DNA of 64,000 nt from Microscillaceae bacterium (GTDB taxonomy: Bacteria; Bacteroidota; Bacteroidia; Cytophagales; Microscillaceae): NCBI GenBank assembly GCA_012031215.1, contig JAAUUB010000004.1:1-64000 (forward strand), in the 5' to 3' direction. Below, in pieces: positions 1-64,000 of this stretch. The position numbers were made by a program, and so were the translations under genes. The notes beneath the pieces are model-generated. The model had not been told where the DNA came from and did no database searches. It worked only from the letters and a program-made list of their open reading frames with translations. The stretch's first letter is position 1; every line of letters begins with the position of its first letter.

Positions 1-3000
1 CCTGCGGTATTGCCCAGGTCTATCAGGACCGATGGCTGCATTTTACCACCACTGCGGCAATCTGCGCCTCGGGGCAGAAATAAGCAAATTAGACAATGAT
101 GCCGCCCTGGCGGTGTATGCCAGTCCTTCGGCCAATTGTAATGATTTGAGCTTGCTGGCTTGTACGGATGCTTCTGCCGGAACAGGTGATGAACTATTGG
201 AATTTGATGCCCTTGCGCCCGGCACCTATTTTATCCGCTTGATGAATGTAGCCGATGCAAATGTCCTCAATGGCGAATTTTGCCTGTTTGAAGTGGTTTC
301 TCGGCTCAATTGTGCAGATTTGCCTGCGGCTCCGGCTGTCTTGGTGGGCGACTGCAACTTGCCCGTGAATGTATTTGCCGATTACCCCAGCACCGCCGAT
401 GTGCCCGGTACTTGTGTAAATGAAACCTCTCCTTCGGCCTGGGTCAAATTTGAGCCAACGGTTTCCGGCCTGGTTACGGTCAATTACCTAAGCACGAGCG
501 GCGGTCCCCGTCCCGGGCTGGTTGTGTATGAAAATCCGGCTGCCTGTGGCAGTTTACCCGCTCCCTTGGTGTGCCAAAATCTTACCGCCGGGCAGGGAAA
601 TGATATTACACTGAGTTTTACGGTTGCCGCCGGCAGCACCTATTATTTCAACATTGTCAATAATGGCGCACCGGCAGATATGCTGGGCAGCCTCTGTGTG
701 TATGCTGGAAGTGCGCCGGCGGGCACTTTTTATACCGCTGCTCCGGTAGCCATTGATGGCACGGCCTGCCCGCTTCCTTTTAATGTATTGAGTGGCCTGC
801 GGCTGGGCACTGAAACAGACAATGAAAATGGCCTGAACAATGCGCCGCTGGTGGACCCGGGTTGTCCGGCAGGAACTCCACAATGGGATGCCTGGGCTAG
901 TTTTGTTATAACTGCGCCACTGCCCGAACCCATCATCATCCAGTATGACAATAACAACAACAATGGTTCTCAGGCCGACAATGCCGCACTCTATGTTTAT
1001 AAAGGCGAAAACATTGCGACACTGAATACAAACCTGACGGATTACTTTCGGGAAGATTGCAATACAGCACTCAGCGACGGAACCCTGACGGCGATGGTGC
1101 TCGACCAAAAACTGGTGGGAATTTCGGTTGTGGGCAATACGCCTTCGGTGCCAGCCAATCCCTACACCGGGCTTCCCTGTACGGCGGGCACACTGCGTGA
1201 AGATATTTGGTTGCGATACACCCCTGCCGCCAGTGGGCCCTTCCTCGTCGCTTTCTCAAATGCCAACCAGAATGTAGGGATTGAAGTGTATAATGGCTGC
1301 AATACCCAAATTAGCAATGGTTGTGCTAACCAATATGCGGACTTCCGCGACGAAAGCGTGGTGGTGGACGGCCTGGTGGGCAATAATTACCTCATCAGAA
1401 TCAAGAATTTTGGTGGCGCAGACCTGACGGGCGATGTGGGGGTATTTAGCTTGATTGAAAAAATTGCCTGTGCTGATATTTTGGCCGAAGGCACCGAAAG
1501 CATCACGCTGGATGCCAGCCTGCCCGGTTATGAGGTTAATAAGACCTATTACATCCGGGTGGCCAATGTGGATAATGGTAATTCCATTGCTGGTTCGCTT
1601 TGTATCTTGAATGAATTCAAAATACAGGGTGATTTGTGCAGCACGGCTTTAGGTTTCATTGAGGGCGATTGTGGAAAAAACTTCCCCATCACTGCCGATT
1701 TTAAAGATATTCAGGCCAATGTGGATAAGCCTGCTTGCTTGGGAGCCAAGAATATTGGAGAAGATGGCTGGGCCGTCTTTACAGCCAGTAGCAACAGCAC
1801 CACCATCGAGTATGCCAATACCGATGGCAATGATTTGGCCCTGGCAGTTTACAGAGGCAGTTGCGGCAATGACCAGTTCACGAGTACGCTGACCCTGGTA
1901 AATTGTGCCGATGCTTTGGGAACTGTCAATGGAGTAGAATCTATTGAAGTCAATACCATTCCCGGCTTGCAATATTTTGTCCGGGTGATGGTCATGGCCC
2001 CCAATACCACGCTTACAGGTCGGATTTGTATCCGCGAAACCTCCCAGACCAATGTCTGCGACGAAAGTGAAATGCAGACACTTTTTGTGAGTGATTGTAA
2101 TGTGCGCTTTGATGTGCCCGCCAATTTTACCAATGATGGCGTGAACCTCCGCGATATTGTGGGCAATGTGTTTCCGCCCCATCAAACTGGGGCTGACCCG
2201 CCGGTATCACCCCAGTTTGTTTGCGATATTGACCTGAACAATGCCGGGGGAATCCCTACACCAGCCCGAGATGCTTGGATACGCCTGATTGGCACGGGCC
2301 GGGTGATGACCCTGCAATACCAGAATAATTCGGAGCCTGGGCTCGAGGCCAGCAATCCGGCACTGGTGCTGTATGCCCCCTTGCTCAGCGTGGGGCCCCT
2401 CAACTGCGGCACGGGCATCAATGGGGCGGGCAACGAAGAGGCGGGCAATGAATTTGCCTGCGCCAACCAATTCATCACGACCAATAAGCAAACTGAAACG
2501 CTCTCTTTCCTTTCGCAGGCGGGCCAGATTTATTTTGTGCGGGTACTAGACCTGGCCCCTGCCGCTCCAGGGAGTCGGGGAATGACGGGCTTGATGTGTG
2601 TGTCGGATGGAGACCAGTCCTATAACACCTGTGCCGATACCCTGAGCATTGAAATCGGGGATTGCAATGTGGCGGTCAATATTACCAATGGCATCAATAC
2701 CTTTAACGGGCCTAATTTGCCTGATTGTGAAGACAATGATGCCGGGGCAAATCCTATCTCCGGCTTTAATGATGCCTGGGTAGTGGTGAAAACGCCCACT
2801 GGACCACTTCCCGACGACGAAATCACGATTCAATACGACAACCGCACCGGAAGCCTAGCCCCGGTTACGGATATTGCCCTGGCCATTTATACCATTACCG
2901 ACTGTAATGATTTTGGCACATACACCCTGGTAGGATGTTCCGATTTTCTCAAAACGCCAGCAGGTATTGCCGAGGAAGGCATTGAGGCCGTTACTTTTAG

Positions 3001-5532
3001 CATTGACCAGGCCACCGGCGGCGAAACGTACTATGCCCGGATTATCAACAAAAGTACCACCAATACCGCTTTTGGAGATGTCTGCGTGTTTTACGGAACG
3101 GACATTGCCGAAGCAACCTGCTCTGATGCCTCTGACTATGGCGAACTGAATGGCGAATGGCGCGGATTTGAAGTCCTGGGCGATTGGACTACCGACCGCG
3201 ACCAGCCTACCGATGAAATTCCGCCTTGTGTGATTCCGGGAGGCAGTAATCCTACCAGCTTTGACCCGCCCATTCGCTCACACGGTTGGTTCCGGTTTAC
3301 GGTGCCTGATTTTGAGCCGGCTATTGAATTTGTTACGATTCAGTTTGACAATGATAATTTTATTCCGGGCAACCCGGAAAACGCTGCCATTGCCGTTTAT
3401 TCTTCGCCTTCGGGAGTGCAGGGGGTGAATGTCAATTGTGGCGCAGCAAGCTACAATGGGGGCGGACCAACTGGCTATGACCCCCGGACTTTTGCTGACC
3501 CCAGCCTTTACATTAATCCCAATGGGATGTACTTCCTGGATTGTGCCAATTTTGTGTGGGAAGGCACAGAAACGCTCACCATTCCGGTGCTTGAGAACCG
3601 CACGTATTATGTCCGGGTGATGAACATTGCCAATCGGGTGGACCCGGATAATATGCCGGGCCGGGTGCGGGTTTTTCCTTTTGCCCGTTGTGTAGAAGGC
3701 CCCAACCTGATTGTAGATGAAACCTTTGCCAATTGGGGGGCAATGACCATTACTGGCCCGCTGACAAACTACAGTGATGTAAATACCAATCTTACCCACC
3801 CCAATCCAAGATTCTCGAGGATCAGGATGCTCCCGGTGCCGGGGAATTTCATATTACCAACATTGCTCGTTTTGCCACTTCTTATGGTTATCAGCGCGAT
3901 TTGGCTCCCAATGGCACGGCCGAGGCGGTATATAATATTCATGGCAATCTCAATGGGCGCAAAAACGAAATGGTTGCCGAAGGTCGTTACTCGGTAGGTC
4001 ATACGATACATACCTACAAAGGCAACTGGTTTTGCTATGGACGGGGCTTTTCGGGCTATGGCGGCCATACCCAAACCAATGGCACTACCTGGCAGGCGGT
4101 CTATTGCGCCACCGGCGGGCTGGGCGATGAGAGCGAAGCCTGCGACATTATTTGCTACGAAAATGTGGAAGGCACTTGCAACAGCTTTTCCATCGGTGAA
4201 TTTGGACAGCCAACGGCCAACTTCCCCGCTTTTGTGCCTACCTCGGCAGAGGCCAACTTCTTTATGGTCAATGGCCTGTTTGTGGAAGAAGCCCAGCAGC
4301 CGGCCAAAGTATGGTGCCAAACTTTGCAAAGGAGTGTGCCTGGCTCGGTGGGCTATTATGTCTTCCGGGGCTGGTTTCAAAATGTGAAAAGCGGGGGTCA
4401 ATCCGGGGATGTGCCCCAAATCCGTATCACCGTTTGCGATATGGAAGACCCACTCACTAAGATTATCCCCGATGCCACCATCACACCCCTGACCCCTGAT
4501 ACGCCCCTGCCCGGTACTACCCGCACCCCTGACCCGGCGGGCCCCACCATCCACGTACCAACCCCGGTCCAAAACCCGGTCAATATGGATGCGAGTACCT
4601 TGGGCGATATGACCCTGGCCGCAGGCGGAGCCGCCGGTACCCGCTATGAATATGGGGCCGCTATGCCTTGCAATGCCCCCAGCGAAGCCTCCAATGCCCG
4701 CCTGAAAGTGCTCGGGTCTTCATTCTACCTGGAACAAGAGCCCGACCAATGGCAATTGATGCGCTGTATTTATCGTGCTCCGGCAGGCATCTCTGAGTTT
4801 AACCTGTGTGTGGAGAATGAATCGCTCACCAAAAACGGAAATGATTTTGCAATGGACGACCTCGAGCTAAGGGAGTGCGAAAATGCGGATGCGGCGGCTT
4901 TTGACCGACTGCTTCGGGGCGACCCCTGCGAACTGGCCGACGATGGCGAAGCCCTGGGTTCCAGTGCTCTGAATGTGAGCTTATTGGATTTTGCCGGGGC
5001 TCTCCTGGGAGACAAAGTAGTGCTTAGCTGGCTGGTAGCGCAAGAGAATGACCTTTCTCATTATGAAATAGAGCGGAGCCTCAACGGACAAACCTTCAGC
5101 TTTCTGGGCCAAAAAGACCCTAAGGCCAGCGACGGAGCGGAATTTAAAGAATATTTTTATCAGGATGCTTTACTGCCCGAAGGCACAAATTTCCTCTACT
5201 ACCGCCTGAAAATGGTCAAAACCAATGGGGGGGCCAGTCACAGTGGTATCATTCGCATCGATTTGCGTAATCTGCAAGTATTGCCCATTCGCCTAGCCCC
5301 CAATCCAGTAGCGGCTGGCGAAACAGCTACCCTGCGTTTTGAAGCCAGTGAAGGCTCGGCGCAAATGGTCATTAGCGATATGATGGGCCGAATCTTACAC
5401 CAAAGCACTTTGATTACTTTGGAAGGCAATCAAGAAATTGCCCTCGAAACGGAAGGATTGCCGGCGGGTCTCTACATCATCCGAATCCAACAAGGCCCAC
5501 GCCGCAACTCGATCAAGCTGGTAGTTAAATAA
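1..5532 (+). CDS. Giant T9SS cargo with ~8 PPC-like beta-sandwich repeats (5'-partial, frame breaks)
   Basis: Secreted or surface protein; the 5' end lies outside the window. About eight repeats of roughly 150 residues each follow the pattern Cys-Ala/Asp, DCN, hydrophobic strand, AWV/AWL-F, Ala-L-x-VY, then TYY-hRV and a closing GxxCVF/Y strand, resembling pre-peptidase C-terminal (PPC-like) domains. The last ~85 residues (from about 5278) form a T9SS type A sorting domain: LAPNPV, a DMMGR turn, LPAGLYIIRI and a basic end. Two frame changes interrupt it. Bases 3-59 read DRWLHFTTTAA in frame 3 before the homology continues in frame 2 (switch near 60-75). Near 3790-3810, in a C-rich stretch, frame 2 passes to frame 1 (KILEDQDAPGAGEF). 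Exact adhesion or enzymatic role is unknown. The terminator at 5551 closes the gene. Confidence 0.82.
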
Positions 5533-5550
5533 ATTACCCTGCTTATTCAG

Positions 5551-5582
5551 AAAAAGCCCTCTGTGAACGAGGGCTTTTTTTT
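5551..5582 (+). terminator. Rho-independent terminator of the first T9SS cargo
   Basis: Perfect 11-bp stem AAAAAGCCCTC / GAGGGCTTTTT around loop TGTGAAC, followed by a T run, 19 bases after the stop codon at 5532. Confidence 0.85.
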
Positions 5583-5970
5583 TGGCTTTTTGCTCCTTGC
5601 ACAGGCTTTTTTTCCTTTTTATGCAATCCTAAAAATCAATTGGCCGCGCGCAGATTCATAAATCTTGCAGAGGGCTTATTTTTTTGGGTAAAGCAGCCCT
5701 GGGAGCCGGGAAGATTTTTTTGCAAATATTTATGAAAAAATTGCCGGTAGGGGCCATTTTTTGAGATTCGTCATATTTTTTCTGGAGATTATCGAGCATA
5801 TTGCTCCTTAGCTTCCGATGTTTTTCATCTGGAATGAAGTAAGGTTTTTGCCAAAATAGGAATTTTCAAAAAGAGACCTTTTTTTAAGTCTCTGTTTATC
5901 AATTCTTTGCAAAACGTGGTATTTTTCTGGATAATCATTTTGTGAATTATAATTTTAAAAATCAAAACGT
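5583..5970. other. AT-rich intergenic stretch without a recognised gene
   Basis: No ORF with recognisable coding character and no tRNA-like fold was seen on either strand. It must hold the promoter of the small ORF at 5971. A TTTG at 5906 and a near-match TCATTTTG at 5935-5942 are present, but the spacing (25 nt) is too long for the usual Bacteroidota promoter, so I do not call one. Confidence 0.4.
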
Positions 5971-6171
5971 ATGAACCACATCAGCGAAACCCAATTGGAA
6001 GACATTGTACGCCAGGCCCAGCTACAATGCCAAGGCTCAGTGATTGAGTGGATTGAAACCGAGCAATTGTTTACAGAGATTTATGGCGATGCCTACTGGA
6101 AAGTAAAGCGTAAGTTGTTGCGCGAGGTGAACCTCACTTCACCGTCAAAAAGTAAAGTGGCTATAGCTTAA
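5971..6171 (+). CDS. Small hypothetical protein (66 aa)
   Basis: A 66-residue ORF beginning ATGAACCACATC with charged, helix-compatible composition (ETQLEDIVRQAQ; YWKVKRKLLREV). No signal peptide, no membrane segment, no cysteine-based motif; one Cys at residue 20. Family not recognised. It lies in front of an AT-rich 390-bp gap and converges on the SpoIIE phosphatase, whose corrected stop (6161-6163) overlaps its last codons by about 10 bp. Codon use is like neighbouring genes, which supports expression, but its short length keeps confidence moderate. Confidence 0.5.
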   Translation: MNHISETQLEDIVRQAQLQCQGSVIEWIETEQLFTEIYGDAYWKVKRKLLREVNLTSPSKSKVAIA

Positions 6172-8031
6172 TTCCCCAAAGGGTAATGTCGTCTCTTTGT
6201 TGGGTACCAAAGCGGTCAAGGGCGGTCTCGAGGGCAATCTTTTGTTCGGGCATAGGCAGATCAAGGCACTCGGCGAGTGTTTGTTTAAAACGTTTTTGCC
6301 AAACCTTTTCCGGTTGGCGTCGGGTTGGTCAAAATATCCATCTGAACTCAGGTAGAGATGCGCGCCAGCCTGAAGATGAAGTATGTGCTCGACAAAATTT
6401 TCCTGCTTATCATTTTTGATACGCCCGCCAATGGCCCGGCGGGTGCCCTTCACAAAAATGATTTCTTTTGATTCGGCATAAAAAAGGTTGCCTTTTGCCC
6501 CTGCAAAAAGCACCTCAAAGGTTTTTTTCGCCCCGGCCTTTTTTTCTATTCGGCAAAGGCATACTTCCATCCCGTCGTCATTTCCTTTTTGGGCTTGTTT
6601 CAAAGCTCGCCGTACTTCAATGTCCAGAATTTCTAAAATGAAAGATGGTTCGTGGATTTTCTTTCCCAAAATGATTTCATTCAAAATCGTATTGCCAATC
6701 ATACTCATAAAAGCCCCCGGCACACCGTGCCCAGTGCAATCTACAACGGCCACAAAGAGATAGTCTTTGCGTTTTACAAACCAGTAAAAGTCGCCCGAAA
6801 CGGTGTGCAAAGGGCGGTAAATCACAAAGCAATCGGGTAAATACAGGCGGATTTCGTCTTCGTCGGGCAAGATGGCATGCTGTATCTTTGAAGCATAGTT
6901 GAGGCTATCCTGTAAGAGTTGCTGCTTTTGTTCAATTTTCAGGCTTTGGGTTTTGATTTGGCGGATATTTTCCTGCATTTTGACCAGCATAAAGGTGAAA
7001 TCGCGGGAGAGGTCGCCAATTTCATCGCGGGATTGTATGGGTAAAGGACTGACTTCTTCGGCAAAATCGCTCTGAATCACTTCCATCATAGAGGCCGAAA
7101 GACGGCGGATGGGGCGGCTCAGGATGATGGTGAGATAGAAAGCGATAAAAGCAAACAAGCCCAGGCCAATTCCGATGCCGCTAAAGGCTGCCATACGGTT
7201 TTGAAAACTGATTTCGTCGGTTTTGAGTAAAATGATACGGCCCAACTCATCAATAGACTGACTGATTTCGTCGCTGATAAAGCTTAGTTTTTGGCGAAGG
7301 CCGGATTTGTTGGTAAAGCCAATTTTTTCTTCTGAGAGCGCTAATTCCCGAAACGCATTTTTGTATCCCTCGAGCAGGTCATAGAAACGCTCTCGAACAC
7401 TGGGATTGGTAATTTTCTGGTCAATTTCATTTTTGAGCGTTTGGATGGTGGCCAGGAGTTTGGTGGTGTATTGGCTCTCTTTGCGGAGGATAAAATCCTT
7501 TTCGTGGCGGCGAATCATCAATACCGTTTCCAGATTGAGATTAAATTTGCCCGTCATGGTTTCTATTTCGTGGATATAGCGCCGCATGTGCCCTTCCTGG
7601 CCATAGTCTTTAAAGCCGCGTTTTTTAATCAGCGCCACCATTTCCTCGAAAATATGCTCGTATTCGGTGAATCTTTGGGTGATTTTCTTCAATTGTGCTT
7701 GCAGGGAAGGATCTTGGAGCTCGCGGGCATAGCCCAGAAACCGAAGCTCGCCCCGAATGAGGTTGATGCTTTTTTGGCGGGCCAAGAGGTATTCACTGGG
7801 GCTATTTTGATAATAAAGGGGGTTAATGGTTTCATCGGCAAAAAAATCCCGTTCCAGTTTCTTGGCCAGCAGGTTGTTGAGCTCTATATGGTTGAGAGAG
7901 GCCAGCAAGGTGCGGATGTGGCGCTCCTGAAACTCAGAGCGTTGGTTGATGATGATAATTGCCCCAGTGATGACTAGCAGAATCAGGAAAGAAAACAATA
8001 ACTTTGTACGGATGGTGCGCAAAGCCTGCAT
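6161..8031 (-). CDS. Membrane HAMP-SpoIIE serine phosphatase
   Basis: Predicted signalling phosphatase of the PP2C/SpoIIE type, probably dephosphorylating an anti-sigma-factor antagonist. Order: N-terminal membrane helix (residues ~10-28), long helical extracytoplasmic sensor, second membrane helix (~283-305), HAMP (~305-360), short coiled coil, then the phosphatase domain (~395-end). Metal-binding signatures visible are SGDFYWF, VDCTGHGVPGAFMS and SSDGYFDQ. In the sequence as given, the C-terminus leaves the family after KRFGKN. Restoring one base in the T5 run at 6293-6297 (plus strand) gives FKQTLAECLDLP and the typical ending RDDITLWGIKL, with the stop at 6161. The partner switch genes are not nearby, so the target is unknown. 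Divergent from the ABC exporter genes. Confidence 0.88.
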
Positions 8032-8157
8032 AGTTGTGTATTATAGTGGAGAGCAGCAGTTTGTTACAGGCAAAATTAATGCAAGGAGAACGCCTTCGGA
8101 TTAAGCCTTTGTTAAGAATAGGCTCCGGTGTAAGATATGAACTTAGCTTACAGAATT

Positions 8158-8787
8158 ATGCTCAAGATTGAAAAACTTAGCTATCAATACCAACAGACTA
8201 AGGTGCTACAAATAGACCATTGGGAGGTGGCTCCGGGGCAGTCCTGGCTGGTATTGGGGGCCTCGGGCAGTGGCAAAACTACTCTTTTGCATCTGATAGC
8301 GGGGATTCTCAAAATGCAGGAAGGGCAGCTTTGGTGGCAAAACACCGACCTGGCCCGCCTGTCGGAAAGTGCCCGCGACCGCCTGCGGGCCAAAAGTATA
8401 GGGCTTGTTTTTCAAAAGCCCCATCTGCTGCCCTCCCTGAGTGTGCTCAAAAACCTACGCCTGGCCCAAACCCTGGCTCGCCGTAAAGGCAAACGGCAGG
8501 CCTGCCTAGACTTACTGGAAAAACTGGGACTAAGCGAAAAAATGCACGCCCTGCCGCATCAACTCAGCCAGGGGCAAGCCCAGCGTGCCGCCATTGCCCG
8601 GGCCTTGGTGCACCAGCCCGCCCTCCTGCTGGCCGACGAGCCCACGGCCAGCCTCGATGATGCCAATGCCGAAAAGGTAGTACACCTCTTACAAGACTTA
8701 TCCCAGGCGCAGGGCACAAGTTTGGTGATTGCTACCCACGACCAAAGAGTAAAAACGCATTTTCTGAATGTCCTAAAACTAGACTGA
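8158..8787 (+). CDS. ABC transporter ATPase (LolD/MacB type)
   Basis: ATP-binding subunit of an FtsX-class ABC system. Visible motifs: Walker A GASGSGKTT, Q-loop FQKPHLLPS, signature LSQGQAQR, Walker B LLLADEPTASLD and H-loop IATHD. About 210 residues, normal for LolD/MacB-like ATPases. I prefer ATG 8158 (MLKIEKLSYQYQ), which matches family starts; an in-frame ATG at 8137 would add seven residues. It ends 3 bp before the permease gene, so the two form an operon. The substrate is not visible from the sequence; lipoprotein release, peptide or macrolide export and mechanotransmission are all used by this class. Confidence 0.88.
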   Translation: MLKIEKLSYQYQQTKVLQIDHWEVAPGQSWLVLGASGSGKTTLLHLIAGILKMQEGQLWWQNTDLARLSESARDRLRAKSIGLVFQKPHLLPSLSVLKNLRLAQTLARRKGKRQACLDLLEKLGLSEKMHALPHQLSQGQAQRAAIARALVHQPALLLADEPTASLDDANAEKVVHLLQDLSQAQGTSLVIATHDQRVKTHFLNVLKLD

Positions 8788-8790
8788 ACC

Positions 8791-10044
8791 ATGTCCTTGC
8801 TAAGCCTGAGCTACCACTACATCCGCCAAAACTGGCTCAATACCTTGCTCAATACCATTTTGCTGGGCCTGGGCATTGGGATGATTGTTTTTCTGATTTT
8901 GGTAGAGGTGCAAATCCAGGAAAATTTTCGCCGAAATATAAAAGGAATTAAAATGGTAGTGGGGGCAAAAGGAAGCCCTTTGCAATTGATTCTGTGCAAT
9001 GTATATCATCTCGATAATCCTACGGGCAACATTTCTCTGGCCGAAGCCCAGGCGATTGCTGCTAATCCTCGCTTTGTCAAAAAAGCCATTCCCCTGGCCC
9101 TGGGCGATAACTACGCAGGTTTTCGAATTGTAGGAACAAATGCCGCTTTTTTGGCACACTACCACTTGCGTCTTGCCCGGGGAAAGATTTTTGACCGCCT
9201 GATGGAGGTTACAATTGGGGCAGAAGTAGCCCGTGCCACCGGGCTTCGGCTGGGCGATACTTTTCACAGTGCCCACGGCCTAGCCGAGGAAGCCGAGGCC
9301 GAATCGCACGAGGCCCACCATTTCAAGGTGGTAGGCATTTTGCAAAAATCAGGCACCGTAGCCGACCAGCTTTTGCTTACCGGAATTCCTGCTTTTTGGC
9401 TGGTTCACCAAGAGGGCCAAGCCGCAGACACCCCACCCTGGGCAGCAGCGGGCAAGCCCTTGCCTGATATACTGAAAATGCCTCCCGAAAATCACCAAAT
9501 CACCGCGCTTCTTATTACTGAATACCGCAATCCTCTGGCTGCCATCAATTTACCCCGGCAAATCAACCAACACACCAGTTTGCAGGCCGCTTTGCCCGCT
9601 CTGGAAGTAAACCGAATTTTTGAGCAACTGGGCGTAGGCACGCGGGTAATTGGATTGTTGGCATATATCTTGATCGGTCTGGCCGCTCTAAGCACCTTTA
9701 TTGCCCTCTACAATGCCTTGCGGGCCCGGCATTACGATTTGGCTATCTTGAGAAGCTTGGGGGCTACGCGGGGGCAGCTCTTTGGTCTTATGCTCCTGGA
9801 GGGTTGGCTATTGGCCTGTCTGGGCTTGGCTCTGGGCCTGGCCACGGGCCATCTTACCGTGGAATGGATTGGGCACTGGGAAGGCTTTGCAGACAAACTG
9901 GCCCTCACGGGCTGGCGTTGGGAAAATACCGAATATCAACTCATCATCTTGATTTTTGGAGTAGGTTTTTTGGCGGCTTTGCTTCCTGCCTGGCAAAGTT
10001 ATCGCTTGGAAGTAGGGAAAATATTGGGGAAAGCCAATGGATAA
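8791..10044 (+). CDS. ABC transporter permease, FtsX/MacB type
   Basis: 417-residue permease. One membrane helix near residues 15-35, a ~240-residue extracytoplasmic MacB-type periplasmic core domain, then three C-terminal helices (about 287-310, 335-360, 382-402) forming the FtsX domain with the coupling segment YDLAILRSLGATRGQL. The periplasmic part has a His/Glu-rich stretch (EEAEAESHEAHH, about residues 170-181), as seen in some metal- or heme-linked members; I draw no function from it. Follows its ATPase by 3 bp, so it is the same transcription unit and the same complex. Confidence 0.85.
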   Translation: MSLLSLSYHYIRQNWLNTLLNTILLGLGIGMIVFLILVEVQIQENFRRNIKGIKMVVGAKGSPLQLILCNVYHLDNPTGNISLAEAQAIAANPRFVKKAIPLALGDNYAGFRIVGTNAAFLAHYHLRLARGKIFDRLMEVTIGAEVARATGLRLGDTFHSAHGLAEEAEAESHEAHHFKVVGILQKSGTVADQLLLTGIPAFWLVHQEGQAADTPPWAAAGKPLPDILKMPPENHQITALLITEYRNPLAAINLPRQINQHTSLQAALPALEVNRIFEQLGVGTRVIGLLAYILIGLAALSTFIALYNALRARHYDLAILRSLGATRGQLFGLMLLEGWLLACLGLALGLATGHLTVEWIGHWEGFADKLALTGWRWENTEYQLIILIFGVGFLAALLPAWQSYRLEVGKILGKANG

Positions 10045-10222
10045 GTCAATCCTTTAAGAAGGCGTTATTTTTTGTTCAGAAATCCCTTTATTTGCAAAGC
10101 AGCTAGCCCAAGCCCCTGCAATTCTTTGGAAAGCTCGGGGGATTGAGCACCAAGACCGGCCATTTCTTAACGGATGAGCAAAGGGCAGGAACCTAAACAT
10201 GAGTACATTTCAAAATTAAATT

Positions 10223-11440
10223 ATGAGCAATATTGCCACAAGCAACCCTCCTTTGGCCGAAAGAGTGCATCGTTTGGAAGTTTCTCAAACCATTGCTATG
10301 GCCCAAAAAGCCCGCGAACTGGCCGAGCAAGGTTTGCCCGTTATCAAACTGACCCTGGGAGAGCCAGATTTTCAAACCCCAGACCATATCAAAGCCGCCG
10401 CCAAACAGGCCATCGATGAGGGCTTTACCTATTATACGCCTGTGCCGGGCATTCAGGAATTACGCCAGGGCATTGCCCAAAAACTCCGACGGGACAATGG
10501 GCTGTCTTGGGAGGCTAAAAATATTGTGGTTTCCACCGGGGCCAAACAATCGCTGGCCAATATTTTCCTAGCTTTGCTCAATCCTGGCGATGAAGTGGTG
10601 ATTTTGGCCCCTTACTGGGTGTCTTACAGTGAGATAGTAAAGCTGGCCGAAGGCGTGCCCGTTATTGTTACCAGCGGGGTGGCCCAGGATTTTAAAGTCA
10701 GTGCCGAACAGGTAGCCGCCGCCATTAGCCCCCGCACCAAAGCTATTTTATACTCCTCCCCCAGCAATCCAACTGGGGCCGTTTTTAGCCGGGCTGAACT
10801 AGAGGCCCTGGCCGAAGTAGTCGCCCGGCACCCGCAGGTCTATGTGGTCGCCGATGAAATTTATGAATACATCACTTTTGTGGAAGATTATTTCAGTATT
10901 GGGGCGGTTCCCGCCATTCAAGACCGGGTCATTACTGTCAATGGTTTTTCAAAGGGCTTTGCGATGACGGGCTGGCGGGTAGGCTATATGGCCGGGCCAG
11001 ACTGGCTGGCCCAGGCTTGTGATAAAATACAGGGGCAGGTAACCTCGGGCACTTGCTCCATCGCCCAAAAAGCGGCCTTGGCAGCCATCACCAGTGATTT
11101 AGGCCCAACCATGGCCATGAAAGCGGCCTATCAGCGTCGGCGCGACCTCATGATTAGCCTGAGTGCCGACATCCCGGGCTTCAAGACCAATATACCTCAG
11201 GGAGCTTTTTATTTGTTCCCGGATTTGAGTGCCTATTTCGGCAAATCTTTTGGTGGAAAAGTGATACAAGATGCCGATGATTTATGCCTCTATCTATTGA
11301 GTGAGGCCCACGTGGCCACAGTACCTGGCTCGGCCTTTGGGGCTCCGGATTGTATTCGGATTTCGTATGCTGCCTCCGATGAAGAATTGGTAGAAGCCAT
11401 GAGCCGCCTGCGGGTCAGTTTGGCGAAATTGATGGAATAA
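10223..11440 (+). CDS. aspC: Pyridoxal-phosphate aspartate aminotransferase (class I/II)
   Basis: Transfers the amino group between aspartate and 2-oxoglutarate (or a related pair) in the cytoplasm. 405 residues. The N-terminal family signature [13 protein letters not shown], the tyrosine-rich YYTPVPG substrate loop, the [10 protein letters not shown] strand, the DEIYEY Asp/Tyr that hold PLP, and the Schiff-base lysine in [16 protein letters not shown] are all present, as is the distal Arg in CIRISYA. Sequence is closest to the Ib subgroup, so prephenate or other substrates cannot be excluded. Separated from the ABC pair by 178 bp and from the heptose kinase by 29 bp, so it may be co-transcribed with the latter. 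Confidence 0.9.
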
Positions 11441-11469
11441 ACAAGGCTTGCTTTCCAAAGATTAAAAAT

Positions 11470-12463
11470 ATGGCTTTGCCAAATGCAGAAAAAGTTTTTT
11501 CCGATTTTCAGCAAGTAAAGGCGCTTGTGGTGGGGGATGTCATGCTGGATTCCTATCTCTGGGGTGAAGTACATCGCATTTCTCCCGAAGCCCCCGTGCC
11601 TGTGGTGAATGTAAAAAGCGGGAGAGAAGACTGGGAGGAGCGGCTAATGTAGCCCTGAATCTCAAAGCTTTGGGGGCACAGCCCCTGCTTTGTGCGGTGG
11701 TGGGCCAGGATGAAGAAGGCAAAGCCTTGGCTCAGTTGCTGGCCGAAGAACAAATAAGTTCCGAGGGGCTTCTTTACAGTGCCTCCCGCATTACTACGGT
11801 CAAGCACCGTATCCTGGCCGGCCATCAGCACCTCCTGCGGGTAGATGCCGAAATCACCAAGCCCTTGGAGCCCTCAGACCGAGAAGCACTTTTAGAAATC
11901 ATACTTACCTTATTGCCTGATTGTCAGGTGCTTATTTTTGAAGATTATGACAAAGGCATTTTGGATGAAACCCTCATTCAGGCACTCATCCAGGAAGCGA
12001 AGGCCTTGCGCATCCCGACCGTAGTGGACCCTAAAAAGCGAAATTTTTGGGCCTATAAAGGGGCCACGCTCTTTAAGCCCAATTTGAAAGAGCTAAGGGA
12101 GGGCCTAAAAACGGAAATTGATGCCCAAAGCCTGGAGGGACTGCACCAGGCTTCTACGGCCCTGAAGCAAAGGCTGGCCCTGGATCAGGTTTTGGTTACG
12201 CTCTCCGAATGGGGCGTATATTTGGATGGTACAGAGGAGCCTTTTCATATTCCGGCGCACGTGCGTAGCATTGCCGATGTATCGGGGCAGGCGATACGGT
12301 GGTGAGTGTTGCCGGGCTTTGTCTGGCCTTAGGCTTACCTACTTATCAGATGGCGGCCCTGGCCAATCTTGCGGGGGGACTGGTGTGCGAGCACCTGGGC
12401 GTTGTTTCTATTGACCGGGGGCGTTTATTTCAGGAAGCAATTGCCAACAAACTATTTGTATGA
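11470..12463 (+). CDS. rfaE1: D-glycero-beta-D-manno-heptose-7-phosphate kinase (RfaE1/HldE N-domain), two frame breaks
   Basis: PfkB-family sugar kinase expected to make the bisphosphate intermediate of ADP-heptose for lipopolysaccharide. Begins [27 protein letters not shown], a hallmark of RfaE kinases. The PfkB signature GGAANVA is recovered only after a frame change at 11612-11618. The catalytic GAGD loop is recovered by restoring one G in the G4 run at 12284-12287 ([12 protein letters not shown]). The continuation in the new frame ends with LFV and TGA at 12461-12463, giving ~331 residues, normal for a single kinase domain. No nucleotidyltransferase domain follows. The stop overlaps the next start (ATGA), so it is translationally coupled to the K+ transporter. 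Confidence 0.85.
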
Positions 12464-14490
12464 CCAAAGTCCAGAAGACCCTTGAACAATTAAATGAGCT
12501 ACTTTACAACAGCCGGGAGCGCATCTACGGCATCCTGAAAGTAACCAATACCCTGACCTTGCTCATTGCGTTGGGAACCCTGGTGTATTCTCTGGGTTTT
12601 GACCTGGAAGCCGACGAAACCACCCGGGTCTTCAACTGGCTTGAGGCCCTGATTGTGGTCTTCATAATAGATTATTTCATCCGGATGATTTATTCCTTTC
12701 ATCGCTGGGAGTATATCCAGGAAAAGACATTGGAAAGCGGGCTGGTGGCCCTTACTTTAATCGTGTTTTTGGCTTACCTTTTTGGAATAGACTTAATTTA
12801 TTTTATCTTTTTGAGAATAGGGCTTGCCGATTACCAGCTTTTTTATGAATTTTTTGTATCGCTTTACATCCTCATCCTGACCGTAATTGGGCTGGCCCGG
12901 GCCAGCCAGGTGATTTCTACGGTGAAAGTAAAGCCTGCCACCACTTTTATTGCCAGTTTTATTCTATTGATTCTGTTGGGTACTTTTTTGTTGATGCTGC
13001 CCGCTATGACTACCCAAACAGGAGGTGCTCCTTTTTTGGTGGCCTTGTTCACCTCTACCAGTGCTTCGTGTGTAACAGGCCTGAGCGTAGTAACAGTGGC
13101 TTCTTACTTTACGCTGAAGGGCCAACTGGTAATTTTATTTTTGTTGCAATTGGGGGGAATCGGGATTGTTTCTTTTGCTACTTTTTTTGCCACTTTCCTC
13201 AGCCAGGGGGTAGGGATGAAGCAACAGGCCATTATTCAGGATGTGCTGAGCAGCGAAAACCTAGCCTCGGCCAAGAACATGCTGCGGCAGGTAATTTTAC
13301 TGACCTTTTTGATTGAAGCCATCGGGGCGGTGGCTGTGTTTATGTCCTGGAGTCCGGAGGTGGTTTTTTATAGTCCCCTCACCCAGGAAGAATATCAGGC
13401 TTGGGTACAACAAAATGCGCCCGCACAAGAGACAGAACTCCTTGCCACCGCAGGGGCGGACATTCAGAGCCAAAACCAAACCTTGCAAACAGACGGAGGA
13501 GAAGCCCTGGAGGTGCTCTCGGTTTCTCAGGAGGAAGCCCAAAGCCCACCTGCCCCTGAGGAAAGGGGAGTGAAGATAAATAACAGCCTGGCCAATAAAA
13601 TTTTTTATTCCGTTTTTCACTCCATTTCGGCTTTTTGCAACGCGGGCTTTAGCCTTTTTCCAGACGGCCTCGCCGAGCAGTACGTAGAAGCCAACTACAC
13701 CCTCCACTTGGTCATTGCTTTTATCATCATTTTTGGAAGCCTGGGCTTTTCCACCATTCAGGATGTGTTTTCACCCGCCAAGATGCGGGAGCGCATGCTC
13801 ATGCCCTGGAAGCAATGGAATCTGGGGACGCAAATAGCCGTCAATATGACCATCTTTCTGGTTGTGGCCGGAACCCTAGTCTATTATTTTCTGGAACTAG
13901 ACCACACCCTGGCCAAGAAAAATCTCTTTGAAGGCATTGTGGCCGCTTTCTTTCAATCCGTAACTACCCGAACAGCCGGGTTTAATACGGTAAGTCTGGG
14001 AATTTCGGATATCGCCCAGCCTACTTATATTTTAATGCTGTTTTTGATGTTTGTAGGGGCGGCTTCGGGTTCTACGGGTGGGGGCATCAAAACTTCTACC
14101 TTCCTGCTTTTGGTCTATTCGGCCCTGGCCAGTATTCGGGGCCAGAAGAATGTGGAATTTCGCAACCGAACCATTGCCGCCGACACCATCAACCGGGCTT
14201 TCTCAATTGTCGCTTTTGCCATTGCTTATAATGTGGCCTGTATTTTTTTATTGGTAATTGTGCAAACCGATATCGACATTCGAATGCTGTTTTTTGAGCA
14301 AATATCCGCTTTTGCTACCGTAGGTCTGAGCAACGGCATCACGGGTAACCTCAATGAATACAGCCAACTCATCATCGTTTTTACGATGTATATTGGCCGT
14401 GTGGGCACACTCACCCTGGCCCTGGCCCTGAGCAAAAAGGTAGTGAGCACTTCTTATCAATATCCCACTTCTTACGTGATGGTGGGCTAG
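12460..14490 (+). CDS. Trk/Ktr-type potassium transporter with N-terminal membrane domain
   Basis: 676-residue inner-membrane K+ channel-like transporter (TrkH/KtrB superfamily). The four pore loops with their selectivity glycines are visible: SASCVTGLSV, ISAFCNAGFSLF, VTTRTAGFNTV and ISAFATVGLSNG. The first ~150 residues add about four membrane helices resembling a voltage-sensor/ion-channel-like domain, a layout known to me from some Bacteroidota TrkH proteins. Between pore repeats 1 and 2 there is an unusual hydrophilic insert of ~60 residues rich in Gln/Glu (about residues 305-370). The regulatory TrkA/KtrA subunit is not adjacent. ATGA overlap with the heptose kinase upstream. Confidence 0.88.
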   Translation: MTKVQKTLEQLNELLYNSRERIYGILKVTNTLTLLIALGTLVYSLGFDLEADETTRVFNWLEALIVVFIIDYFIRMIYSFHRWEYIQEKTLESGLVALTLIVFLAYLFGIDLIYFIFLRIGLADYQLFYEFFVSLYILILTVIGLARASQVISTVKVKPATTFIASFILLILLGTFLLMLPAMTTQTGGAPFLVALFTSTSASCVTGLSVVTVASYFTLKGQLVILFLLQLGGIGIVSFATFFATFLSQGVGMKQQAIIQDVLSSENLASAKNMLRQVILLTFLIEAIGAVAVFMSWSPEVVFYSPLTQEEYQAWVQQNAPAQETELLATAGADIQSQNQTLQTDGGEALEVLSVSQEEAQSPPAPEERGVKINNSLANKIFYSVFHSISAFCNAGFSLFPDGLAEQYVEANYTLHLVIAFIIIFGSLGFSTIQDVFSPAKMRERMLMPWKQWNLGTQIAVNMTIFLVVAGTLVYYFLELDHTLAKKNLFEGIVAAFFQSVTTRTAGFNTVSLGISDIAQPTYILMLFLMFVGAASGSTGGGIKTSTFLLLVYSALASIRGQKNVEFRNRTIAADTINRAFSIVAFAIAYNVACIFLLVIVQTDIDIRMLFFEQISAFATVGLSNGITGNLNEYSQLIIVFTMYIGRVGTLTLALALSKKVVSTSYQYPTSYVMVG

Positions 14491-14491
14491 T

Positions 14492-15286
14492 ATGTCTATG
14501 AGATATCTCCTTTTTGTGTGCTTGTTGGCAGGGGGGGGGGAGTAAACCCCTTTTGGCCCAAAAGGCCCATTGGGAAAAAGCCTTGCAAAAGTTTTATGCC
14601 GATTTTGAGCCGCCGGGCCGCCGGGCCGCTATTTATAAAAACCTCCGGCTGGAGGCCTATCCGACATTGCGTTTTGTGCGCCTGGAAGACAGTCTTTTTT
14701 TGCCCGCCCAGCCCCTGGCGCAGATTGCCCTCATCCGGCACGGCTGGCCAAAAGTTTCAAAACCGGGCGTTTTTCGCGCCACCGAGCACAGCAGTATATT
14801 CAATGGTATGACAAAGTGGGTGTGTATGGTTTCAAGAAAAAGCCTTTTGCTTTAAGTCCAGTTGAAAGAAGCCAAGCCGCTTTGTATTACAGCCCCTTGC
14901 CCCGGGCCCAGCACAGCACCGAGATTTTGCTTGATTCACTCTCAGATGCCCAAGCCGACAGTCAGTTTGTGGAATTTGCGCGAAAAATTGCGCGTTTGCC
15001 TGATTGTAAATATCGGCTGACTACCTGGCTCTTGTTTTCCCGGGCATTATGGTTGATGGGACTAAACGACCGGGGCATAGAAAGCTTTCGCAAAGCCCGC
15101 CAAAGGGCCAGGGCCGGGGCCGAATTTTTACATCAAAAAGCCTTGCAGAAGGGGCGCCTGGTATTGGTAGCGCACGGGCTTTTGAATCGGTACTTACGGC
15201 TCTACCTGGTCAAAAAAGGCTGGAAAGTGGTCCGCAAAGCTGGCAATGAGTATCTGGGAGTCAATATCTTGGTGAAACCGACCTGA
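14492..15286 (+). CDS. Secreted histidine-phosphatase-family protein, two frame breaks
   Basis: Member of the phosphoglycerate-mutase-like (histidine phosphatase) superfamily. Starts MSMRYLLFVCLLAGGG, a signal peptide that runs into a G10 tract (14531-14540), where the frame changes; the mature part then begins near LAQKAHWEKALQKFY. The phosphohistidine motif is IALIRHGWPK, the second arginine/His region is YYSPLPRAQHSTEILL and the C-terminal catalytic His is in LVLVAHGLLNRYL. A second frame change near 14785 (ACCGAGCACAG) splits the RHG part from the rest. Corrected length ~264 residues. Substrate unknown. It follows the K+ transporter stop within 2 bp, probably in the same operon. The G10 tract could instead be a phase-variable site. 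Confidence 0.75.
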
Positions 15287-15363
15287 GTGAATAACAGCCA
15301 GAGCTTAGCCCCCCTAAACCCTGGATAAAGTGGAAAAATAGTTATGTACCTAGCTTTTCTTCA

Positions 15364-16056
15364 TCAGGCATATCTGGCAATCAATTCATCGGCTACCCGG
15401 GGCACTCCCACGCTGCCTTTTTGCTCAATTAAAAATAAGTTGGATTGGGGACGCACGGCCGGGATGTGCGGGTCAATAATATATTTAGGAACCTCAGTGG
15501 GCACATAATCCAGCAATCCTGCCGCCGGATACACATTAAGCGAAGTGCCTACCACCATAAAAATATCGGCGCTTAAAGTGCGCGAAACAGCTTCTTCCAT
15601 CATTGGTACCGCCTCGCCAAACCAGACAATATGTGGCCGAAGTTGGCCTCCTTTGGGGCAGAGGTCGCCCATTTTCAGTGGCTTGATTCCCCAGTCATAA
15701 ATCAAATCTGGGTCTTTCACACTACGCACCTTGCTCAGTTCGCCGTGCAAATGGATAATTTGGCTCGAGCCCGCCTTTTCGTGGAGGTTGTCCACATTTT
15801 GGGTGATTATCCAAACCTTAAAATAGTCCTCGAGCCGGGCCAGGGCTTTGTGGCCTTCGTTAGGTTGGGCCTCAAGGGCCTGCACCCGGCGTTGATTGTA
15901 AAAGTCAAGCACCAACGAGGGGTTTCGATACCAGCCTTCAATAGAAGCCACTTCCATCACATCGTAGTTTTCCCAGAGACCATCCGAATCGCGAAAGGTC
16001 TTTAGACCACTCTCGGCACTGATGCCCGCTCCGGTAAGCACAACCACATTTTTCAT
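15364..16056 (-). CDS. cobB: NAD-dependent protein deacylase (sirtuin, CobB/SIRT5-like)
   Basis: 230-residue sirtuin from ATG at 16056 (MKNVVVLTGAGISAESG), which is the normal family start; an upstream in-frame start at 16137 would add an unconserved leader. NAD-binding motifs GAGISAESG and TFRDSDGLW, the QNVDNLHEKAG strand, the catalytic His in IHLHGEL, and LRPHIVWFGE are visible. The four zinc cysteines of classical sirtuins are absent (only DLCPKG remains), as is common in Bacteroidota class III members. Expected to remove acyl groups such as succinyl or acetyl from lysines in the cytoplasm. Monocistronic, convergent with the upstream plus-strand block. Confidence 0.9.
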   Translation of the reverse strand: MKNVVVLTGAGISAESGLKTFRDSDGLWENYDVMEVASIEGWYRNPSLVLDFYNQRRVQALEAQPNEGHKALARLEDYFKVWIITQNVDNLHEKAGSSQIIHLHGELSKVRSVKDPDLIYDWGIKPLKMGDLCPKGGQLRPHIVWFGEAVPMMEEAVSRTLSADIFMVVGTSLNVYPAAGLLDYVPTEVPKYIIDPHIPAVRPQSNLFLIEQKGSVGVPRVADELIARYA

Positions 16057-16337
16057 ACAAAAAAAATTGACGGGTGATAAAATGAGTGTTTGGGTAAATT
16101 TTCGTTTGAAGATAGGAAAGCTTGCCGGGATGCACAAAATTTAGCTATTTTTAATGCAAATTTTTTGCAAAGCGGGTGAAAAAAGCCAAATTTGAATTTC
16201 ATAACCAAGACACTATGCTTTACTTTACAAAAAAGCTATCAAGACCAGCCTGAGCCTTCCTTAGATTCTTTGTCTCGATGAATACATTTTATTTGGCTAG
16301 GTAATACACAAATCTACAAAAAACGCCATTGAGAAAA

Positions 16338-19300
16338 ATGGGAAAATCACTACTACGAATTACGACCTTGCTTTTTGTACTTTATGGGGGGGGTATTGGA
16401 AGCCTGGTGGCGCAAGTCGCCAATTTTAGCGTGACCCTCAGTGCCAATGGCTGCGAAATTGCCACTTACACCTTCAACGATTTGTCCACCGGAGCAACCG
16501 GCAATACCTTCCGGGAATGGATTTTCGGCAATGGCAATACCCGTCAGAACGCCCCCAACATCGACCCTGCTATCTTGAATCCTTCGGAAAACTATAATGG
16601 GGCGGGGGTATTTACGGTTACCTTGAACTTGCGGGATGCCTTGGGGGGAACCATTCTTTCCACTTTTACCCAAAATGTGACAGTGTATGAACCTGCTACC
16701 GTGGATTTTAGTGCCAGCCAAACGACGGGCTGCACCGATTTAATTGTAACCTTTACCGACCTGAGCAGCACGGCTCCGCCCACGGTGGGCAATATCATCA
16801 ATTGGTCCTGGAACTTTGGCGACGGAAATACCCAAACGGGTAATAACCCCGCCCTGGATGCCAACCCAACCCACGTCTATACTACCACAGGGAATTTCCC
16901 GGTTACACTTACTGTGCAAACCTTTGCCGGCGGACTAGAAAATTGTGTGGCTAGCCTAACCCGCACTGCTTTCATTCAGGTGCGTCATACCCCCACGGCG
17001 GCCTTCACAGTGGCTAACCCAACGGCTTGCGGCCCGCCTTTCACCGCGCAATTCAACAATGCTTCTACTGTACCCAATGCCCCGCCCCCGCCGGGCGTAA
17101 TCACAACTTATGAGTGGACTTTTTTTGATACCAATGGCAGCACGGTGCTGGGAACCAGCAATGCCGTAAATCCTATTTTTAATTATACTGCTGCCGGGGT
17201 GTTTCCGGTGCGGCTGAGGGTACTGACTGCCGACAATTGCGAGGACGATATCACCCTCAACAATGCCGTAAGTATTGCCAATCACACGGCTGACTTCACC
17301 CTTCCGGCGGCCAATCTTTGCCCCGGGCAAAATTTACTCTTTTTAGACGCTTCTTCCCCCGGGGCCACGGCCTGGGAATGGGATTTTGGCGACCTTTCGC
17401 CCCTGAGCAATGCCCAAAATCCCAGTCATACCTACGCGGCTTCAGGTACTTACACGGTGCAGCTCACCACCACTTTCTCGGATGGCTGCACCAATACCGA
17501 ATCCAAGCTACTGACTATCAATTCATTACCTAATCCAGCCTTCAGTTTTTCTCCTTTGGTAGGACTTTGCCAGCAACCCCGCACCTTCACTTTTAGCCCC
17601 GCTACCACCGGGGCCAATTTTAGCTACCAGTGGAATTTTGGCGACCCCAACACTGCCGGCGGGGGCAGCAGCACCGCCACTAACCCCAGTCATACTTATA
17701 CTTCTTTTGGAACTTTTACCATCAGCCTGACCATCACCAATACCAGCACGGGTTGTAGTCAGTCCACTTCCCAAAATATAACATTAACCGCCCCAACGGC
17801 CAGCCTGGCAGTCAGTCCGGGGCTGGGATGTCCCCCGCTTAGCGTTTCTTTTGATGCAACGGGCAGTGTGGCCAATGAAGCCATTGCCAATTATGCCTTT
17901 GCTTTTGGGGACGGAAATACCCAGAACAGTGCCAGCCCGGTAATTAATTATAGTTATGCCACTCCGGGCAGCTACAGCCCTTCTCTAACCATCAGCACCA
18001 CCAATGGCTGTACGGCCACGGTGAGCCTCGGGCCGATTACTGTTTCGGAGCCGCCTGCTTTTGCCCAAAACCCAGCCAACGCCACTGTTTGTCAGGGAAC
18101 TGCCACTAGCTTTACCGTTATTGCGGCCCAGGCTACCGTCAATGTAGGGCCGATTGATTTCCAATGGCAGGTGAACGACGGTGGCGGCTGGGCCAATCTG
18201 AGCAACAATGCCCTTTACAGCAATACGGTCGGAACCCTGGGGGGGGGGGCCAATACGACAACACTGAATCTTAGCAATGTTCCGCTCTCGGTGAGTGGAT
18301 TTCAATATCGGTGCTTGTTTCGACATAGCACCACTACCACCTGTTCGTCCTTTTCTGCTGCCGCCCTGCTGACGGTAGTGGCTTTGCCCACATCGGCCAC
18401 TGCCGGGCCTGACATTGCCGTTTGTGTGGCCAATGCCAATTTGAACGCCAACACACCCGTAATAGGAACGGGCCAGTGGGTGTTGATTAGCGGCACAGCC
18501 ACCATTACCAATCCCAGTAGCCCGGCTTCGCCAGTAAGCAATTTGGGCATTGGGGCCAACGTATTTGAGTGGCAAATCAGCAATGGCGTTTGCCCGCCCA
18601 GTGTTGCAACGATGACCATCACCCGCAACCAGGAAGACATCGCCAATGCCGGGTCTGACCAAAATGTGTGTGGAGAGGCCAGCGTTTTGAATGCCGTACT
18701 GCCCGTAGGAAATACAGGTTTTTGGACGATTGTTTCGGGCGGTGCCACCGTGAGTGAGCCCAACAATCCAACTTCCGCCCTGCTGAACCTGAGCCTGGGC
18801 GATAATGTATTGCGCTGGACTTTGGACAATGGAGCTTGTCCGGCTTCCAGTGAAGAAGTAATTGTTCGTCGGGAAAATACCGCTTTGCTCGCCAATGCCG
18901 GACCCAATCAAGAAATTTGTGTAAACAGCACTTTCCTAAATGCCAATACCCCGTCTGCCGGAACCGGGCTTTGGAGCCAAACGGTCGGAACCGGGGTAAT
19001 TGTGGATGTAAGCGACCCCAACACCGAAGTAAGCGGACTGAGCAATGGAATCAATACATTTGAATGGACAGTTTCAAACGCTTGTGCCACGGCCGTCTCT
19101 ACGGTCAACATAACGGTGAGCAACCCAACAGCTACGGCCAACGCAGGCGTTGACCAAACCGTTTGCTCGGCTACGGCCACTTTCAATGCCCTGCCAGTTC
19201 CGCCTGGGCAAGGCACTGGGGTTTGGCAACTGGTAACAGGCAGCGGCACAATCTTAAACCCTGGCGACCCTAATGCAACTGTAAGTGGGCTGGGTGTGGG

Positions 19301-22300
19301 CGTGAATACCTTTAGATGGTTTATCAGCAATGGGGTATGCCCCACCTCAGAAGATTTGGTCAACATCATTCGTTTGGAAGCCCCGGCGGCCACCATCAGT
19401 ACCGCTAATCAGAATTTGTGTGAAAATAATTCAACGGCCCTTTTCAATCTTTCGGGCAATGCGCCTCCCGCTGGAGGGAGCGGGTCTTGGACTATAGTGA
19501 GTGGCAGTGGCACCTTTGGCAGCCCCAACGCCCCCAACACAACGGTAAGCGGCCTGGCCTATGGCCTCAATGAGTTTCGCTGGACCGTTAGCAATGGCAT
19601 TTGCCCGGTAGCCACCGCAACGGTAGTAATTACCCTTACAGAACCCACCGGAACCGTAACGGCCAATGCCTCGCAAACGGAAGTTTGCGGCGAGGGCAGC
19701 ACTGTTCTTACCCTTACGGGCAGTGCACCACCCGCCGGAGGGAGCGGAACTTGGACCTTGCTCAGTGGCACTGGAACCATCAATACTCCCAATGCAGCCA
19801 TCAGCACGGTAAGCGGGCTTTCGCCGGGGATAAATCGTTTTGTATGGACGCTTAGCAATGGCAACTGCCCGGATGAAGCAGCGGAGGTGGCCATTGTGCT
19901 GACAAATCCCGTGGGAACGGTAACGGCTTCCACTCCTACGCCCAATGTTTGCGGCAATGTGGGTTCTGTGGTCAATATTGCCGGAAGTGCCATCCCTGCC
20001 GGAGGCACGGGCACCTGGTCGGCGAGCAATCCAACCATTATATTTGGCAATGTCAATTCGCCCAATACTACCATCACCAACATCCCTTTTGGCAGTCATA
20101 CCATTACCTGGACGATTGCCAATGGTTTTGCCCGGATGAAAGTGCGGATTTTTCCATTACCCTTTTTGAAGCCTTGCCCACTGTTTCGGCTGCCGCTACC
20201 ACTAATGAGGCTTGTGGGAATGCCGCCACGCTGATAAATATTAGTGGCACGCCCGCCCCGTCTGGGGGTACGGGCGTTTGGACAGCGAGCAACCCAGCGA
20301 TTGTCTTTGGCAATGCCAATGCTCCTAATACCACAATGAGCAATATTCCTTTTGGCACGCATACCATTACCTGGACGGTGAGCAATGGGGCTTGTGGAAG
20401 TGCATTGGCGAATTTTAGCTTCACCCTTTTTGAAGCACCCGGCATTGTAACGGCTTCTACGCCCCAGCCTCTGGTGTGTGGAAACTCCACCGATTTGATT
20501 GGCATTGCGGGCAGTGCGCCTCCGGCGGGGGGCAATGGCCTCTGGACGGCCAGCAACCCAGCCATTACTTTTGCCAACCAGACGGCTCCCAATACTACAA
20601 TGAGTAATATTCCCTTTGGTACGCATACCATTACCTGGACCGTAAGCAATGGGGTGTGTCCTCCCGAAGCGGCCAATTTTAATTTTACCCTGCAAGCCAA
20701 TCCTGTCGTGGATGCTGGCACCGACCAAACGGTTTGTGGTACTACGGCCCTGCTCGAAGCTACGCCTTTAAACACGGCCTTTGGTGAAACAGGCGTTTGG
20801 ACTGTAGTGGCGGGTACGGGCACTTTTAACAATGCCAATGACCCGCAAACGGGTGTGAGCGGGCTTAGCCCCGGAACCCTGAGCCGGTTTAGATGGACCT
20901 TGACCCGCCCGGGCTGCCCGCCCGTTTCGGATATTGTGGACATCAGTAGTTTGGTAGCCCCTACTTCTCTGGCGGGTAGCCCCCAAATCATTTGCGCCAC
21001 CACCACGACGCTCAATGCTACGCCTCCCACAGTAGGCACAGGCATTTGGTCACTCACGGCAGGGAGTGGCACTATTGTGAATCCAAACTCCCCGACCACC
21101 ACCATCACGAATCTTGGCACGGGCGATAATATTTTTACCTGGACGGTGAGCAATGGGATTTGCCCGGCGGCCAGTTCCACTGTCATTATTTCGCGCTTTG
21201 CCAATCCAACACCTGCCAATGCCGGGCCTGACCAGACCATTTGCGCCACCAGTGTGGTGCTGGGGGGCAATACGCCCGCCATAGGCACAGGCACTTGGAA
21301 CCTGGTAGCCGGGAGCGGCACGATAGAGCAGCCTAATAATCCAAATACAACGGTCAGTAACCTGGGGGCGGGAGTCAATACATTTCGATGGACAATTCGC
21401 AACGGCATTTGCCCGGAATCCATTGATGAAGTGATTATTACCCGTCAGGCACTGCCTACGGTGGCCAATGCCGGCCCCGACCAAACTCTTTGCACGGCCA
21501 CCGCCAACCTGGCCGGAAATGCGGCTACCTCGGGCACGGGACAATGGACACTCACCGCAGGTGCTGGCTTTATTATTAATCCAAATTCGCCCAATACTTC
21601 TGTGAGTGGCTTGGGCATTGGGGAAAACATCTTCACCTGGACTATTAGCAATGGCATCTGCCCTCCCACGACAGACCAGGTGCGTATTGTACGGGAAATT
21701 CCACCTACCTTCGCCAATGCCGGCCCTACGCAAAATGTCTGTGCCGAAAGCACTACGCTCAATGCCAATATTCCTGCTGTGGGCCTAGGTACCTGGACCC
21801 TCGTCTCGGGTACGGGCAATTTCAGTAATCCAAACGACCCAAAAGCGATTGTCTCCAATCTTTCCCCGGGAACCAATGTGTTTCGCTGGACAATTGCCAA
21901 TTCCTGTGGGGCTTCTTCTTCTAATGTTACGATTGTGCGGAGCCTGGATCCTTCCATAGCGGAGGCGGGCCCCGACCAATTGCTTTGCAACGAAAATACC
22001 ATTTTGCAGGGAAATTTTCCGACGATTGGGGTAGGAACCTGGACCGTGGTTTCTGGGGCGGCCACGATTGCCAATCCTAATGACCCCAATACCTTAGTGA
22101 GTAATTTGGGTTTTGGTGTCAATGTATTGCGCTGGACGATTAGCAGTGGGTCTTGTCCGGTGAGTACCGAAACGGTTACTATTACCCGTGATGAACCGCC
22201 CACCTTGGCCAGTGCCGGAGCTGCCGACGAAGTCTGCGGGCCAAGCTACCAGCTCAATGCCAATACGCCACTTGTAGGCTCGGGGCTATGGAGTGTTACG

Positions 22301-25129
22301 GCGGGCACGGCTACGCTGGGCAATCCCAATGACCCGCAAACCATTGCCAATAATTTGTCGGTGGGGGCCAATACTTTTGTCTGGACGATTAGCAATGGCA
22401 CTTGCCCACCCTCCACCGCTTCGGTAACCATTACTCGTCCGGCTTTGCCCACCGTCTCGAATGCCGGTACAGACCAAACCCTTTGTGATGCAGTTACTAC
22501 CCTGGCCGCTAATACGCCGACCATTGGCACAGGGCTTTGGACCGTACTTGAAGGCGGTGCCACCGTATTGCAAACCAATAACCCTAACTCGCCTGTTACG
22601 GGCTTAACGCCAGGAGCCAATCGCTTTGCCTGGACTATCAGCAATGGGGTTTGTCCGGTGAGCGTATCTTCGGTTGTAATAACCCGCATTGCTGAGCCAA
22701 CCGTTTCTTTTGCTGGCAATAACCAGACAATCTGTTCGGACGAGGCGACGCTCTCAGGCAATACGCCTACTATCGGCACGGGGCAATGGGTCTTGGTAGC
22801 TGGGGCAGGTATTATCACTTCGCCCGGTACGCCGGTTACGACTGTAAGTGCGCTGGGGCTGGGTGATAATATATTTGAATGGCGCATTTCCAATGGCATT
22901 TGCCCGACCAGTGTCTCATCGCTTACCATTCGCCGCGATGCCTTACCCACAGTGGCCAATGCCGGGCCTGACCAGAATGTTTGCCTAACTTCCGCAACGC
23001 TGAGTGGCAATCTGCCGGTGGTGGGTACAGGTACCTGGTCCTTGCTCAGTGGTTTGGGCACAGTTACCAACCCGGCCAGCCCTACTAGCACGGTTACAGG
23101 CCTGGGCCCGGGAGCCAATGTATTTGCCTGGACCATCAGCAATGGGACTTGCCCGGCTTCTACGGATGTAGTCTTGGTATTCCGGGAAACCCCGCCTACC
23201 CCTGCCAATGCCGGGTCAAACCAAAACATTTGCGCTAGCACGGCCAATCTGTCAGCCAATGCGCCCCTGATAGGCACAGGACAATGGACGCTGGTGGCCG
23301 GAGGAGGTAATATCACCAACCCCAACAGTCCCAGCACGGAGGTTACGGGCCTCTCTGCCGGGGTCAATATCTTCCGATGGACTATTAGTAATTCCTGTGG
23401 GGCCTCTTCTTCAAACGTGAGCATTACCCGTTCGTTGGAACCTACGGTGGCCAATGCGGGCCCCGACCAGACCGTTTGTGCCGATAATACGGTGCTGGCG
23501 GGCAGCGTTCCGATCATAGGCATTGGAGAGTGGCTTATTGTATCGGGCAGTGGCACCATTGTCAATCCCACCCAGTTTAATTCTCAAATCACCAATTTGG
23601 CCGTTGGAGAGAATGTCTTTCGCTGGACGATTCAAAACGGCTCTTGCCCGGTTTCACAGGATGAAGTAAGAATTACCCGCACCGCCGAACCAAGTCAGGC
23701 TTTTGCTGGACTAGACCAGGAGATTTGCCCGGGCGGAACGGCTACCCTTTCAGCCACCAACCCAGCCGTCGGAACCGGACTTTGGACATTGGTAAGCGGT
23801 CCTTCTACGCTGGCCATCAATACGCCAAATGCGCCAATTACGGGGGTCTCGGGCTTTGTGCCGGGGGTGTATGTGCTACGATGGACCCTCAGTAGCGGGT
23901 CTTGCCCTACCACAGCGGATGAAGTAAGTATCCGGGTGCTCGACCAACCCCGTACCGATGTGAACCTGGTGGTCAGTGATTTGGAATATTGCCAGCAGGA
24001 GGTTCCACAGTTTATCAGTTTATCTGTTTCCAATACCGAAGTAGGCGTAACGTATCAATTACGGGATGCGAGTGGTTCAGTACTGGCCTCACAAAATGGC
24101 ACAGGTGGTACTATCAACTATACCTTTTTACCTGCTCCGGCAGCTACGATTACCTACTCGGTATTTGCATTTAGCACCACCAGCGAGGGCATTGTTTGCA
24201 CGCCCCTGGAACTGCAAGACCGGGCCACTATCAAGGTAATTAACTGCAATTTGCCTGAATTGCAGGAATTTAACCTTCTGACCGACAATTGTGAAGAAGT
24301 CCGCCTTAATGTATTGGCCAACTTGGATGAAACCCAGTTTCGGGTTACGCCGGTTACCAATGCGGTTACCGCAAATGGCAGTATTTTTAATATTTCGCCC
24401 AATGGGGTGGTAAGTTATATTCCTTTCCGTGATTTTACGGGCACAGAGGAGTTTAGCTACGAAATCTGCAACACGAATCTGCCTCCTGACTGTGGCACAG
24501 GGTCCATTATTTTTACAGTGGAGCCTTGCTTAAATCAGAATCCTATTGCGCAGGATGATACTTATAATACTGACAACTGCAACACTAGTGAGGTCATTGC
24601 CAACGTACTGGTCAATGACGAAGACCCGGAAAATGGCTTGTTACTCGTAACCCCAATCAACCCCACGCTCACACCGGGAGGCGGCATTTTCAGCCTTGGA
24701 GCCAACGGAAACTTCAGCTATACCCCATCCGAAAGTTTTGTGGGTGTAGATTCGGTGCGGTATGAGGTCTGCGACAATGGCCAGGGTTCGGTTTCGGGGC
24801 AAATACGCAAATGCGCCGAAGCGGTCATTTATTTTCAGGTCTTGGGCTGTGAGACAGTTTTTATTCCCGAAGGCTTTTCCCCGAATGGCGATGGGATTAA
24901 CGACCGTCTGGTTATTCTGGGCAATGAACGGTTTCGGATTCAGCTTAAGGTTTTTAACCGCTACGGCAATCTGGTGTATGAAAGTGAGGATTATCAGGAC
25001 GACTGGGACGGAAAAGCAAATCGAGGCAATCTGATTGGCGACCGCCTGCCGGATGGCACTTACTTTTATGTGGTCGATTTGCGCAATGGTCAATCGCCTC
25101 TGCGCAGATACCTGACCATTCGCCGCTAG
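16338..25129 (+). CDS. Giant PKD/Ig-repeat T9SS cargo with type B (gliding-associated) sorting domain
   Basis: About 2,930 residues when joined. Signal peptide after ATG 16338 ([15 protein letters not shown], cut near SLVAQ); TTG 16329 is an alternative start. Then at least five PKD domains with the WxWDFGDGNT / NPSHTY signature (to ~18050), one Ig-like segment, 22 tandem ~84-residue Ig-like repeats (18393-23956), two cadherin-like or VCBS-type segments ([21 protein letters not shown]) and a C-terminal gliding-motility-associated domain ([38 protein letters not shown]). The reading frame breaks once, at the T4 run 20126-20129; restoring one T gives [11 protein letters not shown] and continuity. 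Probably a surface adhesin. The PorP/SprF gene directly downstream fits the way type B cargos are anchored. Confidence 0.9.
18393..23956 (+). repeat. Array of 22 tandem ~253-bp (84-aa) Ig-like repeats
   Basis: Each unit opens [10 protein letters not shown], carries GTGxWxLVSGSGTIxNPNxPxT, then VSxLGxGxNxFxWTISNGxCP and ends VxITR. There are two conserved Cys per unit, suggesting one disulfide each. Units 5-9 form a divergent subgroup (PPAGGSGTW or [12 protein letters not shown]). Units 14 and 20 share the rare variant [10 protein letters not shown], and units 13/19 and 15/21 also pair, which points to an old six-unit duplication of about 1.5 kb. Confidence 0.92.
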
Positions 25130-25175
25130 GGGGAGAAGTACAAAATAATTGAAGGGGTTTAAAACAAGTAAGGAT

Positions 25176-26113
25176 ATGCAAAGATTTTTACCATTTGGGG
25201 GATTTTGTGGGGGCTGCACCTGGCCTGTATGCCCACAGCGCAGGCCCAGCAAGATGCGCAATACAGCCTGTATATGTTCAATGGCATGGCTTTAAACCCG
25301 GCCTTTGCTGGAAGTCGTGAGCTGGCTAGCCTCACCGGGCTTTTTCGCGAGCAGTGGGTGGGTTTTGAGGGTGCTCCCAGTACCCAAACCCTTTCTTTTC
25401 ATACCCCTTTTCAGGAAAGGCGTATGGGAGCCGGAGTGTGGCTGGCTAATGACCGCCTGGGCGAATCCCGCACTTTCCAGCTTTCCCTGGCCTATGCCTA
25501 TCGTTTGTTGCTCGATGAGGGGGAGCTTTCTTTTGGTGTGCAAGGCGGATTCACGCAATACCGGGCAGATTTTGACGGAGTCAACACTTCCTTTAATCCC
25601 AATATCATTGACCCAGCTTTCAACCAGAATATCAACGAGATTTTGCCCAATCTGGGGCTGGGGGTGTATTTTCAGAACAATCGGGTGTATGCAGGTTTTT
25701 CTATCCCGCAGCTATTTAATAATAACCTTGCCGATGAAATTACGGATGCCCGCCAGTCGGTACACTATTTTGCTACGGCGGGCTATCTGCTCAACCCCCA
25801 AAGCCGTATTCAGCTTACCCCTTCTTTTATGCTGAAATATGTGCAGGGAGCTCCTCTTTCTTTTGACCTCAATGCCCTGGTAAACTTTATGGACAAGGTG
25901 GAAGCCGGGATTTCTTATCGTATTGGCGACTCGATAGACTGCATCCTGGCACTCCCACTGATGAAAAACCTCAAGCTGGCTTATGCCTATGACATCCCCC
26001 TCAACGCGCTGGGCGAATACAATAATGGCTCGCACGAGTTGTTGCTTCGTTTTGAATTTAACTGGCTGGGCGATGGGCCAAATGAGCGCATCATCACGCC
26101 TCGGCATTTTTGA
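25176..26113 (+). CDS. PorP/SprF-family outer-membrane protein
   Basis: Outer-membrane beta-barrel of the PorP/SprF type, which in T9SS systems pairs with a type B cargo to hold it at the cell surface. The body reads QQDAQYSLYMFNGMALNPAFAGS, the classic N-terminus of the family, then alternating strands to an aromatic end (RHF). ATG 25176 reads MQ and then needs one extra A in the AAA at 25179-25182 to give MQKIFTIWGILWGLH and a normal signal peptide ending AQAQ. Without that, only a TTG at 25205 starts the frame. About 312 residues, usual for the family. It lies 46 bp after the giant cargo and 42 bp before the OmpA gene, so one operon is likely. Confidence 0.88.
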
Positions 26114-26155
26114 TTTTTTTTGATTGGATTGAAAGCTTAAACGGAAGAATCGCAG

Positions 26156-28173
26156 ATGATGAAAACCGCACAAATATCTTTTCTTTGTTTTGCTCTGGGG
26201 CTTTCGGTGGTCTGGGCGCAGAGCAAGCTGGAGCAGGCCAATGCTGCTTATGACAAGTTTCATTATGCCGAAGCCATTCCTTTGTATGAGGCCGTGTTGC
26301 GCAATGAACCCCGCAACGGCGAAGCCGAGGAAAAACTGGCCGATTCGTATCGGCGCATTGGCAACAGCCGCGAGGCCGAAAATGGTATGCCAAAGTAGTG
26401 CAGCAGCCCAAAGCCACCCTGGAAAGTAAATTGTATTATGCCCAGGCCCTGGCCATGAATGGCAATTATGAAGAGGCCCGCCTTTGGTACAAAGCCTACG
26501 CCCGCGAAGCCCGCCGCGACCAAAGGGGTTTTCAATTTGGAAAGGCTTATGAAGATACGGCCAATTTTCATAAAGACGCGGCCCGCTACCAGTTGCAATT
26601 GGCTCCTTTCAATTCTCCTCAGGCCGATTTTGGCCCTAGCTTTTATCAAAATGGGGTTGTGTTTTGCAGCAGTCGTCCCCCTGGCGAAACGCGCATGGTG
26701 CCCAAATACAAATGGAACGACTCTTTTTTTCTGGACCTCTATTTTGTGCCCAATGGAGTGAGCGGGACAGAAATCCTCGATAGCCATTTCAAGTCCAAAC
26801 TTCACGACGGGCCTATCACCTTTTACAATGGAGAGCGAGCGGCAGTTTTTACCCGCAATAATTATTACAAGGGCAAAACCCAAAGGAGCCAGGATGGGGT
26901 CAATAAACTCAAAATGTATTTTACCGAAGTGCGCGACGGGCAGTGGAGCAACCTTAGCGAATTTCCTTTTAATGACAATGAATACTCGGTGGGGCATCCG
27001 GCCTTTAGCATTGATGGCCTTACATTGTACTTCGTGTCGGATATGCCCGGCACCTTAGGCGGAACGGATATTTTTCGCACGAATTACGAAAATGGCCGTT
27101 GGACTTTTCCCGAAAATCTGGGACCGGGCATCAATACCCCCGGCAATGAAATGTTTCCTTTTCTGGATGCTAGCAACAATCTTTATTTTGCTTCCGATGG
27201 TCATCCTGGCTTAGGCGGCCTGGATATTTTTCTGGCCAAAAACATACAGGGGCGTTTCGGAAAACCCCAAAACCTGGGCGTGCCCATCAACAGTCAGCGG
27301 GATGATTTTAGCTTTATTGTGGACATTGACCTGGGCGAGGGCTATTTTAGCTCCAACCGGGAAGGGGGCGTTGGCGATGACGATATTTACCGCTTTGTAA
27401 CCGAAACTTGTCAGTTGTATTTCACCGTCCTGGACCAACGCACCGGAAAGCCCTTGCCCGATGCTTTTATCCAGGTAGAAGAAAAGGATAGTGGGTTGGA
27501 GGTCGTCTTTATTAATGAGGATGAAAATCTGTATAGTTTCCGAACCGCTTTTCGCACCTCTTATGTGTTGAGGGCCTATAAGGAAGGCTATGTGGAAGGC
27601 AAAATTGAAAAAACCGAACAGGAGCTTTTGGACTGCTCCGATAAGAACCCCCTCATGGATACACTCAGGATTTATCTCAATCCTACTTTTCCTTCTCCCG
27701 AAGAATTGATGGCCCGAGCCGATTCCATTGCCAAAGCCCAGGCTCAAGCCCGAAGGCTTACTTCTTCTTATGCCACTATCCCGGAGTGGTATTGGCAAAA
27801 CGGCATTGATACTACCAAAATCCTGGCCATCAAATCGGTTTACTATGAGTTGAACCAGTTTAATGTTCGCAATGAAGATGTGTCCGCTATGCAGGATGTG
27901 TTGCAGGTTTTGCGCGATAATCCTTCTTATAAGCTCATCATCTCTTCGCATACGGATTCGCGGGCCAGTTATGCGTATAATGTGCAGCTTTCGCAGCGGC
28001 GTACCAATGCTGTCTTTCAGTATTTTGCCAGCCGGGGCATAGAGGCCCGCCGAATGGATAGAGCCTACTTTGGTGAAACCCGCCTTCTGACTCCCTGCCC
28101 CGATGATGTGCCTTGCGACGAAAACGAGCATTTGCTCAACCGCCGCAGCGAAATGGTGATTATGCGCGAGTAA
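26156..28173 (+). CDS. TPR / PD40 beta-propeller / OmpA envelope protein (PorE/SprE-like layout)
   Basis: About 671 residues joined. Signal peptide (MMKTAQISFLCFALGLSVVWA), short TPR region (~25-110), WD40-like PD40 beta-propeller repeats (SxDGLTLYFVSDMPGxxGGxDIF, YFASDGHPGLGGLDIF, YFSSNREGGVGDDDIY), a carboxypeptidase-regulatory-like fold (~360-430) and a C-terminal OmpA peptidoglycan-binding domain with HTDSRASYAYNxxLSQRR. This order is that of PorE-type proteins, which tether T9SS parts to peptidoglycan. One frame change at the A4 run 26379-26382 (restored: EKWYAKVVQQP) splits the TPR part. It sits directly after PorP/SprF. Confidence 0.87.
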
Positions 28174-28282
28174 AAAGTCGTCGATAATATAATTAAACTA
28201 ATTTTTTAGGGAAGTTATCGAGAAGCGAAGAATTTTTCGTTAGTCAAAATACCAAGCAATGGCATAGCTAAGGGATAATCCC

Positions 28283-28290
28283 TATCTTTG
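28283..28290 (+). promoter_or_regulatory. Putative Bacteroidota -7 box (TATCTTTG)
   Basis: Exact match to TAnnTTTG, ~50 bp before the start codon at 28341 and 110 bp after the preceding gene. No good TTTG is found 19 nt upstream, so this is a half-supported promoter for the secreted TPR protein. Confidence 0.4.
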
Positions 28291-28340
28291 CCCGCGTTTT
28301 AAAATGTATTTAATTTAGGATTTAAAACCCAAACAAAGCG

Positions 28341-29672
28341 ATGATGTACAGAAAATTGAGCCTGTTATTGGCCCTCTTTTGCGGGTGGGTGCTTGCCGCA
28401 AAAGCCCAGAATTATGAAGGTATTCCGGAGGATAAAAAATCTCTGGTGGATGAGAAATTTGTACTCCTGGGTGACAACGTGTCCATGAAGAATTATCCCG
28501 ACGCGCAACCACACCTTAATTGGTTACTGGCCAACGCGCCCAAGTTTAGCAAAAATATTTACATCAACGGCATTAAAATATACAAAGCTTTGGCCGAAAA
28601 AGAAGCCGATGCCGCCAAGAAAACCCTTTACCAGGATTCGGTGCTGGTATTGCACGACCTGCAAATCCAAAACTTTGGCGATGAGGCCAAGGTCATGAAT
28701 GCAAAAGCTTTTACAGCCTATTACTACCTGTATAATTTTCCCGAGCGATACGGCGAACTGTATGAAATGCTGCGCAAGGCCTATCTCCTGAACAAAGCGG
28801 AGATTATCCCTCAAAATCTCAGCTTTTTGTTTATTGTGATGTCTTTGATGAAAGGGGAAGAATTTTATGCCAAATACCAGCCTGAATTTGCGGATGATAA
28901 AGTAACGACTCTTTATGAAGAGGTAGGCCAGATTATCAATGCAAAAGTGGCTGCTGGCGAAGCGGGCTGGGAAGATGCCCGCAATACCGTGGACCAATAC
29001 TACGGGGCTATGGTAACCATCACCTGCTCCTATATCAAAAAATACCTGGAACCAAAATACCGTGCCAGCCCCGATGATGCTGAACTGATTGAAAAAATCA
29101 TTGGCTATATGATTAAAGCCACTCAGGATACCTCAAACAATGAGAAATGTATTGTGGGCGACCCGCTTTTCCTCGAGCTGAGCGAAAAACTCTTCCAAAA
29201 AGAACCAACTTACAAAAGAGCACTTTTCTTGATGCGGGCTTATAAAGACACGGGGCGTGAAGCTGAGTTTCGCAACAAGGCCCTCGAGCTGGCCGAAAAC
29301 GGTAACCAGAAAGCAGATATTTATCTGATGATTGCCGACGAATACCGTTCCAGTGGTCAATATGGTTCGGCCCGGGAATATTTTTTCAAAGTGGCTCAAT
29401 TAGATCCCAGCCGGGCCTCACTGGCCTACTCCATTGTGGGCGATATGTATCTGAGCAGCGGCGGCGGATGTAAAGGAGATAACCCGGTGGTGTCGCGCTC
29501 TTATGCCATTGCGGCCTACAATATGTATCAAAAAGCGGGCAATAGCGGCAAAATGGCTACCGCCCAGCGTTATTTTCCCGACCGCGAAGCCATTTTCACC
29601 TATTCTATGGGCGGCAAATCCGTAACGGTACCTTGCTGGATTGGGGAAACGGTTGTGATTCCGAATTTGTAA
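28341..29672 (+). CDS. Secreted TPR-type protein (443 aa), function unknown
   Basis: Signal peptide LLLALFCGWVLAAKAQ, then an all-helical protein with TPR-like pairs such as NYPDAQPHLNWLLANAPK, AEFRNKALELAENGN and GQYGSAREYFFKVAQLDPSRA. Three to four degenerate TPRs are visible near the C-terminus (~300-400), followed by a Cys-containing tail (SSGGGCKG, VPCWIGETV). Similar periplasmic TPR proteins are widespread in Bacteroidota, but I know no established activity. Start at the first of two ATGs. It has its own promoter-like box and ends in a good terminator, so it is probably a single-gene unit next to the T9SS envelope module. Confidence 0.75.
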   Translation: MMYRKLSLLLALFCGWVLAAKAQNYEGIPEDKKSLVDEKFVLLGDNVSMKNYPDAQPHLNWLLANAPKFSKNIYINGIKIYKALAEKEADAAKKTLYQDSVLVLHDLQIQNFGDEAKVMNAKAFTAYYYLYNFPERYGELYEMLRKAYLLNKAEIIPQNLSFLFIVMSLMKGEEFYAKYQPEFADDKVTTLYEEVGQIINAKVAAGEAGWEDARNTVDQYYGAMVTITCSYIKKYLEPKYRASPDDAELIEKIIGYMIKATQDTSNNEKCIVGDPLFLELSEKLFQKEPTYKRALFLMRAYKDTGREAEFRNKALELAENGNQKADIYLMIADEYRSSGQYGSAREYFFKVAQLDPSRASLAYSIVGDMYLSSGGGCKGDNPVVSRSYAIAAYNMYQKAGNSGKMATAQRYFPDREAIFTYSMGGKSVTVPCWIGETVVIPNL

Positions 29673-29693
29673 TTTTTATATTTTTTTGATTTT

Positions 29694-29734
29694 AAAAACC
29701 TTCTGGGCTTCTCATAGACCGGAAGGTTTTTTTT
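29694..29734 (+). terminator. Rho-independent terminator
   Basis: Stem AAAAACCTTC / GAAGGTTTTT (10 bp) with an 18-nt loop and eight Ts, 21 bp after the TPR gene. Confidence 0.8.
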
Positions 29735-29852
29735 CCCAGACATAAAAAAGAAATGCATGGGGCGAACTTGCCAAACTTAATACTTAACTTGGCTAAGATT
29801 TTGTTATTTTGTGATTTAAAAAATTGCTTCACCTACCTATTGATAAAACCCT

Positions 29853-30966
29853 ATGTCGCTTTGGCTATCTCTGTTGGTTATTGTGCTGGCTTTTTATGTG
29901 ATGGCGGAAGTCGTGGATCGTCATTTTATCAAAAGCCTGGATAATATTGCCCACTGGCTCAAAATGCCGGAGAGCGTAGCCGGGCAACCCTGCTGGCTTT
30001 TGGCACAAGCACTCCCGAAATCTCTACGGCGCTTTTTGCTCTTTTTCTTGAGGAAGCCAATCCCGCCACCGGGGTAGGCACCATTGTCGGTTCGGCCATT
30101 TTTCAAATCTTGGTAGTGATTGGATTTGCCGCAGTGATGCGCACTTCCTATCTCAACTGGCGCCCTATTTTGCGCGACAGCATTTTTTATGCCTTCTCAA
30201 TTATCTTGCTTATGGTGTTTTTGCAAGACAATTGTTTTACCCTGGCCGAAGCCTGGGGCTTTGTGGGGGCTTATCTTTTATATTTGTTTATATTGTTTTT
30301 GTGGGCCCGCTATGTCAAAGAAATAAAACTGAATGAGCCGGCTGCCGAAGAAGAAATTCCGCAGCCGCTGATTATGCTTGAGCACGCACTGGAAGAGGAG
30401 CGCAAAGGCAAAAGTGCCCTTTATTTTCTTAAACGCCTATTCAATTATCCTATTGAATTGCTTTTATCGTTCATACCGGATGTAGAAAAAAGACCCCGTT
30501 GGACGATTCCGGTCTTTTTTATCTCTTTGGGCCTGATTGGGTTTTCTTGCTATTGGTTGGTTTTAGCCGCCGAATCCTTTGCTCGGATTGTGGGTGTGCC
30601 CCCGGCCATTGTGGCCCTGACTATATTGGCCGGAGGCACTTCTATTCCCGAAATGATATCTTCGGCCATTGTGGCCCGCCAGGGCCGGGGCGATATGGCC
30701 ATTGCCAATGCCATTGGGAGCAATATTTTTGATATTTTGATGAGCCTGGGCTTTCCGGTGCTCATTTATATTCTCATTAAGGGGGAAAATCTGGAGGGGC
30801 TGAGTGGCGATGGCATTGGGACTTCGGTGCAGATTTTATTTTCTCCCTGATAGTAGTGCTAGGTCTTTTGGCCCTGCTTCGGTTTCGGGTAGGGCGCGGA
30901 TTTGGCATTTTTTTATTGTTGCTTTATGTACTTTATGTGGCCGGCGCCTATCTGGGCTGGTTCTGA
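29853..30966 (+). CDS. Ca2+/Na+ (cation) antiporter of the CaCA family, two frame breaks
   Basis: Inner-membrane exchanger related to YrbG/NCKX. Both alpha repeats are visible once frames are joined: ATLLAFGTSTPEISTALFAL with GVGTIVGSAIFQILVVIG in the N-half, and VALTILAGGTSIPEMISS with GDMAIANAIGSNIFDILMSLG in the C-half. The halves are separated by an acidic cytoplasmic loop (EPAAEEEIPQP). A missing G at 29982-29984 breaks the first repeat, and a missing G at 30818-30820 breaks the end; the corrected reading gives IGDFGADFIFSLIVVLG and a stop at 30964-30966. Around 371 residues, normal. Substrate could be Ca2+ or another cation. Confidence 0.87.
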
Positions 30967-30977
30967 CACCGGAGGCA

Positions 30978-31697
30978 CTAAGAAAGTTTTAAAAAATCTT
31001 CCATCCCAAAAATTCCCTTTTTCCCGAGGAGCCATTCGGCGGCCAGTACGGCACCAGTCGCAAAGCCCCGGCGGTTGTGGGCCGTGTGTTTGATTTCTAT
31101 GGTATCATTTTCCGAAATATATTGAATAGTGTGTGTCCCCGGCACTTCTCCCTCACGAAAAGATAAAACAGGGAGCAGATGGGCGGCGGTAGTGGGTTCT
31201 TCTTGCCAGCCTTGCAGGTCAGGCCGGTATTGCAAAATCCCTTCGGCCAGGGTGAGGGCCGTGCCACTGGGTTGGTCTTTTTTGGCCAAATGATGGGTTT
31301 CTTCTATTTGAATGTGGTAGTCGGGCTGCCGGGCCATGAGCCGAGCCAGTAACTGGTTGAGTTGAAAAAATAAGTTGACCCCAATACTAAAATTAGAAGC
31401 ATAAAAAAATGCGCCATTTTTCTCCTCGCACAGTGCTTCCAGGGCAGGGCGATGGTGTAGCCAACCAGTGGTTCCACTCAAAACAGGCACTCCTTGCTCC
31501 AGGCAGGCCTTCAAATTTTCAAAAGCGGTATCGGGCTGGGTAAATTCAATGGCTACATCGGTGTTTTGAGGCGTGAGCCTAAAGAGGTCTTGCTGGTTTT
31601 CGCGGTCTATTTTGTAAACCACCTGGTGTTGGCGTTGTAGGGCTATCTGCTCAATGGTTTTGCCCATTTTTCCGTATCCAATCAAACTGATGCGCAT
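30978..31697 (-). CDS. dapB: 4-hydroxy-tetrahydrodipicolinate reductase
   Basis: NAD(P)H-dependent step in the lysine and meso-diaminopimelate pathway. Start at 31697 (MRISLIGYGKMGKTIEQIA), giving 239 residues as usual. Visible are the GYGKMG nucleotide loop, the EFTQPD strand, SGTTGW, NFSIGVNLFF, the catalytic ETHHLAKKDQPSGTALTLAE motif (His-His, Lys) and a C-terminal dimer/substrate domain. The frame is intact. Overlaps nothing; 37 bp separate it from the DUF5683 gene upstream on the same strand, so the two are likely co-transcribed. Confidence 0.94.
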   Translation of the reverse strand: MRISLIGYGKMGKTIEQIALQRQHQVVYKIDRENQQDLFRLTPQNTDVAIEFTQPDTAFENLKACLEQGVPVLSGTTGWLHHRPALEALCEEKNGAFFYASNFSIGVNLFFQLNQLLARLMARQPDYHIQIEETHHLAKKDQPSGTALTLAEGILQYRPDLQGWQEEPTTAAHLLPVLSFREGEVPGTHTIQYISENDTIEIKHTAHNRRGFATGAVLAAEWLLGKKGIFGMEDFLKLS

Positions 31698-31734
31698 ATC
31701 TAAAAAAAATGTAAAAGGTCTTAGGAAAAAAAGC

Positions 31735-32307
31735 TTATTTCCAGCGTAAAAAAAGAGAAAGCCCCGCGCTGGCCTGCCCGCCCAAAGACTCAAGCTGGGG
31801 GCTAAGTTGCAGGCTAAGCGCATCGCTGATGTCGAAAGTTCTCAGGTGGGCATCCACGGTGGCATCCACAATATTCAGTCCGTGAAGCAAAACCGTCAGG
31901 ATGACCAAAAACTCACGATTGCGCCGGAAAAAAGTGCGATTGCGCCGGGCGGCATCCAGCGAGATAAAAGGCCGGGGGTCGGTTTCGGGCTGTTCGTTGA
32001 GCTTGGCCCGTACCGAATCGTCAAACTCTAGGAAACGGTTGTTGTTAAAGGATATAAAATAGCCTAAGGTAGCTCCCAGGCCATAAATAATGGGGATTTT
32101 CCAATATTTCCGATTGTAGGCCTGGCCCATTCCTGGCAATACCGCCGAGTAAAGGGCAGCTTTTGAAGGGTTATATGCTTTGGCCTGGACCGGCCCCAGC
32201 GAATCTAAGGAAAGACTATCCGGGCGGGTTTGTGCGGGTAAAACCCTAAAAAAACCCGCGCCCATATAGGTTGCAAGCAGTATCCAAAAAATAAATCTAA
32301 TCCCCAT
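31735..32307 (-). CDS. DUF5683-family membrane protein
   Basis: 190-residue protein with an N-terminal hydrophobic segment (IFWILLATYMGAGFF) and the hallmark YNPSKAALYSAVLPGMGQAYN-K-YWKIP region of DUF5683, followed by a hydrophobic helix (IIYGLGATLGYFI) and RRNREFLVILTVLLHGLNIVDATVDAHL. The family is common in Bacteroidota, often beside cell-division or dap genes; its function is unknown to me. It leads the dapB transcription unit. Confidence 0.85.
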   Translation of the reverse strand: MGIRFIFWILLATYMGAGFFRVLPAQTRPDSLSLDSLGPVQAKAYNPSKAALYSAVLPGMGQAYNRKYWKIPIIYGLGATLGYFISFNNNRFLEFDDSVRAKLNEQPETDPRPFISLDAARRNRTFFRRNREFLVILTVLLHGLNIVDATVDAHLRTFDISDALSLQLSPQLESLGGQASAGLSLFLRWK

Positions 32308-32482
32308 AAATTACTTAAAAAATGCCCACACCATCGCGCAACCCTCTAAAATCGTCCTTTACTCTGTATTATCCATCAAAATTAAAAAAAATAACCCGTA
32401 TTTTGTCTTTTTATAAGACAACGTAGCATTAAATTTGAACCAATAAAGTTTCGTAAATCGTTTTTTTGCACCACATTTGAGT

Positions 32483-32490
32483 TAAATTTG
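32483..32490 (+). promoter_or_regulatory. Putative -7 box (TAAATTTG)
   Basis: Exact TAnnTTTG match 53 bp before the lipoprotein start at 32543; a second exact copy lies at 32430-32437. Correctly spaced TTTG -33 elements are not evident for either. Confidence 0.38.
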
Positions 32491-32542
32491 AGTGATTATT
32501 GAGCCCCGGCAACTGAGTTCATTTTTTCAAAATCTAAAAACT

Positions 32543-34217
32543 ATGATGAGAACATTTATTATCTTACTAGGCTTCGCGCTCATTTTCTCGGCCTGTGGAT
32601 CCTCAAAACCAGGCGAGAATGATTTAGGCAACAAAAAGCTTTTTCGTTACAACCAAACCGGCGGTTTAACATCGTTGGATCCTGCTTTTGCCAATAAACG
32701 CTCCAACATCTGGGCCACTACCCAGCTTTACAATGGTCTTTTTAGCTTTTCCAGCAACCTGGATGTGCATCCTGAGCTTTGCCGGGAGTGGGAGGTTTCG
32801 GAAGATGGCAAAACCTATACTTTTAAAATCAAGGAAGGGGTGCGGTTTCACGATAACAAATGCTTTGTAAAAACCAATGGCAAAGGACGGGATGTAGTAG
32901 CGGGTGATTTTGTTTTTAGTTTTAAACGTATCCTTAGCACCGGCACAGGGGCTTGGATTTTCAATGATAAACTTTTGCGTGGACCGGATGGCAATATTTC
33001 TGACACTTGCTTTGTAGCAGTTGACGATTATACTTTGCGGGTTTACTTGAACCGCCGTTTTCCGGCCTTTCTTCAAATATTGGCAATGCCATATTGTTTT
33101 GTAGTACCCAAAGAGGCCGTGGAAGCCTACGGCGATGATTTTCGCGCGAATCCGGTCGGTACGGGGCCTTTCAAGTTTCAGCAATGGGTTGAAAGGGACA
33201 AATTGCTGATGGCAAAAAATGAGAATTACTGGAAAAAAGACCAGGACGGCAATCCGATGCCTTTCCTTGATTTGGTGCAAATTACTTTCATTGAAGATCG
33301 CAACCAGGAATTCCAGCAGTTTGAAAAGGGAGAACTCGATTTTATTGCCAACCTCTCGGATGCCTCCAAAGAAAAGATTCTTGAGAAAAACGGTGAAATC
33401 CAGGAGCAGTTCAGCAGCAAATATTCGGTGGAAAAAGTGCCCTATCTCAATACCGAATATGTTGGCTTTTTCTCGAGGGGGCAACAAAAACCCTTTTACC
33501 AATCCTAAGGTGCGTCAGGCTTTGAGCCATGCCATTGACCGCAAAGGGCTGGTATCTTTTATCCGAAGCGGCCTGGGAACCCCCGGCGACTATGGCGTGG
33601 TGCCAACAGCCCTGCCCTCCTTTGACAGTACCAAAGTCAAAGGCTATCCTTTTAATATGCGCAAAGCCCAGGAATTGCTCAGAGAGGCGGGATTTCCCAA
33701 CGGCACGGGCCTGCCTGTTCTCAAGCTTTACACCTATACCTCTGACCGCTCGCTGGCGGAATATCTCCAAAATGCCTGGAAAGGTATCGGCGTAAAAGTG
33801 GAAATTGAAACCAATCAGTTTGCCACACACCAGGAAATGGTGGACAATGGCAAGGTGAACTTTTTCCGGGGCTCCTGGCTGGGCGATTATCCCGATGCAG
33901 AAAACTATCTGGCCATGTTTTATTCTAAAAACTTTGCCCCCAAAGGCCCCAACAAAACGCACTTCAGCAGTCCTGATTTTGACCGCTTGTTTGAAGAAGC
34001 CCACGAAACCGATAATCTCTTTACCCGATACGAGGATTATCTGAGAATGGACCAAATTGTAATGAATGAGGCCCCCATTATTGTACTTTATTATGACGAG
34101 GTGCTTCAATTGACCCAGCCCTGGGTCACAGGTCTCAAAGCTGACCCGATGAATAACCTCATCCTAGAAACGGTGGACATCAAGCGCAATGGCGGCGAAG
34201 TAGCCACTAATAAATAG
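32543..34217 (+). CDS. ABC-type peptide substrate-binding lipoprotein (SBP family 5, OppA/DppA-like), frame break
   Basis: About 558 residues. From ATG 32543 a lipoprotein signal ends in a lipobox (LIFSAC), so the protein is membrane-anchored. Family 5 features: LFRYNQTGGLTSLDPAFANK, the GLFSFSSNLDVHPELCREWEVSEDGKTYTF-type segment (given here only by its ends), RFHDNKC, GTGPFKF, then VRQALSHAIDR and NAWKGIGVKVE. The frame breaks at the T5 run 33467-33471; one extra T gives VGFFLEGGNKNPFTNP and continuity. No permease or ATPase genes adjoin it, so the transporter partner must lie elsewhere. Substrate is presumably oligopeptide but is not proven. Confidence 0.88.
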
Positions 34218-34259
34218 TTGGTGCTTTTTGCTTGAAAAAATGTAAGCCTTACTCGAATG

Positions 34260-34291
34260 AAAAAACCCTGCCAATACAGGGTTTTTTCTTT
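34260..34291. terminator. Bidirectional terminator between convergent genes
   Basis: AAAAAACCCTG / CAGGGTTTTTT stem (11 bp) with loop CCAATA. The A and T tracts let it serve both the binding lipoprotein (+) and phaB (-). Confidence 0.85.
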
Positions 34292-34313
34292 TTCAACAAT
34301 ACAAGGTTTGTAT

Positions 34314-35059
34314 TTAAGCAACGTGCTGACCGCCGTTGATGGCGTAATTGGCCCCCGTGATAAAGCTGGCATTTTCGGAAGCCAGAAAAGAAACCAGGTA
34401 GGCAATTTCTTCGGTTCCTCCAAAACGACCCACCGGGATTTGCTGCACAATTTTTCCCGAATGTCTTCGCGCACTGCCAGCACCATATCTGTGGCAATAT
34501 AACCAGGAGAAATTGTATTGACGGTAATGCCCAGCTTGGCTACTTCCATCGCCAGGGTTTTGGTGAAGCCATGCATCCCGGCCTTGGCGGCGGAGTAATT
34601 GGCCTGGCCATATTGACCCCGTTGCCCGTTTACCGAAGAGATGTTAATAATGCGGCCATACTGCTGTTCGCGCATATCTTCAATCACATTACGTGAGCAG
34701 TTAAAGACACTGTTCAGATTGGTGCTGATGACCTCATCCCATTCCTCTTTGCTCATCTTGTGAAAGGGCTTATCGCGGGTAATGCCAGCATTGTTGACCA
34801 AAATGTCAATCGTGCCCACTTTTTCCTTGATTTCCTGCACCATTTTGCCCGTAGCTTCAAAGTTACAGACATCCCCTTCAAACAGTTCAATATGATAGCC
34901 CTCTGCTTCCATTTGTTCCTGCCATTTTTCGGCCTTTTCGCGGTTTCGGTAATTGCCTACCACCCGAAAGCCGTCTTCATACAGTTTTTTGCACATGGCG
35001 GTGCCTAGCCCACCCGTGGCTCCCGTTACCAGGGCTACTCTTTTTCCGTTTGCGTCCAT
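34314..35059 (-). CDS. phaB: Acetoacetyl-CoA reductase / short-chain dehydrogenase, frame break
   Basis: SDR-family enzyme of the PhaB type, reducing 3-ketoacyl-CoA with NAD(P)H. TGATGGLG cofactor loop, NNAGITRDKPFHKMSKEEWD, catalytic Ser in NISSVNGQRGQYGQ, Tyr and Lys in NYSAAKAG, and SPGYIATDMV are in place. After VREDIREK the frame slips at the T5 run 34451-34455 (plus strand). Restoring one base gives IVQQIPVGRFGGTEEIAYLV, then ENASFITGANYAINGGQH, and a stop at 34314. Corrected length ~248 residues, normal. No polyhydroxyalkanoate synthase is present in the window, so a role in storage polymer is possible but unproven; fatty-acid FabG-like use is the alternative. Confidence 0.88.
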
Positions 35060-35200
35060 GAGAAAGGATAAATTTTGGTTAGTTAGAATTTAAGAATGAT
35101 GGAACTTCAATTAAGTGTATAATTGCCAAGCTTCCAAATCAACAGCAATAAGCCAATTTATTTTGGGGGAAGCAATGATTTTTATCAATTTTTTTTGAAA

Positions 35201-36106
35201 TTATCCAAATTTTAATGCCCGAATGGCCTCCGAAGGCAAAGGGGCTTTAAAAACAGAGCTGCCTGCAACCAATACATCCGCTCCGGCCTGAAAGAGCGCC
35301 GCGGCATTGCTGGCATCCACCCCACCATCAATCTCAATCTGGGCCTGGCTATGGATGGCCTGGCGGAGATTTTTCAGCTTAAGAAGCTTGCCAAAAGTAG
35401 CCGGAATAAAGGACTGCCCTCCAAAGCCCGGGTTCACTGACATGAGACAGACCAAGTCTAAATCAGGCAAGATATCGCTGAGCAACTCTACCGGCGTATG
35501 GGGATTGAGCGCTACCCCCGCCCGCATGCCCAGGGCTTTGATTTCATAAATCGTGCGGTGCAGGTGGGGGCAGGCTTCATAATGCACGGTGAGGGTTTGT
35601 GCGCCGGCTTTCTGAAAAGCAGCCAGGTATTTTTCAGGCTGTACTATCATCAGATGCACGTCCATCGGCTTTTGGGCGTAGCGATAGAGGGCCTCGCATA
35701 CCGGCAGGCCAAAAGAAAGATTGGGTACAAATACCCCATCCATAATGTCCACGTGTATCCAGTCGGCTTCGCTTTGGTTCAGCATTTCCACTTCTTTTTG
35801 CAGATTGGCAAAATCGCCCGCCAGGATAGAGGGCGCAATCAGACCCCGTGGGGGGGGCGTATGTGGCCTCACCTCCGTGCACAACTCACCAATTTTTTGC
35901 CCCACTGCCACCGGGTTCCCTTCCCGAATCAAGATACGCAAATACCCATCGCCCGGCGCTACCAAGTCCATCAGGGCTTTATCGGTTTCTATCTCGCAGA
36001 TGCTTTGTCCCTGGCGCACATAATCCCCCTCCCGGCCAAGCCATTCGGCCAGGGTCAAGTCCTGGAGACCCTCTCCCAACACGGGCACTACTATATCGTG
36101 TTGCAT
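35201..36106 (-). CDS. Lipoyl domain fused to ribulose-phosphate 3-epimerase
   Basis: Starts at ATG 36106 (MQHDIVVPVLGEGLQ). Residues ~1-78 are a complete lipoyl domain with the lipoylation motif EIETDKALMDL. A short linker (RPHTPPPRG) leads straight into a full ribulose-phosphate 3-epimerase: APSILAGDF, the metal-binding VDIMDGVFVPNLSFG, MDVHLMI, SVNPGFGGQSF and EIDGGVDASN. The epimerase would interconvert ribulose-5-P and xylulose-5-P. The junction falls in a C8 tract (35850-35857 as G on the plus strand), but no ATG precedes the epimerase in any frame nearby, so a genuine fusion is the simplest reading. It diverges from the E2 gene at 36270. I know no described protein with this architecture. 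Confidence 0.8.
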   Translation of the reverse strand: MQHDIVVPVLGEGLQDLTLAEWLGREGDYVRQGQSICEIETDKALMDLVAPGDGYLRILIREGNPVAVGQKIGELCTEVRPHTPPPRGLIAPSILAGDFANLQKEVEMLNQSEADWIHVDIMDGVFVPNLSFGLPVCEALYRYAQKPMDVHLMIVQPEKYLAAFQKAGAQTLTVHYEACPHLHRTIYEIKALGMRAGVALNPHTPVELLSDILPDLDLVCLMSVNPGFGGQSFIPATFGKLLKLKNLRQAIHSQAQIEIDGGVDASNAAALFQAGADVLVAGSSVFKAPLPSEAIRALKFG

Positions 36107-36269
36107 ATTTTTGTTTTGGTTTAAAGTTAAATCATTATCTAAAAAAAACACGCTTTGGGCCAAGAAATGGCGGAGGTTTTGAATATGCGAATAATCCCCT
36201 TATTTTTGGTGAACAGACCGCCAAAAAACAGAAAAGCAATCTACAAAACACATAATTAAAAATTATCTC

Positions 36270-37877
36270 ATGGCAGAAAAAATCTTAATGCCCAAGTTAA
36301 GTGATACCATGGAGGAAGGCTTAATTGCTTCCTGGCTGGTGAAGGTGGGCGACCAAGTAGCCCCCGGAGATGTATTGGCTGAAATAGAAACCGACAAAGC
36401 GACTATGGAATTTGAAGCCTATGAGGTAGGCACGGTTTTGTATTTGGCCGAAGCAGGTAGCACAGTGGCCGTCGATGCCCTCATAGCCATTATCGGGCAG
36501 GCGGGCGAGGCCATCGAGAATCTCCTGTTGGATGGTGCCACCGCCGTTTCAAAAGCCCCCGCCCCCGAAATAGCCGCTTCCCCCCGTCCAGGTATCCCCC
36601 GAAGCAATCCCTGTTTCTACTGCTACCCTCGCTGGTCAGGCCATTGCCATCACTATGCCCAAGCTGAGTGATACCATGGAAGAGGGTGTGATTGCCGAAT
36701 GGCATAAAAAAGTGGGCGATAAGGTAGCCCCCGGAGATTTGCTGGCTGAAATAGAAACCGACAAGGCCACCATGGAATTTGAAGCCTATGATGAAGGCAC
36801 TTTGCTTCATATTGCCGCCCAAAAAGGCGAATCTGTTGCCGTTGATGCCCTCCTTTGCATCATTGGCGAACCAGGCACCTCTTATGAAGCCCTGCTCGGA
36901 GGAAAGACTTCTTTGCCTGCCCAAGCCCAAACAAGCCCAAGCCCTGCACCAAGCCTCGCTCATCCAGAAAATGAAAACGGGCGCGTCAAAGCCTCGCCCC
37001 TGGCCCGCAAAATGGCCCAGGAAAAGGGTTATGACCTAGCCCAAATCAAAGGAACAGGCGATTTTGGCCGTATTGTTAAAAAGATGTAGAGGCGTTCCAG
37101 CCACATATACCCGCCTCTACTGAAAAACCCAAGCCTGCTCCCAGCGAGAAACCTATTGAGAAAGAGAGCCCCACACCTGCCTACGGCATTGGCCAGGAAG
37201 CCTTTGAAAACAAGAAGGTTTCGCAAATGCGCAAAACTATTGCCCGCCGACTGAGCGAAAGCAAGTTTACGGCCCCACATTTCTACCTGACTATCGAGAT
37301 AAACATGGAAGAAGCCATGGCCACACGCAAAAAACTAAATGAGCTTTCGCCCGTCAAAATCTCTTTTAATGATATGATTGTAAAGGCGGCGGCGGTCGCC
37401 TTGCGCCAGCATCCTCAGGTCAATGCCTCCTGGCAGGGAGATACTTTGCGCTATGCCCATCACGCACACGTAGGGGTGGCCGTGGCCGTTGAAGAAGGCT
37501 TGCTTGTGCCCGTTATCCGTTTTGCCGATGCCAAATCACTCTCTCAAATTGCCACCGAAACCAAAGAGCTGGCTCAAAAAGCCAAAGAAAAGAAACTTCA
37601 GCCCCACGAATGGGAAGGCAATACATTCTCCATTTCTAACCTGGGAATGTTTGGCATAGAAGAATTTACGGCCATCATCAATCCACCGGATGCCTGCATT
37701 ATGGCCGTGGGGGCCATCAAAGAAACGGCGGTCGTGAAAGATGGTGCCTTAGTGCCTGGCTCCGTAATGAAGGTTACACTTTCTTGCGACCACCGGGTAG
37801 TGGATGGTGCCTCGGGCGCGCAGTTCTTGCAAACTTTCAAGCAATTGATGGAAGCCCCGATTCGGATGCTGGTGTAG
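36270..37877 (+). CDS. Pyruvate dehydrogenase-type E2 (dihydrolipoyl acetyltransferase), two frame breaks
   Basis: Core acyltransferase of a 2-oxo-acid dehydrogenase complex. Two lipoyl domains in tandem (residues ~1-85 and ~125-210), each with MPKLSDTMEEG and the lipoyl-lysine motif EIETDKATMEF. Then come a Pro/Ala linker, a peripheral-subunit-binding domain (VKASPLARKMAQEKGYDLAQ) and the catalytic domain with VSQMRKTIARRLSESK and the active-site His in SCDHRVVDGA. Frame changes occur in the C runs around 36577-36600 and at the A5 run 37078-37082 (restored KKDVEAFQP). About 535 residues, usual for a two-lipoyl E2. E1 and E3 genes are not in the window. Confidence 0.9.
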
Positions 37878-38233
37878 CCCTTCTGCAAGAATACTGGCAA
37901 AAAGGCTGACCCAAACGTCGGCCTTTTTGCTTTCTTTCTTCCTCGAGACAATATCTCCTTGAAGCACAAGCGAGCACTGGGCCATTGTGCCATATTCCCC
38001 ATTTACCTGATTAAATCCAAATAAAAGCCTGGCGGGGGCTTATTTTCCCGCTGTTTTCTGGTGTGCTACAAGCCTGACAACAAAGCCAGGGAACGCCATG
38101 ATTTTTTTGAAAAGCCACATTCGGCCATTCTCAGGCCCGGAAAAAACCCCTTACTTACGTCTAGTTTTCTGGGGCAGGCAAACTTCCTGTTTCTATCTGG
38201 GTAAATCAATTGGAACACCAAATACCCGGAAAA
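37878..38233. other. Intergenic stretch after the E2 gene
   Basis: Holds the stem-loop at 37899-37928 and otherwise no convincing coding or RNA signal; the start of the small secreted protein at 38234 closes it. Confidence 0.45.
37899..37928 (+). terminator. Rho-independent terminator of the E2 gene
   Basis: AAAAAGGCtGAC and GTCgGCCTTTTT fold into a stem interrupted by one T-G wobble, with loop CCAAAC, 22 bp after the stop; T5 follows within the stem end. Confidence 0.7.
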
Positions 38234-38630
38234 TGATTTACATCTCCTTAAAATCAACTTTGGCCCTTTGGTTTTTGCCTTTGGCCGTAATGGCGGCCCC
38301 TCAGCCTCAACCCCCTTCCGATTTTGCCTACCATTTTCATATCCGCTTGGAAGGGGAAAAATTAATCTGGAATGGGTCTTTGAAAACGAACAGGAGATTG
38401 AAGAATACCGCTTGTATCGCAGGAGTGGGGAAGCGGGATTTGTCCTCCTAGAAAAAGTAAAAGCCCGTAAAAGTCGTTTTGTATATCATATACAAGATAA
38501 TTTCCTGCAATCAAGCCTACTTACCTATAGGCTAAGTGTGCTCAAAACCAATGGAGAAGAAGAAATTGTTTCACACCAAGCGGCTCATAAAAGCTTTGCC
38601 GAGCCGATCGGGCAAAACCTGGAACAATGA
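38234..38630 (+). CDS. Small secreted beta-sandwich-like protein, frame break
   Basis: About 132 residues. Signal peptide MIYISLKSTLALWFLPLAVMA, then a short domain resembling the fibronectin-III-like segment that often precedes T9SS sorting domains in this phylum (INLEWVFENEQEIEEYRLYRR, FVYHIQDN, LLTYRLSVLKTNGEEE). The frame breaks at the A5 run 38357-38361; restoring one A joins RLEGEKINLEWVF. It has no sorting domain of its own, so it is more likely periplasmic or a loose surface part. Function unknown. Confidence 0.6.
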
Positions 38631-38772
38631 CAAGGCAAACAGTCCTTGCCCAGGGATTTTCTATCTGAGGTGAGGTAGTTGTTTCTTTTTTATCTGCATT
38701 CAATTTTTGCCCCTTTTGTCAGGTTCCTGAAAAGTTTGCCTATTTTTGGGTATATCAATTACTCAAATTTCT

Positions 38773-39913
38773 ATGCCTGTGGCACTACAAATTGCGGTAC
38801 CTCGAGAAACCGAAACCAAAGAAACCCGGGTGGCCCTGACCCCTTCCAGCCTAAAGCCTTTGCTAGCGGCGGGCTTTGACATCCTTATAGAGCAAGGGGC
38901 CGGAAAAGCCGCCCATTATGCAGACGAGGCTTTCACCCAGGCCGGGGCCAAGATAGCCCCCGACCGGGCTACGCTTTTTTCCCAAGCGGATGTTATACTG
39001 GCCGTCAATCCTCCCCTTCAAGATGATATTACCCTGATGAAGCCTGGGGCGGTGCTCATAAGCCTGATGTATGCCTATACCCGCCCAGAACTGGTAGAAG
39101 TATTGCTGGAAAAAAACTCACCGCTTTTGCCATGGATGCCGTCCCACGTATTTCGCGGGCCCAAAAGATGGATGCCCTTAGTTCACAGGCCAATTTGGCC
39201 GGTTATAAGGCCGTTATACTGGGAGCCGCCGCCCTGGGGAAAATATTCCCTCTCCTGATGACTGCCGCCGGAACCATCACGCCGGCCAAAGTACTCATTT
39301 TTGGGGCCGGAGTCGCCGGACTGCAAGCCCTGGCCACTGCCAAAAGGCTGGGGGCGGTGGTGGAAGTGACCGACGTGCGCCCCGAAACCAAAGAACAGGT
39401 AGAATCATTGGGCGGGCGTTTTTTGACCGTAGAAGGCGAAGGAGTACAAACCGAAGGTGGCTATGCCAAAGAAGTATCCGAAGAATACCTCCGCAAGCAA
39501 AAGGCCATGATTGAAAAGCATATCCAGGAAACTGACCTGGTCATCACCACCGCTCAGGTCATTGGCAAAAAAGCCCCCATCTGGTAAGCGAAGAGATGGT
39601 CAAAACTATGCGCCCAGGGGCGGTAATTGTGGATATGGCCGTAAGCTCTGGGGGCAATTGTGCCCTCAGCGAACCGGGACAAACCGTGCAAAAACACGGC
39701 GTTACCATTATTGGGGAGTTGAACCTGCCCGCACTTTTGTCTGTAAATGCCAGCGAACTCTACGCCCGCAATATCAGCACCTTGCTTTTGCATCTGGGCA
39801 GTGGGGAAGGGTTTCAATGGAATTTTGAAGAAGAAATTACGGGTGGTAGTGTCATTACTCACCAGGGCGAAATCAAACATCGCCTTACTGCCGAAATCTT
39901 GGGCAAAGGCTAA
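38773..39913 (+). CDS. pntA: NAD(P) transhydrogenase alpha-1 subunit (PntAA-like), two frame breaks
   Basis: NAD(H)-binding subunit of proton-translocating transhydrogenase. Starts MPVALQIAVPRETETKETRVALTP; 380 residues joined. Alanine-dehydrogenase/PNT N-domain (VAVPRE-type), MDAVPRISRAQKMDALSSQANLAGYKAV (recognised by its parts), the nucleotide loop IFGAGVAGLQALATAKRLGA, VTDVRPETKEQVESLGG, and GELNLPALLSVNASELYARN are visible. Frame changes fall at the A7 run 39110-39116 (EKKLTAFAMDAVP) and the C5 run 39574-39578 (KKAPHLVSEEM). The membrane subunits PntAB and PntB, normally directly downstream, are absent here; a convergent gene follows instead. Confidence 0.88.
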
Positions 39914-39955
39914 GCGGATGAAATAAGCCACTTGAATTTTCTAAAAACTCAAACG

Positions 39956-40002
39956 CAAAGGGAGGCACGCTTTTTTTATTTTATTAAAGGGGCCTCCCTT
40001 TG
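39956..40002. terminator. Inverted repeat between convergent genes, possible terminator
   Basis: Perfect 11-bp arms CAAAGGGAGGC / GCCTCCCTTTG around a 25-nt loop that contains T7. No T run follows either arm, so the terminating strength is uncertain. Confidence 0.5.
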
Positions 40003-40022
40003 TCATGTTTTGGTAAATATTC

Positions 40023-40734
40023 TTAATTAGCGTTCAAAACCCGGCCCGAACCACTGATAGTGGCCTGCACGCTTGGAGTTCCTTTGTAGAGGATATTGCC
40101 GCTGCCCGAAATCAAGGCTTGCAGGGACTGGCCAACCCGCACACCAATATTGCCTGAACCACTCACGATGGCCTCCGCCTGCTGGCTTTGCAAGTCAAAA
40201 GCTTCTACCTCTCCTGAGCCAGAAACCCGCACTTCCTGCGTAAGGGTATTGCCTTCCAAAAAAATACGGCCCGAGCCGGAAACGTTGGTCTCAAGGTTTT
40301 GTACGTTGACATCCAGGTGAATACTGCCCGAACCACTCAGGCGCAAGTCCATTGCATTGGCAGTAAAGCTGCTTTCGCCAAACACCTGTCCCGAGCCGGC
40401 CAGTTCTATGCCATTGAGTTGCGGCAGGGTAATTTGGATTTCAATGTCGCTATCCCCCCGGATACACTCATCCAGGCCAATACGCAATTCGCCATTGACT
40501 ACCTGGGTGCTGATTGCATTAATGATGCTTTCCCGGGCGGTTACCTGAACCTGGTAGCTAGCACCCTGCCGGATAAACACCTGCCCGTCTATCAGATGGC
40601 TAATACGGGAAAAATTGCTAGCACTACGGTCTTGCGTTTCCAGCGGGCCGTTGGCTTTTTGGCAGGTAAAATCATCCACGCAGCCCGCCAAGGCCAAGTC
40701 AAGAGAAAAAAAGCAAGGTTTTGAAAGATTTCAT
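40023..40734 (-). CDS. DUF2807 (GIN-domain) lipoprotein
   Basis: Repeated beta-helix-like motif with the phrase VSGSGxI/V about every 20-25 residues (SGSGSIHLDVNV, VSGSGRIFLEG, VSGSGEVEAFDL, VSGSGNIGVRV, ISGSGNILYKG, ISGSGRVL), the signature of the putative auto-transporter adhesin head GIN domain. A lipoprotein signal is seen if the A7 run at 40706-40712 loses one base: MKSFKTLLFSLDLALAGC from ATG 40734, with Cys as the anchor. Without that correction the frame starts only at 40697 (MALAGC). About 237 residues. Envelope function unknown. Divergent from the HAD gene by 130 bp. Confidence 0.8.
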
Positions 40735-40864
40735 GGAAATATGGTTTTGTTCCGTAGGGAAAAGACTGGCTTCTTTCAGAAGGTGTTGCCTGGCCGGGCA
40801 AAAAAAGCCTGTCAATGCCTTGTTAATCCCCAAAAGCTGCATTTTTTGCTTTATTTTGGCCATT

Positions 40865-41551
40865 ATGCAAGTGGAATCTCAAACCAGACTGCCCCAGGGG
40901 TGGTGCCTTCCCATAGCCGAAGTGTCCAAAAAATGGTCGAAAATTCGCGCTATAGTGTCCGATTGGGATGGCGTATTTAATAATGGGGCCAAAAACCCGG
41001 AGATGCCCAGCCCATTTTATGAGGCGGACTCTATGGGGACAAACCTGCTTCGCTTTATGCTTTGGCAGCGCACGGGCCAGTTGCCCCCTTTTGCCATTAT
41101 CACTGGCGCGCTCAATCCTACGGCCCAGTATCTGGCCGAGCGGGAGCATTTCAGCGATTATTATGGGCGGGTGCTTAACAAGGCCGAAGCCCTGGTGCAT
41201 TTTTGCACCCAAAACACATTATCCCCCGAAGAAGTAGCTGTTTTTTTTGATGATGCCAATGATTTGGGAATGGCCCAACAAGCAGGACTTCGCTTCTTGA
41301 TTACCCGGCCAGGCATTAATGCCTTTGCCCGATTTGTGTATCAGAAAGGCTGGGCCGATTACCTCACCGGGCAAACAGGTGGCCAGTTTGCGGTAAGGGA
41401 GATTTGCGAGCAATTAATGGAGCTGCAGGGGCAAACGGAAGCCGTTTTGATGCATCGGGCCGATTTTAGCGAGGCCTACCGCCAATATTTTGCCGCAAGG
41501 CAAGCCCTGAACCCACGCCTCTGGCAATGGGACGGACAGCAATGGCATTAA
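40865..41551 (+). CDS. HAD-superfamily phosphatase, KdsC-like
   Basis: 228 residues from ATG 40865 (MQVESQTRLPQG); an upstream extension reads as non-conserved sequence. HAD nucleophile loop VSDWDGVFNNG (DxDG), motif II in AIITGA, the Lys of motif III, and FFDDANDLGMAQQAG (motif IV) are present. The C-terminal part ends in the KdsC-like FAVREICEQLM. KdsC hydrolyses 3-deoxy-manno-octulosonate 8-phosphate for lipopolysaccharide, but this protein is longer and more divergent at both ends, so I assign the family only and leave the substrate open. Confidence 0.75.
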   Translation: MQVESQTRLPQGWCLPIAEVSKKWSKIRAIVSDWDGVFNNGAKNPEMPSPFYEADSMGTNLLRFMLWQRTGQLPPFAIITGALNPTAQYLAEREHFSDYYGRVLNKAEALVHFCTQNTLSPEEVAVFFDDANDLGMAQQAGLRFLITRPGINAFARFVYQKGWADYLTGQTGGQFAVREICEQLMELQGQTEAVLMHRADFSEAYRQYFAARQALNPRLWQWDGQQWH

Positions 41552-41578
41552 GCCCCGGCGTTTTTCCGGGCTTTTTTT
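41550..41578. terminator. Terminator between convergent genes
   Basis: AAGCCC-C-GG / CC-GGGCTT stem with one bulged C and loop CGTTTTT, then seven Ts, directly overlapping the HAD stop codon. The A-poor other side makes it mainly a plus-strand terminator; hypB ends just beyond it. Confidence 0.7.
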
Positions 41579-41585
41579 CAGTTTT

Positions 41586-42311
41586 TTAAGCCGAAACGGC
41601 TGTTTGACGACGCGCTTTCTTTTCGCTTACTTTTTCCAGAAGCCATTGGCACCAGGTTTCCATGCCTTCTCCGCTCAGACTGGATAAAGTGATGACCTCT
41701 ATTTCGGGATTCACCTCCCGGGCATCCTGGGTAAGGGCCTCTACCGAAAAGGGCACATAAGGCAATAAATCGGCCTTCGAGATGAGCATAAGCTCGCTGG
41801 TCAGAAACATCCGGGGATATTTCTTGGGTTTATCATCGCCTTCGGTGCTGGAGATGAGCGTTACGCGATAATCCTCGCCCAGGTCAAAGGCCGCCGGGCA
41901 AACCAGGTTGCCTACATTTTCAATAAAAAGCAAATCCAGGCCTTCGGCATGAATATGAGGCAGGGCCTGTAAAATCATCTGGGCTTCCAAATGGCATACC
42001 CCATTGGTAACAATTTGTAGCGAATCTACGCCCGCCTCGCGAATACGAATGGCATCGCGCTCCGTTTCCAGGTCACCCACCAGAACGGCCATTTTGAGCT
42101 GGTCTTTTAAGTAACGGGCGGTGGCCTGCATCAGGGTGGTTTTGCCACTCCCGGCCGAAGAAGTAATATTGACCAAGAGGGTATCTTGGGCCTGCATCTG
42201 GTCGCGGATGGACTTGGCCACAAAATCGTTGGCTTTGAGTAGGCTCAGGGTTGTGTTTTCGCACTGAACGGCCCCAACGGGCTGGCGGTTTGATTTGGCA
42301 AACTGGGTCAT
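41586..42311 (-). CDS. hypB: Hydrogenase nickel-incorporation GTPase HypB
   Basis: 241-residue SIMIBI GTPase that delivers nickel to the hydrogenase large subunit together with HypA. Walker A SSAGSGKTTLM, switch region GDLETERDA, the metal-site motif TNGVCHLEA, Walker B FIENVGNLVCPA and base-recognition ISKADLL are visible. There is no His-rich N-terminal nickel-storage stretch, so this is the short form. Last gene of the minus-strand hydrogenase operon, 44 bp after hypA. Confidence 0.95.
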   Translation of the reverse strand: MTQFAKSNRQPVGAVQCENTTLSLLKANDFVAKSIRDQMQAQDTLLVNITSSAGSGKTTLMQATARYLKDQLKMAVLVGDLETERDAIRIREAGVDSLQIVTNGVCHLEAQMILQALPHIHAEGLDLLFIENVGNLVCPAAFDLGEDYRVTLISSTEGDDKPKKYPRMFLTSELMLISKADLLPYVPFSVEALTQDAREVNPEIEVITLSSLSGEGMETWCQWLLEKVSEKKARRQTAVSA

Positions 42312-42355
42312 ATCTGTTGAGACGGTTTAAGTTTCAAAAAATGAATGCAAATAAG

Positions 42356-42703
42356 CTAACTTGACAGTTCTACTTTTCCAATTAATAGTTCATTGCCCTG
42401 CACCACCTGGCTACAAGGCCTTTGGCAATGCTGGCAGACAAAACGATATTGAGTTACTTCGGAGGTGTGCTGGCAAACCGGGCATTTTATCAATGTAGGT
42501 AGCCACTCAATATGCAATTTCATGGGCTGATTGGCAAATTCGGTACTGACCACCGCCTCAAAAGCATTTTGAAGCAGGATGGGCTCAACATTGGCCAATT
42601 GCCCTATTTTCAGGTGAATATCGGTAATTTTTTTGAATTCGACTTCCGAAAATTCTTCGGCCAGGGTACGAAAAGTACTTCGAATCAGAGAAATCTCGTG
42701 CAT
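42356..42703 (-). CDS. hypA: Hydrogenase nickel-insertion zinc protein HypA
   Basis: 115 residues. N-terminal nickel ligand motif MHEISLI, then the zinc motif CPVCQH...CQHCQRPC with two CxxC pairs. Supplies nickel to the active site with HypB. Starts 1 bp after the stop of the TPR gene, so it is translationally linked to it. Confidence 0.95.
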   Translation of the reverse strand: MHEISLIRSTFRTLAEEFSEVEFKKITDIHLKIGQLANVEPILLQNAFEAVVSTEFANQPMKLHIEWLPTLIKCPVCQHTSEVTQYRFVCQHCQRPCSQVVQGNELLIGKVELSS

Positions 42704-42704
42704 A

Positions 42705-44207
42705 CTATTTATCTTTCCACAAAATGATTTTCAATTCTTCCAAATTGCGCAGGTGGGCCTCGGCCTCTTTTTTGAGTACCGCATCGTCTACGAGGCGGAG
42801 CACTTCCTCCGCCATGCCTTGCATAGTTTGCCAGAGGGCCTGCATTTGGGGTAGCCCCAGCCGGGCTTCGTCCTGGGTTTGAAACCAGTGCGCTTCCAGG
42901 TAATTGAGCAAGGTAATGGCCCGTTCGTAAGGCCAGGCGTTTGTGCGCACGGCCAAAGCTTTTTCATACAAGGCAATGGCTTGCGCATAATGGTCGGCCC
43001 GAAGGGCAGCCGGAAATTTGCTCAGGGCATTGGCAAAATTGTTGCAAATCTGCGCATATTCATAGGGATAGTCGGCTTCATTAAAAAACAGGAGTGCTTC
43101 CTGAAAGGCCCGTATGGATTGGGTGGCCCAGAGTTGCTTTTTTTGGGCTTCGTCCGGCATTTCGGCAAAAATAACGCCCAAATAATGTTGAATTTGGGCA
43201 TAGCGGGCAGGCTCCGTTTCCTTTTTGAAGATTTTGAGGGCTTCTTGCCAGGCTTGCAAAGCGCCCCGGTAAAACTGAGGCTGGCCACTTTGGGCCCAGG
43301 TATAAAGCAAAGTGCCTTTTCGCTCCTGAGCCTGGCCAAGCAGTTCAGGCAGTTCTTCCTCCCTAAGCATTTGAATGGCTTTGTTGATGTAAGAGAGCGA
43401 TTCGGAATAACTTTCGTGGAGGTTGGCGATTTCGGAGGCATCAATGAGGCGCAAGGCCCATTCCCCAGTTTGACCAGTGGATTCGAAATACTGCATCGTT
43501 TCCCACACGAGATGCTTGGCTTGCGTGATAAGGCTCCAGTCATAAGGAACCCGGATTTCTTGCATGAGCAGGGTGGCCAGCAAGGATTTGAGCGAATGCT
43601 CCGCCGGAAGGCTTAATCTTTGGCGCAGCATCTTTTCCAGTTGTGCCTGTGCTTCGGGCGCATCGCCTATATCTGTGAGCAGGCCGGCATATTGCCAAAG
43701 GGTAAAAGCCTGGTAATCAGGCGTAGGAGCCAGGGCCAGGGCCTCTTGGTAGCGGGCATGCAGGGCGAGCAGTTCGGGCGGGCTTGCCCAGGAGCCATAA
43801 TGTGCCGCGATGGCCTGATTGTGGGCGATACGATACGCCTCAAAAGCCTCTTCGGCCCTTTCGGCATCGCCGGAAAGCCATTCTTCTTGAAGAAGCCATT
43901 CGTGCTGAAGAGCCTGCAAAGCCTGAAAATCTTTTAACAAAGGATGCGAAGCCCCCAGATAAGCCGTGGCTTTTTCCAGATTGCCCAGTTTTCCAAAAAT
44001 AGTCCCTAATACCAGGTCTTGGCAGACGGCCAGGCCATTGGGTAAAAGATAAGGTGGAAGATGATTTTGCCAGTCAAGGGGAAAATACAAAGATTCTTCC
44101 TTCAGGCAAATGACCCAGGCGGAGAAAGGCGGCTCTTTTTGGGCCAGGTCTTGCCAGGTAAGTAGCTCATCCAGACGGGGCTCAAGCTGCAAAAATTGCT
44201 GCAGCAA
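42705..44207 (-). CDS. Hydrogenase-operon TPR protein (500 aa), function unknown
   Basis: All-helical, with tetratricopeptide-like pairs throughout the second half (for example NLHESYSESLSYINKAIQML, YRGALQAWQEALKIFKKE, HYAQAIALYEKALAVR). No signal peptide or membrane segment, so cytoplasmic. Located between the 100-residue unknown and hypA with gaps of 9 and 1 bp, so it is certainly in the operon. From memory, group 2a hydrogenase operons of other phyla also carry a TPR gene of this size, which suggests a dedicated assembly or scaffolding factor; that role is an inference. About 40 Glu/Gln/Ala-rich helices are predicted from the sequence pattern. Confidence 0.8.
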   Translation of the reverse strand: MLQQFLQLEPRLDELLTWQDLAQKEPPFSAWVICLKEESLYFPLDWQNHLPPYLLPNGLAVCQDLVLGTIFGKLGNLEKATAYLGASHPLLKDFQALQALQHEWLLQEEWLSGDAERAEEAFEAYRIAHNQAIAAHYGSWASPPELLALHARYQEALALAPTPDYQAFTLWQYAGLLTDIGDAPEAQAQLEKMLRQRLSLPAEHSLKSLLATLLMQEIRVPYDWSLITQAKHLVWETMQYFESTGQTGEWALRLIDASEIANLHESYSESLSYINKAIQMLREEELPELLGQAQERKGTLLYTWAQSGQPQFYRGALQAWQEALKIFKKETEPARYAQIQHYLGVIFAEMPDEAQKKQLWATQSIRAFQEALLFFNEADYPYEYAQICNNFANALSKFPAALRADHYAQAIALYEKALAVRTNAWPYERAITLLNYLEAHWFQTQDEARLGLPQMQALWQTMQGMAEEVLRLVDDAVLKKEAEAHLRNLEELKIILWKDK

Positions 44208-44216
44208 GGATAGTCA

Positions 44217-44519
44217 TTAATTTGAGAAAAAATTGAAAGCATCGTAGTTGGTTTTAAAGGTGCCTCGGGCATCCCTTTGAATTCCCCTTTGAAAGATTTG
44301 GGCATAAAGCCGGGCTTGCGCTTCCGAGGCATAATCCGCAATGGCGCGAATTCTCAGCACCAGCGGCTTGTCTTGATGTATAAAAAGTATTGACAAATGC
44401 CAACGTCCTTTTTTGAGTACAATTCGGTAGCTTACCTGGGCATTGTGAAGCCAAAAGTCATCGGCGAGTAATTTTAAATCCTCGTTTCCCCCCAGTTCAG
44501 AATACTTGGTTTCTTCCAT
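44217..44519 (-). CDS. Hydrogenase-operon small protein (100 aa), function unknown
   Basis: 100 residues. The N-terminal part is helical (LKLLADDFWLHNAQ) and the middle reads as antiparallel strands (VSYRIVLKKGRWHLSILFI, KPLVLRIRAIADY). No cysteines, so it does not bind an iron-sulfur cluster on its own. 9 bp before the TPR gene and 28 bp after the protease gene. Not recognised. A chaperone or subunit for the large or small hydrogenase subunit is possible. Confidence 0.7.
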   Translation of the reverse strand: MEETKYSELGGNEDLKLLADDFWLHNAQVSYRIVLKKGRWHLSILFIHQDKPLVLRIRAIADYASEAQARLYAQIFQRGIQRDARGTFKTNYDAFNFFSN

Positions 44520-44547
44520 TGGCTTTCGGCTTTTATGGATAGTCTCA

Positions 44548-45416
44548 TCAAAAAAGGCGAATATTCAGTATTTTTCCATTTCCCTGTATTTCATAGTCGA
44601 GTGTACGGTCTTGCCCGTCAATCTCAAAATCAATTAAAACTTCGTGGAGGGCCACTGATTTTTGCCCTTGTTGGTTTTTGTTTTTGAGCATATAGGGGGA
44701 GGCTTCGTGCATTTTCTTAAACCAGGTTTGGCTCATTCCGGCCATCAGCAGGGCTTGGCGTTCGGGATAGTAGCGCAGCAAGACGTGCGATTCTTCCGCC
44801 AGGACCGCCTCAGCGAGAGAGGGCTCAATCAGGAGATGATGGGTTTTGAGCTGTACATCCCCTTTTGAGGCTTGGGGCAGTGTCGTGGAAGCGGCTTCAA
44901 CTGCCGCACCTGAGGGCACTTCCATCGCTTTCAGCTCTTCTAAGATGAGCTGCACTACTTTGTCGCCCGCGGCCCGGCTTCGGAACCGAGGCCCATTTCG
45001 AGCCGGGTATTTTCAATAGCAATCAGATAGACCTGAATATCTTCGGGATAGGCTTCCCCCAAAATCTTTTTGGCATAAGACAGGGCCTGGTCCCATTTGA
45101 GCCCATGCAAAAAGACCAGGGGGTCGTTTTGGGGCGCCTGGGCTACTACGGCGGCGGGCACTTTGAAAAGCGTGCCAAGGGGTTCCCCAGTATTGATAAC
45201 CCCATCCACAAGGATAATGCGTGCTTGCCCTTTCAATTCAAAAAGCACCTCAAAAGCGGAGGTGCCCATGTCCAATATTTTGAGATTCTCCTGGGGCTTT
45301 ATTTTTTCCAGCAGCTTTTCAATCACATAAATTCCCACCCCATCATCGCTCCGTACCGGGTTGCCAAAGCCCAAAATGGCGGTAGGACTATCCAAACGCA
45401 GATTTACTTTTTCCAT
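44548..45416 (-). CDS. hupD: Hydrogenase maturation protease (HupD/HybD type) with C-terminal extension, frame break
   Basis: Endopeptidase that removes the C-terminal tail of the large subunit after nickel insertion. ATG 45416 gives MEKVNLRLDSPTAILGFGNPVRSDDGVG. Metal ligands: Glu/Asp after GFGN-RSDDG, Asp in VDGVINTG and His in FLHGLKWD. As read, the frame stops after GPRATK near 44955. Shifting frame there restores AAGDKVVQLILEELKA, which is the normal C-terminal helix of these proteases, so I join the two ORFs. About 115 further residues then follow (strand-rich, HHLLIEPSLAEAVL to GNGKILNIRLF), an extension I do not know from HupD/HybD proteins. Lies between the large subunit and the 100-residue protein. 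Confidence 0.8.
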
Positions 45417-45475
45417 AGAATAGTAAAAGGCCTGTGGAGTCATTGCTGACTTCCACAAGCCCTTGGTTGGATGAC

Positions 45476-47062
45476 TTACAGTTTAAACTCCGTTATTTTT
45501 TTGCCGGTTTTTTCGTCGTGGGCGTGTACAGTACACACCAGGCAGGAATCAAAAGAACGGGCAACCATGCCTACTTCTACCGGGTCGTGGGGGTCTTCTA
45601 TTTCAGTGCCCATCAGTGCCGCCTCAATTGGGCCTGATTTGCCTTCGTCATCATTGGGGCCCACATTGAGCGTGGTGGGGGCAACAACCTGGTAATTTTT
45701 TATCACCCCATTCTCAATCTCAATCCAGTGAGCCAAAGCCCCCCGGGCGGCTTCGGTGGCCCCAAAGCCCTTGCCGTCCTGTTCTTTGGGTTTGATGTAA
45801 AACTCATCGTCCAGTCTGATTTCAGAAAGCCATTTGTTAATCATTTCGTACAACCGGGGCGCTTCGTGCATCCGGGCCAGGGCGCGGGTAAAGACATTCG
45901 GGCCTTTTTGCTTCAAAATATCGCCAAACAAGGGGTCGCGAAACTGATGTTCCAGATTGGCCGGGTTGGCGTTCATAATCACCCGCGACAAGGGACCTGC
46001 TTCGGCGGCGTGGCCCATATAGCGAGGGGCCTTAGACCAGCTATACTTGCCGTCAAAATTGGTTTGCTCCAGGTTTTGCGAGGGCACGGGCGTGGGCAAA
46101 GGTTCGTTCCAGGGGTGGGCCGCCGGCACATCTTCAAACCAGGTGTGCTTCACGTGCTCCATAATCTGGAGATGGTCAAACTCGTGGTACTTTTCGCCAT
46201 CAAAAAAGCCACTGGACGAAATCAGGGCTTTGTTACGGCCCTCAATGGTAGGCTTGTTATACAGGTCTTTGTGCAGATAAGTGCCATAGGCCAGGAATTT
46301 TCCTACGCCCTGCCCAAAGGTATCCATTCCAAATTCCAGGCTGGCCCGGATGAAAAGCCCCAGGTCGCTGTTGCGTTGCGATTCGTTTTCTTCAACCCAG
46401 GCCAGCAGGTCGTCCCAGGTCTGGATTTGCAAATACCGCTCAACAGAACAACCCAGCCAAATTGATTCCAGCCATTCATTGCGGAAGAAGTTCATAATCG
46501 CGTGGGCCCGCGTGATGTCTTTGAGTGTTGGAGCACACATCACCCCGCCGGGAACCATATAGCTTGAATGTGGCCATTGGCCGCCAAAGAGGGCATAGAC
46601 CTCTACGGGTCGCCCGCTGGCGGTAACCCCTTTTTGAAAGGAAGTACCGACATAAGCCGAAAAACGCTTCACTACCTCCGCGTAGAGGGGTTTGTTGGCA
46701 AATTTCTTATTGGCCATGTCGGTTGCAAAAATGGCATAAAACCAGCGTGGAATACTCTGAACGGTTTCGGTGGCCTGTCCAATGGCCCGAAGCAAAAGTG
46801 CATTGGGGGGCAGGGTAGTCTTCCAGGCCGTATCGAGGGCCGAAGAAGCACAATATAAGTGAGAACCCCCACAGATACCGCAAATACGGGGGGTAACGAT
46901 TAAGCCTGATTGGGGGTCCTTGCCTTCCATGATTTTTTCAAAACCCCGAAACATCGCCGCCTGGGTGTGGGCACGGGTAACTACCCCGTTTTCCATATAC
47001 ACCTTCACGTCCAGGTCGCCTTCGACCCGGCCTACCGGAGAAATATTTAGCTCTTTTACCAT
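45476..47062 (-). CDS. hupL: [NiFe]-hydrogenase large subunit (group 2a-like)
   Basis: 528 residues carrying the NiFe(CN)2CO active site. L1 motif RICGICGGSH near residue 60 and L2 motif SFDSCLVCTVHAH near the C-terminus, four ligand cysteines in all. Fifteen residues (AHDEKTGKKITEFKL) follow the L2 His and fit the tail that the maturation protease removes. The N-terminal SPVGRVEGDLDVKV and the EDP...VE style of the C-terminal part fit an uptake enzyme. 30 bp after the small subunit. The frame is intact throughout. Confidence 0.95.
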   Translation of the reverse strand: MVKELNISPVGRVEGDLDVKVYMENGVVTRAHTQAAMFRGFEKIMEGKDPQSGLIVTPRICGICGGSHLYCASSALDTAWKTTLPPNALLLRAIGQATETVQSIPRWFYAIFATDMANKKFANKPLYAEVVKRFSAYVGTSFQKGVTASGRPVEVYALFGGQWPHSSYMVPGGVMCAPTLKDITRAHAIMNFFRNEWLESIWLGCSVERYLQIQTWDDLLAWVEENESQRNSDLGLFIRASLEFGMDTFGQGVGKFLAYGTYLHKDLYNKPTIEGRNKALISSSGFFDGEKYHEFDHLQIMEHVKHTWFEDVPAAHPWNEPLPTPVPSQNLEQTNFDGKYSWSKAPRYMGHAAEAGPLSRVIMNANPANLEHQFRDPLFGDILKQKGPNVFTRALARMHEAPRLYEMINKWLSEIRLDDEFYIKPKEQDGKGFGATEAARGALAHWIEIENGVIKNYQVVAPTTLNVGPNDDEGKSGPIEAALMGTEIEDPHDPVEVGMVARSFDSCLVCTVHAHDEKTGKKITEFKL

Positions 47063-47092
47063 TTTCGTAATGCCTTGAAGATGAATGAGTGA

Positions 47093-48072
47093 TTATTTTG
47101 AGTGTTTGTAAAGTTCACGATTTACGCCGACAATTTTCTCGACTTTGCCCATGGTTTTTTCAAATCCGGCTCGTAGATAATAGCCCAGTTTTGAATTGCC
47201 AGCGGGTACATCGCGGGGTAAAAAGCCCAGGTATTTCATGGTTTTGAAAACACTGCCCTTGACCAGGTCGTGGTGCGGAAATCCGGGTTCAGTACAACCG
47301 AGGCAGGGGTGGTTTACCCGGGTTTTGCTAGACTGGCGGTTCCACAAAATGCGGTTGCAACTGGCGTGGGTCATAGGCCCCCGACAGCCGACTTCATAAA
47401 ACAAACAGCCGCCGCGCTTGCCAAAGTGGCCGTCTATCTTTTGGGCAAAGCTCACGGCATTGGTGCAGCCCGTCTGCACAAACTCCGTAAAAAATGTCTT
47501 GGGCCGGTGGTAATCGTCAATCAGCACATCGCCAATGCGCCCCGTTGAAATGGCCACCAGGATTTGGGTAACCCAGTCGGGGTGGGCCGGGCAGCCGGGA
47601 ATGTTAATCACAGGCAATCCACCTTTTGATTTATAATCTGCACCCAAAAGCCGCCTTTTTGCTTTTTGTGAAACTGCAAACCCGTGGATTCACTAGGATT
47701 GGGGGGAACGGCCGGAATACCACCCCAGGTAGCACAATCGCCAATGGCCACCACATAACCCGCCACCTGCGAAAGCTCTCGGACCCAGTCCATCATCGGG
47801 CGGTCGCAGAAAAAATTCATTGTACCCGTATTGTTAGGGCCTTGAATCAGCGAGCCCTCATACACCAGAATATCCATCTGGATTTTGCCCGCAATAATGT
47901 CGTGCATCAATTCCGACACCTGCTCCCCAATCTCGAGGCCAATGGAAGGGTGCCACAATATGTTAACGCCGAAATCGGTTACCAGCTCGACCACCGTCGG
48001 CTCTTCGGCATTGAGGAAGGACATCGTATTGCCGCTACAGGCACCTCCTTGAAGCCATAGTACATTTGCCAT
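47093..48072 (-). CDS. hupS: [NiFe]-hydrogenase small subunit (group 2a-like, no Tat signal), frame break
   Basis: Iron-sulfur subunit relaying electrons from the active site. It begins directly with MANVLWLQGGACSGNTMS and FLNAEEP, the N-terminus I know from group 2a (HupS/Huc) enzymes; no twin-arginine leader precedes it, so it is cytoplasmic. Cluster cysteines occur at CSGN (12), IGDCATWGG, IPGCPAHPD and, for the other clusters, EVGCRGP, ASCN and HPCLGCTEPGFP. The frame breaks at the A4 run 47646-47649 (plus strand); one extra base gives GGFLGADYKSKGG. About 326 residues. No membrane anchor helix at the end. First gene of the operon. Confidence 0.92.
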
Positions 48073-48144
48073 GGTTTGATTAGATTAAGTTTTATAATTT
48101 TTGTCGCTTTTACAAAAAGAGACCATAAAGTACTACAAATCATT

Positions 48145-48152
48145 CAAATTTA
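48145..48152 (-). promoter_or_regulatory. Putative -7 box (TAAATTTG on the minus strand) for the hydrogenase operon
   Basis: Exact TAnnTTTG match, reading leftward, 73 bp before the hupS start. The leader is AT-rich. A correctly spaced TTTG is not found. Confidence 0.4.
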
Positions 48153-48263
48153 AAAATTATTTCGCACAATAAGAAAAATACAAAAAAATATAAGATATTT
48201 AGAATCTATCTAAATTAAGAAGGAGAAGGAGGAAAAAAAATTTAGGAAAGTAACAAGTAAGGA

Positions 48264-48290
48264 AATAAAAAAAGGGGCCAAAGCCCCTTT
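48264..48290 (-). terminator. Rho-independent terminator of the M20 peptidase gene
   Basis: Palindrome AAAGGGGC / GCCCCTTT with loop CAAA (read either way) at 48271-48290, followed on the minus strand by T7. It separates the peptidase unit from the hydrogenase promoter. Confidence 0.82.
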
Positions 48291-48310
48291 CACAATAAAA
48301 AAGCAAAAGA

Positions 48311-49681
48311 CTAGGCTCCTAGCCCAACAAAGTGATGGTAGAATCGGGCGATGGTTTCTATGCCTTTGAAATAGTTAAACAGGCCGTAATGCTCATTGGG
48401 CGAGTGAATATTGTCGGAATCCAGCCCAAAGCCCATCAGGACAGACTTTAGCCCCAGTTCTTTTTCGAAAAGTGCCACAATCGGAATACTGCCCCCTTCG
48501 CGCTTGGGAATGGGTTTTTTTCCCCATACCTCTTCAAAAGCAAGACTGGCGGCCCGAAATCCGGGAGAATCAAGAGGAGTAACCGCAGGTTCCCCCCCGT
48601 GATGCGGCAATACTTTTACCTGTACGCCCGCCGGCGCAATAGACTCGAAATATTGCTGAAACAAAGCCGTAATCTTATCTGAGGACTGGAAAGGCACTAA
48701 GCGCATGCTGATTTTGGCGTAGGCCTTGGCAGGCAGCACGGTCTTGGAGCCTTCCCCCGTATAACCGCCCCAAATGCCGTTTACATCCAGCGTAGGCCGA
48801 ATGGAGACGTGCTCAATGGGAGTATAGCCTTTTTCACCGCGCAAGGCTTCCACTCCCAGGGCGGCCTTGTAGGCGGCTTCATCAAAGGGAATCTTGCCCA
48901 TTTCGGCCCTTTCTGCTTGGCTGAGTTCTGCCACTTCGTCATAAAAACCCGGGATGGTAATGCGGTTGTTTTCATCTTTGAGGGCCGTAATCATCTCGCA
49001 AAGGGCATTGATAGGATTGGCCACCGCCCCGCCATAGACCCCGGAGTGCAGGTCGCGGTTGGGCCCGGTTACTTCTACCTGAATATAGCTCAGGCCCCTC
49101 AAGCCCGCCGTAATGGAGGGGGTATCGTTGGCAATGATGCTGGTATCCGAAATCAGAATAACATCGGCCTGCAGTTGGGCCCGGTAGTTTTGCACAAACC
49201 AAGCCAGATGGCTGGAGCCTACTTCTTCCTCCCCCTCAATCATAAATTTGACATTGCAGGGCAGCTCCTGGTTTTTCACCAGCAGTTCCAGGGCTTTGAT
49301 GTGCATATACATCTGGCCTTTGTCGTCGCAGGCTCCGCGGGCGTATATTTTGCCCTCTTTAATGAGGGGCTCAAAAGGAGGCGAGTCCCAAAGCTCCATT
49401 GGGTCGGGTGGCTGAACATCATAATGGCCATACACCAACACGGTCGGTAAGCCTTCGCCCACCTTTTTTTCGCCAAAAACAATGGGATGCCCTTCCGTTT
49501 CTATCAGTTCGGCGCGGTCGGCTCCGGCAGCCAGTAGTTGTGCCTGCACAAATTGGGCTGCTTGGCGAACGGCGGCGGCCTGGGCAGGATTGGCACTCAC
49601 CGAAGGAATTTTGAGCAAGTCTATCAATTCGGACACAAAGCGGTCTTTGTGGGTCTCGATATAAGCCTGGGTTGTGGACAT
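48311..49681 (-). CDS. M20-family metallodipeptidase (CNDP-like)
   Basis: 456 residues. Dinuclear zinc ligands and catalytic residues: His and Asp in VYGHYDVQPPD, Asp in ARGACDDKGQM, the catalytic Glu pair in IEGEEEVGSSH, Asp in LISDTSI and His in HSPNEHYGL. The substrate-clamping His is in NRDLHSGVYGG. Most likely a cytoplasmic broad dipeptidase of the M20/M25/M40 type. No signal peptide. The frame is intact. A terminator follows. Confidence 0.93.
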   Translation of the reverse strand: MSTTQAYIETHKDRFVSELIDLLKIPSVSANPAQAAAVRQAAQFVQAQLLAAGADRAELIETEGHPIVFGEKKVGEGLPTVLVYGHYDVQPPDPMELWDSPPFEPLIKEGKIYARGACDDKGQMYMHIKALELLVKNQELPCNVKFMIEGEEEVGSSHLAWFVQNYRAQLQADVILISDTSIIANDTPSITAGLRGLSYIQVEVTGPNRDLHSGVYGGAVANPINALCEMITALKDENNRITIPGFYDEVAELSQAERAEMGKIPFDEAAYKAALGVEALRGEKGYTPIEHVSIRPTLDVNGIWGGYTGEGSKTVLPAKAYAKISMRLVPFQSSDKITALFQQYFESIAPAGVQVKVLPHHGGEPAVTPLDSPGFRAASLAFEEVWGKKPIPKREGGSIPIVALFEKELGLKSVLMGFGLDSDNIHSPNEHYGLFNYFKGIETIARFYHHFVGLGA

Positions 49682-49744
49682 ACGATAATTTTAGGATAAA
49701 GAAATAATTATAATTCTAGTCGGAAGGACAGGCAAGCCAGGGAT

Positions 49745-50257
49745 TTACTCCTGAAACCAACGCGAATAAAAAGGATAGGCATTGGCAATCCGAACGATTT
49801 CGGACTGGGCAAAGGCATCCGTGTTTTTGATAAATTTGGCCGGATTGCCCGCCCAGATTTGCCCGGCTTCTACCACCGTATTCTGCCGCAAAACGGCTCC
49901 GGCGCCAATAATGGCCCCGGTTTTGACCACACATCCATCCATCACAATAGCTCCCATGCCAATCAGCACCAGGTCCTCAATGGTACAGCCGTGTACGATG
50001 GCATTATGGGCAATGGAAACCTGATGACCAATGCGGGTTTCGTTGCGTTGATAGGTGGCGTGAATGACTGCCCCATCCTGCACATTGACCTGGTCGCCCA
50101 TGGTAATGGGACTTACATCGCCCCGCACAACGGCATTAAACCAGATGCTACACTGGCGACCCATACTTACCTGACCAATCAATGTGGCATTATCGGCCAA
50201 GAAACAGTCTTCACCTATTTGGGGACTAAAGCCCCGCACCGATTTGATAAGTGCCAT
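49745..50257 (-). CDS. Gamma-carbonic-anhydrase-family hexapeptide protein (YrdA/PaaY type)
   Basis: 170-residue left-handed beta-helix. Repeated hexapeptide pattern (ATLIGQVSMG, VVRGDVSPITMGDQVNVQDGAVIHATYQ by its parts, AIVHGCTIEDLVLIGMGAIVMDG). Three zinc histidines are in DGAVIHA and IAHNAIVHG. Carries AGNPAKFIK at the C-terminal helix. Carbonic anhydrase activity is not certain in this subfamily, and some members have other roles. 63 bp from the peptidase gene, same strand, so possibly co-transcribed. Confidence 0.9.
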   Translation of the reverse strand: MALIKSVRGFSPQIGEDCFLADNATLIGQVSMGRQCSIWFNAVVRGDVSPITMGDQVNVQDGAVIHATYQRNETRIGHQVSIAHNAIVHGCTIEDLVLIGMGAIVMDGCVVKTGAIIGAGAVLRQNTVVEAGQIWAGNPAKFIKNTDAFAQSEIVRIANAYPFYSRWFQE

Positions 50258-50365
50258 GCTTGCGTATTTGTTTTTAGATTGCGAATATGGCCAAAGAAAG
50301 GAGCAAATTCAAATGGAAATGCTTGTTTTATGGGCGATTGATGTTAAATAAAACCAAAAGTAAGG

Positions 50366-50782
50366 ATGAATCTCCACAATTTTGAAGAAATGATTTTTCC
50401 TCATATACTAGACCGGGGCTGGGACTATTACGAAGAAGAACGCATTGAGAAAATCGAACAACTGGACCCGGGCCTATTTTGGGCGGAGGTGATGGGCCGA
50501 ACCCTCTATGATGTGCATGTGCAATTGATTGGCTCAGAAATCATTTCCCTGGATTGTAATTGTCCGTATGCGGATGGAAAAATTTGCAAACACGAGGTGG
50601 CCGTCTTATACTACATTCGTGATGCCGAATGGTGGAAGGAAGGCCCGGCTTCAAGTCTTACAATGCAAGCGGTGCAATGGATGGCTAAAATGGAGCGTCC
50701 CGCACTAGAGGCCTTTCTATTAGAAATGCTCCGAAAGCACGCAGTCGTACGGGACGCTTTTTGGGAAAGACAGGGAGATTAA
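50366..50782 (+). CDS. Small SWIM zinc-finger protein
   Basis: 138 residues. SWIM motif CxCx7CxH in LDCNCPYADGKICKHEVAVLYYI (residues ~70-90), preceded by the typical SWIM N-terminal segment DRGWDYYEEERIEKIEQ and RTLYDVHVQL. No helicase or other domain is attached, although SWIM segments commonly begin SNF2 helicases; this is a free-standing form. The frame runs uninterrupted to a stop. Role unknown, possibly nucleic-acid or protein binding. Divergent from the gamma-carbonic anhydrase gene (108 bp). Confidence 0.8.
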   Translation: MNLHNFEEMIFPHILDRGWDYYEEERIEKIEQLDPGLFWAEVMGRTLYDVHVQLIGSEIISLDCNCPYADGKICKHEVAVLYYIRDAEWWKEGPASSLTMQAVQWMAKMERPALEAFLLEMLRKHAVVRDAFWERQGD

Positions 50783-50801
50783 AGGTCTCTGCCCCAAGGG
50801 T

Positions 50802-51653
50802 TTATTTCTTGGCCGACCATTCGGCGATGGAGTTTTCATTCATCCGCACATAGTCTTGGTTGCCAGCCTTTTGGGCGGCTTCCAGCGATTGCTTGGCCAC
50901 CGCAATGGCTTCCGCCTTTTTGCCCAGGTCGGCCAGAATGAGCGATTTACGGCGAAGCTGCCAGTAAGCGGGGTTCTCGCCGGCGGTGGCTTTGTTGATA
51001 AACTCGAGGGCTTTGTTGAGGTCTTTGCCTGTATCGTGGTAATAGGAAGCGGCCGCATAATAGTCATTGTTGCTTGGGCCAGCCATCACGCGCTCAATAT
51101 TGCTTAGGATTTTTTTATCCACATCCACTTCAAGGGACAATATTGCCATCGTTTTTTCCCAGGCAAAAACCAACTCGGCGGTGTTCATGCCGATATTTTG
51201 CAGGTCAATGCTGAAATTTTCCAAAGCAAAATTGGTGTATTTCACTTTTGCTTCGGCAATCAGGGCCGGGGTTTTTTCGGTATATGAATTCCAACTGCCT
51301 GTCTCATAAGGATAGAAGTGCACGGCCCAGGCATTGGCATTGGGGATGCTCAATACAGCGTAAGCACCGGCTTTGAGGTCTTTACCACCAATTTTAACAT
51401 CTTCCGAAAAAGTAATCTTGGTCGCGGAGTTGGCTCCTGTGCGCCAAACTTGTCCAAAAGGCACCAGACCATCGGTGGCAAAAATCACACGTCCTTTGGC
51501 TGAGGGGCGCGAATATTCCAGGCTTACCTGGCCCAGGCCAAAATTTTGAACTGTTTTTACGCCCGGACTAGGGGCTGGGGTTACGATTTGAGCCTGTCCG
51601 GCCATTGTTGTCAGGAGCCAGGTAGCCCATGCCATCCAAAAAAATTTAGTCAT
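50802..51653 (-). CDS. Secreted DUF2911 protein with helical tail
   Basis: 283 residues. Signal peptide (WATWLLTTMAGQAQ), then the DUF2911 domain (SLEYSRPSAKGRVIF, VPFGQVWRTGANSATKITFS, AYAVLSIPNA) to ~170 and a TPR-like helical tail (KDLNKALEFINKATAG, KKAEAIAVAKQSLEAA). Typical of Bacteroidota envelope proteins; function unknown. Convergent with the SWIM gene (19 bp between stops). Confidence 0.9.
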   Translation of the reverse strand: MTKFFWMAWATWLLTTMAGQAQIVTPAPSPGVKTVQNFGLGQVSLEYSRPSAKGRVIFATDGLVPFGQVWRTGANSATKITFSEDVKIGGKDLKAGAYAVLSIPNANAWAVHFYPYETGSWNSYTEKTPALIAEAKVKYTNFALENFSIDLQNIGMNTAELVFAWEKTMAILSLEVDVDKKILSNIERVMAGPSNNDYYAAASYYHDTGKDLNKALEFINKATAGENPAYWQLRRKSLILADLGKKAEAIAVAKQSLEAAQKAGNQDYVRMNENSIAEWSAKK

Positions 51654-51839
51654 TGTCTTCAGTATTTAAGTTAAAAAATTTCGGAGCAAAAATAGTATTT
51701 TTCTTAGTGGTGCGGGTGAAGGAAAATCATTTTCACATTTCGATAAGAAAATGGCCTTGATTTATCTGTTGCAATGTCGTTCAGCCTTTCAAAAGAAAAA
51801 CAAGGTTGAAAACTTTTTTTATTTTATGTTTTTTAGAGG

Positions 51840-51869
51840 TTTGGACACATTTTCTTGATATTTAGTTTG
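51840..51869 (+). promoter_or_regulatory. Putative Bacteroidota promoter TTTG-N18-TTAGTTTG
   Basis: A TTTG at 51840-51843 and a 7-of-8 match to TAnnTTTG at 51862-51869, with an 18-nt spacer close to the usual 19. It lies ~88 bp before the third T9SS cargo, in a 300-bp AT-rich gap that shows nothing else. Confidence 0.42.
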
Positions 51870-51956
51870 CTATTTTTTAATTTATTATGCTAATTTGCGG
51901 AAACCACTTCAATTCAGAGATTCATTTCATTCACAAAACTTAACTCCAAGACACTC

Positions 51957-54900
51957 ATGAAAAGAAAAACTACAACCATCTTCATTTTACTGTGCCTATC
52001 GCTGTGCCTTCTCTTCGGGTTGAACATCGGGCGGGCCCAGATACTTAATGAGGGTTTCGAGGCCACTACGTTTCCTCCGGCGGGCTGGATAAGCGCACGC
52101 GGACAAAATGGCCTAGGTACTGCTTTTGACTGGGTGCGCAGCACCACTAATCCTCAGGGAGGAAGTACTGCCCACGCTTTCGTTCGGTATGAGAACGTAA
52201 CAGGCGGCATAGCCGAAGACTGGCTCATCACCCCGCGCTTATTGCCCAATGCGGGCCAAAAAGACCTTACTTTCTGGATGGCCGATGATTTTGGAACCGA
52301 CTTTGGCAGCGTTTATACCGTGCGGGTGAGCACGGGAAGCCAGTTCAATCTAGCCGCTTTTATTACGGTGGCCTCCTACACCGAAGAAGACTTGCAAAAT
52401 GATGTGTACACCCAGTTTACCATAGATTTGAGTGCTTACAATGGTCAGCCGATTTTTGTGGCTTTTGTGATGAGCAATGACGACGGAGATAGCTTTTTCT
52501 TAGACAATGTAAGTGGAATTCCCCTGGCCCCGCCGCCCGCTTGTGCCCCCTCTACCAATGTAAGTACCCAAAATATCAGCAATACCTCGGCTAGTATCGC
52601 CTGGACGGCAGGCGGAGGCACTACCTGGAACATCAACTGGGCCGTGGCGGGTGTCATTACAAACCCGGGAACGGGGCAGGGCAATCTGGTGGCCAATAGT
52701 AGCACCAATCCTTATCCCCTCACTGGGCTATCCGAGGGTACAGACTATGTCTTTTATATTCAGGATGATTGTGGTGGTGGTCAAACCAGCGAATGGATAG
52801 GCCCCTTTTCTTTCCGAACCACAGCCCCCGGCACCACTTGCGCCAATTCTTTTATCATCAGTTCATTACCCTTCACCCAAACGGGCTTCACTACTCAAGG
52901 CTTTGGAGATGATTATGACGACGGGGATGCCTGTGGAAGTTTTTATATGACTGGCGATGACTTTGTCTTTGCGTATACCCCGGCCACGGACGAAACGGTC
53001 AGTATTACCCTAAGCAATACTGATGATTGGGTAGGGGTTTTTGTTACGCAAGGATGCCCCGATGCTGGGGGAAGTTGTGTAGCTTTGAATACAAATTTTG
53101 AAGGAAACCCTGCGATTGACCAAGTGAGCCTTGCGGGCGGAACCACCTATTTTATCATTATTTCTACTTTCCCAAGCCCACAATCTACCGCCTTTGATAT
53201 TGATATTCAGCCAATCGCCTGCCCAAGCCCCAGCAACCTGGGAGTGCAGAATGTAGGGCTGAACTCCGCAGAACTAACCTGGGCTTCCAGCGAAACAAGC
53301 TTCAATATTAACTGGGCCGAAGAAGGAATCATTACCACTCCTGGAACGGGCCAGGGCAATTTGATAAGCAATACAACCGACAATCCTTATTTATTAACAA
53401 GCCTCAATTCACAAACGGTCTATACTTTTTATGTGCAAAGTGCTTGTGGAAGTGATTGGGCAGGACCTTTCACTTTTAATACTCGATGCAATCCGGTAAC
53501 GGCTTTTCCTTGGAATGAGGGCTTTGAATCGGACTTTGGCCTGAACTGCTGGACGGTTTTGGACATCAATGGCGACAACGACACCTGGCGACTCTACGAA
53601 GGAGCCAATGCCCGCACAGGCAATAGGGCAGTTCGTGCTTTCACCGATTTTAATTCGGCCAATAACGACTGGCTAATTAGCCCGGCTTTGGTGCTGGATG
53701 GCAACCAAAGGCTTCGTTTCTGGACCCGAGCACAGTCAGCGAACGAACCCGACGAGCTGCAGGTCTTGCTTTCCACCACTGGCACTGCTCCGGCAAATTT
53801 TACCGAAGTATTACTTGCTTCTACACCTATCAATTTTACGACATATCAGGAATTTATACTTGATCTCTCGGCATACTCCGGCACGATTTATTTTGCTTTT
53901 GTTCGCAACCAGCCCCCGGCAGATGGCTGGTATGTGTATATTGATGATGTGCGGGTAGAAGCCATTCCCACTTGCCCAGAGCCAACAGATTTGGCGATTT
54001 CTGGTATTACCGCTACGACCGCCCAAGTGGACTTCAGCAGTGAGCCAGGCGAAGTCTTTTTGGTATATGGCCCCACTGGTTTCGATCCTGCCACCGAAGG
54101 CACAAGCCTTGCCGCCACGAGCAATCCTTTCACACTGACCAATCTGAGCCCCGAGACCGCTTATCAGGTTTATGCCTACCTGGTTTGTGAAGGCGGGGAG
54201 CAAAGTCCATTGGCTGGCCCGGTAAGCTTCAACACGCCTTGTGTGCCGCCCGTGGTATCTTCTTTTCCTTATCTGGAGAATTTTGATGGCGAAACCGCCC
54301 CGGCTTTACCTTGCGGATGGACAGTAGAGAATGTAAATGGAGATAGTTTTACTTGGATAAGCTATGCCAATGAAGGGCAGGCTTCATCAAACGCGGCAGG
54401 TGTGCGTTGGAATTCGGTCTTGGCCATGAACGACTGGCTCTTCAGCCCCGAAGTACAACTAGAAGCTGGGGTAGCCTATCGTGTTTCGTTTTCTTATCGG
54501 GTGGCCTCCGCTTTTTTTCCCGAAAACCTGGCCCTGTTTTATGGCAATGCAGCCAATGCCACAGCCATGAGCAATGAACTCTCTAGCCAAACGGGATTGG
54601 CCAATACTACCTATCAGACCGAAACGATTACCCTCACGCCAGCTAACAGTGGCGCATTTTTCTTCGGCTTTCATGGCTTCAGTGAGGCCGATCAGTTTCA
54701 GGTTTTTGTGGATAATTTTGAAATTCATCTTGTGCCTCAGGTAAGTCTCAGTGCCGATGTATTGCAGGGAACCGAAGCCACCCAAACGGTAATCACTCTC
54801 ACGGCTACGAGCAATACGCCCGTAGAGGGCAACCAAAGCCTCAATCTGAATGTGAGTGGCACTAATATCACCGCCTCCGATTATGTCCTGAGTGCTTCTT

Positions 54901-55631
54901 CGCTTACTATTTTGGATGGACAAACTACAGCTACGGCTACTTTTACCATTCAAAACGACGGACTGGCAGAAGGGGAAGAGGTCGCTTTGGTCTCCCTAAG
55001 TAACCCCTCCGCAGGCATTGTCTTGTCAGATGATTTTGAGGTAGCCCTCACAATTGTGGACAACGACAACGCGCCCGTAGCCAATAATGACACCTATACT
55101 ACTGAGCTGGAAACTATGCTGGAAGTGGATGTTGCGGGTGGAATTTTGAGCAATGATACAGACGCAGATGGCCAAAGTCTCACTGCCATTCTGGTGCAAA
55201 ATGTGGCCCAGGGCACACTTACGCTTAATACCAACGGATCTTTTTCCTACACACCGCCCACTGCATTTACCGGAGAGGTCAGCTTTACTTATCAGGCCTC
55301 AGATGGAACCAACTCCTCATCCGTTGCAACGGTTCTCATCAACGTAACGCCTCCCAGTGCCCTTGAAGACCCCTACCTGGCAGCCGGAACCACCGTATCG
55401 CCTAACCCAAGTGCGGGGATTTTTTTGGTGAAAATGGACTTTGTTTACCTGGGAGGGGTAATGCTTCGTACCTTTGATGCGCAGGGAAGGCTCGTGCATA
55501 CCACCAAAGTACAAAAGATAGCCCCTGTGCAGGGATATGAACTGGATTTGAGGTCGGTGGCTAGTGGTAATTTGTACTTGCAACTCGAGACCGAAACTGG
55601 ACGCGCTACCAAGCGTCTAATCAAGGAATAG
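51957..55631 (+). CDS. T9SS adhesin with choice-of-anchor J, fibronectin-III, Calx-beta and cadherin-like domains
   Basis: 1,224 residues, frame intact. Signal peptide (IFILLCLSLCLLFGLNIG, cut after RAQ). Domain order: choice-of-anchor J/MAM-like (EDWLITPRLL, SFFLDNVSG; ~20-190), fibronectin III, PPC-like segment (TCANSFIISSLPFTQTGFTT), second fibronectin III, two more choice-of-anchor J domains (NDWLISPALVL, MNDWLFSPEVQL), Calx-beta (~920-1030), a cadherin-like segment (VANNDTYTTELETMLEV, SYTPPTAFTGEVSFTYQA) and a T9SS type A sorting domain from ~1145 (TVSPNPSAGIF, SGNLYLQLETETG, RLIKE). Surface adhesin or matrix protein. Confidence 0.92.
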   Translation: MKRKTTTIFILLCLSLCLLFGLNIGRAQILNEGFEATTFPPAGWISARGQNGLGTAFDWVRSTTNPQGGSTAHAFVRYENVTGGIAEDWLITPRLLPNAGQKDLTFWMADDFGTDFGSVYTVRVSTGSQFNLAAFITVASYTEEDLQNDVYTQFTIDLSAYNGQPIFVAFVMSNDDGDSFFLDNVSGIPLAPPPACAPSTNVSTQNISNTSASIAWTAGGGTTWNINWAVAGVITNPGTGQGNLVANSSTNPYPLTGLSEGTDYVFYIQDDCGGGQTSEWIGPFSFRTTAPGTTCANSFIISSLPFTQTGFTTQGFGDDYDDGDACGSFYMTGDDFVFAYTPATDETVSITLSNTDDWVGVFVTQGCPDAGGSCVALNTNFEGNPAIDQVSLAGGTTYFIIISTFPSPQSTAFDIDIQPIACPSPSNLGVQNVGLNSAELTWASSETSFNINWAEEGIITTPGTGQGNLISNTTDNPYLLTSLNSQTVYTFYVQSACGSDWAGPFTFNTRCNPVTAFPWNEGFESDFGLNCWTVLDINGDNDTWRLYEGANARTGNRAVRAFTDFNSANNDWLISPALVLDGNQRLRFWTRAQSANEPDELQVLLSTTGTAPANFTEVLLASTPINFTTYQEFILDLSAYSGTIYFAFVRNQPPADGWYVYIDDVRVEAIPTCPEPTDLAISGITATTAQVDFSSEPGEVFLVYGPTGFDPATEGTSLAATSNPFTLTNLSPETAYQVYAYLVCEGGEQSPLAGPVSFNTPCVPPVVSSFPYLENFDGETAPALPCGWTVENVNGDSFTWISYANEGQASSNAAGVRWNSVLAMNDWLFSPEVQLEAGVAYRVSFSYRVASAFFPENLALFYGNAANATAMSNELSSQTGLANTTYQTETITLTPANSGAFFFGFHGFSEADQFQVFVDNFEIHLVPQVSLSADVLQGTEATQTVITLTATSNTPVEGNQSLNLNVSGTNITASDYVLSASSLTILDGQTTATATFTIQNDGLAEGEEVALVSLSNPSAGIVLSDDFEVALTIVDNDNAPVANNDTYTTELETMLEVDVAGGILSNDTDADGQSLTAILVQNVAQGTLTLNTNGSFSYTPPTAFTGEVSFTYQASDGTNSSSVATVLINVTPPSALEDPYLAAGTTVSPNPSAGIFLVKMDFVYLGGVMLRTFDAQGRLVHTTKVQKIAPVQGYELDLRSVASGNLYLQLETETGRATKRLIKE

Positions 55632-55663
55632 GCAGAAATTTTGCCGGTCAGTTTGCTTTGTGG

Positions 55664-55693
55664 CCCCTTGCCCTGTGGCAAGGGGTTTTTTTT
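55664..55693 (+). terminator. Strong Rho-independent terminator
   Basis: Perfect 9-bp GC-rich stem CCCCTTGCC / GGCAAGGGG with tetraloop CTGT and eight Ts, 32 bp after the cargo gene. Confidence 0.9.
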
Positions 55694-55701
55694 ATGGGAT
55701 A

Positions 55702-56007
55702 TCACATTTCCCACAAGCGCCAAAGACTTGAGCTCAGCAGGTAGCCCCCCAGCAAAACAATCAAACCACTGCTTAGAATGGCCCTTTGTATGGACCGCTC
55801 CATTTTCCAGAAAGACACGGGGTGGGCCTGCCAGAGCTGGCGATGCACCCAAAGCCCGCTCAATGTCCAAATCAGCCCCAAAAGGAGGTGAGCCAAATAA
55901 AACAGGCCGGAGGACATCTCCTTGTTTTGTATAAAAAACAGATACAGCAATAAACTGCCCAATACCCAGCCATAAAGTCCAAGAAGCGGATGGTTTTTCG
56001 AGGACAT
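55702..56007 (-). CDS. Small three-helix membrane protein (101 aa)
   Basis: Hydrophobic segments at residues ~9-27, 35-54 and 76-95 with a basic cytoplasmic loop (HRQLWQ, KMERSIQR). Starts MSSKNHPLLGLYG. No recognisable family motif. It begins 3 bp after the flavin-reductase gene ends on the same strand, so the two are co-transcribed; the link may be accidental. Confidence 0.7.
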   Translation of the reverse strand: MSSKNHPLLGLYGWVLGSLLLYLFFIQNKEMSSGLFYLAHLLLGLIWTLSGLWVHRQLWQAHPVSFWKMERSIQRAILSSGLIVLLGGYLLSSSLWRLWEM

Positions 56008-56010
56008 GGC

Positions 56011-56913
56011 TCAGGCTTTCATTTCGGGTTGAAGCAATATCTTCCAGGCGGCTTCGGTCTGCTGGGCACGCAGATATTTTTGGGCCAGGAGGTGCAGGGC
56101 CTGGGGGCGCTCAGCGGCGGGCAGATGATGGTCGTGCAAGATTTCGTACAAATCGGCTTGTTCCCGAAAAGCGATAATCTCCTCCTCCGGTGGTAGTTGC
56201 TCAATATTGCCCAATTGCCCCAAGTCATTGCCTGTGAGCACCGGACTATACCGAATCTCATCCGGTATTTTATCAATGCCTATGCCCAGGCGGGTATTGG
56301 GTTTTTCAACCTCAAAAAGGGCCGCGCCCTGGGCCCGGCAATACCAATTGCCACCCATTCGGGCCACCGCATCCAGTTTAAAAGGGTCTATCTGGCCATG
56401 TTCGTCCAATATATCAGGTTTGATGTGCGCCAACACAACTTCACAAATAATTAGGTTGCCAGCTCCGCCTTCCTGGCCGGTTTCTATAATTTGCTTTACT
56501 TTACATTCAAAGGCGGCGGGCGATTCGCCCACACGAGGCGGGCGTACTTTCTCGGAAGGCACTTCGGTAAATCCCGCTTTGACAAATTCATTGACTCCCT
56601 TGGCGTATTCAGTGCTGGATAGCGACATCTGGTTCACCATCTCAAAATTAACCATATTGATGACCACCTCCGGCACTTCTAGTATGTTTTCAAGGGTATG
56701 TTTATTGGTATTGTTGCGCACCCGGCGTGCTGGTGAAAATATCAGGGTAGGAGGATTGGAACCAAAGGCATTGAAAAAGCTAAAGGGGCTGAGATTGACC
56801 TGTTTCTGGGCATCCATGGTGCTGGCAAAGGCGATAGGACGCGGGGCAACGGCTCCCAATAAATAAGCGTGAAAGGCGGCTGTGCCAATGGCTTGTGGGT
56901 CTATTCTTTTCAT
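56011..56913 (-). CDS. Flavin reductase-like FMN-binding split-barrel protein
   Basis: 300 residues. N-terminal ~200 residues follow the flavin-reductase-like (FlaRed) domain: YLLGAVAPRPIAFASTMDAQ, NLSPFSFFNAFGSNPPTLIF, VINMVNFEM and the CKVKQIIETGQEGG strand. The C-terminal ~100 residues (RYSPVLTGNDLGQ to the helical DHHLPAAERPQALHL end) form an extension found in some members. It probably binds FMN and takes part in an oxidoreductase or hydroxylase system; the substrate is not evident. No partner monooxygenase is nearby. Confidence 0.87.
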   Translation of the reverse strand: MKRIDPQAIGTAAFHAYLLGAVAPRPIAFASTMDAQKQVNLSPFSFFNAFGSNPPTLIFSPARRVRNNTNKHTLENILEVPEVVINMVNFEMVNQMSLSSTEYAKGVNEFVKAGFTEVPSEKVRPPRVGESPAAFECKVKQIIETGQEGGAGNLIICEVVLAHIKPDILDEHGQIDPFKLDAVARMGGNWYCRAQGAALFEVEKPNTRLGIGIDKIPDEIRYSPVLTGNDLGQLGNIEQLPPEEEIIAFREQADLYEILHDHHLPAAERPQALHLLAQKYLRAQQTEAAWKILLQPEMKA

Positions 56914-57256
56914 AAGGCTATTTCTTCACTTTTTAATGCAAAAGCAAAGCTAGCTATTTAATGCCAAGAACCCCAAACGAGTAGTTAGCGGGTTGCCAAA
57001 ACCGGAACTATGGGCGGCGTAGGGCGCAAAAGCCGCCGGGGATGAAGCTTGCGCAAGGCCAAAGGAGTTTTAATTTTAATGCCCAGCTTTTTGCAGATAA
57101 ACAAAATGGTGAGATATGTCAACATGGTTTTGTATTTTCGGGTATAAATTTGAGCGGCCCGGATGTGTGTGCCGACACGCTTCTATATACCTTTTTGGCC
57201 TGCGAAGGTTGATGCAAAACCGTGCAGAAACCGGATTAAAACTTACACTGGTGAGA
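56914..57256. other. Intergenic region with a -7-box-like site
   Basis: No coding signal was recognised. An exact TAnnTTTG match (TAAATTTG, 57145-57152) lies 105 bp before the hydrolase start at 57257; TTTG is present at 57129 but too close. A GC-rich patch (GGCGGCGTAGGG, 57011 onward) has no clear stem. Confidence 0.4.
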
Positions 57257-58830
57257 ATGTTGTTTTCAAAAAAGAAAAAATCCCTTTTTGGGAATTATTC
57301 CCGCATCCTTCTGCTCGGCTTAAATAGTTGGCTAAGCCTTTCGGAAGTGGCCTTGAGCCAATCCTTAGATTTAAAATGGGCCGCCTTTCAGGAAGAGGCC
57401 CGGGCCATTGTTCGCCCTCTCCAAGTGCCTGGCGGGGTGATGGGCCTCATGGTGGGAGATTCTCTGGTAGCCCTCTCGGCCTGGGGCTGGGCCAATATCG
57501 CCCGGCAGATTCCTATGCGCCCCGACCACCTCTTTCCCATTGCTTCTATTAGCAAGACTTTTGCCGCCGTGCGGGCATTGCAATTGGTGGCCGAAGGCAA
57601 ACTATCTCTTCAAACACCGGCCCGCCAATACCTGCCTGGCTATGGCCTGCCCGATACAGTGCGCATTCATCACTTATTTCATCAGACTTCCGAAGGTAAG
57701 CCTGGGCATTTTTTGCTTATGGCTCCCGATTTGGATGGCTAACCGAGGTAATCGAGAAAGCAGGCAAGCAAAAATACGCAGACCAAATGCAAGCTCACCT
57801 GCTTGCCCCTCTTCAAATGCAACAGACCATTCCGGGGCTAGGGGCGGTGGGCTATGCCCAGTTGGCCACCCGAATCGCTTCTCCATATTTCTTTAACCCA
57901 ACAGGACCAGTCCGTCCGGGTTATTTGCCTCCCCCAGGCCTAAAAGCCAGCACCGGGCTCGTGGCCACCGTAGAAGACCTGGCCCGATACACGCGTGGCC
58001 TCCTGCAACACCAGCTTTTGCCCGATAGCCTACAAAAAAAAATGTGGCAGCCCGCCCTTACTTTGTCCGGTGATTCCCTGGCTTATGGCTTGGGCTGGTT
58101 TGTGGGAAAAGTGGCCGATGCCTCCGTTTACTGGCATTATGGCCAGGAAGATTGTTATTCCTCCGTATTGCTGCATCTGCCCCGGCAAAAACTTACTTTG
58201 TTGATGCTGGCCAACACTGCCTCACTCTCCGACCATGGCCGGATGCTGGATGGTAACTTCCGGCGTTCGCTCTTTTTATGGTCTTTTTTGCGCCATTTTG
58301 TGATTCCTGCCAGCCCTCCTTCCTGGCCGGAGGTCTCGGCTCCGGCGCAAGCCTGGGATACATTCCTGTCGCTTTGCCCCGATTCTTTGCGCTGGGTGGT
58401 CCGGGAAGAAATGATGGCCCGTCTGATGTGGCATTATTATACCGAAGCGGCCCCTAAAAGCAATAGCCTAGCTTATGCGCATGGCCTAGTCAAGCATTTT
58501 GCCCCAGACTTGGACAGCCTGGCCGACCCTGCCCTTGCCTGGGTTTGGCTACGGCTCTTAGACCGTCCGGCTCCGGCCCTCTTGCCCAGTGCCGAAAAAC
58601 TAATCCTCAATACCTTGGCGGCACAGCCACAAGACCCTTATCGTCAATACCTGGCGGGTTGGTTTTATCAAATAGTCGGAGAAAAAAATCAGGCCACCCC
58701 TTATTTTCAGGCTATTGCTGATTTGCCCAATTTTGATTTGCGCTGGTACAAGGTACTGGCCACTTACCAGGCAGGGGAAAACCTGCTGGCTACTCAGCCC
58801 GACCTGGCCCGCCGATATTTACAAGGGTGA
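57257..58830 (+). CDS. Beta-lactamase/transpeptidase-fold serine hydrolase (class C type), frame break
   Basis: About 524 residues joined. From ATG 57257 a basic region and hydrophobic helix (RILLLGLNSWLSLSEVALS) act as a signal peptide. The class C/esterase catalytic motif SISKTF gives Ser and Lys. The Tyr motif FAYGSRFGWL is recovered after adding one T at the T6 run 57709-57714. The third motif is HYGQEDCYSS. A ~170-residue helical C-terminal extension follows (after ~350), containing TPR-like pairs (QAGENLLATQPDLARRYLQ). Likely a periplasmic peptidase or esterase; antibiotic hydrolysis is not suggested. Confidence 0.85.
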
Positions 58831-58902
58831 TTGCCTGGGGTTGGAACCTGGACGGGGTGCGCCAAAAGGCATTGCAGGCTTTGCAACGCTGAGCGAGGAA
58901 CT

Positions 58903-58931
58903 AAAAAAGGACAGTTTCAAAGAAACTGCCC
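58903..58931 (-). terminator. Terminator downstream of the RRM gene
   Basis: On the minus strand, GGGCAGTTTC / GAAACTGTCC (10-bp stem with one G-T wobble, loop TTT), then T6, 29 bp past the RRM stop. Confidence 0.75.
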
Positions 58932-58959
58932 TTCACAAATGTTACGGTTGCTTGACCAT

Positions 58960-59205
58960 TTATTGTCTGGGGTGAGCTTTTTTCACTTTCAGAACACGTC
59001 CACTGACTTCGGCATTGTCAAGGGACTGGATGGCTTGGTTCGCCTCTTCGTCATCGGGCATTTCTACAAACCCAAAGCCGCGCGACTTACCGGTAACTTT
59101 GTCTTTGATGATCTTGGCAGAATCTACATCTCCAAAATCGGCGAAAACTTCTTCCAACTGAGCGTCGCTCATGTTAAATGGAAGGTTAGAAACAAAAATG
59201 TTCAT
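58960..59205 (-). CDS. RRM-type RNA-binding protein (81 aa)
   Basis: Single RNA recognition motif: RNP2 IFVSNL at residues 3-8 and RNP1 KSRGFGFVEM near 45-54, both with the aromatic RNA-contacting residues. The ~80-residue length is typical of bacterial RRM proteins. Has its own terminator. Probably a small RNA chaperone; targets unknown. Confidence 0.94.
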   Translation of the reverse strand: MNIFVSNLPFNMSDAQLEEVFADFGDVDSAKIIKDKVTGKSRGFGFVEMPDDEEANQAIQSLDNAEVSGRVLKVKKAHPRQ

Positions 59206-59346
59206 AAAAAGGGAAATAACGAATAAAACAATATTTACATTTAAAGATACGCAGTTTTGCCAAAAAGTAACGGCTTTTGGCAGATATTTTTTTTGTTTTA
59301 AGACAAGGTTAGCTTTTTGAGAAAAAGATTGCCTCCATTTTCGCTC

Positions 59347-59760
59347 TTAATCCACCCCGGGTGCTTGGTATTGAGGAAAATCCAGGGTGGAATTGGCGGG
59401 CAGGGGCTTACACCAACGATAGCCAAGATAGGCTCCCACGAGGGTGGCCACAATATCACTGGGATCGAAAGTACGGGCCGAAAAAAGACCAGCGCCTTGC
59501 AGGATTTCATACAAGACGGCTCCCAGCGTGAAAGAGCCCACCACCACCCGCCGTGAATGGCTTAAATAAGGCTCAAAAGCCAGCAATATGCAGGTTCCTC
59601 CCAGGGCATACAAAAAACTGGGCAAGAAACCCGCCAGCGGCAGGCCCCAGGAGAAGTGGGCATACCAATAGGGGCGGATGATTTTTTTAAAAAGAATGGC
59701 CAGTAACACTATCAGGAGTGCCAGCCCTCCTCGGAGAATGACTGTTCTTCTTTTGTTCAT
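59347..59760 (-). CDS. VanZ-like membrane protein (137 aa)
   Basis: Four hydrophobic stretches (~10-27, 38-60, 72-88, 98-118). The pattern LGAVLYEILQGAG...DPSDIVATLVGAYLGYRW is like VanZ-family helices (ExLQ, DIxATLxGAxxG). I place it in a VanZ-like group at moderate certainty; no lipid or glycopeptide role is shown. Confidence 0.65.
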   Translation of the reverse strand: MNKRRTVILRGGLALLIVLLAILFKKIIRPYWYAHFSWGLPLAGFLPSFLYALGGTCILLAFEPYLSHSRRVVVGSFTLGAVLYEILQGAGLFSARTFDPSDIVATLVGAYLGYRWCKPLPANSTLDFPQYQAPGVD

Positions 59761-59815
59761 GAGGTTTTAAAAAAAGCTTGGTGGTCTTAGACCAGGCCGG
59801 GGAGTAGAAATATTG

Positions 59816-61677
59816 TTATTTTGATTTTTTCAGAAGCTGATGGGTAGCCTGCGGGTTTATGAGTCGCAGCGTGGGGTCTTCGGGCAGGGTATCGGCCCCT
59901 TTTTCTATATATTGAATAAGCTGGGCGGGGCTTAGCTCAGGGCGCAAAGCCAGCATTTTGGCGGCCAGGTTGGTTACCTGGGGCGAGGCCATAGAGGTTC
60001 CCGAAAACTTAATTTTTGCGCCTCCGGGGACAAAACTCTCGATTTCGTAGCCATTGGCATAAAAACGTACACTTTTTCCTTCCGTGGTGAAATCGGTTTT
60101 CTTCCCTTCGCTGTCCACGGCCCCGATGGTGAGGAGGTTGGGCAGGTCGGAAAAAGTAGCCGGGATATATTCCGAAAAGTCAGCATTATTGTTTTCATTC
60201 CCCGCGCCACAGATAAAGAGTATCTCCGGGGCGCTTTTGAATGCCTCATAAAGGGCCTTTTTCTCGATGTCAAAAAGCTCCCGGGCCATTTCTTTGCGCT
60301 CTTGCTCATCTTTTCCTATGCCATGCAAGGCCAATAGTCCTTCGTATGCCGCAGCATTGTAACGCCAGCTCATATTGACCACCCGCACCTGGTTGACTTT
60401 GAGATATTGAACAATTTCGCGATACATCTGGGCCACAAACGTGGCTTTTTCGCGGGTGTGAGGCGGGGGAAGCGGGCGATACTCGAAAAACATTCGGATA
60501 GCTCCCAGGCGAATGAAGGGGTTGCCCGCCGCCACAATGCCCGCCACGTGGGTGCCGTGGGCATAATTTCCATAAAAGCTCAGTTCTTCATTAAAAGCTT
60601 CTACCTCTTCTTTTTTCAGGGTGCTGATTGCACGCCGTACTTCCTGGGCTTCGGGACTCTCGATGGCCGCCTGGAGGTCCATGAATCCTTTGGTGAGCAA
60701 TTGCAGGCGGCTTACATCCGATTTGATTTTGCCGCTCGGGTCTTCCAAAAGTAAGCCGTCCTTTTTGGTTTCCATCAAGCTGTAGCCCAATCCGCTGCGC
60801 CCTGCGCATCCCGAAAGTGGTTTTGAGCCGGAATGACCGCCATATCTACGCCGGAATCCCAAACAAAAACGGCCACGGGCGGATAGTTTTCCTGGCCCGT
60901 AAAATTGACCTCGCGGGCCGTCCAGATATTGGCTTTGCTTACCCGACTTTGGTTGGCCGCATACAAGTCGGTAAAAATTTTCAACATAATGTCTTTGAGC
61001 GGAATTTGCCGGTCGCGGGCCATCCGAATATTGATAAAAGTACCCGCTACGCCTTCGGGTACCAGCCCTTTGTTGTTGTCAAGATAGGTTTGGATTTGTG
61101 TATCCAGGGTGGCCCCAATCAAGGCTGGATTCAGGATAGAAAGCCGCCCTTTCATCGATTCTACCTCTTCGGATACTTCGGCATAGGGCAAGGCCTGCCA
61201 AAGAGCGGCGTACTGCTGAGCAAATTCTTTCTGAAAGGTTTCCGCAGATGGGTTTTTTTCCTTGGCATAGGCCTTGGCATACGCTTGCAAAAACAGCCCT
61301 ATAGTAATTTTTTCGGCGTTTTTATCGCAAAGCGCCTGAATTTGGGGGATAAAAGACAAAGCTTTCTCATAATCGTCCTTAAAGAAATACAGACCCAGCA
61401 GGCTTTCATAATAGCTTTTGAGGGCTGCCCGGTCCTGAATCTCATAGCGGTTTAAATCAGCTTCCAGATTTTTTATAAGGGTATCGGCATAGCCTAATAG
61501 ACGGGGCATATCCTCTACCACTTCGGAGGCCCGCCCGGTAATGGTAATAGAACGACGGGGCAAATCACTTGCCTTGCTGATGACAGTTTTTGCCTGTGCC
61601 GATGCCTGGGTGGCCAGTCCCAGGGCCAGCCCTAAGGCAGCCAGTAAAAGCGGGATACAAAAACGAAGATTTTTCAT
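59816..61677 (-). CDS. Secreted S8 (subtilisin-like) protease with long N-terminal region, frame break
   Basis: About 620 residues joined. Signal peptide (LLLAALGLALGLATQASA) after ATG 61677. Residues ~30-265 form an unusual helical N-terminal region with no recognised domain. The catalytic domain shows Asp in VAVFVWDSGVD, His in HGTHVAGIVAAGN, the oxyanion Asn in ICGAGNENN, and Ser in FSGTSMASPQV. The two halves lie in different frames; the switch is near 60790-60800 (DAQG to RSGLGYSLM). A ~90-residue insert separates Asp and His. The ending has no T9SS sorting domain, so it is probably periplasmic. Confidence 0.87.
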
Positions 61678-61713
61678 AGTGTAATTAATTTTTAATAGTG
61701 TAATTAATTTTTA
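61676..61713. repeat. Perfect 19-bp tandem duplication before the protease start
   Basis: The unit ATAGTGTAATTAATTTTTA occurs twice in a row and overlaps the first base pair of the protease ATG; read on the minus strand it is the leader of that gene. Confidence 0.85.
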
Positions 61714-61912
61714 TTTGATGCCCCAAAAGTCGCCCAGGGGCCTCTTTTAATGACTGAACAAAAAGCTAAACCGGGCTTAAAAAAAAATGAAAATGAAGGG
61801 TGAAAGTGCTCAACTGTGTTTTTATGGCCTTTTTTTCTTAAGAAAACCTTAAAATCATGAAAGTATGCTGAAGGGCGAAGGTCAAATGAGCGATGATTTT
61901 TATTTTTGAAAC

Positions 61913-63436
61913 ATGAAAAAAATTGATTATTACTTGATCATTACTTGGGTAGTCAATGGGCTGGCTGGTATCATCCTCGGGTTTCAATTCGGGACTTTTT
62001 CGCGTTCTATGGAGCGCGAACAGGAGGTATTTCAACGTTCCGTACAAGAGGCAAGCCAGGAAGCGGCCAAGGTTTATGCCCAATGGGTGAGCCACGTATC
62101 GAGTGTGGCCAACAAAAACACTTTTGATGAGCTATACCACAATGGCGATAGCAGTTTTGTATTTATAATTGCCCAATCGGTGCAAAAGTACCCCTTGATT
62201 GCTTTTCAACCCGATACTTCCCTGCCCCGCCTGCGCCTGAGGCAGTTTCGGCAGTTTCGCCAGGTGTTAGAAGAAAGCCGAAGCCAGCAAAAAGGCCTGC
62301 AGGAGTTTTACCTCATCCGGGCCATACAATTTTGCCAGGAATGCACTGAAAAAGCACCCAGTCTGGCCCGGGTTTTTCCGCTTGATTCTTTGGTGCGGGC
62401 CCAGTTAAAAGCCAAAAAAATTGATACAGAAGTGCAGATTGCCTTTCGGGATACGGTCAGAAAAGCATTTACCCTTTTGCCTTCTGGGGCCGATAGCTTG
62501 GCCCTGGCCAAGACTCCGTTTCGGTATTCCCTCACAGGCAATGCCGAAAAGGTCTTTTTATATTTTCCCCACCTCAAATCGTATATCTGGTATCAGATGA
62601 CAGGCCGACTGGTGGCCTCTCTGGCTTTGGGGCTGATTGCCATTGCCAGTGCCCTGGCCGCTACTCGGCTCATTCACCACCAGAAAAAATTGGATTGCCA
62701 AAAAAATAATTTTATTAATAATGTAAGTCATGAATTTAAAACCCCCATTGCTACGATTGCTTTTGCGGTCGCCAATATCGAAAACGAGCAAGTCTTGCCT
62801 CATCCCGAAGCCATCCTTCAGTTTACTAAGGTCATCAAAGACGAAAACAAACGCCTCAATGCACAGGTAGAAAAGGTCTTGCAGGCTGCGGTCATCTCGC
62901 AAAAAGCCCTGGAGCTCAAAAAAGAACCCGTCAATATGCACCAACTCATCAATGAACTGGCCGATGCCTACGAATTGAAAATTTCAGCTCGGGGGCAATT
63001 GCATCGCAAACTTAATGCGGGCCAGGCCCAACTGACCGGAGATGCTTTCCACCTCTCCAATGTGATTTCTAATTTACTGGACAATGCCCTGAAATATTCG
63101 CCCCAAAATCTGAACATCACATTGCGCACCGAAAGCAGCGAAAAAGGCTTTTGGCTTTATGTAAGCGATCAGGGGCAGGGCATTCGTAAAGAAGACCAGC
63201 GCCTGATTTTTGATAAATTTTATCGGGTTACGAAAGGAAATCTGCACGAAGTGAAAGGCTTTGGCCTGGGGCTGAGCTATGTCAAAGAAATTGTGGAACA
63301 ACACGGCGGGCAGGTAAGCTTACAGAGCCGAATCGGCAAAGGAAGTACTTTTGGTGTTTTTTTGCCATTTTCTTCCTTGCCTCTGGCACAAAACCAAGAG
63401 ATTTCTCACCATCACGCAAACCAAGCAAAAGTATGA
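61913..63436 (+). CDS. Membrane sensor histidine kinase
   Basis: 507 residues. Two membrane helices (~10-28 and ~222-245) flank a ~190-residue extracytoplasmic sensor. HisKA with the phospho-acceptor His in NNVSHEFKTPIATIAF, N box NLLDNALKYSPQ, G1 SDQGQGIRKEDQ, F box DKFYRV and G2 GFGLGLSYVKEIVEQHGG. No HAMP domain is obvious. Ligand unknown. The stop overlaps the following response-regulator start (ATGA), so the pair is a cognate two-component system. An exact TAnnTTTG box (61901-61908) sits only 4 bp before the start. Confidence 0.93.
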   Translation: MKKIDYYLIITWVVNGLAGIILGFQFGTFSRSMEREQEVFQRSVQEASQEAAKVYAQWVSHVSSVANKNTFDELYHNGDSSFVFIIAQSVQKYPLIAFQPDTSLPRLRLRQFRQFRQVLEESRSQQKGLQEFYLIRAIQFCQECTEKAPSLARVFPLDSLVRAQLKAKKIDTEVQIAFRDTVRKAFTLLPSGADSLALAKTPFRYSLTGNAEKVFLYFPHLKSYIWYQMTGRLVASLALGLIAIASALAATRLIHHQKKLDCQKNNFINNVSHEFKTPIATIAFAVANIENEQVLPHPEAILQFTKVIKDENKRLNAQVEKVLQAAVISQKALELKKEPVNMHQLINELADAYELKISARGQLHRKLNAGQAQLTGDAFHLSNVISNLLDNALKYSPQNLNITLRTESSEKGFWLYVSDQGQGIRKEDQRLIFDKFYRVTKGNLHEVKGFGLGLSYVKEIVEQHGGQVSLQSRIGKGSTFGVFLPFSSLPLAQNQEISHHHANQAKV

Positions 63437-64000
63437 ACAAGCCCTCGCAAATTCTTCTGGCAGAGGATGATGCCAATTTTGGACTGATGCTTAAAATCTT
63501 TCTGGAAATGAATGGCTACGACGTAACGCTCTGCGAAAATGGCCAACAAGCCTATGAAGTTTTTCAAAAGCAAAATTATGACCTTATGATTCTCGATGTG
63601 ATGATGCCTCAGCTGGATGGCTATTCACTGGCCGAAAAACTTGCTACCCAATCCCATAAGCCCCCTTTTGTGTTCCTGACCGCCAAAGCCCTCAAAAAAG
63701 ACCAAATCCGGGGTTACGAACTGGGTGCCGCCGATTATCTTATTAAGCCTTTTGACCCCGAAATATTATTGCTCAAAGTGAAGGTGCTGCTTCGCAAGGC
63801 AAGCTCGCCCCATACACAACCTTTATTTTTTAAACTTGGCCAACTGGCTTTTGATTACCCCAAACGCCTGCTCACCGGGCCTCACCTAAGCCAAAAGCTT
63901 AGCCCCAAAGAAGCCGAGCTCTTGCGCCTGCTTTGTGAAAAACAAAATGAGGTGCTTACCTACGAAGAAGCCCTGCTCAAAATCTGGAAGAATGACGATT
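63433..64000 (+). CDS. OmpR/PhoB-family response regulator (3'-partial)
   Basis: At least 189 residues; runs past the window. Receiver domain with acidic pocket (LLAEDDAN), phosphorylation Asp in LMILDVMMP, Thr in FLTAKA and Lys in YLIKPFD. Then a winged-helix OmpR-type output domain begins (LSPKEAELLRLLCEKQNEVLTYEEALLKIW). DNA-binding transcription factor phosphorylated by the adjacent kinase. The regulated genes cannot be read here. Confidence 0.93.
   Translation, partial: MNKPSQILLAEDDANFGLMLKIFLEMNGYDVTLCENGQQAYEVFQKQNYDLMILDVMMPQLDGYSLAEKLATQSHKPPFVFLTAKALKKDQIRGYELGAADYLIKPFDPEILLLKVKVLLRKASSPHTQPLFFKLGQLAFDYPKRLLTGPHLSQKLSPKEAELLRLLCEKQNEVLTYEEALLKIWKNDD

Follow-up and report, generated by a model that had tools for sequence, protein, structure and literature searches.

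A frame break in the maturation protease gene of a group 2a-like hydrogenase operon and the conserved small gene behind it

The window analysed here, a stretch of 64,000 nucleotides from a contig of a Microscillaceae bacterium, carries on its minus strand the genes of a hydrogenase operon in the order hupS (broken), hupL, maturation protease, an open reading frame (ORF) in another frame, a 100-residue ORF, a gene for a TPR-like protein, hypA and hypB. The features that matter for the argument are the following.

47093 to 48072, minus strand: hupS, for the hydrogenase small subunit, in two pieces on account of a frame break (48072-47608 and 47647-47093)
45476 to 47062, minus strand: hupL, hydrogenase large subunit, an ORF with 82.9% identity to a Runella plasmid large subunit
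44955 to 45458, minus strand: first part of the hydrogenase maturation protease, the ORF as assembled (TIGR00072 and PF01750)
44974 to 44978, minus strand: site of the frame break in the protease, a short run rich in G/C where the profile switches frame from position 137 to 138
44920 to 44976, minus strand: C-terminal helix of the protease, RAAGDKVVQLILEELKAME, in the frame of the tail (profile positions 138-156)
44551 to 44931, minus strand: partner ('tail') gene or domain, whose homologues immediately follow the protease at 44 of 44 Bacteroidota loci (alignment A1)
44551 to 44865, minus strand: the partner's predicted folded domain, beta-rich and 105 residues long (AlphaFold2)
44217 to 44519, minus strand: second small gene, 100 amino acids, no assigned family, an ORF kept in the operon (profile)
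42705 to 44207, minus strand: TPR-like protein, the next gene, conserved (profile; weak TPR matches)
42356 to 42703, minus strand: hypA, ORF
41586 to 42311, minus strand: hypB, ORF

The assembled protease ORF has two possible starts, an ATG at 45416 and an upstream TTG at 45458, and it stops at 44955. Its product scores above the curated cut-offs of TIGR00072 (92 bits, cut-off 47.45) and PF01750 (33.3 bits, cut-off 23), and below the 151.8-bit cut-off of the HyaD/HybD subfamily TIGR00140, where it reaches 40.8 bits. The large subunit is 59% identical to a Mycobacterium plasmid copy and retains residues behind its CTVH motif; its C-terminus, CTVH-AHDEKTGKKITEFKL, we take by the cleavage rule to be that of an uncut precursor. 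The order HupS, HupL, protease, small ORF, TPR is common to the window and the Mycobacterium plasmid, and the order protease, tail, TPR, hypA, hypB is repeated across the examined loci. Large-subunit identity and gene order suggest that the operon encodes an uptake hydrogenase of a group 2a-like kind.

The last residues in the protease frame are ...LGSEAGPRATK, and a stop codon follows. The other frame reads AAGDKVVQLILEELKAMEVPSG... and, by way of the stretch ...RAAGDKVVQLILEELKAMEVPSG..., continues free of stop codons until 44548; the ORF concerned (44955-44548) lies in a different frame from the protease ORF. The initial annotation had observed that the protease frame ends while the last helix of the family, AGDKVVQLILEEL, stands in the other frame, and the ORFs, their translations and a profile of the relatives all agree with it. 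It had also described a C-terminal extension of about 115 residues; the other frame does run on past the helix, but for about 127 residues. When a protease profile was built from 44 relatives, with the window sequence left out, the first frame matched positions 2-137 with 240 bits and the second matched positions 138-156 with 7 bits, the latter being a 19-residue piece that is weak when taken alone (E 0.027 in a small search). The two matches are contiguous, with position 137 in one frame and position 138 in the other and zero gap between them, and the proteases of the relatives close with the same C-terminal helix. Because the profile runs on exactly across the two frames, the break is placed inside the protease gene; as read from the alignments, this exact contiguity, which is not expected by chance, is the evidence.

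The protease is not the only gene in the window with such a break. A search for frame breaks with the ORFs in 1.05 Mb of G006, a genome from the same family, covered 28,290 bases of the window and revealed three further breaks, one in hupS near 47640 and two near 34460 and 6283; the reverse search for frame breaks in G006 gave 0. This finder is blind to the protease break itself, whose second piece is shorter than the 20-residue minimum. The break in hupS is well supported, its pieces having 92% and 84% identity to the relative; those near 34460 and 6283 rest on distant homologues with about 25-55% identity, and the genes affected, named by eye, are presumably a short-chain dehydrogenase-like and a phosphatase-like gene. 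The other break sites fall at short base runs: hupS (47093-48072) is split in a run of T, with both pieces matching the small-subunit family, and runs of A accompany the breaks at about 34410-34530 and 6230-6350, a pattern that points to an assembly prone to indels.

Since such breaks recur in the window and the relative showed none, we read the protease stop as a likely error. The contig appears prone to frame errors, and the protease gene of this operon is probably cut at about 44974-44978 by an assembly or sequencing error, most likely in the assembly and likely of one base. If the stop were instead real, the locus as assembled would encode a truncated protease and a separately started downstream protein, for which the overlap of TAG and GTG at 44957-44953 would offer a plausible coupled start; but such a protease would be without its conserved last helix, which the other frame preserves in full, and one would have to accept a second broken gene in the operon, hupS; we hold this reading to be highly improbable. 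Programmed frameshifting to yield the full protease is barely conceivable: although the sequence is well conserved in both frames on each side of the break, 44 of 44 relatives read the protease through its own helix in one frame, and the idea was rejected since the relatives need no frameshift.

What lies behind the break was studied in the relatives. A protease scan of genome contigs gave 38 loci, and six loci from whole-genome relatives completed a set of 44 Bacteroidota-type loci, which comprise 38 distinct junction sequences and include one record (L055) labelled Rickettsiales. A homologue of the tail stands behind the protease in 38 of 38 scan loci, directly so except in two near-copies (L042 and L044), where it follows at about 200-300 bases. 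Throughout the 44 loci the partner is an ORF of its own, of about 100 residues, and a shared open frame of protease and partner was found in 0 of 44: the partner lies in another frame in 36 and in the same frame behind a stop codon in eight. Forty of the 43 loci with a candidate partner start have it within 50 bases of the protease stop (L042 has no candidate start in this count), and at eight loci the protease stop and the partner start overlap by 4 bases. Three further loci, from a phylum-wide search, have the same gene order and are also unfused. The complete plasmids of Runella slithyformis and Hymenobacter psoromatis likewise keep the two genes separate, with overlaps of 4 and 47 bases, and their partner copies, both annotated 'hypothetical protein', match the partner family profile (A1) with 112 bits (RUNSL_RS27720) and 111 bits (A0257_23160). 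Membership of the family, taken as a profile match directly behind the protease, was found at 44 of 44 loci and on the two complete plasmids.

The distribution of the partner follows that of the protease. Among 96 related genomes, a close protease (E of 7.2e-54 or lower) and the partner occur in the same 7, and 7 others have distant proteases only and no partner; among 395 genomes of the phylum, 6 match the partner, one of them weakly (G257). The weak partner-like ORF of G257 (E 9e-4) lies at a locus, L066, that is without protease or large subunit. Searches of Pfam and NCBIfam with 37 partner members gave no convincing family match, and a PDB sequence search with the family gave nothing useful. 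An iron-sulphur role for the partner was rejected, since 27 of the 37 A1 members have no Cys.

The tail is, on this comparative evidence, a conserved partner gene of the operon, of a family hitherto without a name, and the stretch downstream of the break would be the window's copy of it, encoding a beta-rich protein of about 100 residues made right after the protease. The initial annotation had offered either one longer protein or two overlapping genes. For the Bacteroidota relatives the second holds, with two genes that often overlap by a few bases; the single longer protein fails among them and finds its counterpart in one frame on a Mycobacterium intracellulare plasmid. Rather than a new domain of this one protein, the extension is a conserved gene, and the search that the initial annotation proposed in other group 2a-like operons did find the family there, annotated 'hypothetical protein'.

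A narrower matter, which concerns the local gene structure and not the partner family, is whether the two are fused in the window itself. The partner could start at ATG 44925 or GTG 44955, with its stop at 44548-44550. Beyond the break, the frame passes from the helix into the partner domain with no stop codon between them, so protease, a linker of about 20 residues and barrel may form one protein here, cut only by the assembly error; we put this at even odds. The same two domains are naturally fused in Mycobacterium, and two genes would need a second error in the short linker, an event of about 1% at 3 breaks per 28 kb. Against this, none of the 44 Bacteroidota loci is fused, nor are the three further loci, and the in-frame ATG at 44925 (MEVPSG) coincides with the point at which a separate gene begins in relatives, for instance L023 (MLFPKPG). 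A second error in the linker is about as unlikely as a fusion, given 0 fused relatives of 44.

Six group 2a-like plasmid operons from other phyla were compared: Deinococcota, Alphaproteobacteria (three), Bacillota and Actinomycetota. The best partner-profile score among the six came from Octadecabacter (E 4.6e-6, six frames); Sphingopyxis and Mesorhizobium were weak at first and reached 2e-13 and 2e-7 with a widened profile. On the Thermus plasmid the stretch behind the protease that holds the partner domain is without annotation (L146, 9110-9409), and the Sulfobacillus protein, missed by the partner profile, was placed via alignment and a combined profile only. An alignment of the six non-Bacteroidota copies (A3) matches A1 with an hhalign probability of 96.7 (E 4.6e-10), the core of the match being LLK-RN--GDR, from which Sulfobacillus deviates. 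Judged by these profile matches, the partner family extends to group 2a-like operons of other phyla. The protease of the Mycobacterium intracellulare plasmid, WP_069954336, has 257 amino acids in one open frame, of which residues 1-144 match the protease family and the remainder is a linker and the partner domain. By its domain matches it is a natural protease-partner fusion, represented by one record from one species; at least one Mycobacterium plasmid would thus encode protease and partner as a single chain.

The second small gene (44217-44519) was found by profile in 40 of 48 loci, where it either precedes hupS or is placed between the partner and TPR genes; it has no Pfam match, and its model reaches a pLDDT of 74. 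Its relatives are a Mycobacterium protein of 85 residues and, in Sulfobacillus, the C-terminal half of Sulac_3577 (hhalign probability 96). Sulac_3577 (L149, 9074-9571) seems to join both small domains of the operon in one chain, and would be a further fusion. The TPR-like protein was found by profile in 48 of 48 loci, and its TPR matches are weak and below the Pfam cut-off.

The strand-rich character that the initial annotation had read from the tail is borne out by the AlphaFold2 model of the window's partner domain, which has a mean pLDDT of 95.1 and a pTM of 0.86. The best matches of the model among solved folds are MraZ, with VIA-align Z of 7.5-7.9 over 90-91 residues, a range also reached by common arrangements, and the next family stands at 4.7; Foldseek gives the top three MraZ matches probabilities of 0.96-0.99, but E-values of 0.046 or worse. 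At the level of sequence, MraZ (PF02381) is absent from the Pfam matches of the 37 members at E up to 1, and the partner family compared with MraZ profiles gives an hhalign probability of 1.7 and no sequence similarity, on which value MraZ was rejected as a sequence relative. The likeness to MraZ is likely one of fold only.

An MraZ-like fold could equally mean DNA binding, and the partner might then be a DNA-binding regulator of the operon. The fold matches speak for such a role, but the family shows no sequence similarity to MraZ profiles, its gene is always in the middle of the operon, and it is fused to a protease in Mycobacterium, and we consider a regulator improbable. Mean net charge, at -1.2 for the 37 partner members and -5.2 for 30 MraZ proteins, does not decide. 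In the open-licence literature, we found no paper that treats MraZ and a hydrogenase maturation protease jointly.

Our overall reading, to which we give a probability of roughly 60%, is that the frame break in the protease is a likely assembly error and that the gene downstream is a partner gene whose product is a helper dedicated to the group 2a endoprotease. The small partner would be non-catalytic. Docked either on the protease or on the precursor of the large subunit, it may assist, along with the conserved TPR protein, the final Ni-dependent C-terminal cut. Help with this final cleavage is our best guess and the most economical reading, a function that we infer from the identity and synteny observed, because the partner comes after the protease, often overlaps it, forms one chain with it in one phylum and co-occurs with it. 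The partner might instead aid the small subunit or be a structural subunit of the hydrogenase, which we think rather unlikely. For the uncharacterised genes in the Nostoc operon, published proposals lean towards maturation of the small subunit (available excerpts of PMC2408588 and PMC3126725), those between hupSL and hyp being proposed to mature HupS (PMC2408588); but the fusion partner is the large-subunit protease, and the available excerpts of PMC10017518 describe purified M. smegmatis Huc with HucS, HucL and HucM only.

Returning to the helper of the endoprotease, we suggest tentatively, and at low confidence, that an MraZ/AbrB-like barrel was turned into a substrate-handling module of the group 2a endoprotease in several phyla, with coupled translation in most and independent fusion in Mycobacterium and in the bacterium of the window. 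Huc, an enzyme that lives on H2 from the atmosphere, is among the group 2a hydrogenases. The operons of this group contain several genes of unassigned function, among which a family that follows the protease is a direct and testable lead. A partner always behind the protease, and fused to it in one lineage, points to a probable role in the last step of large-subunit maturation, and might also be of use in heterologous expression. What the window itself teaches is unremarkable: a slip in sequencing probably accounts for the apparent stop.

Among known systems, our search of the open-licence literature found no paper that names the partner family or an extension of group 2a proteases, and none on a C-terminal extension of these proteases by title. 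M. smegmatis MSMEG_2264 is a peptidase M52 (PMC2799521, in part). HucM does not correspond to the partner: in the excerpts of PMC10017518 its gene lies upstream of hucS and it forms a coiled-coil stalk, whereas the partner lies behind the protease and is predicted to be beta-rich. The small Nostoc ORFs asr0689 and asr0690 are transcribed together with TPR, NifU-like and hyp genes in the neighbourhood of hupSL (excerpts of PMC2408588); compared by description, their two reported transmembrane regions contrast with the compact beta-rich model of the partner. MraZ resembles the predicted partner in overall fold, with no detectable sequence relationship. Parageobacillus thermoglucosidasius IMI45_RS09615 is a hypothetical protein directly behind a 2a protease, like the partner in its position; according to the excerpts of PMC12976888, its expression goes up with that of its operon, from 1.26 FPKM at optimum growth to 661 FPKM at near-zero growth. 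Much closer are RUNSL_RS27720 of Runella and A0257_23160 of Hymenobacter, of the same family and in the same place, although theirs are separate genes without name or function, whereas the frames of the window run together. WP_069954336 of Mycobacterium, finally, has the protease and then the same domain in one frame on a complete plasmid, but its sequence is remote and the first half of its domain is shorter.
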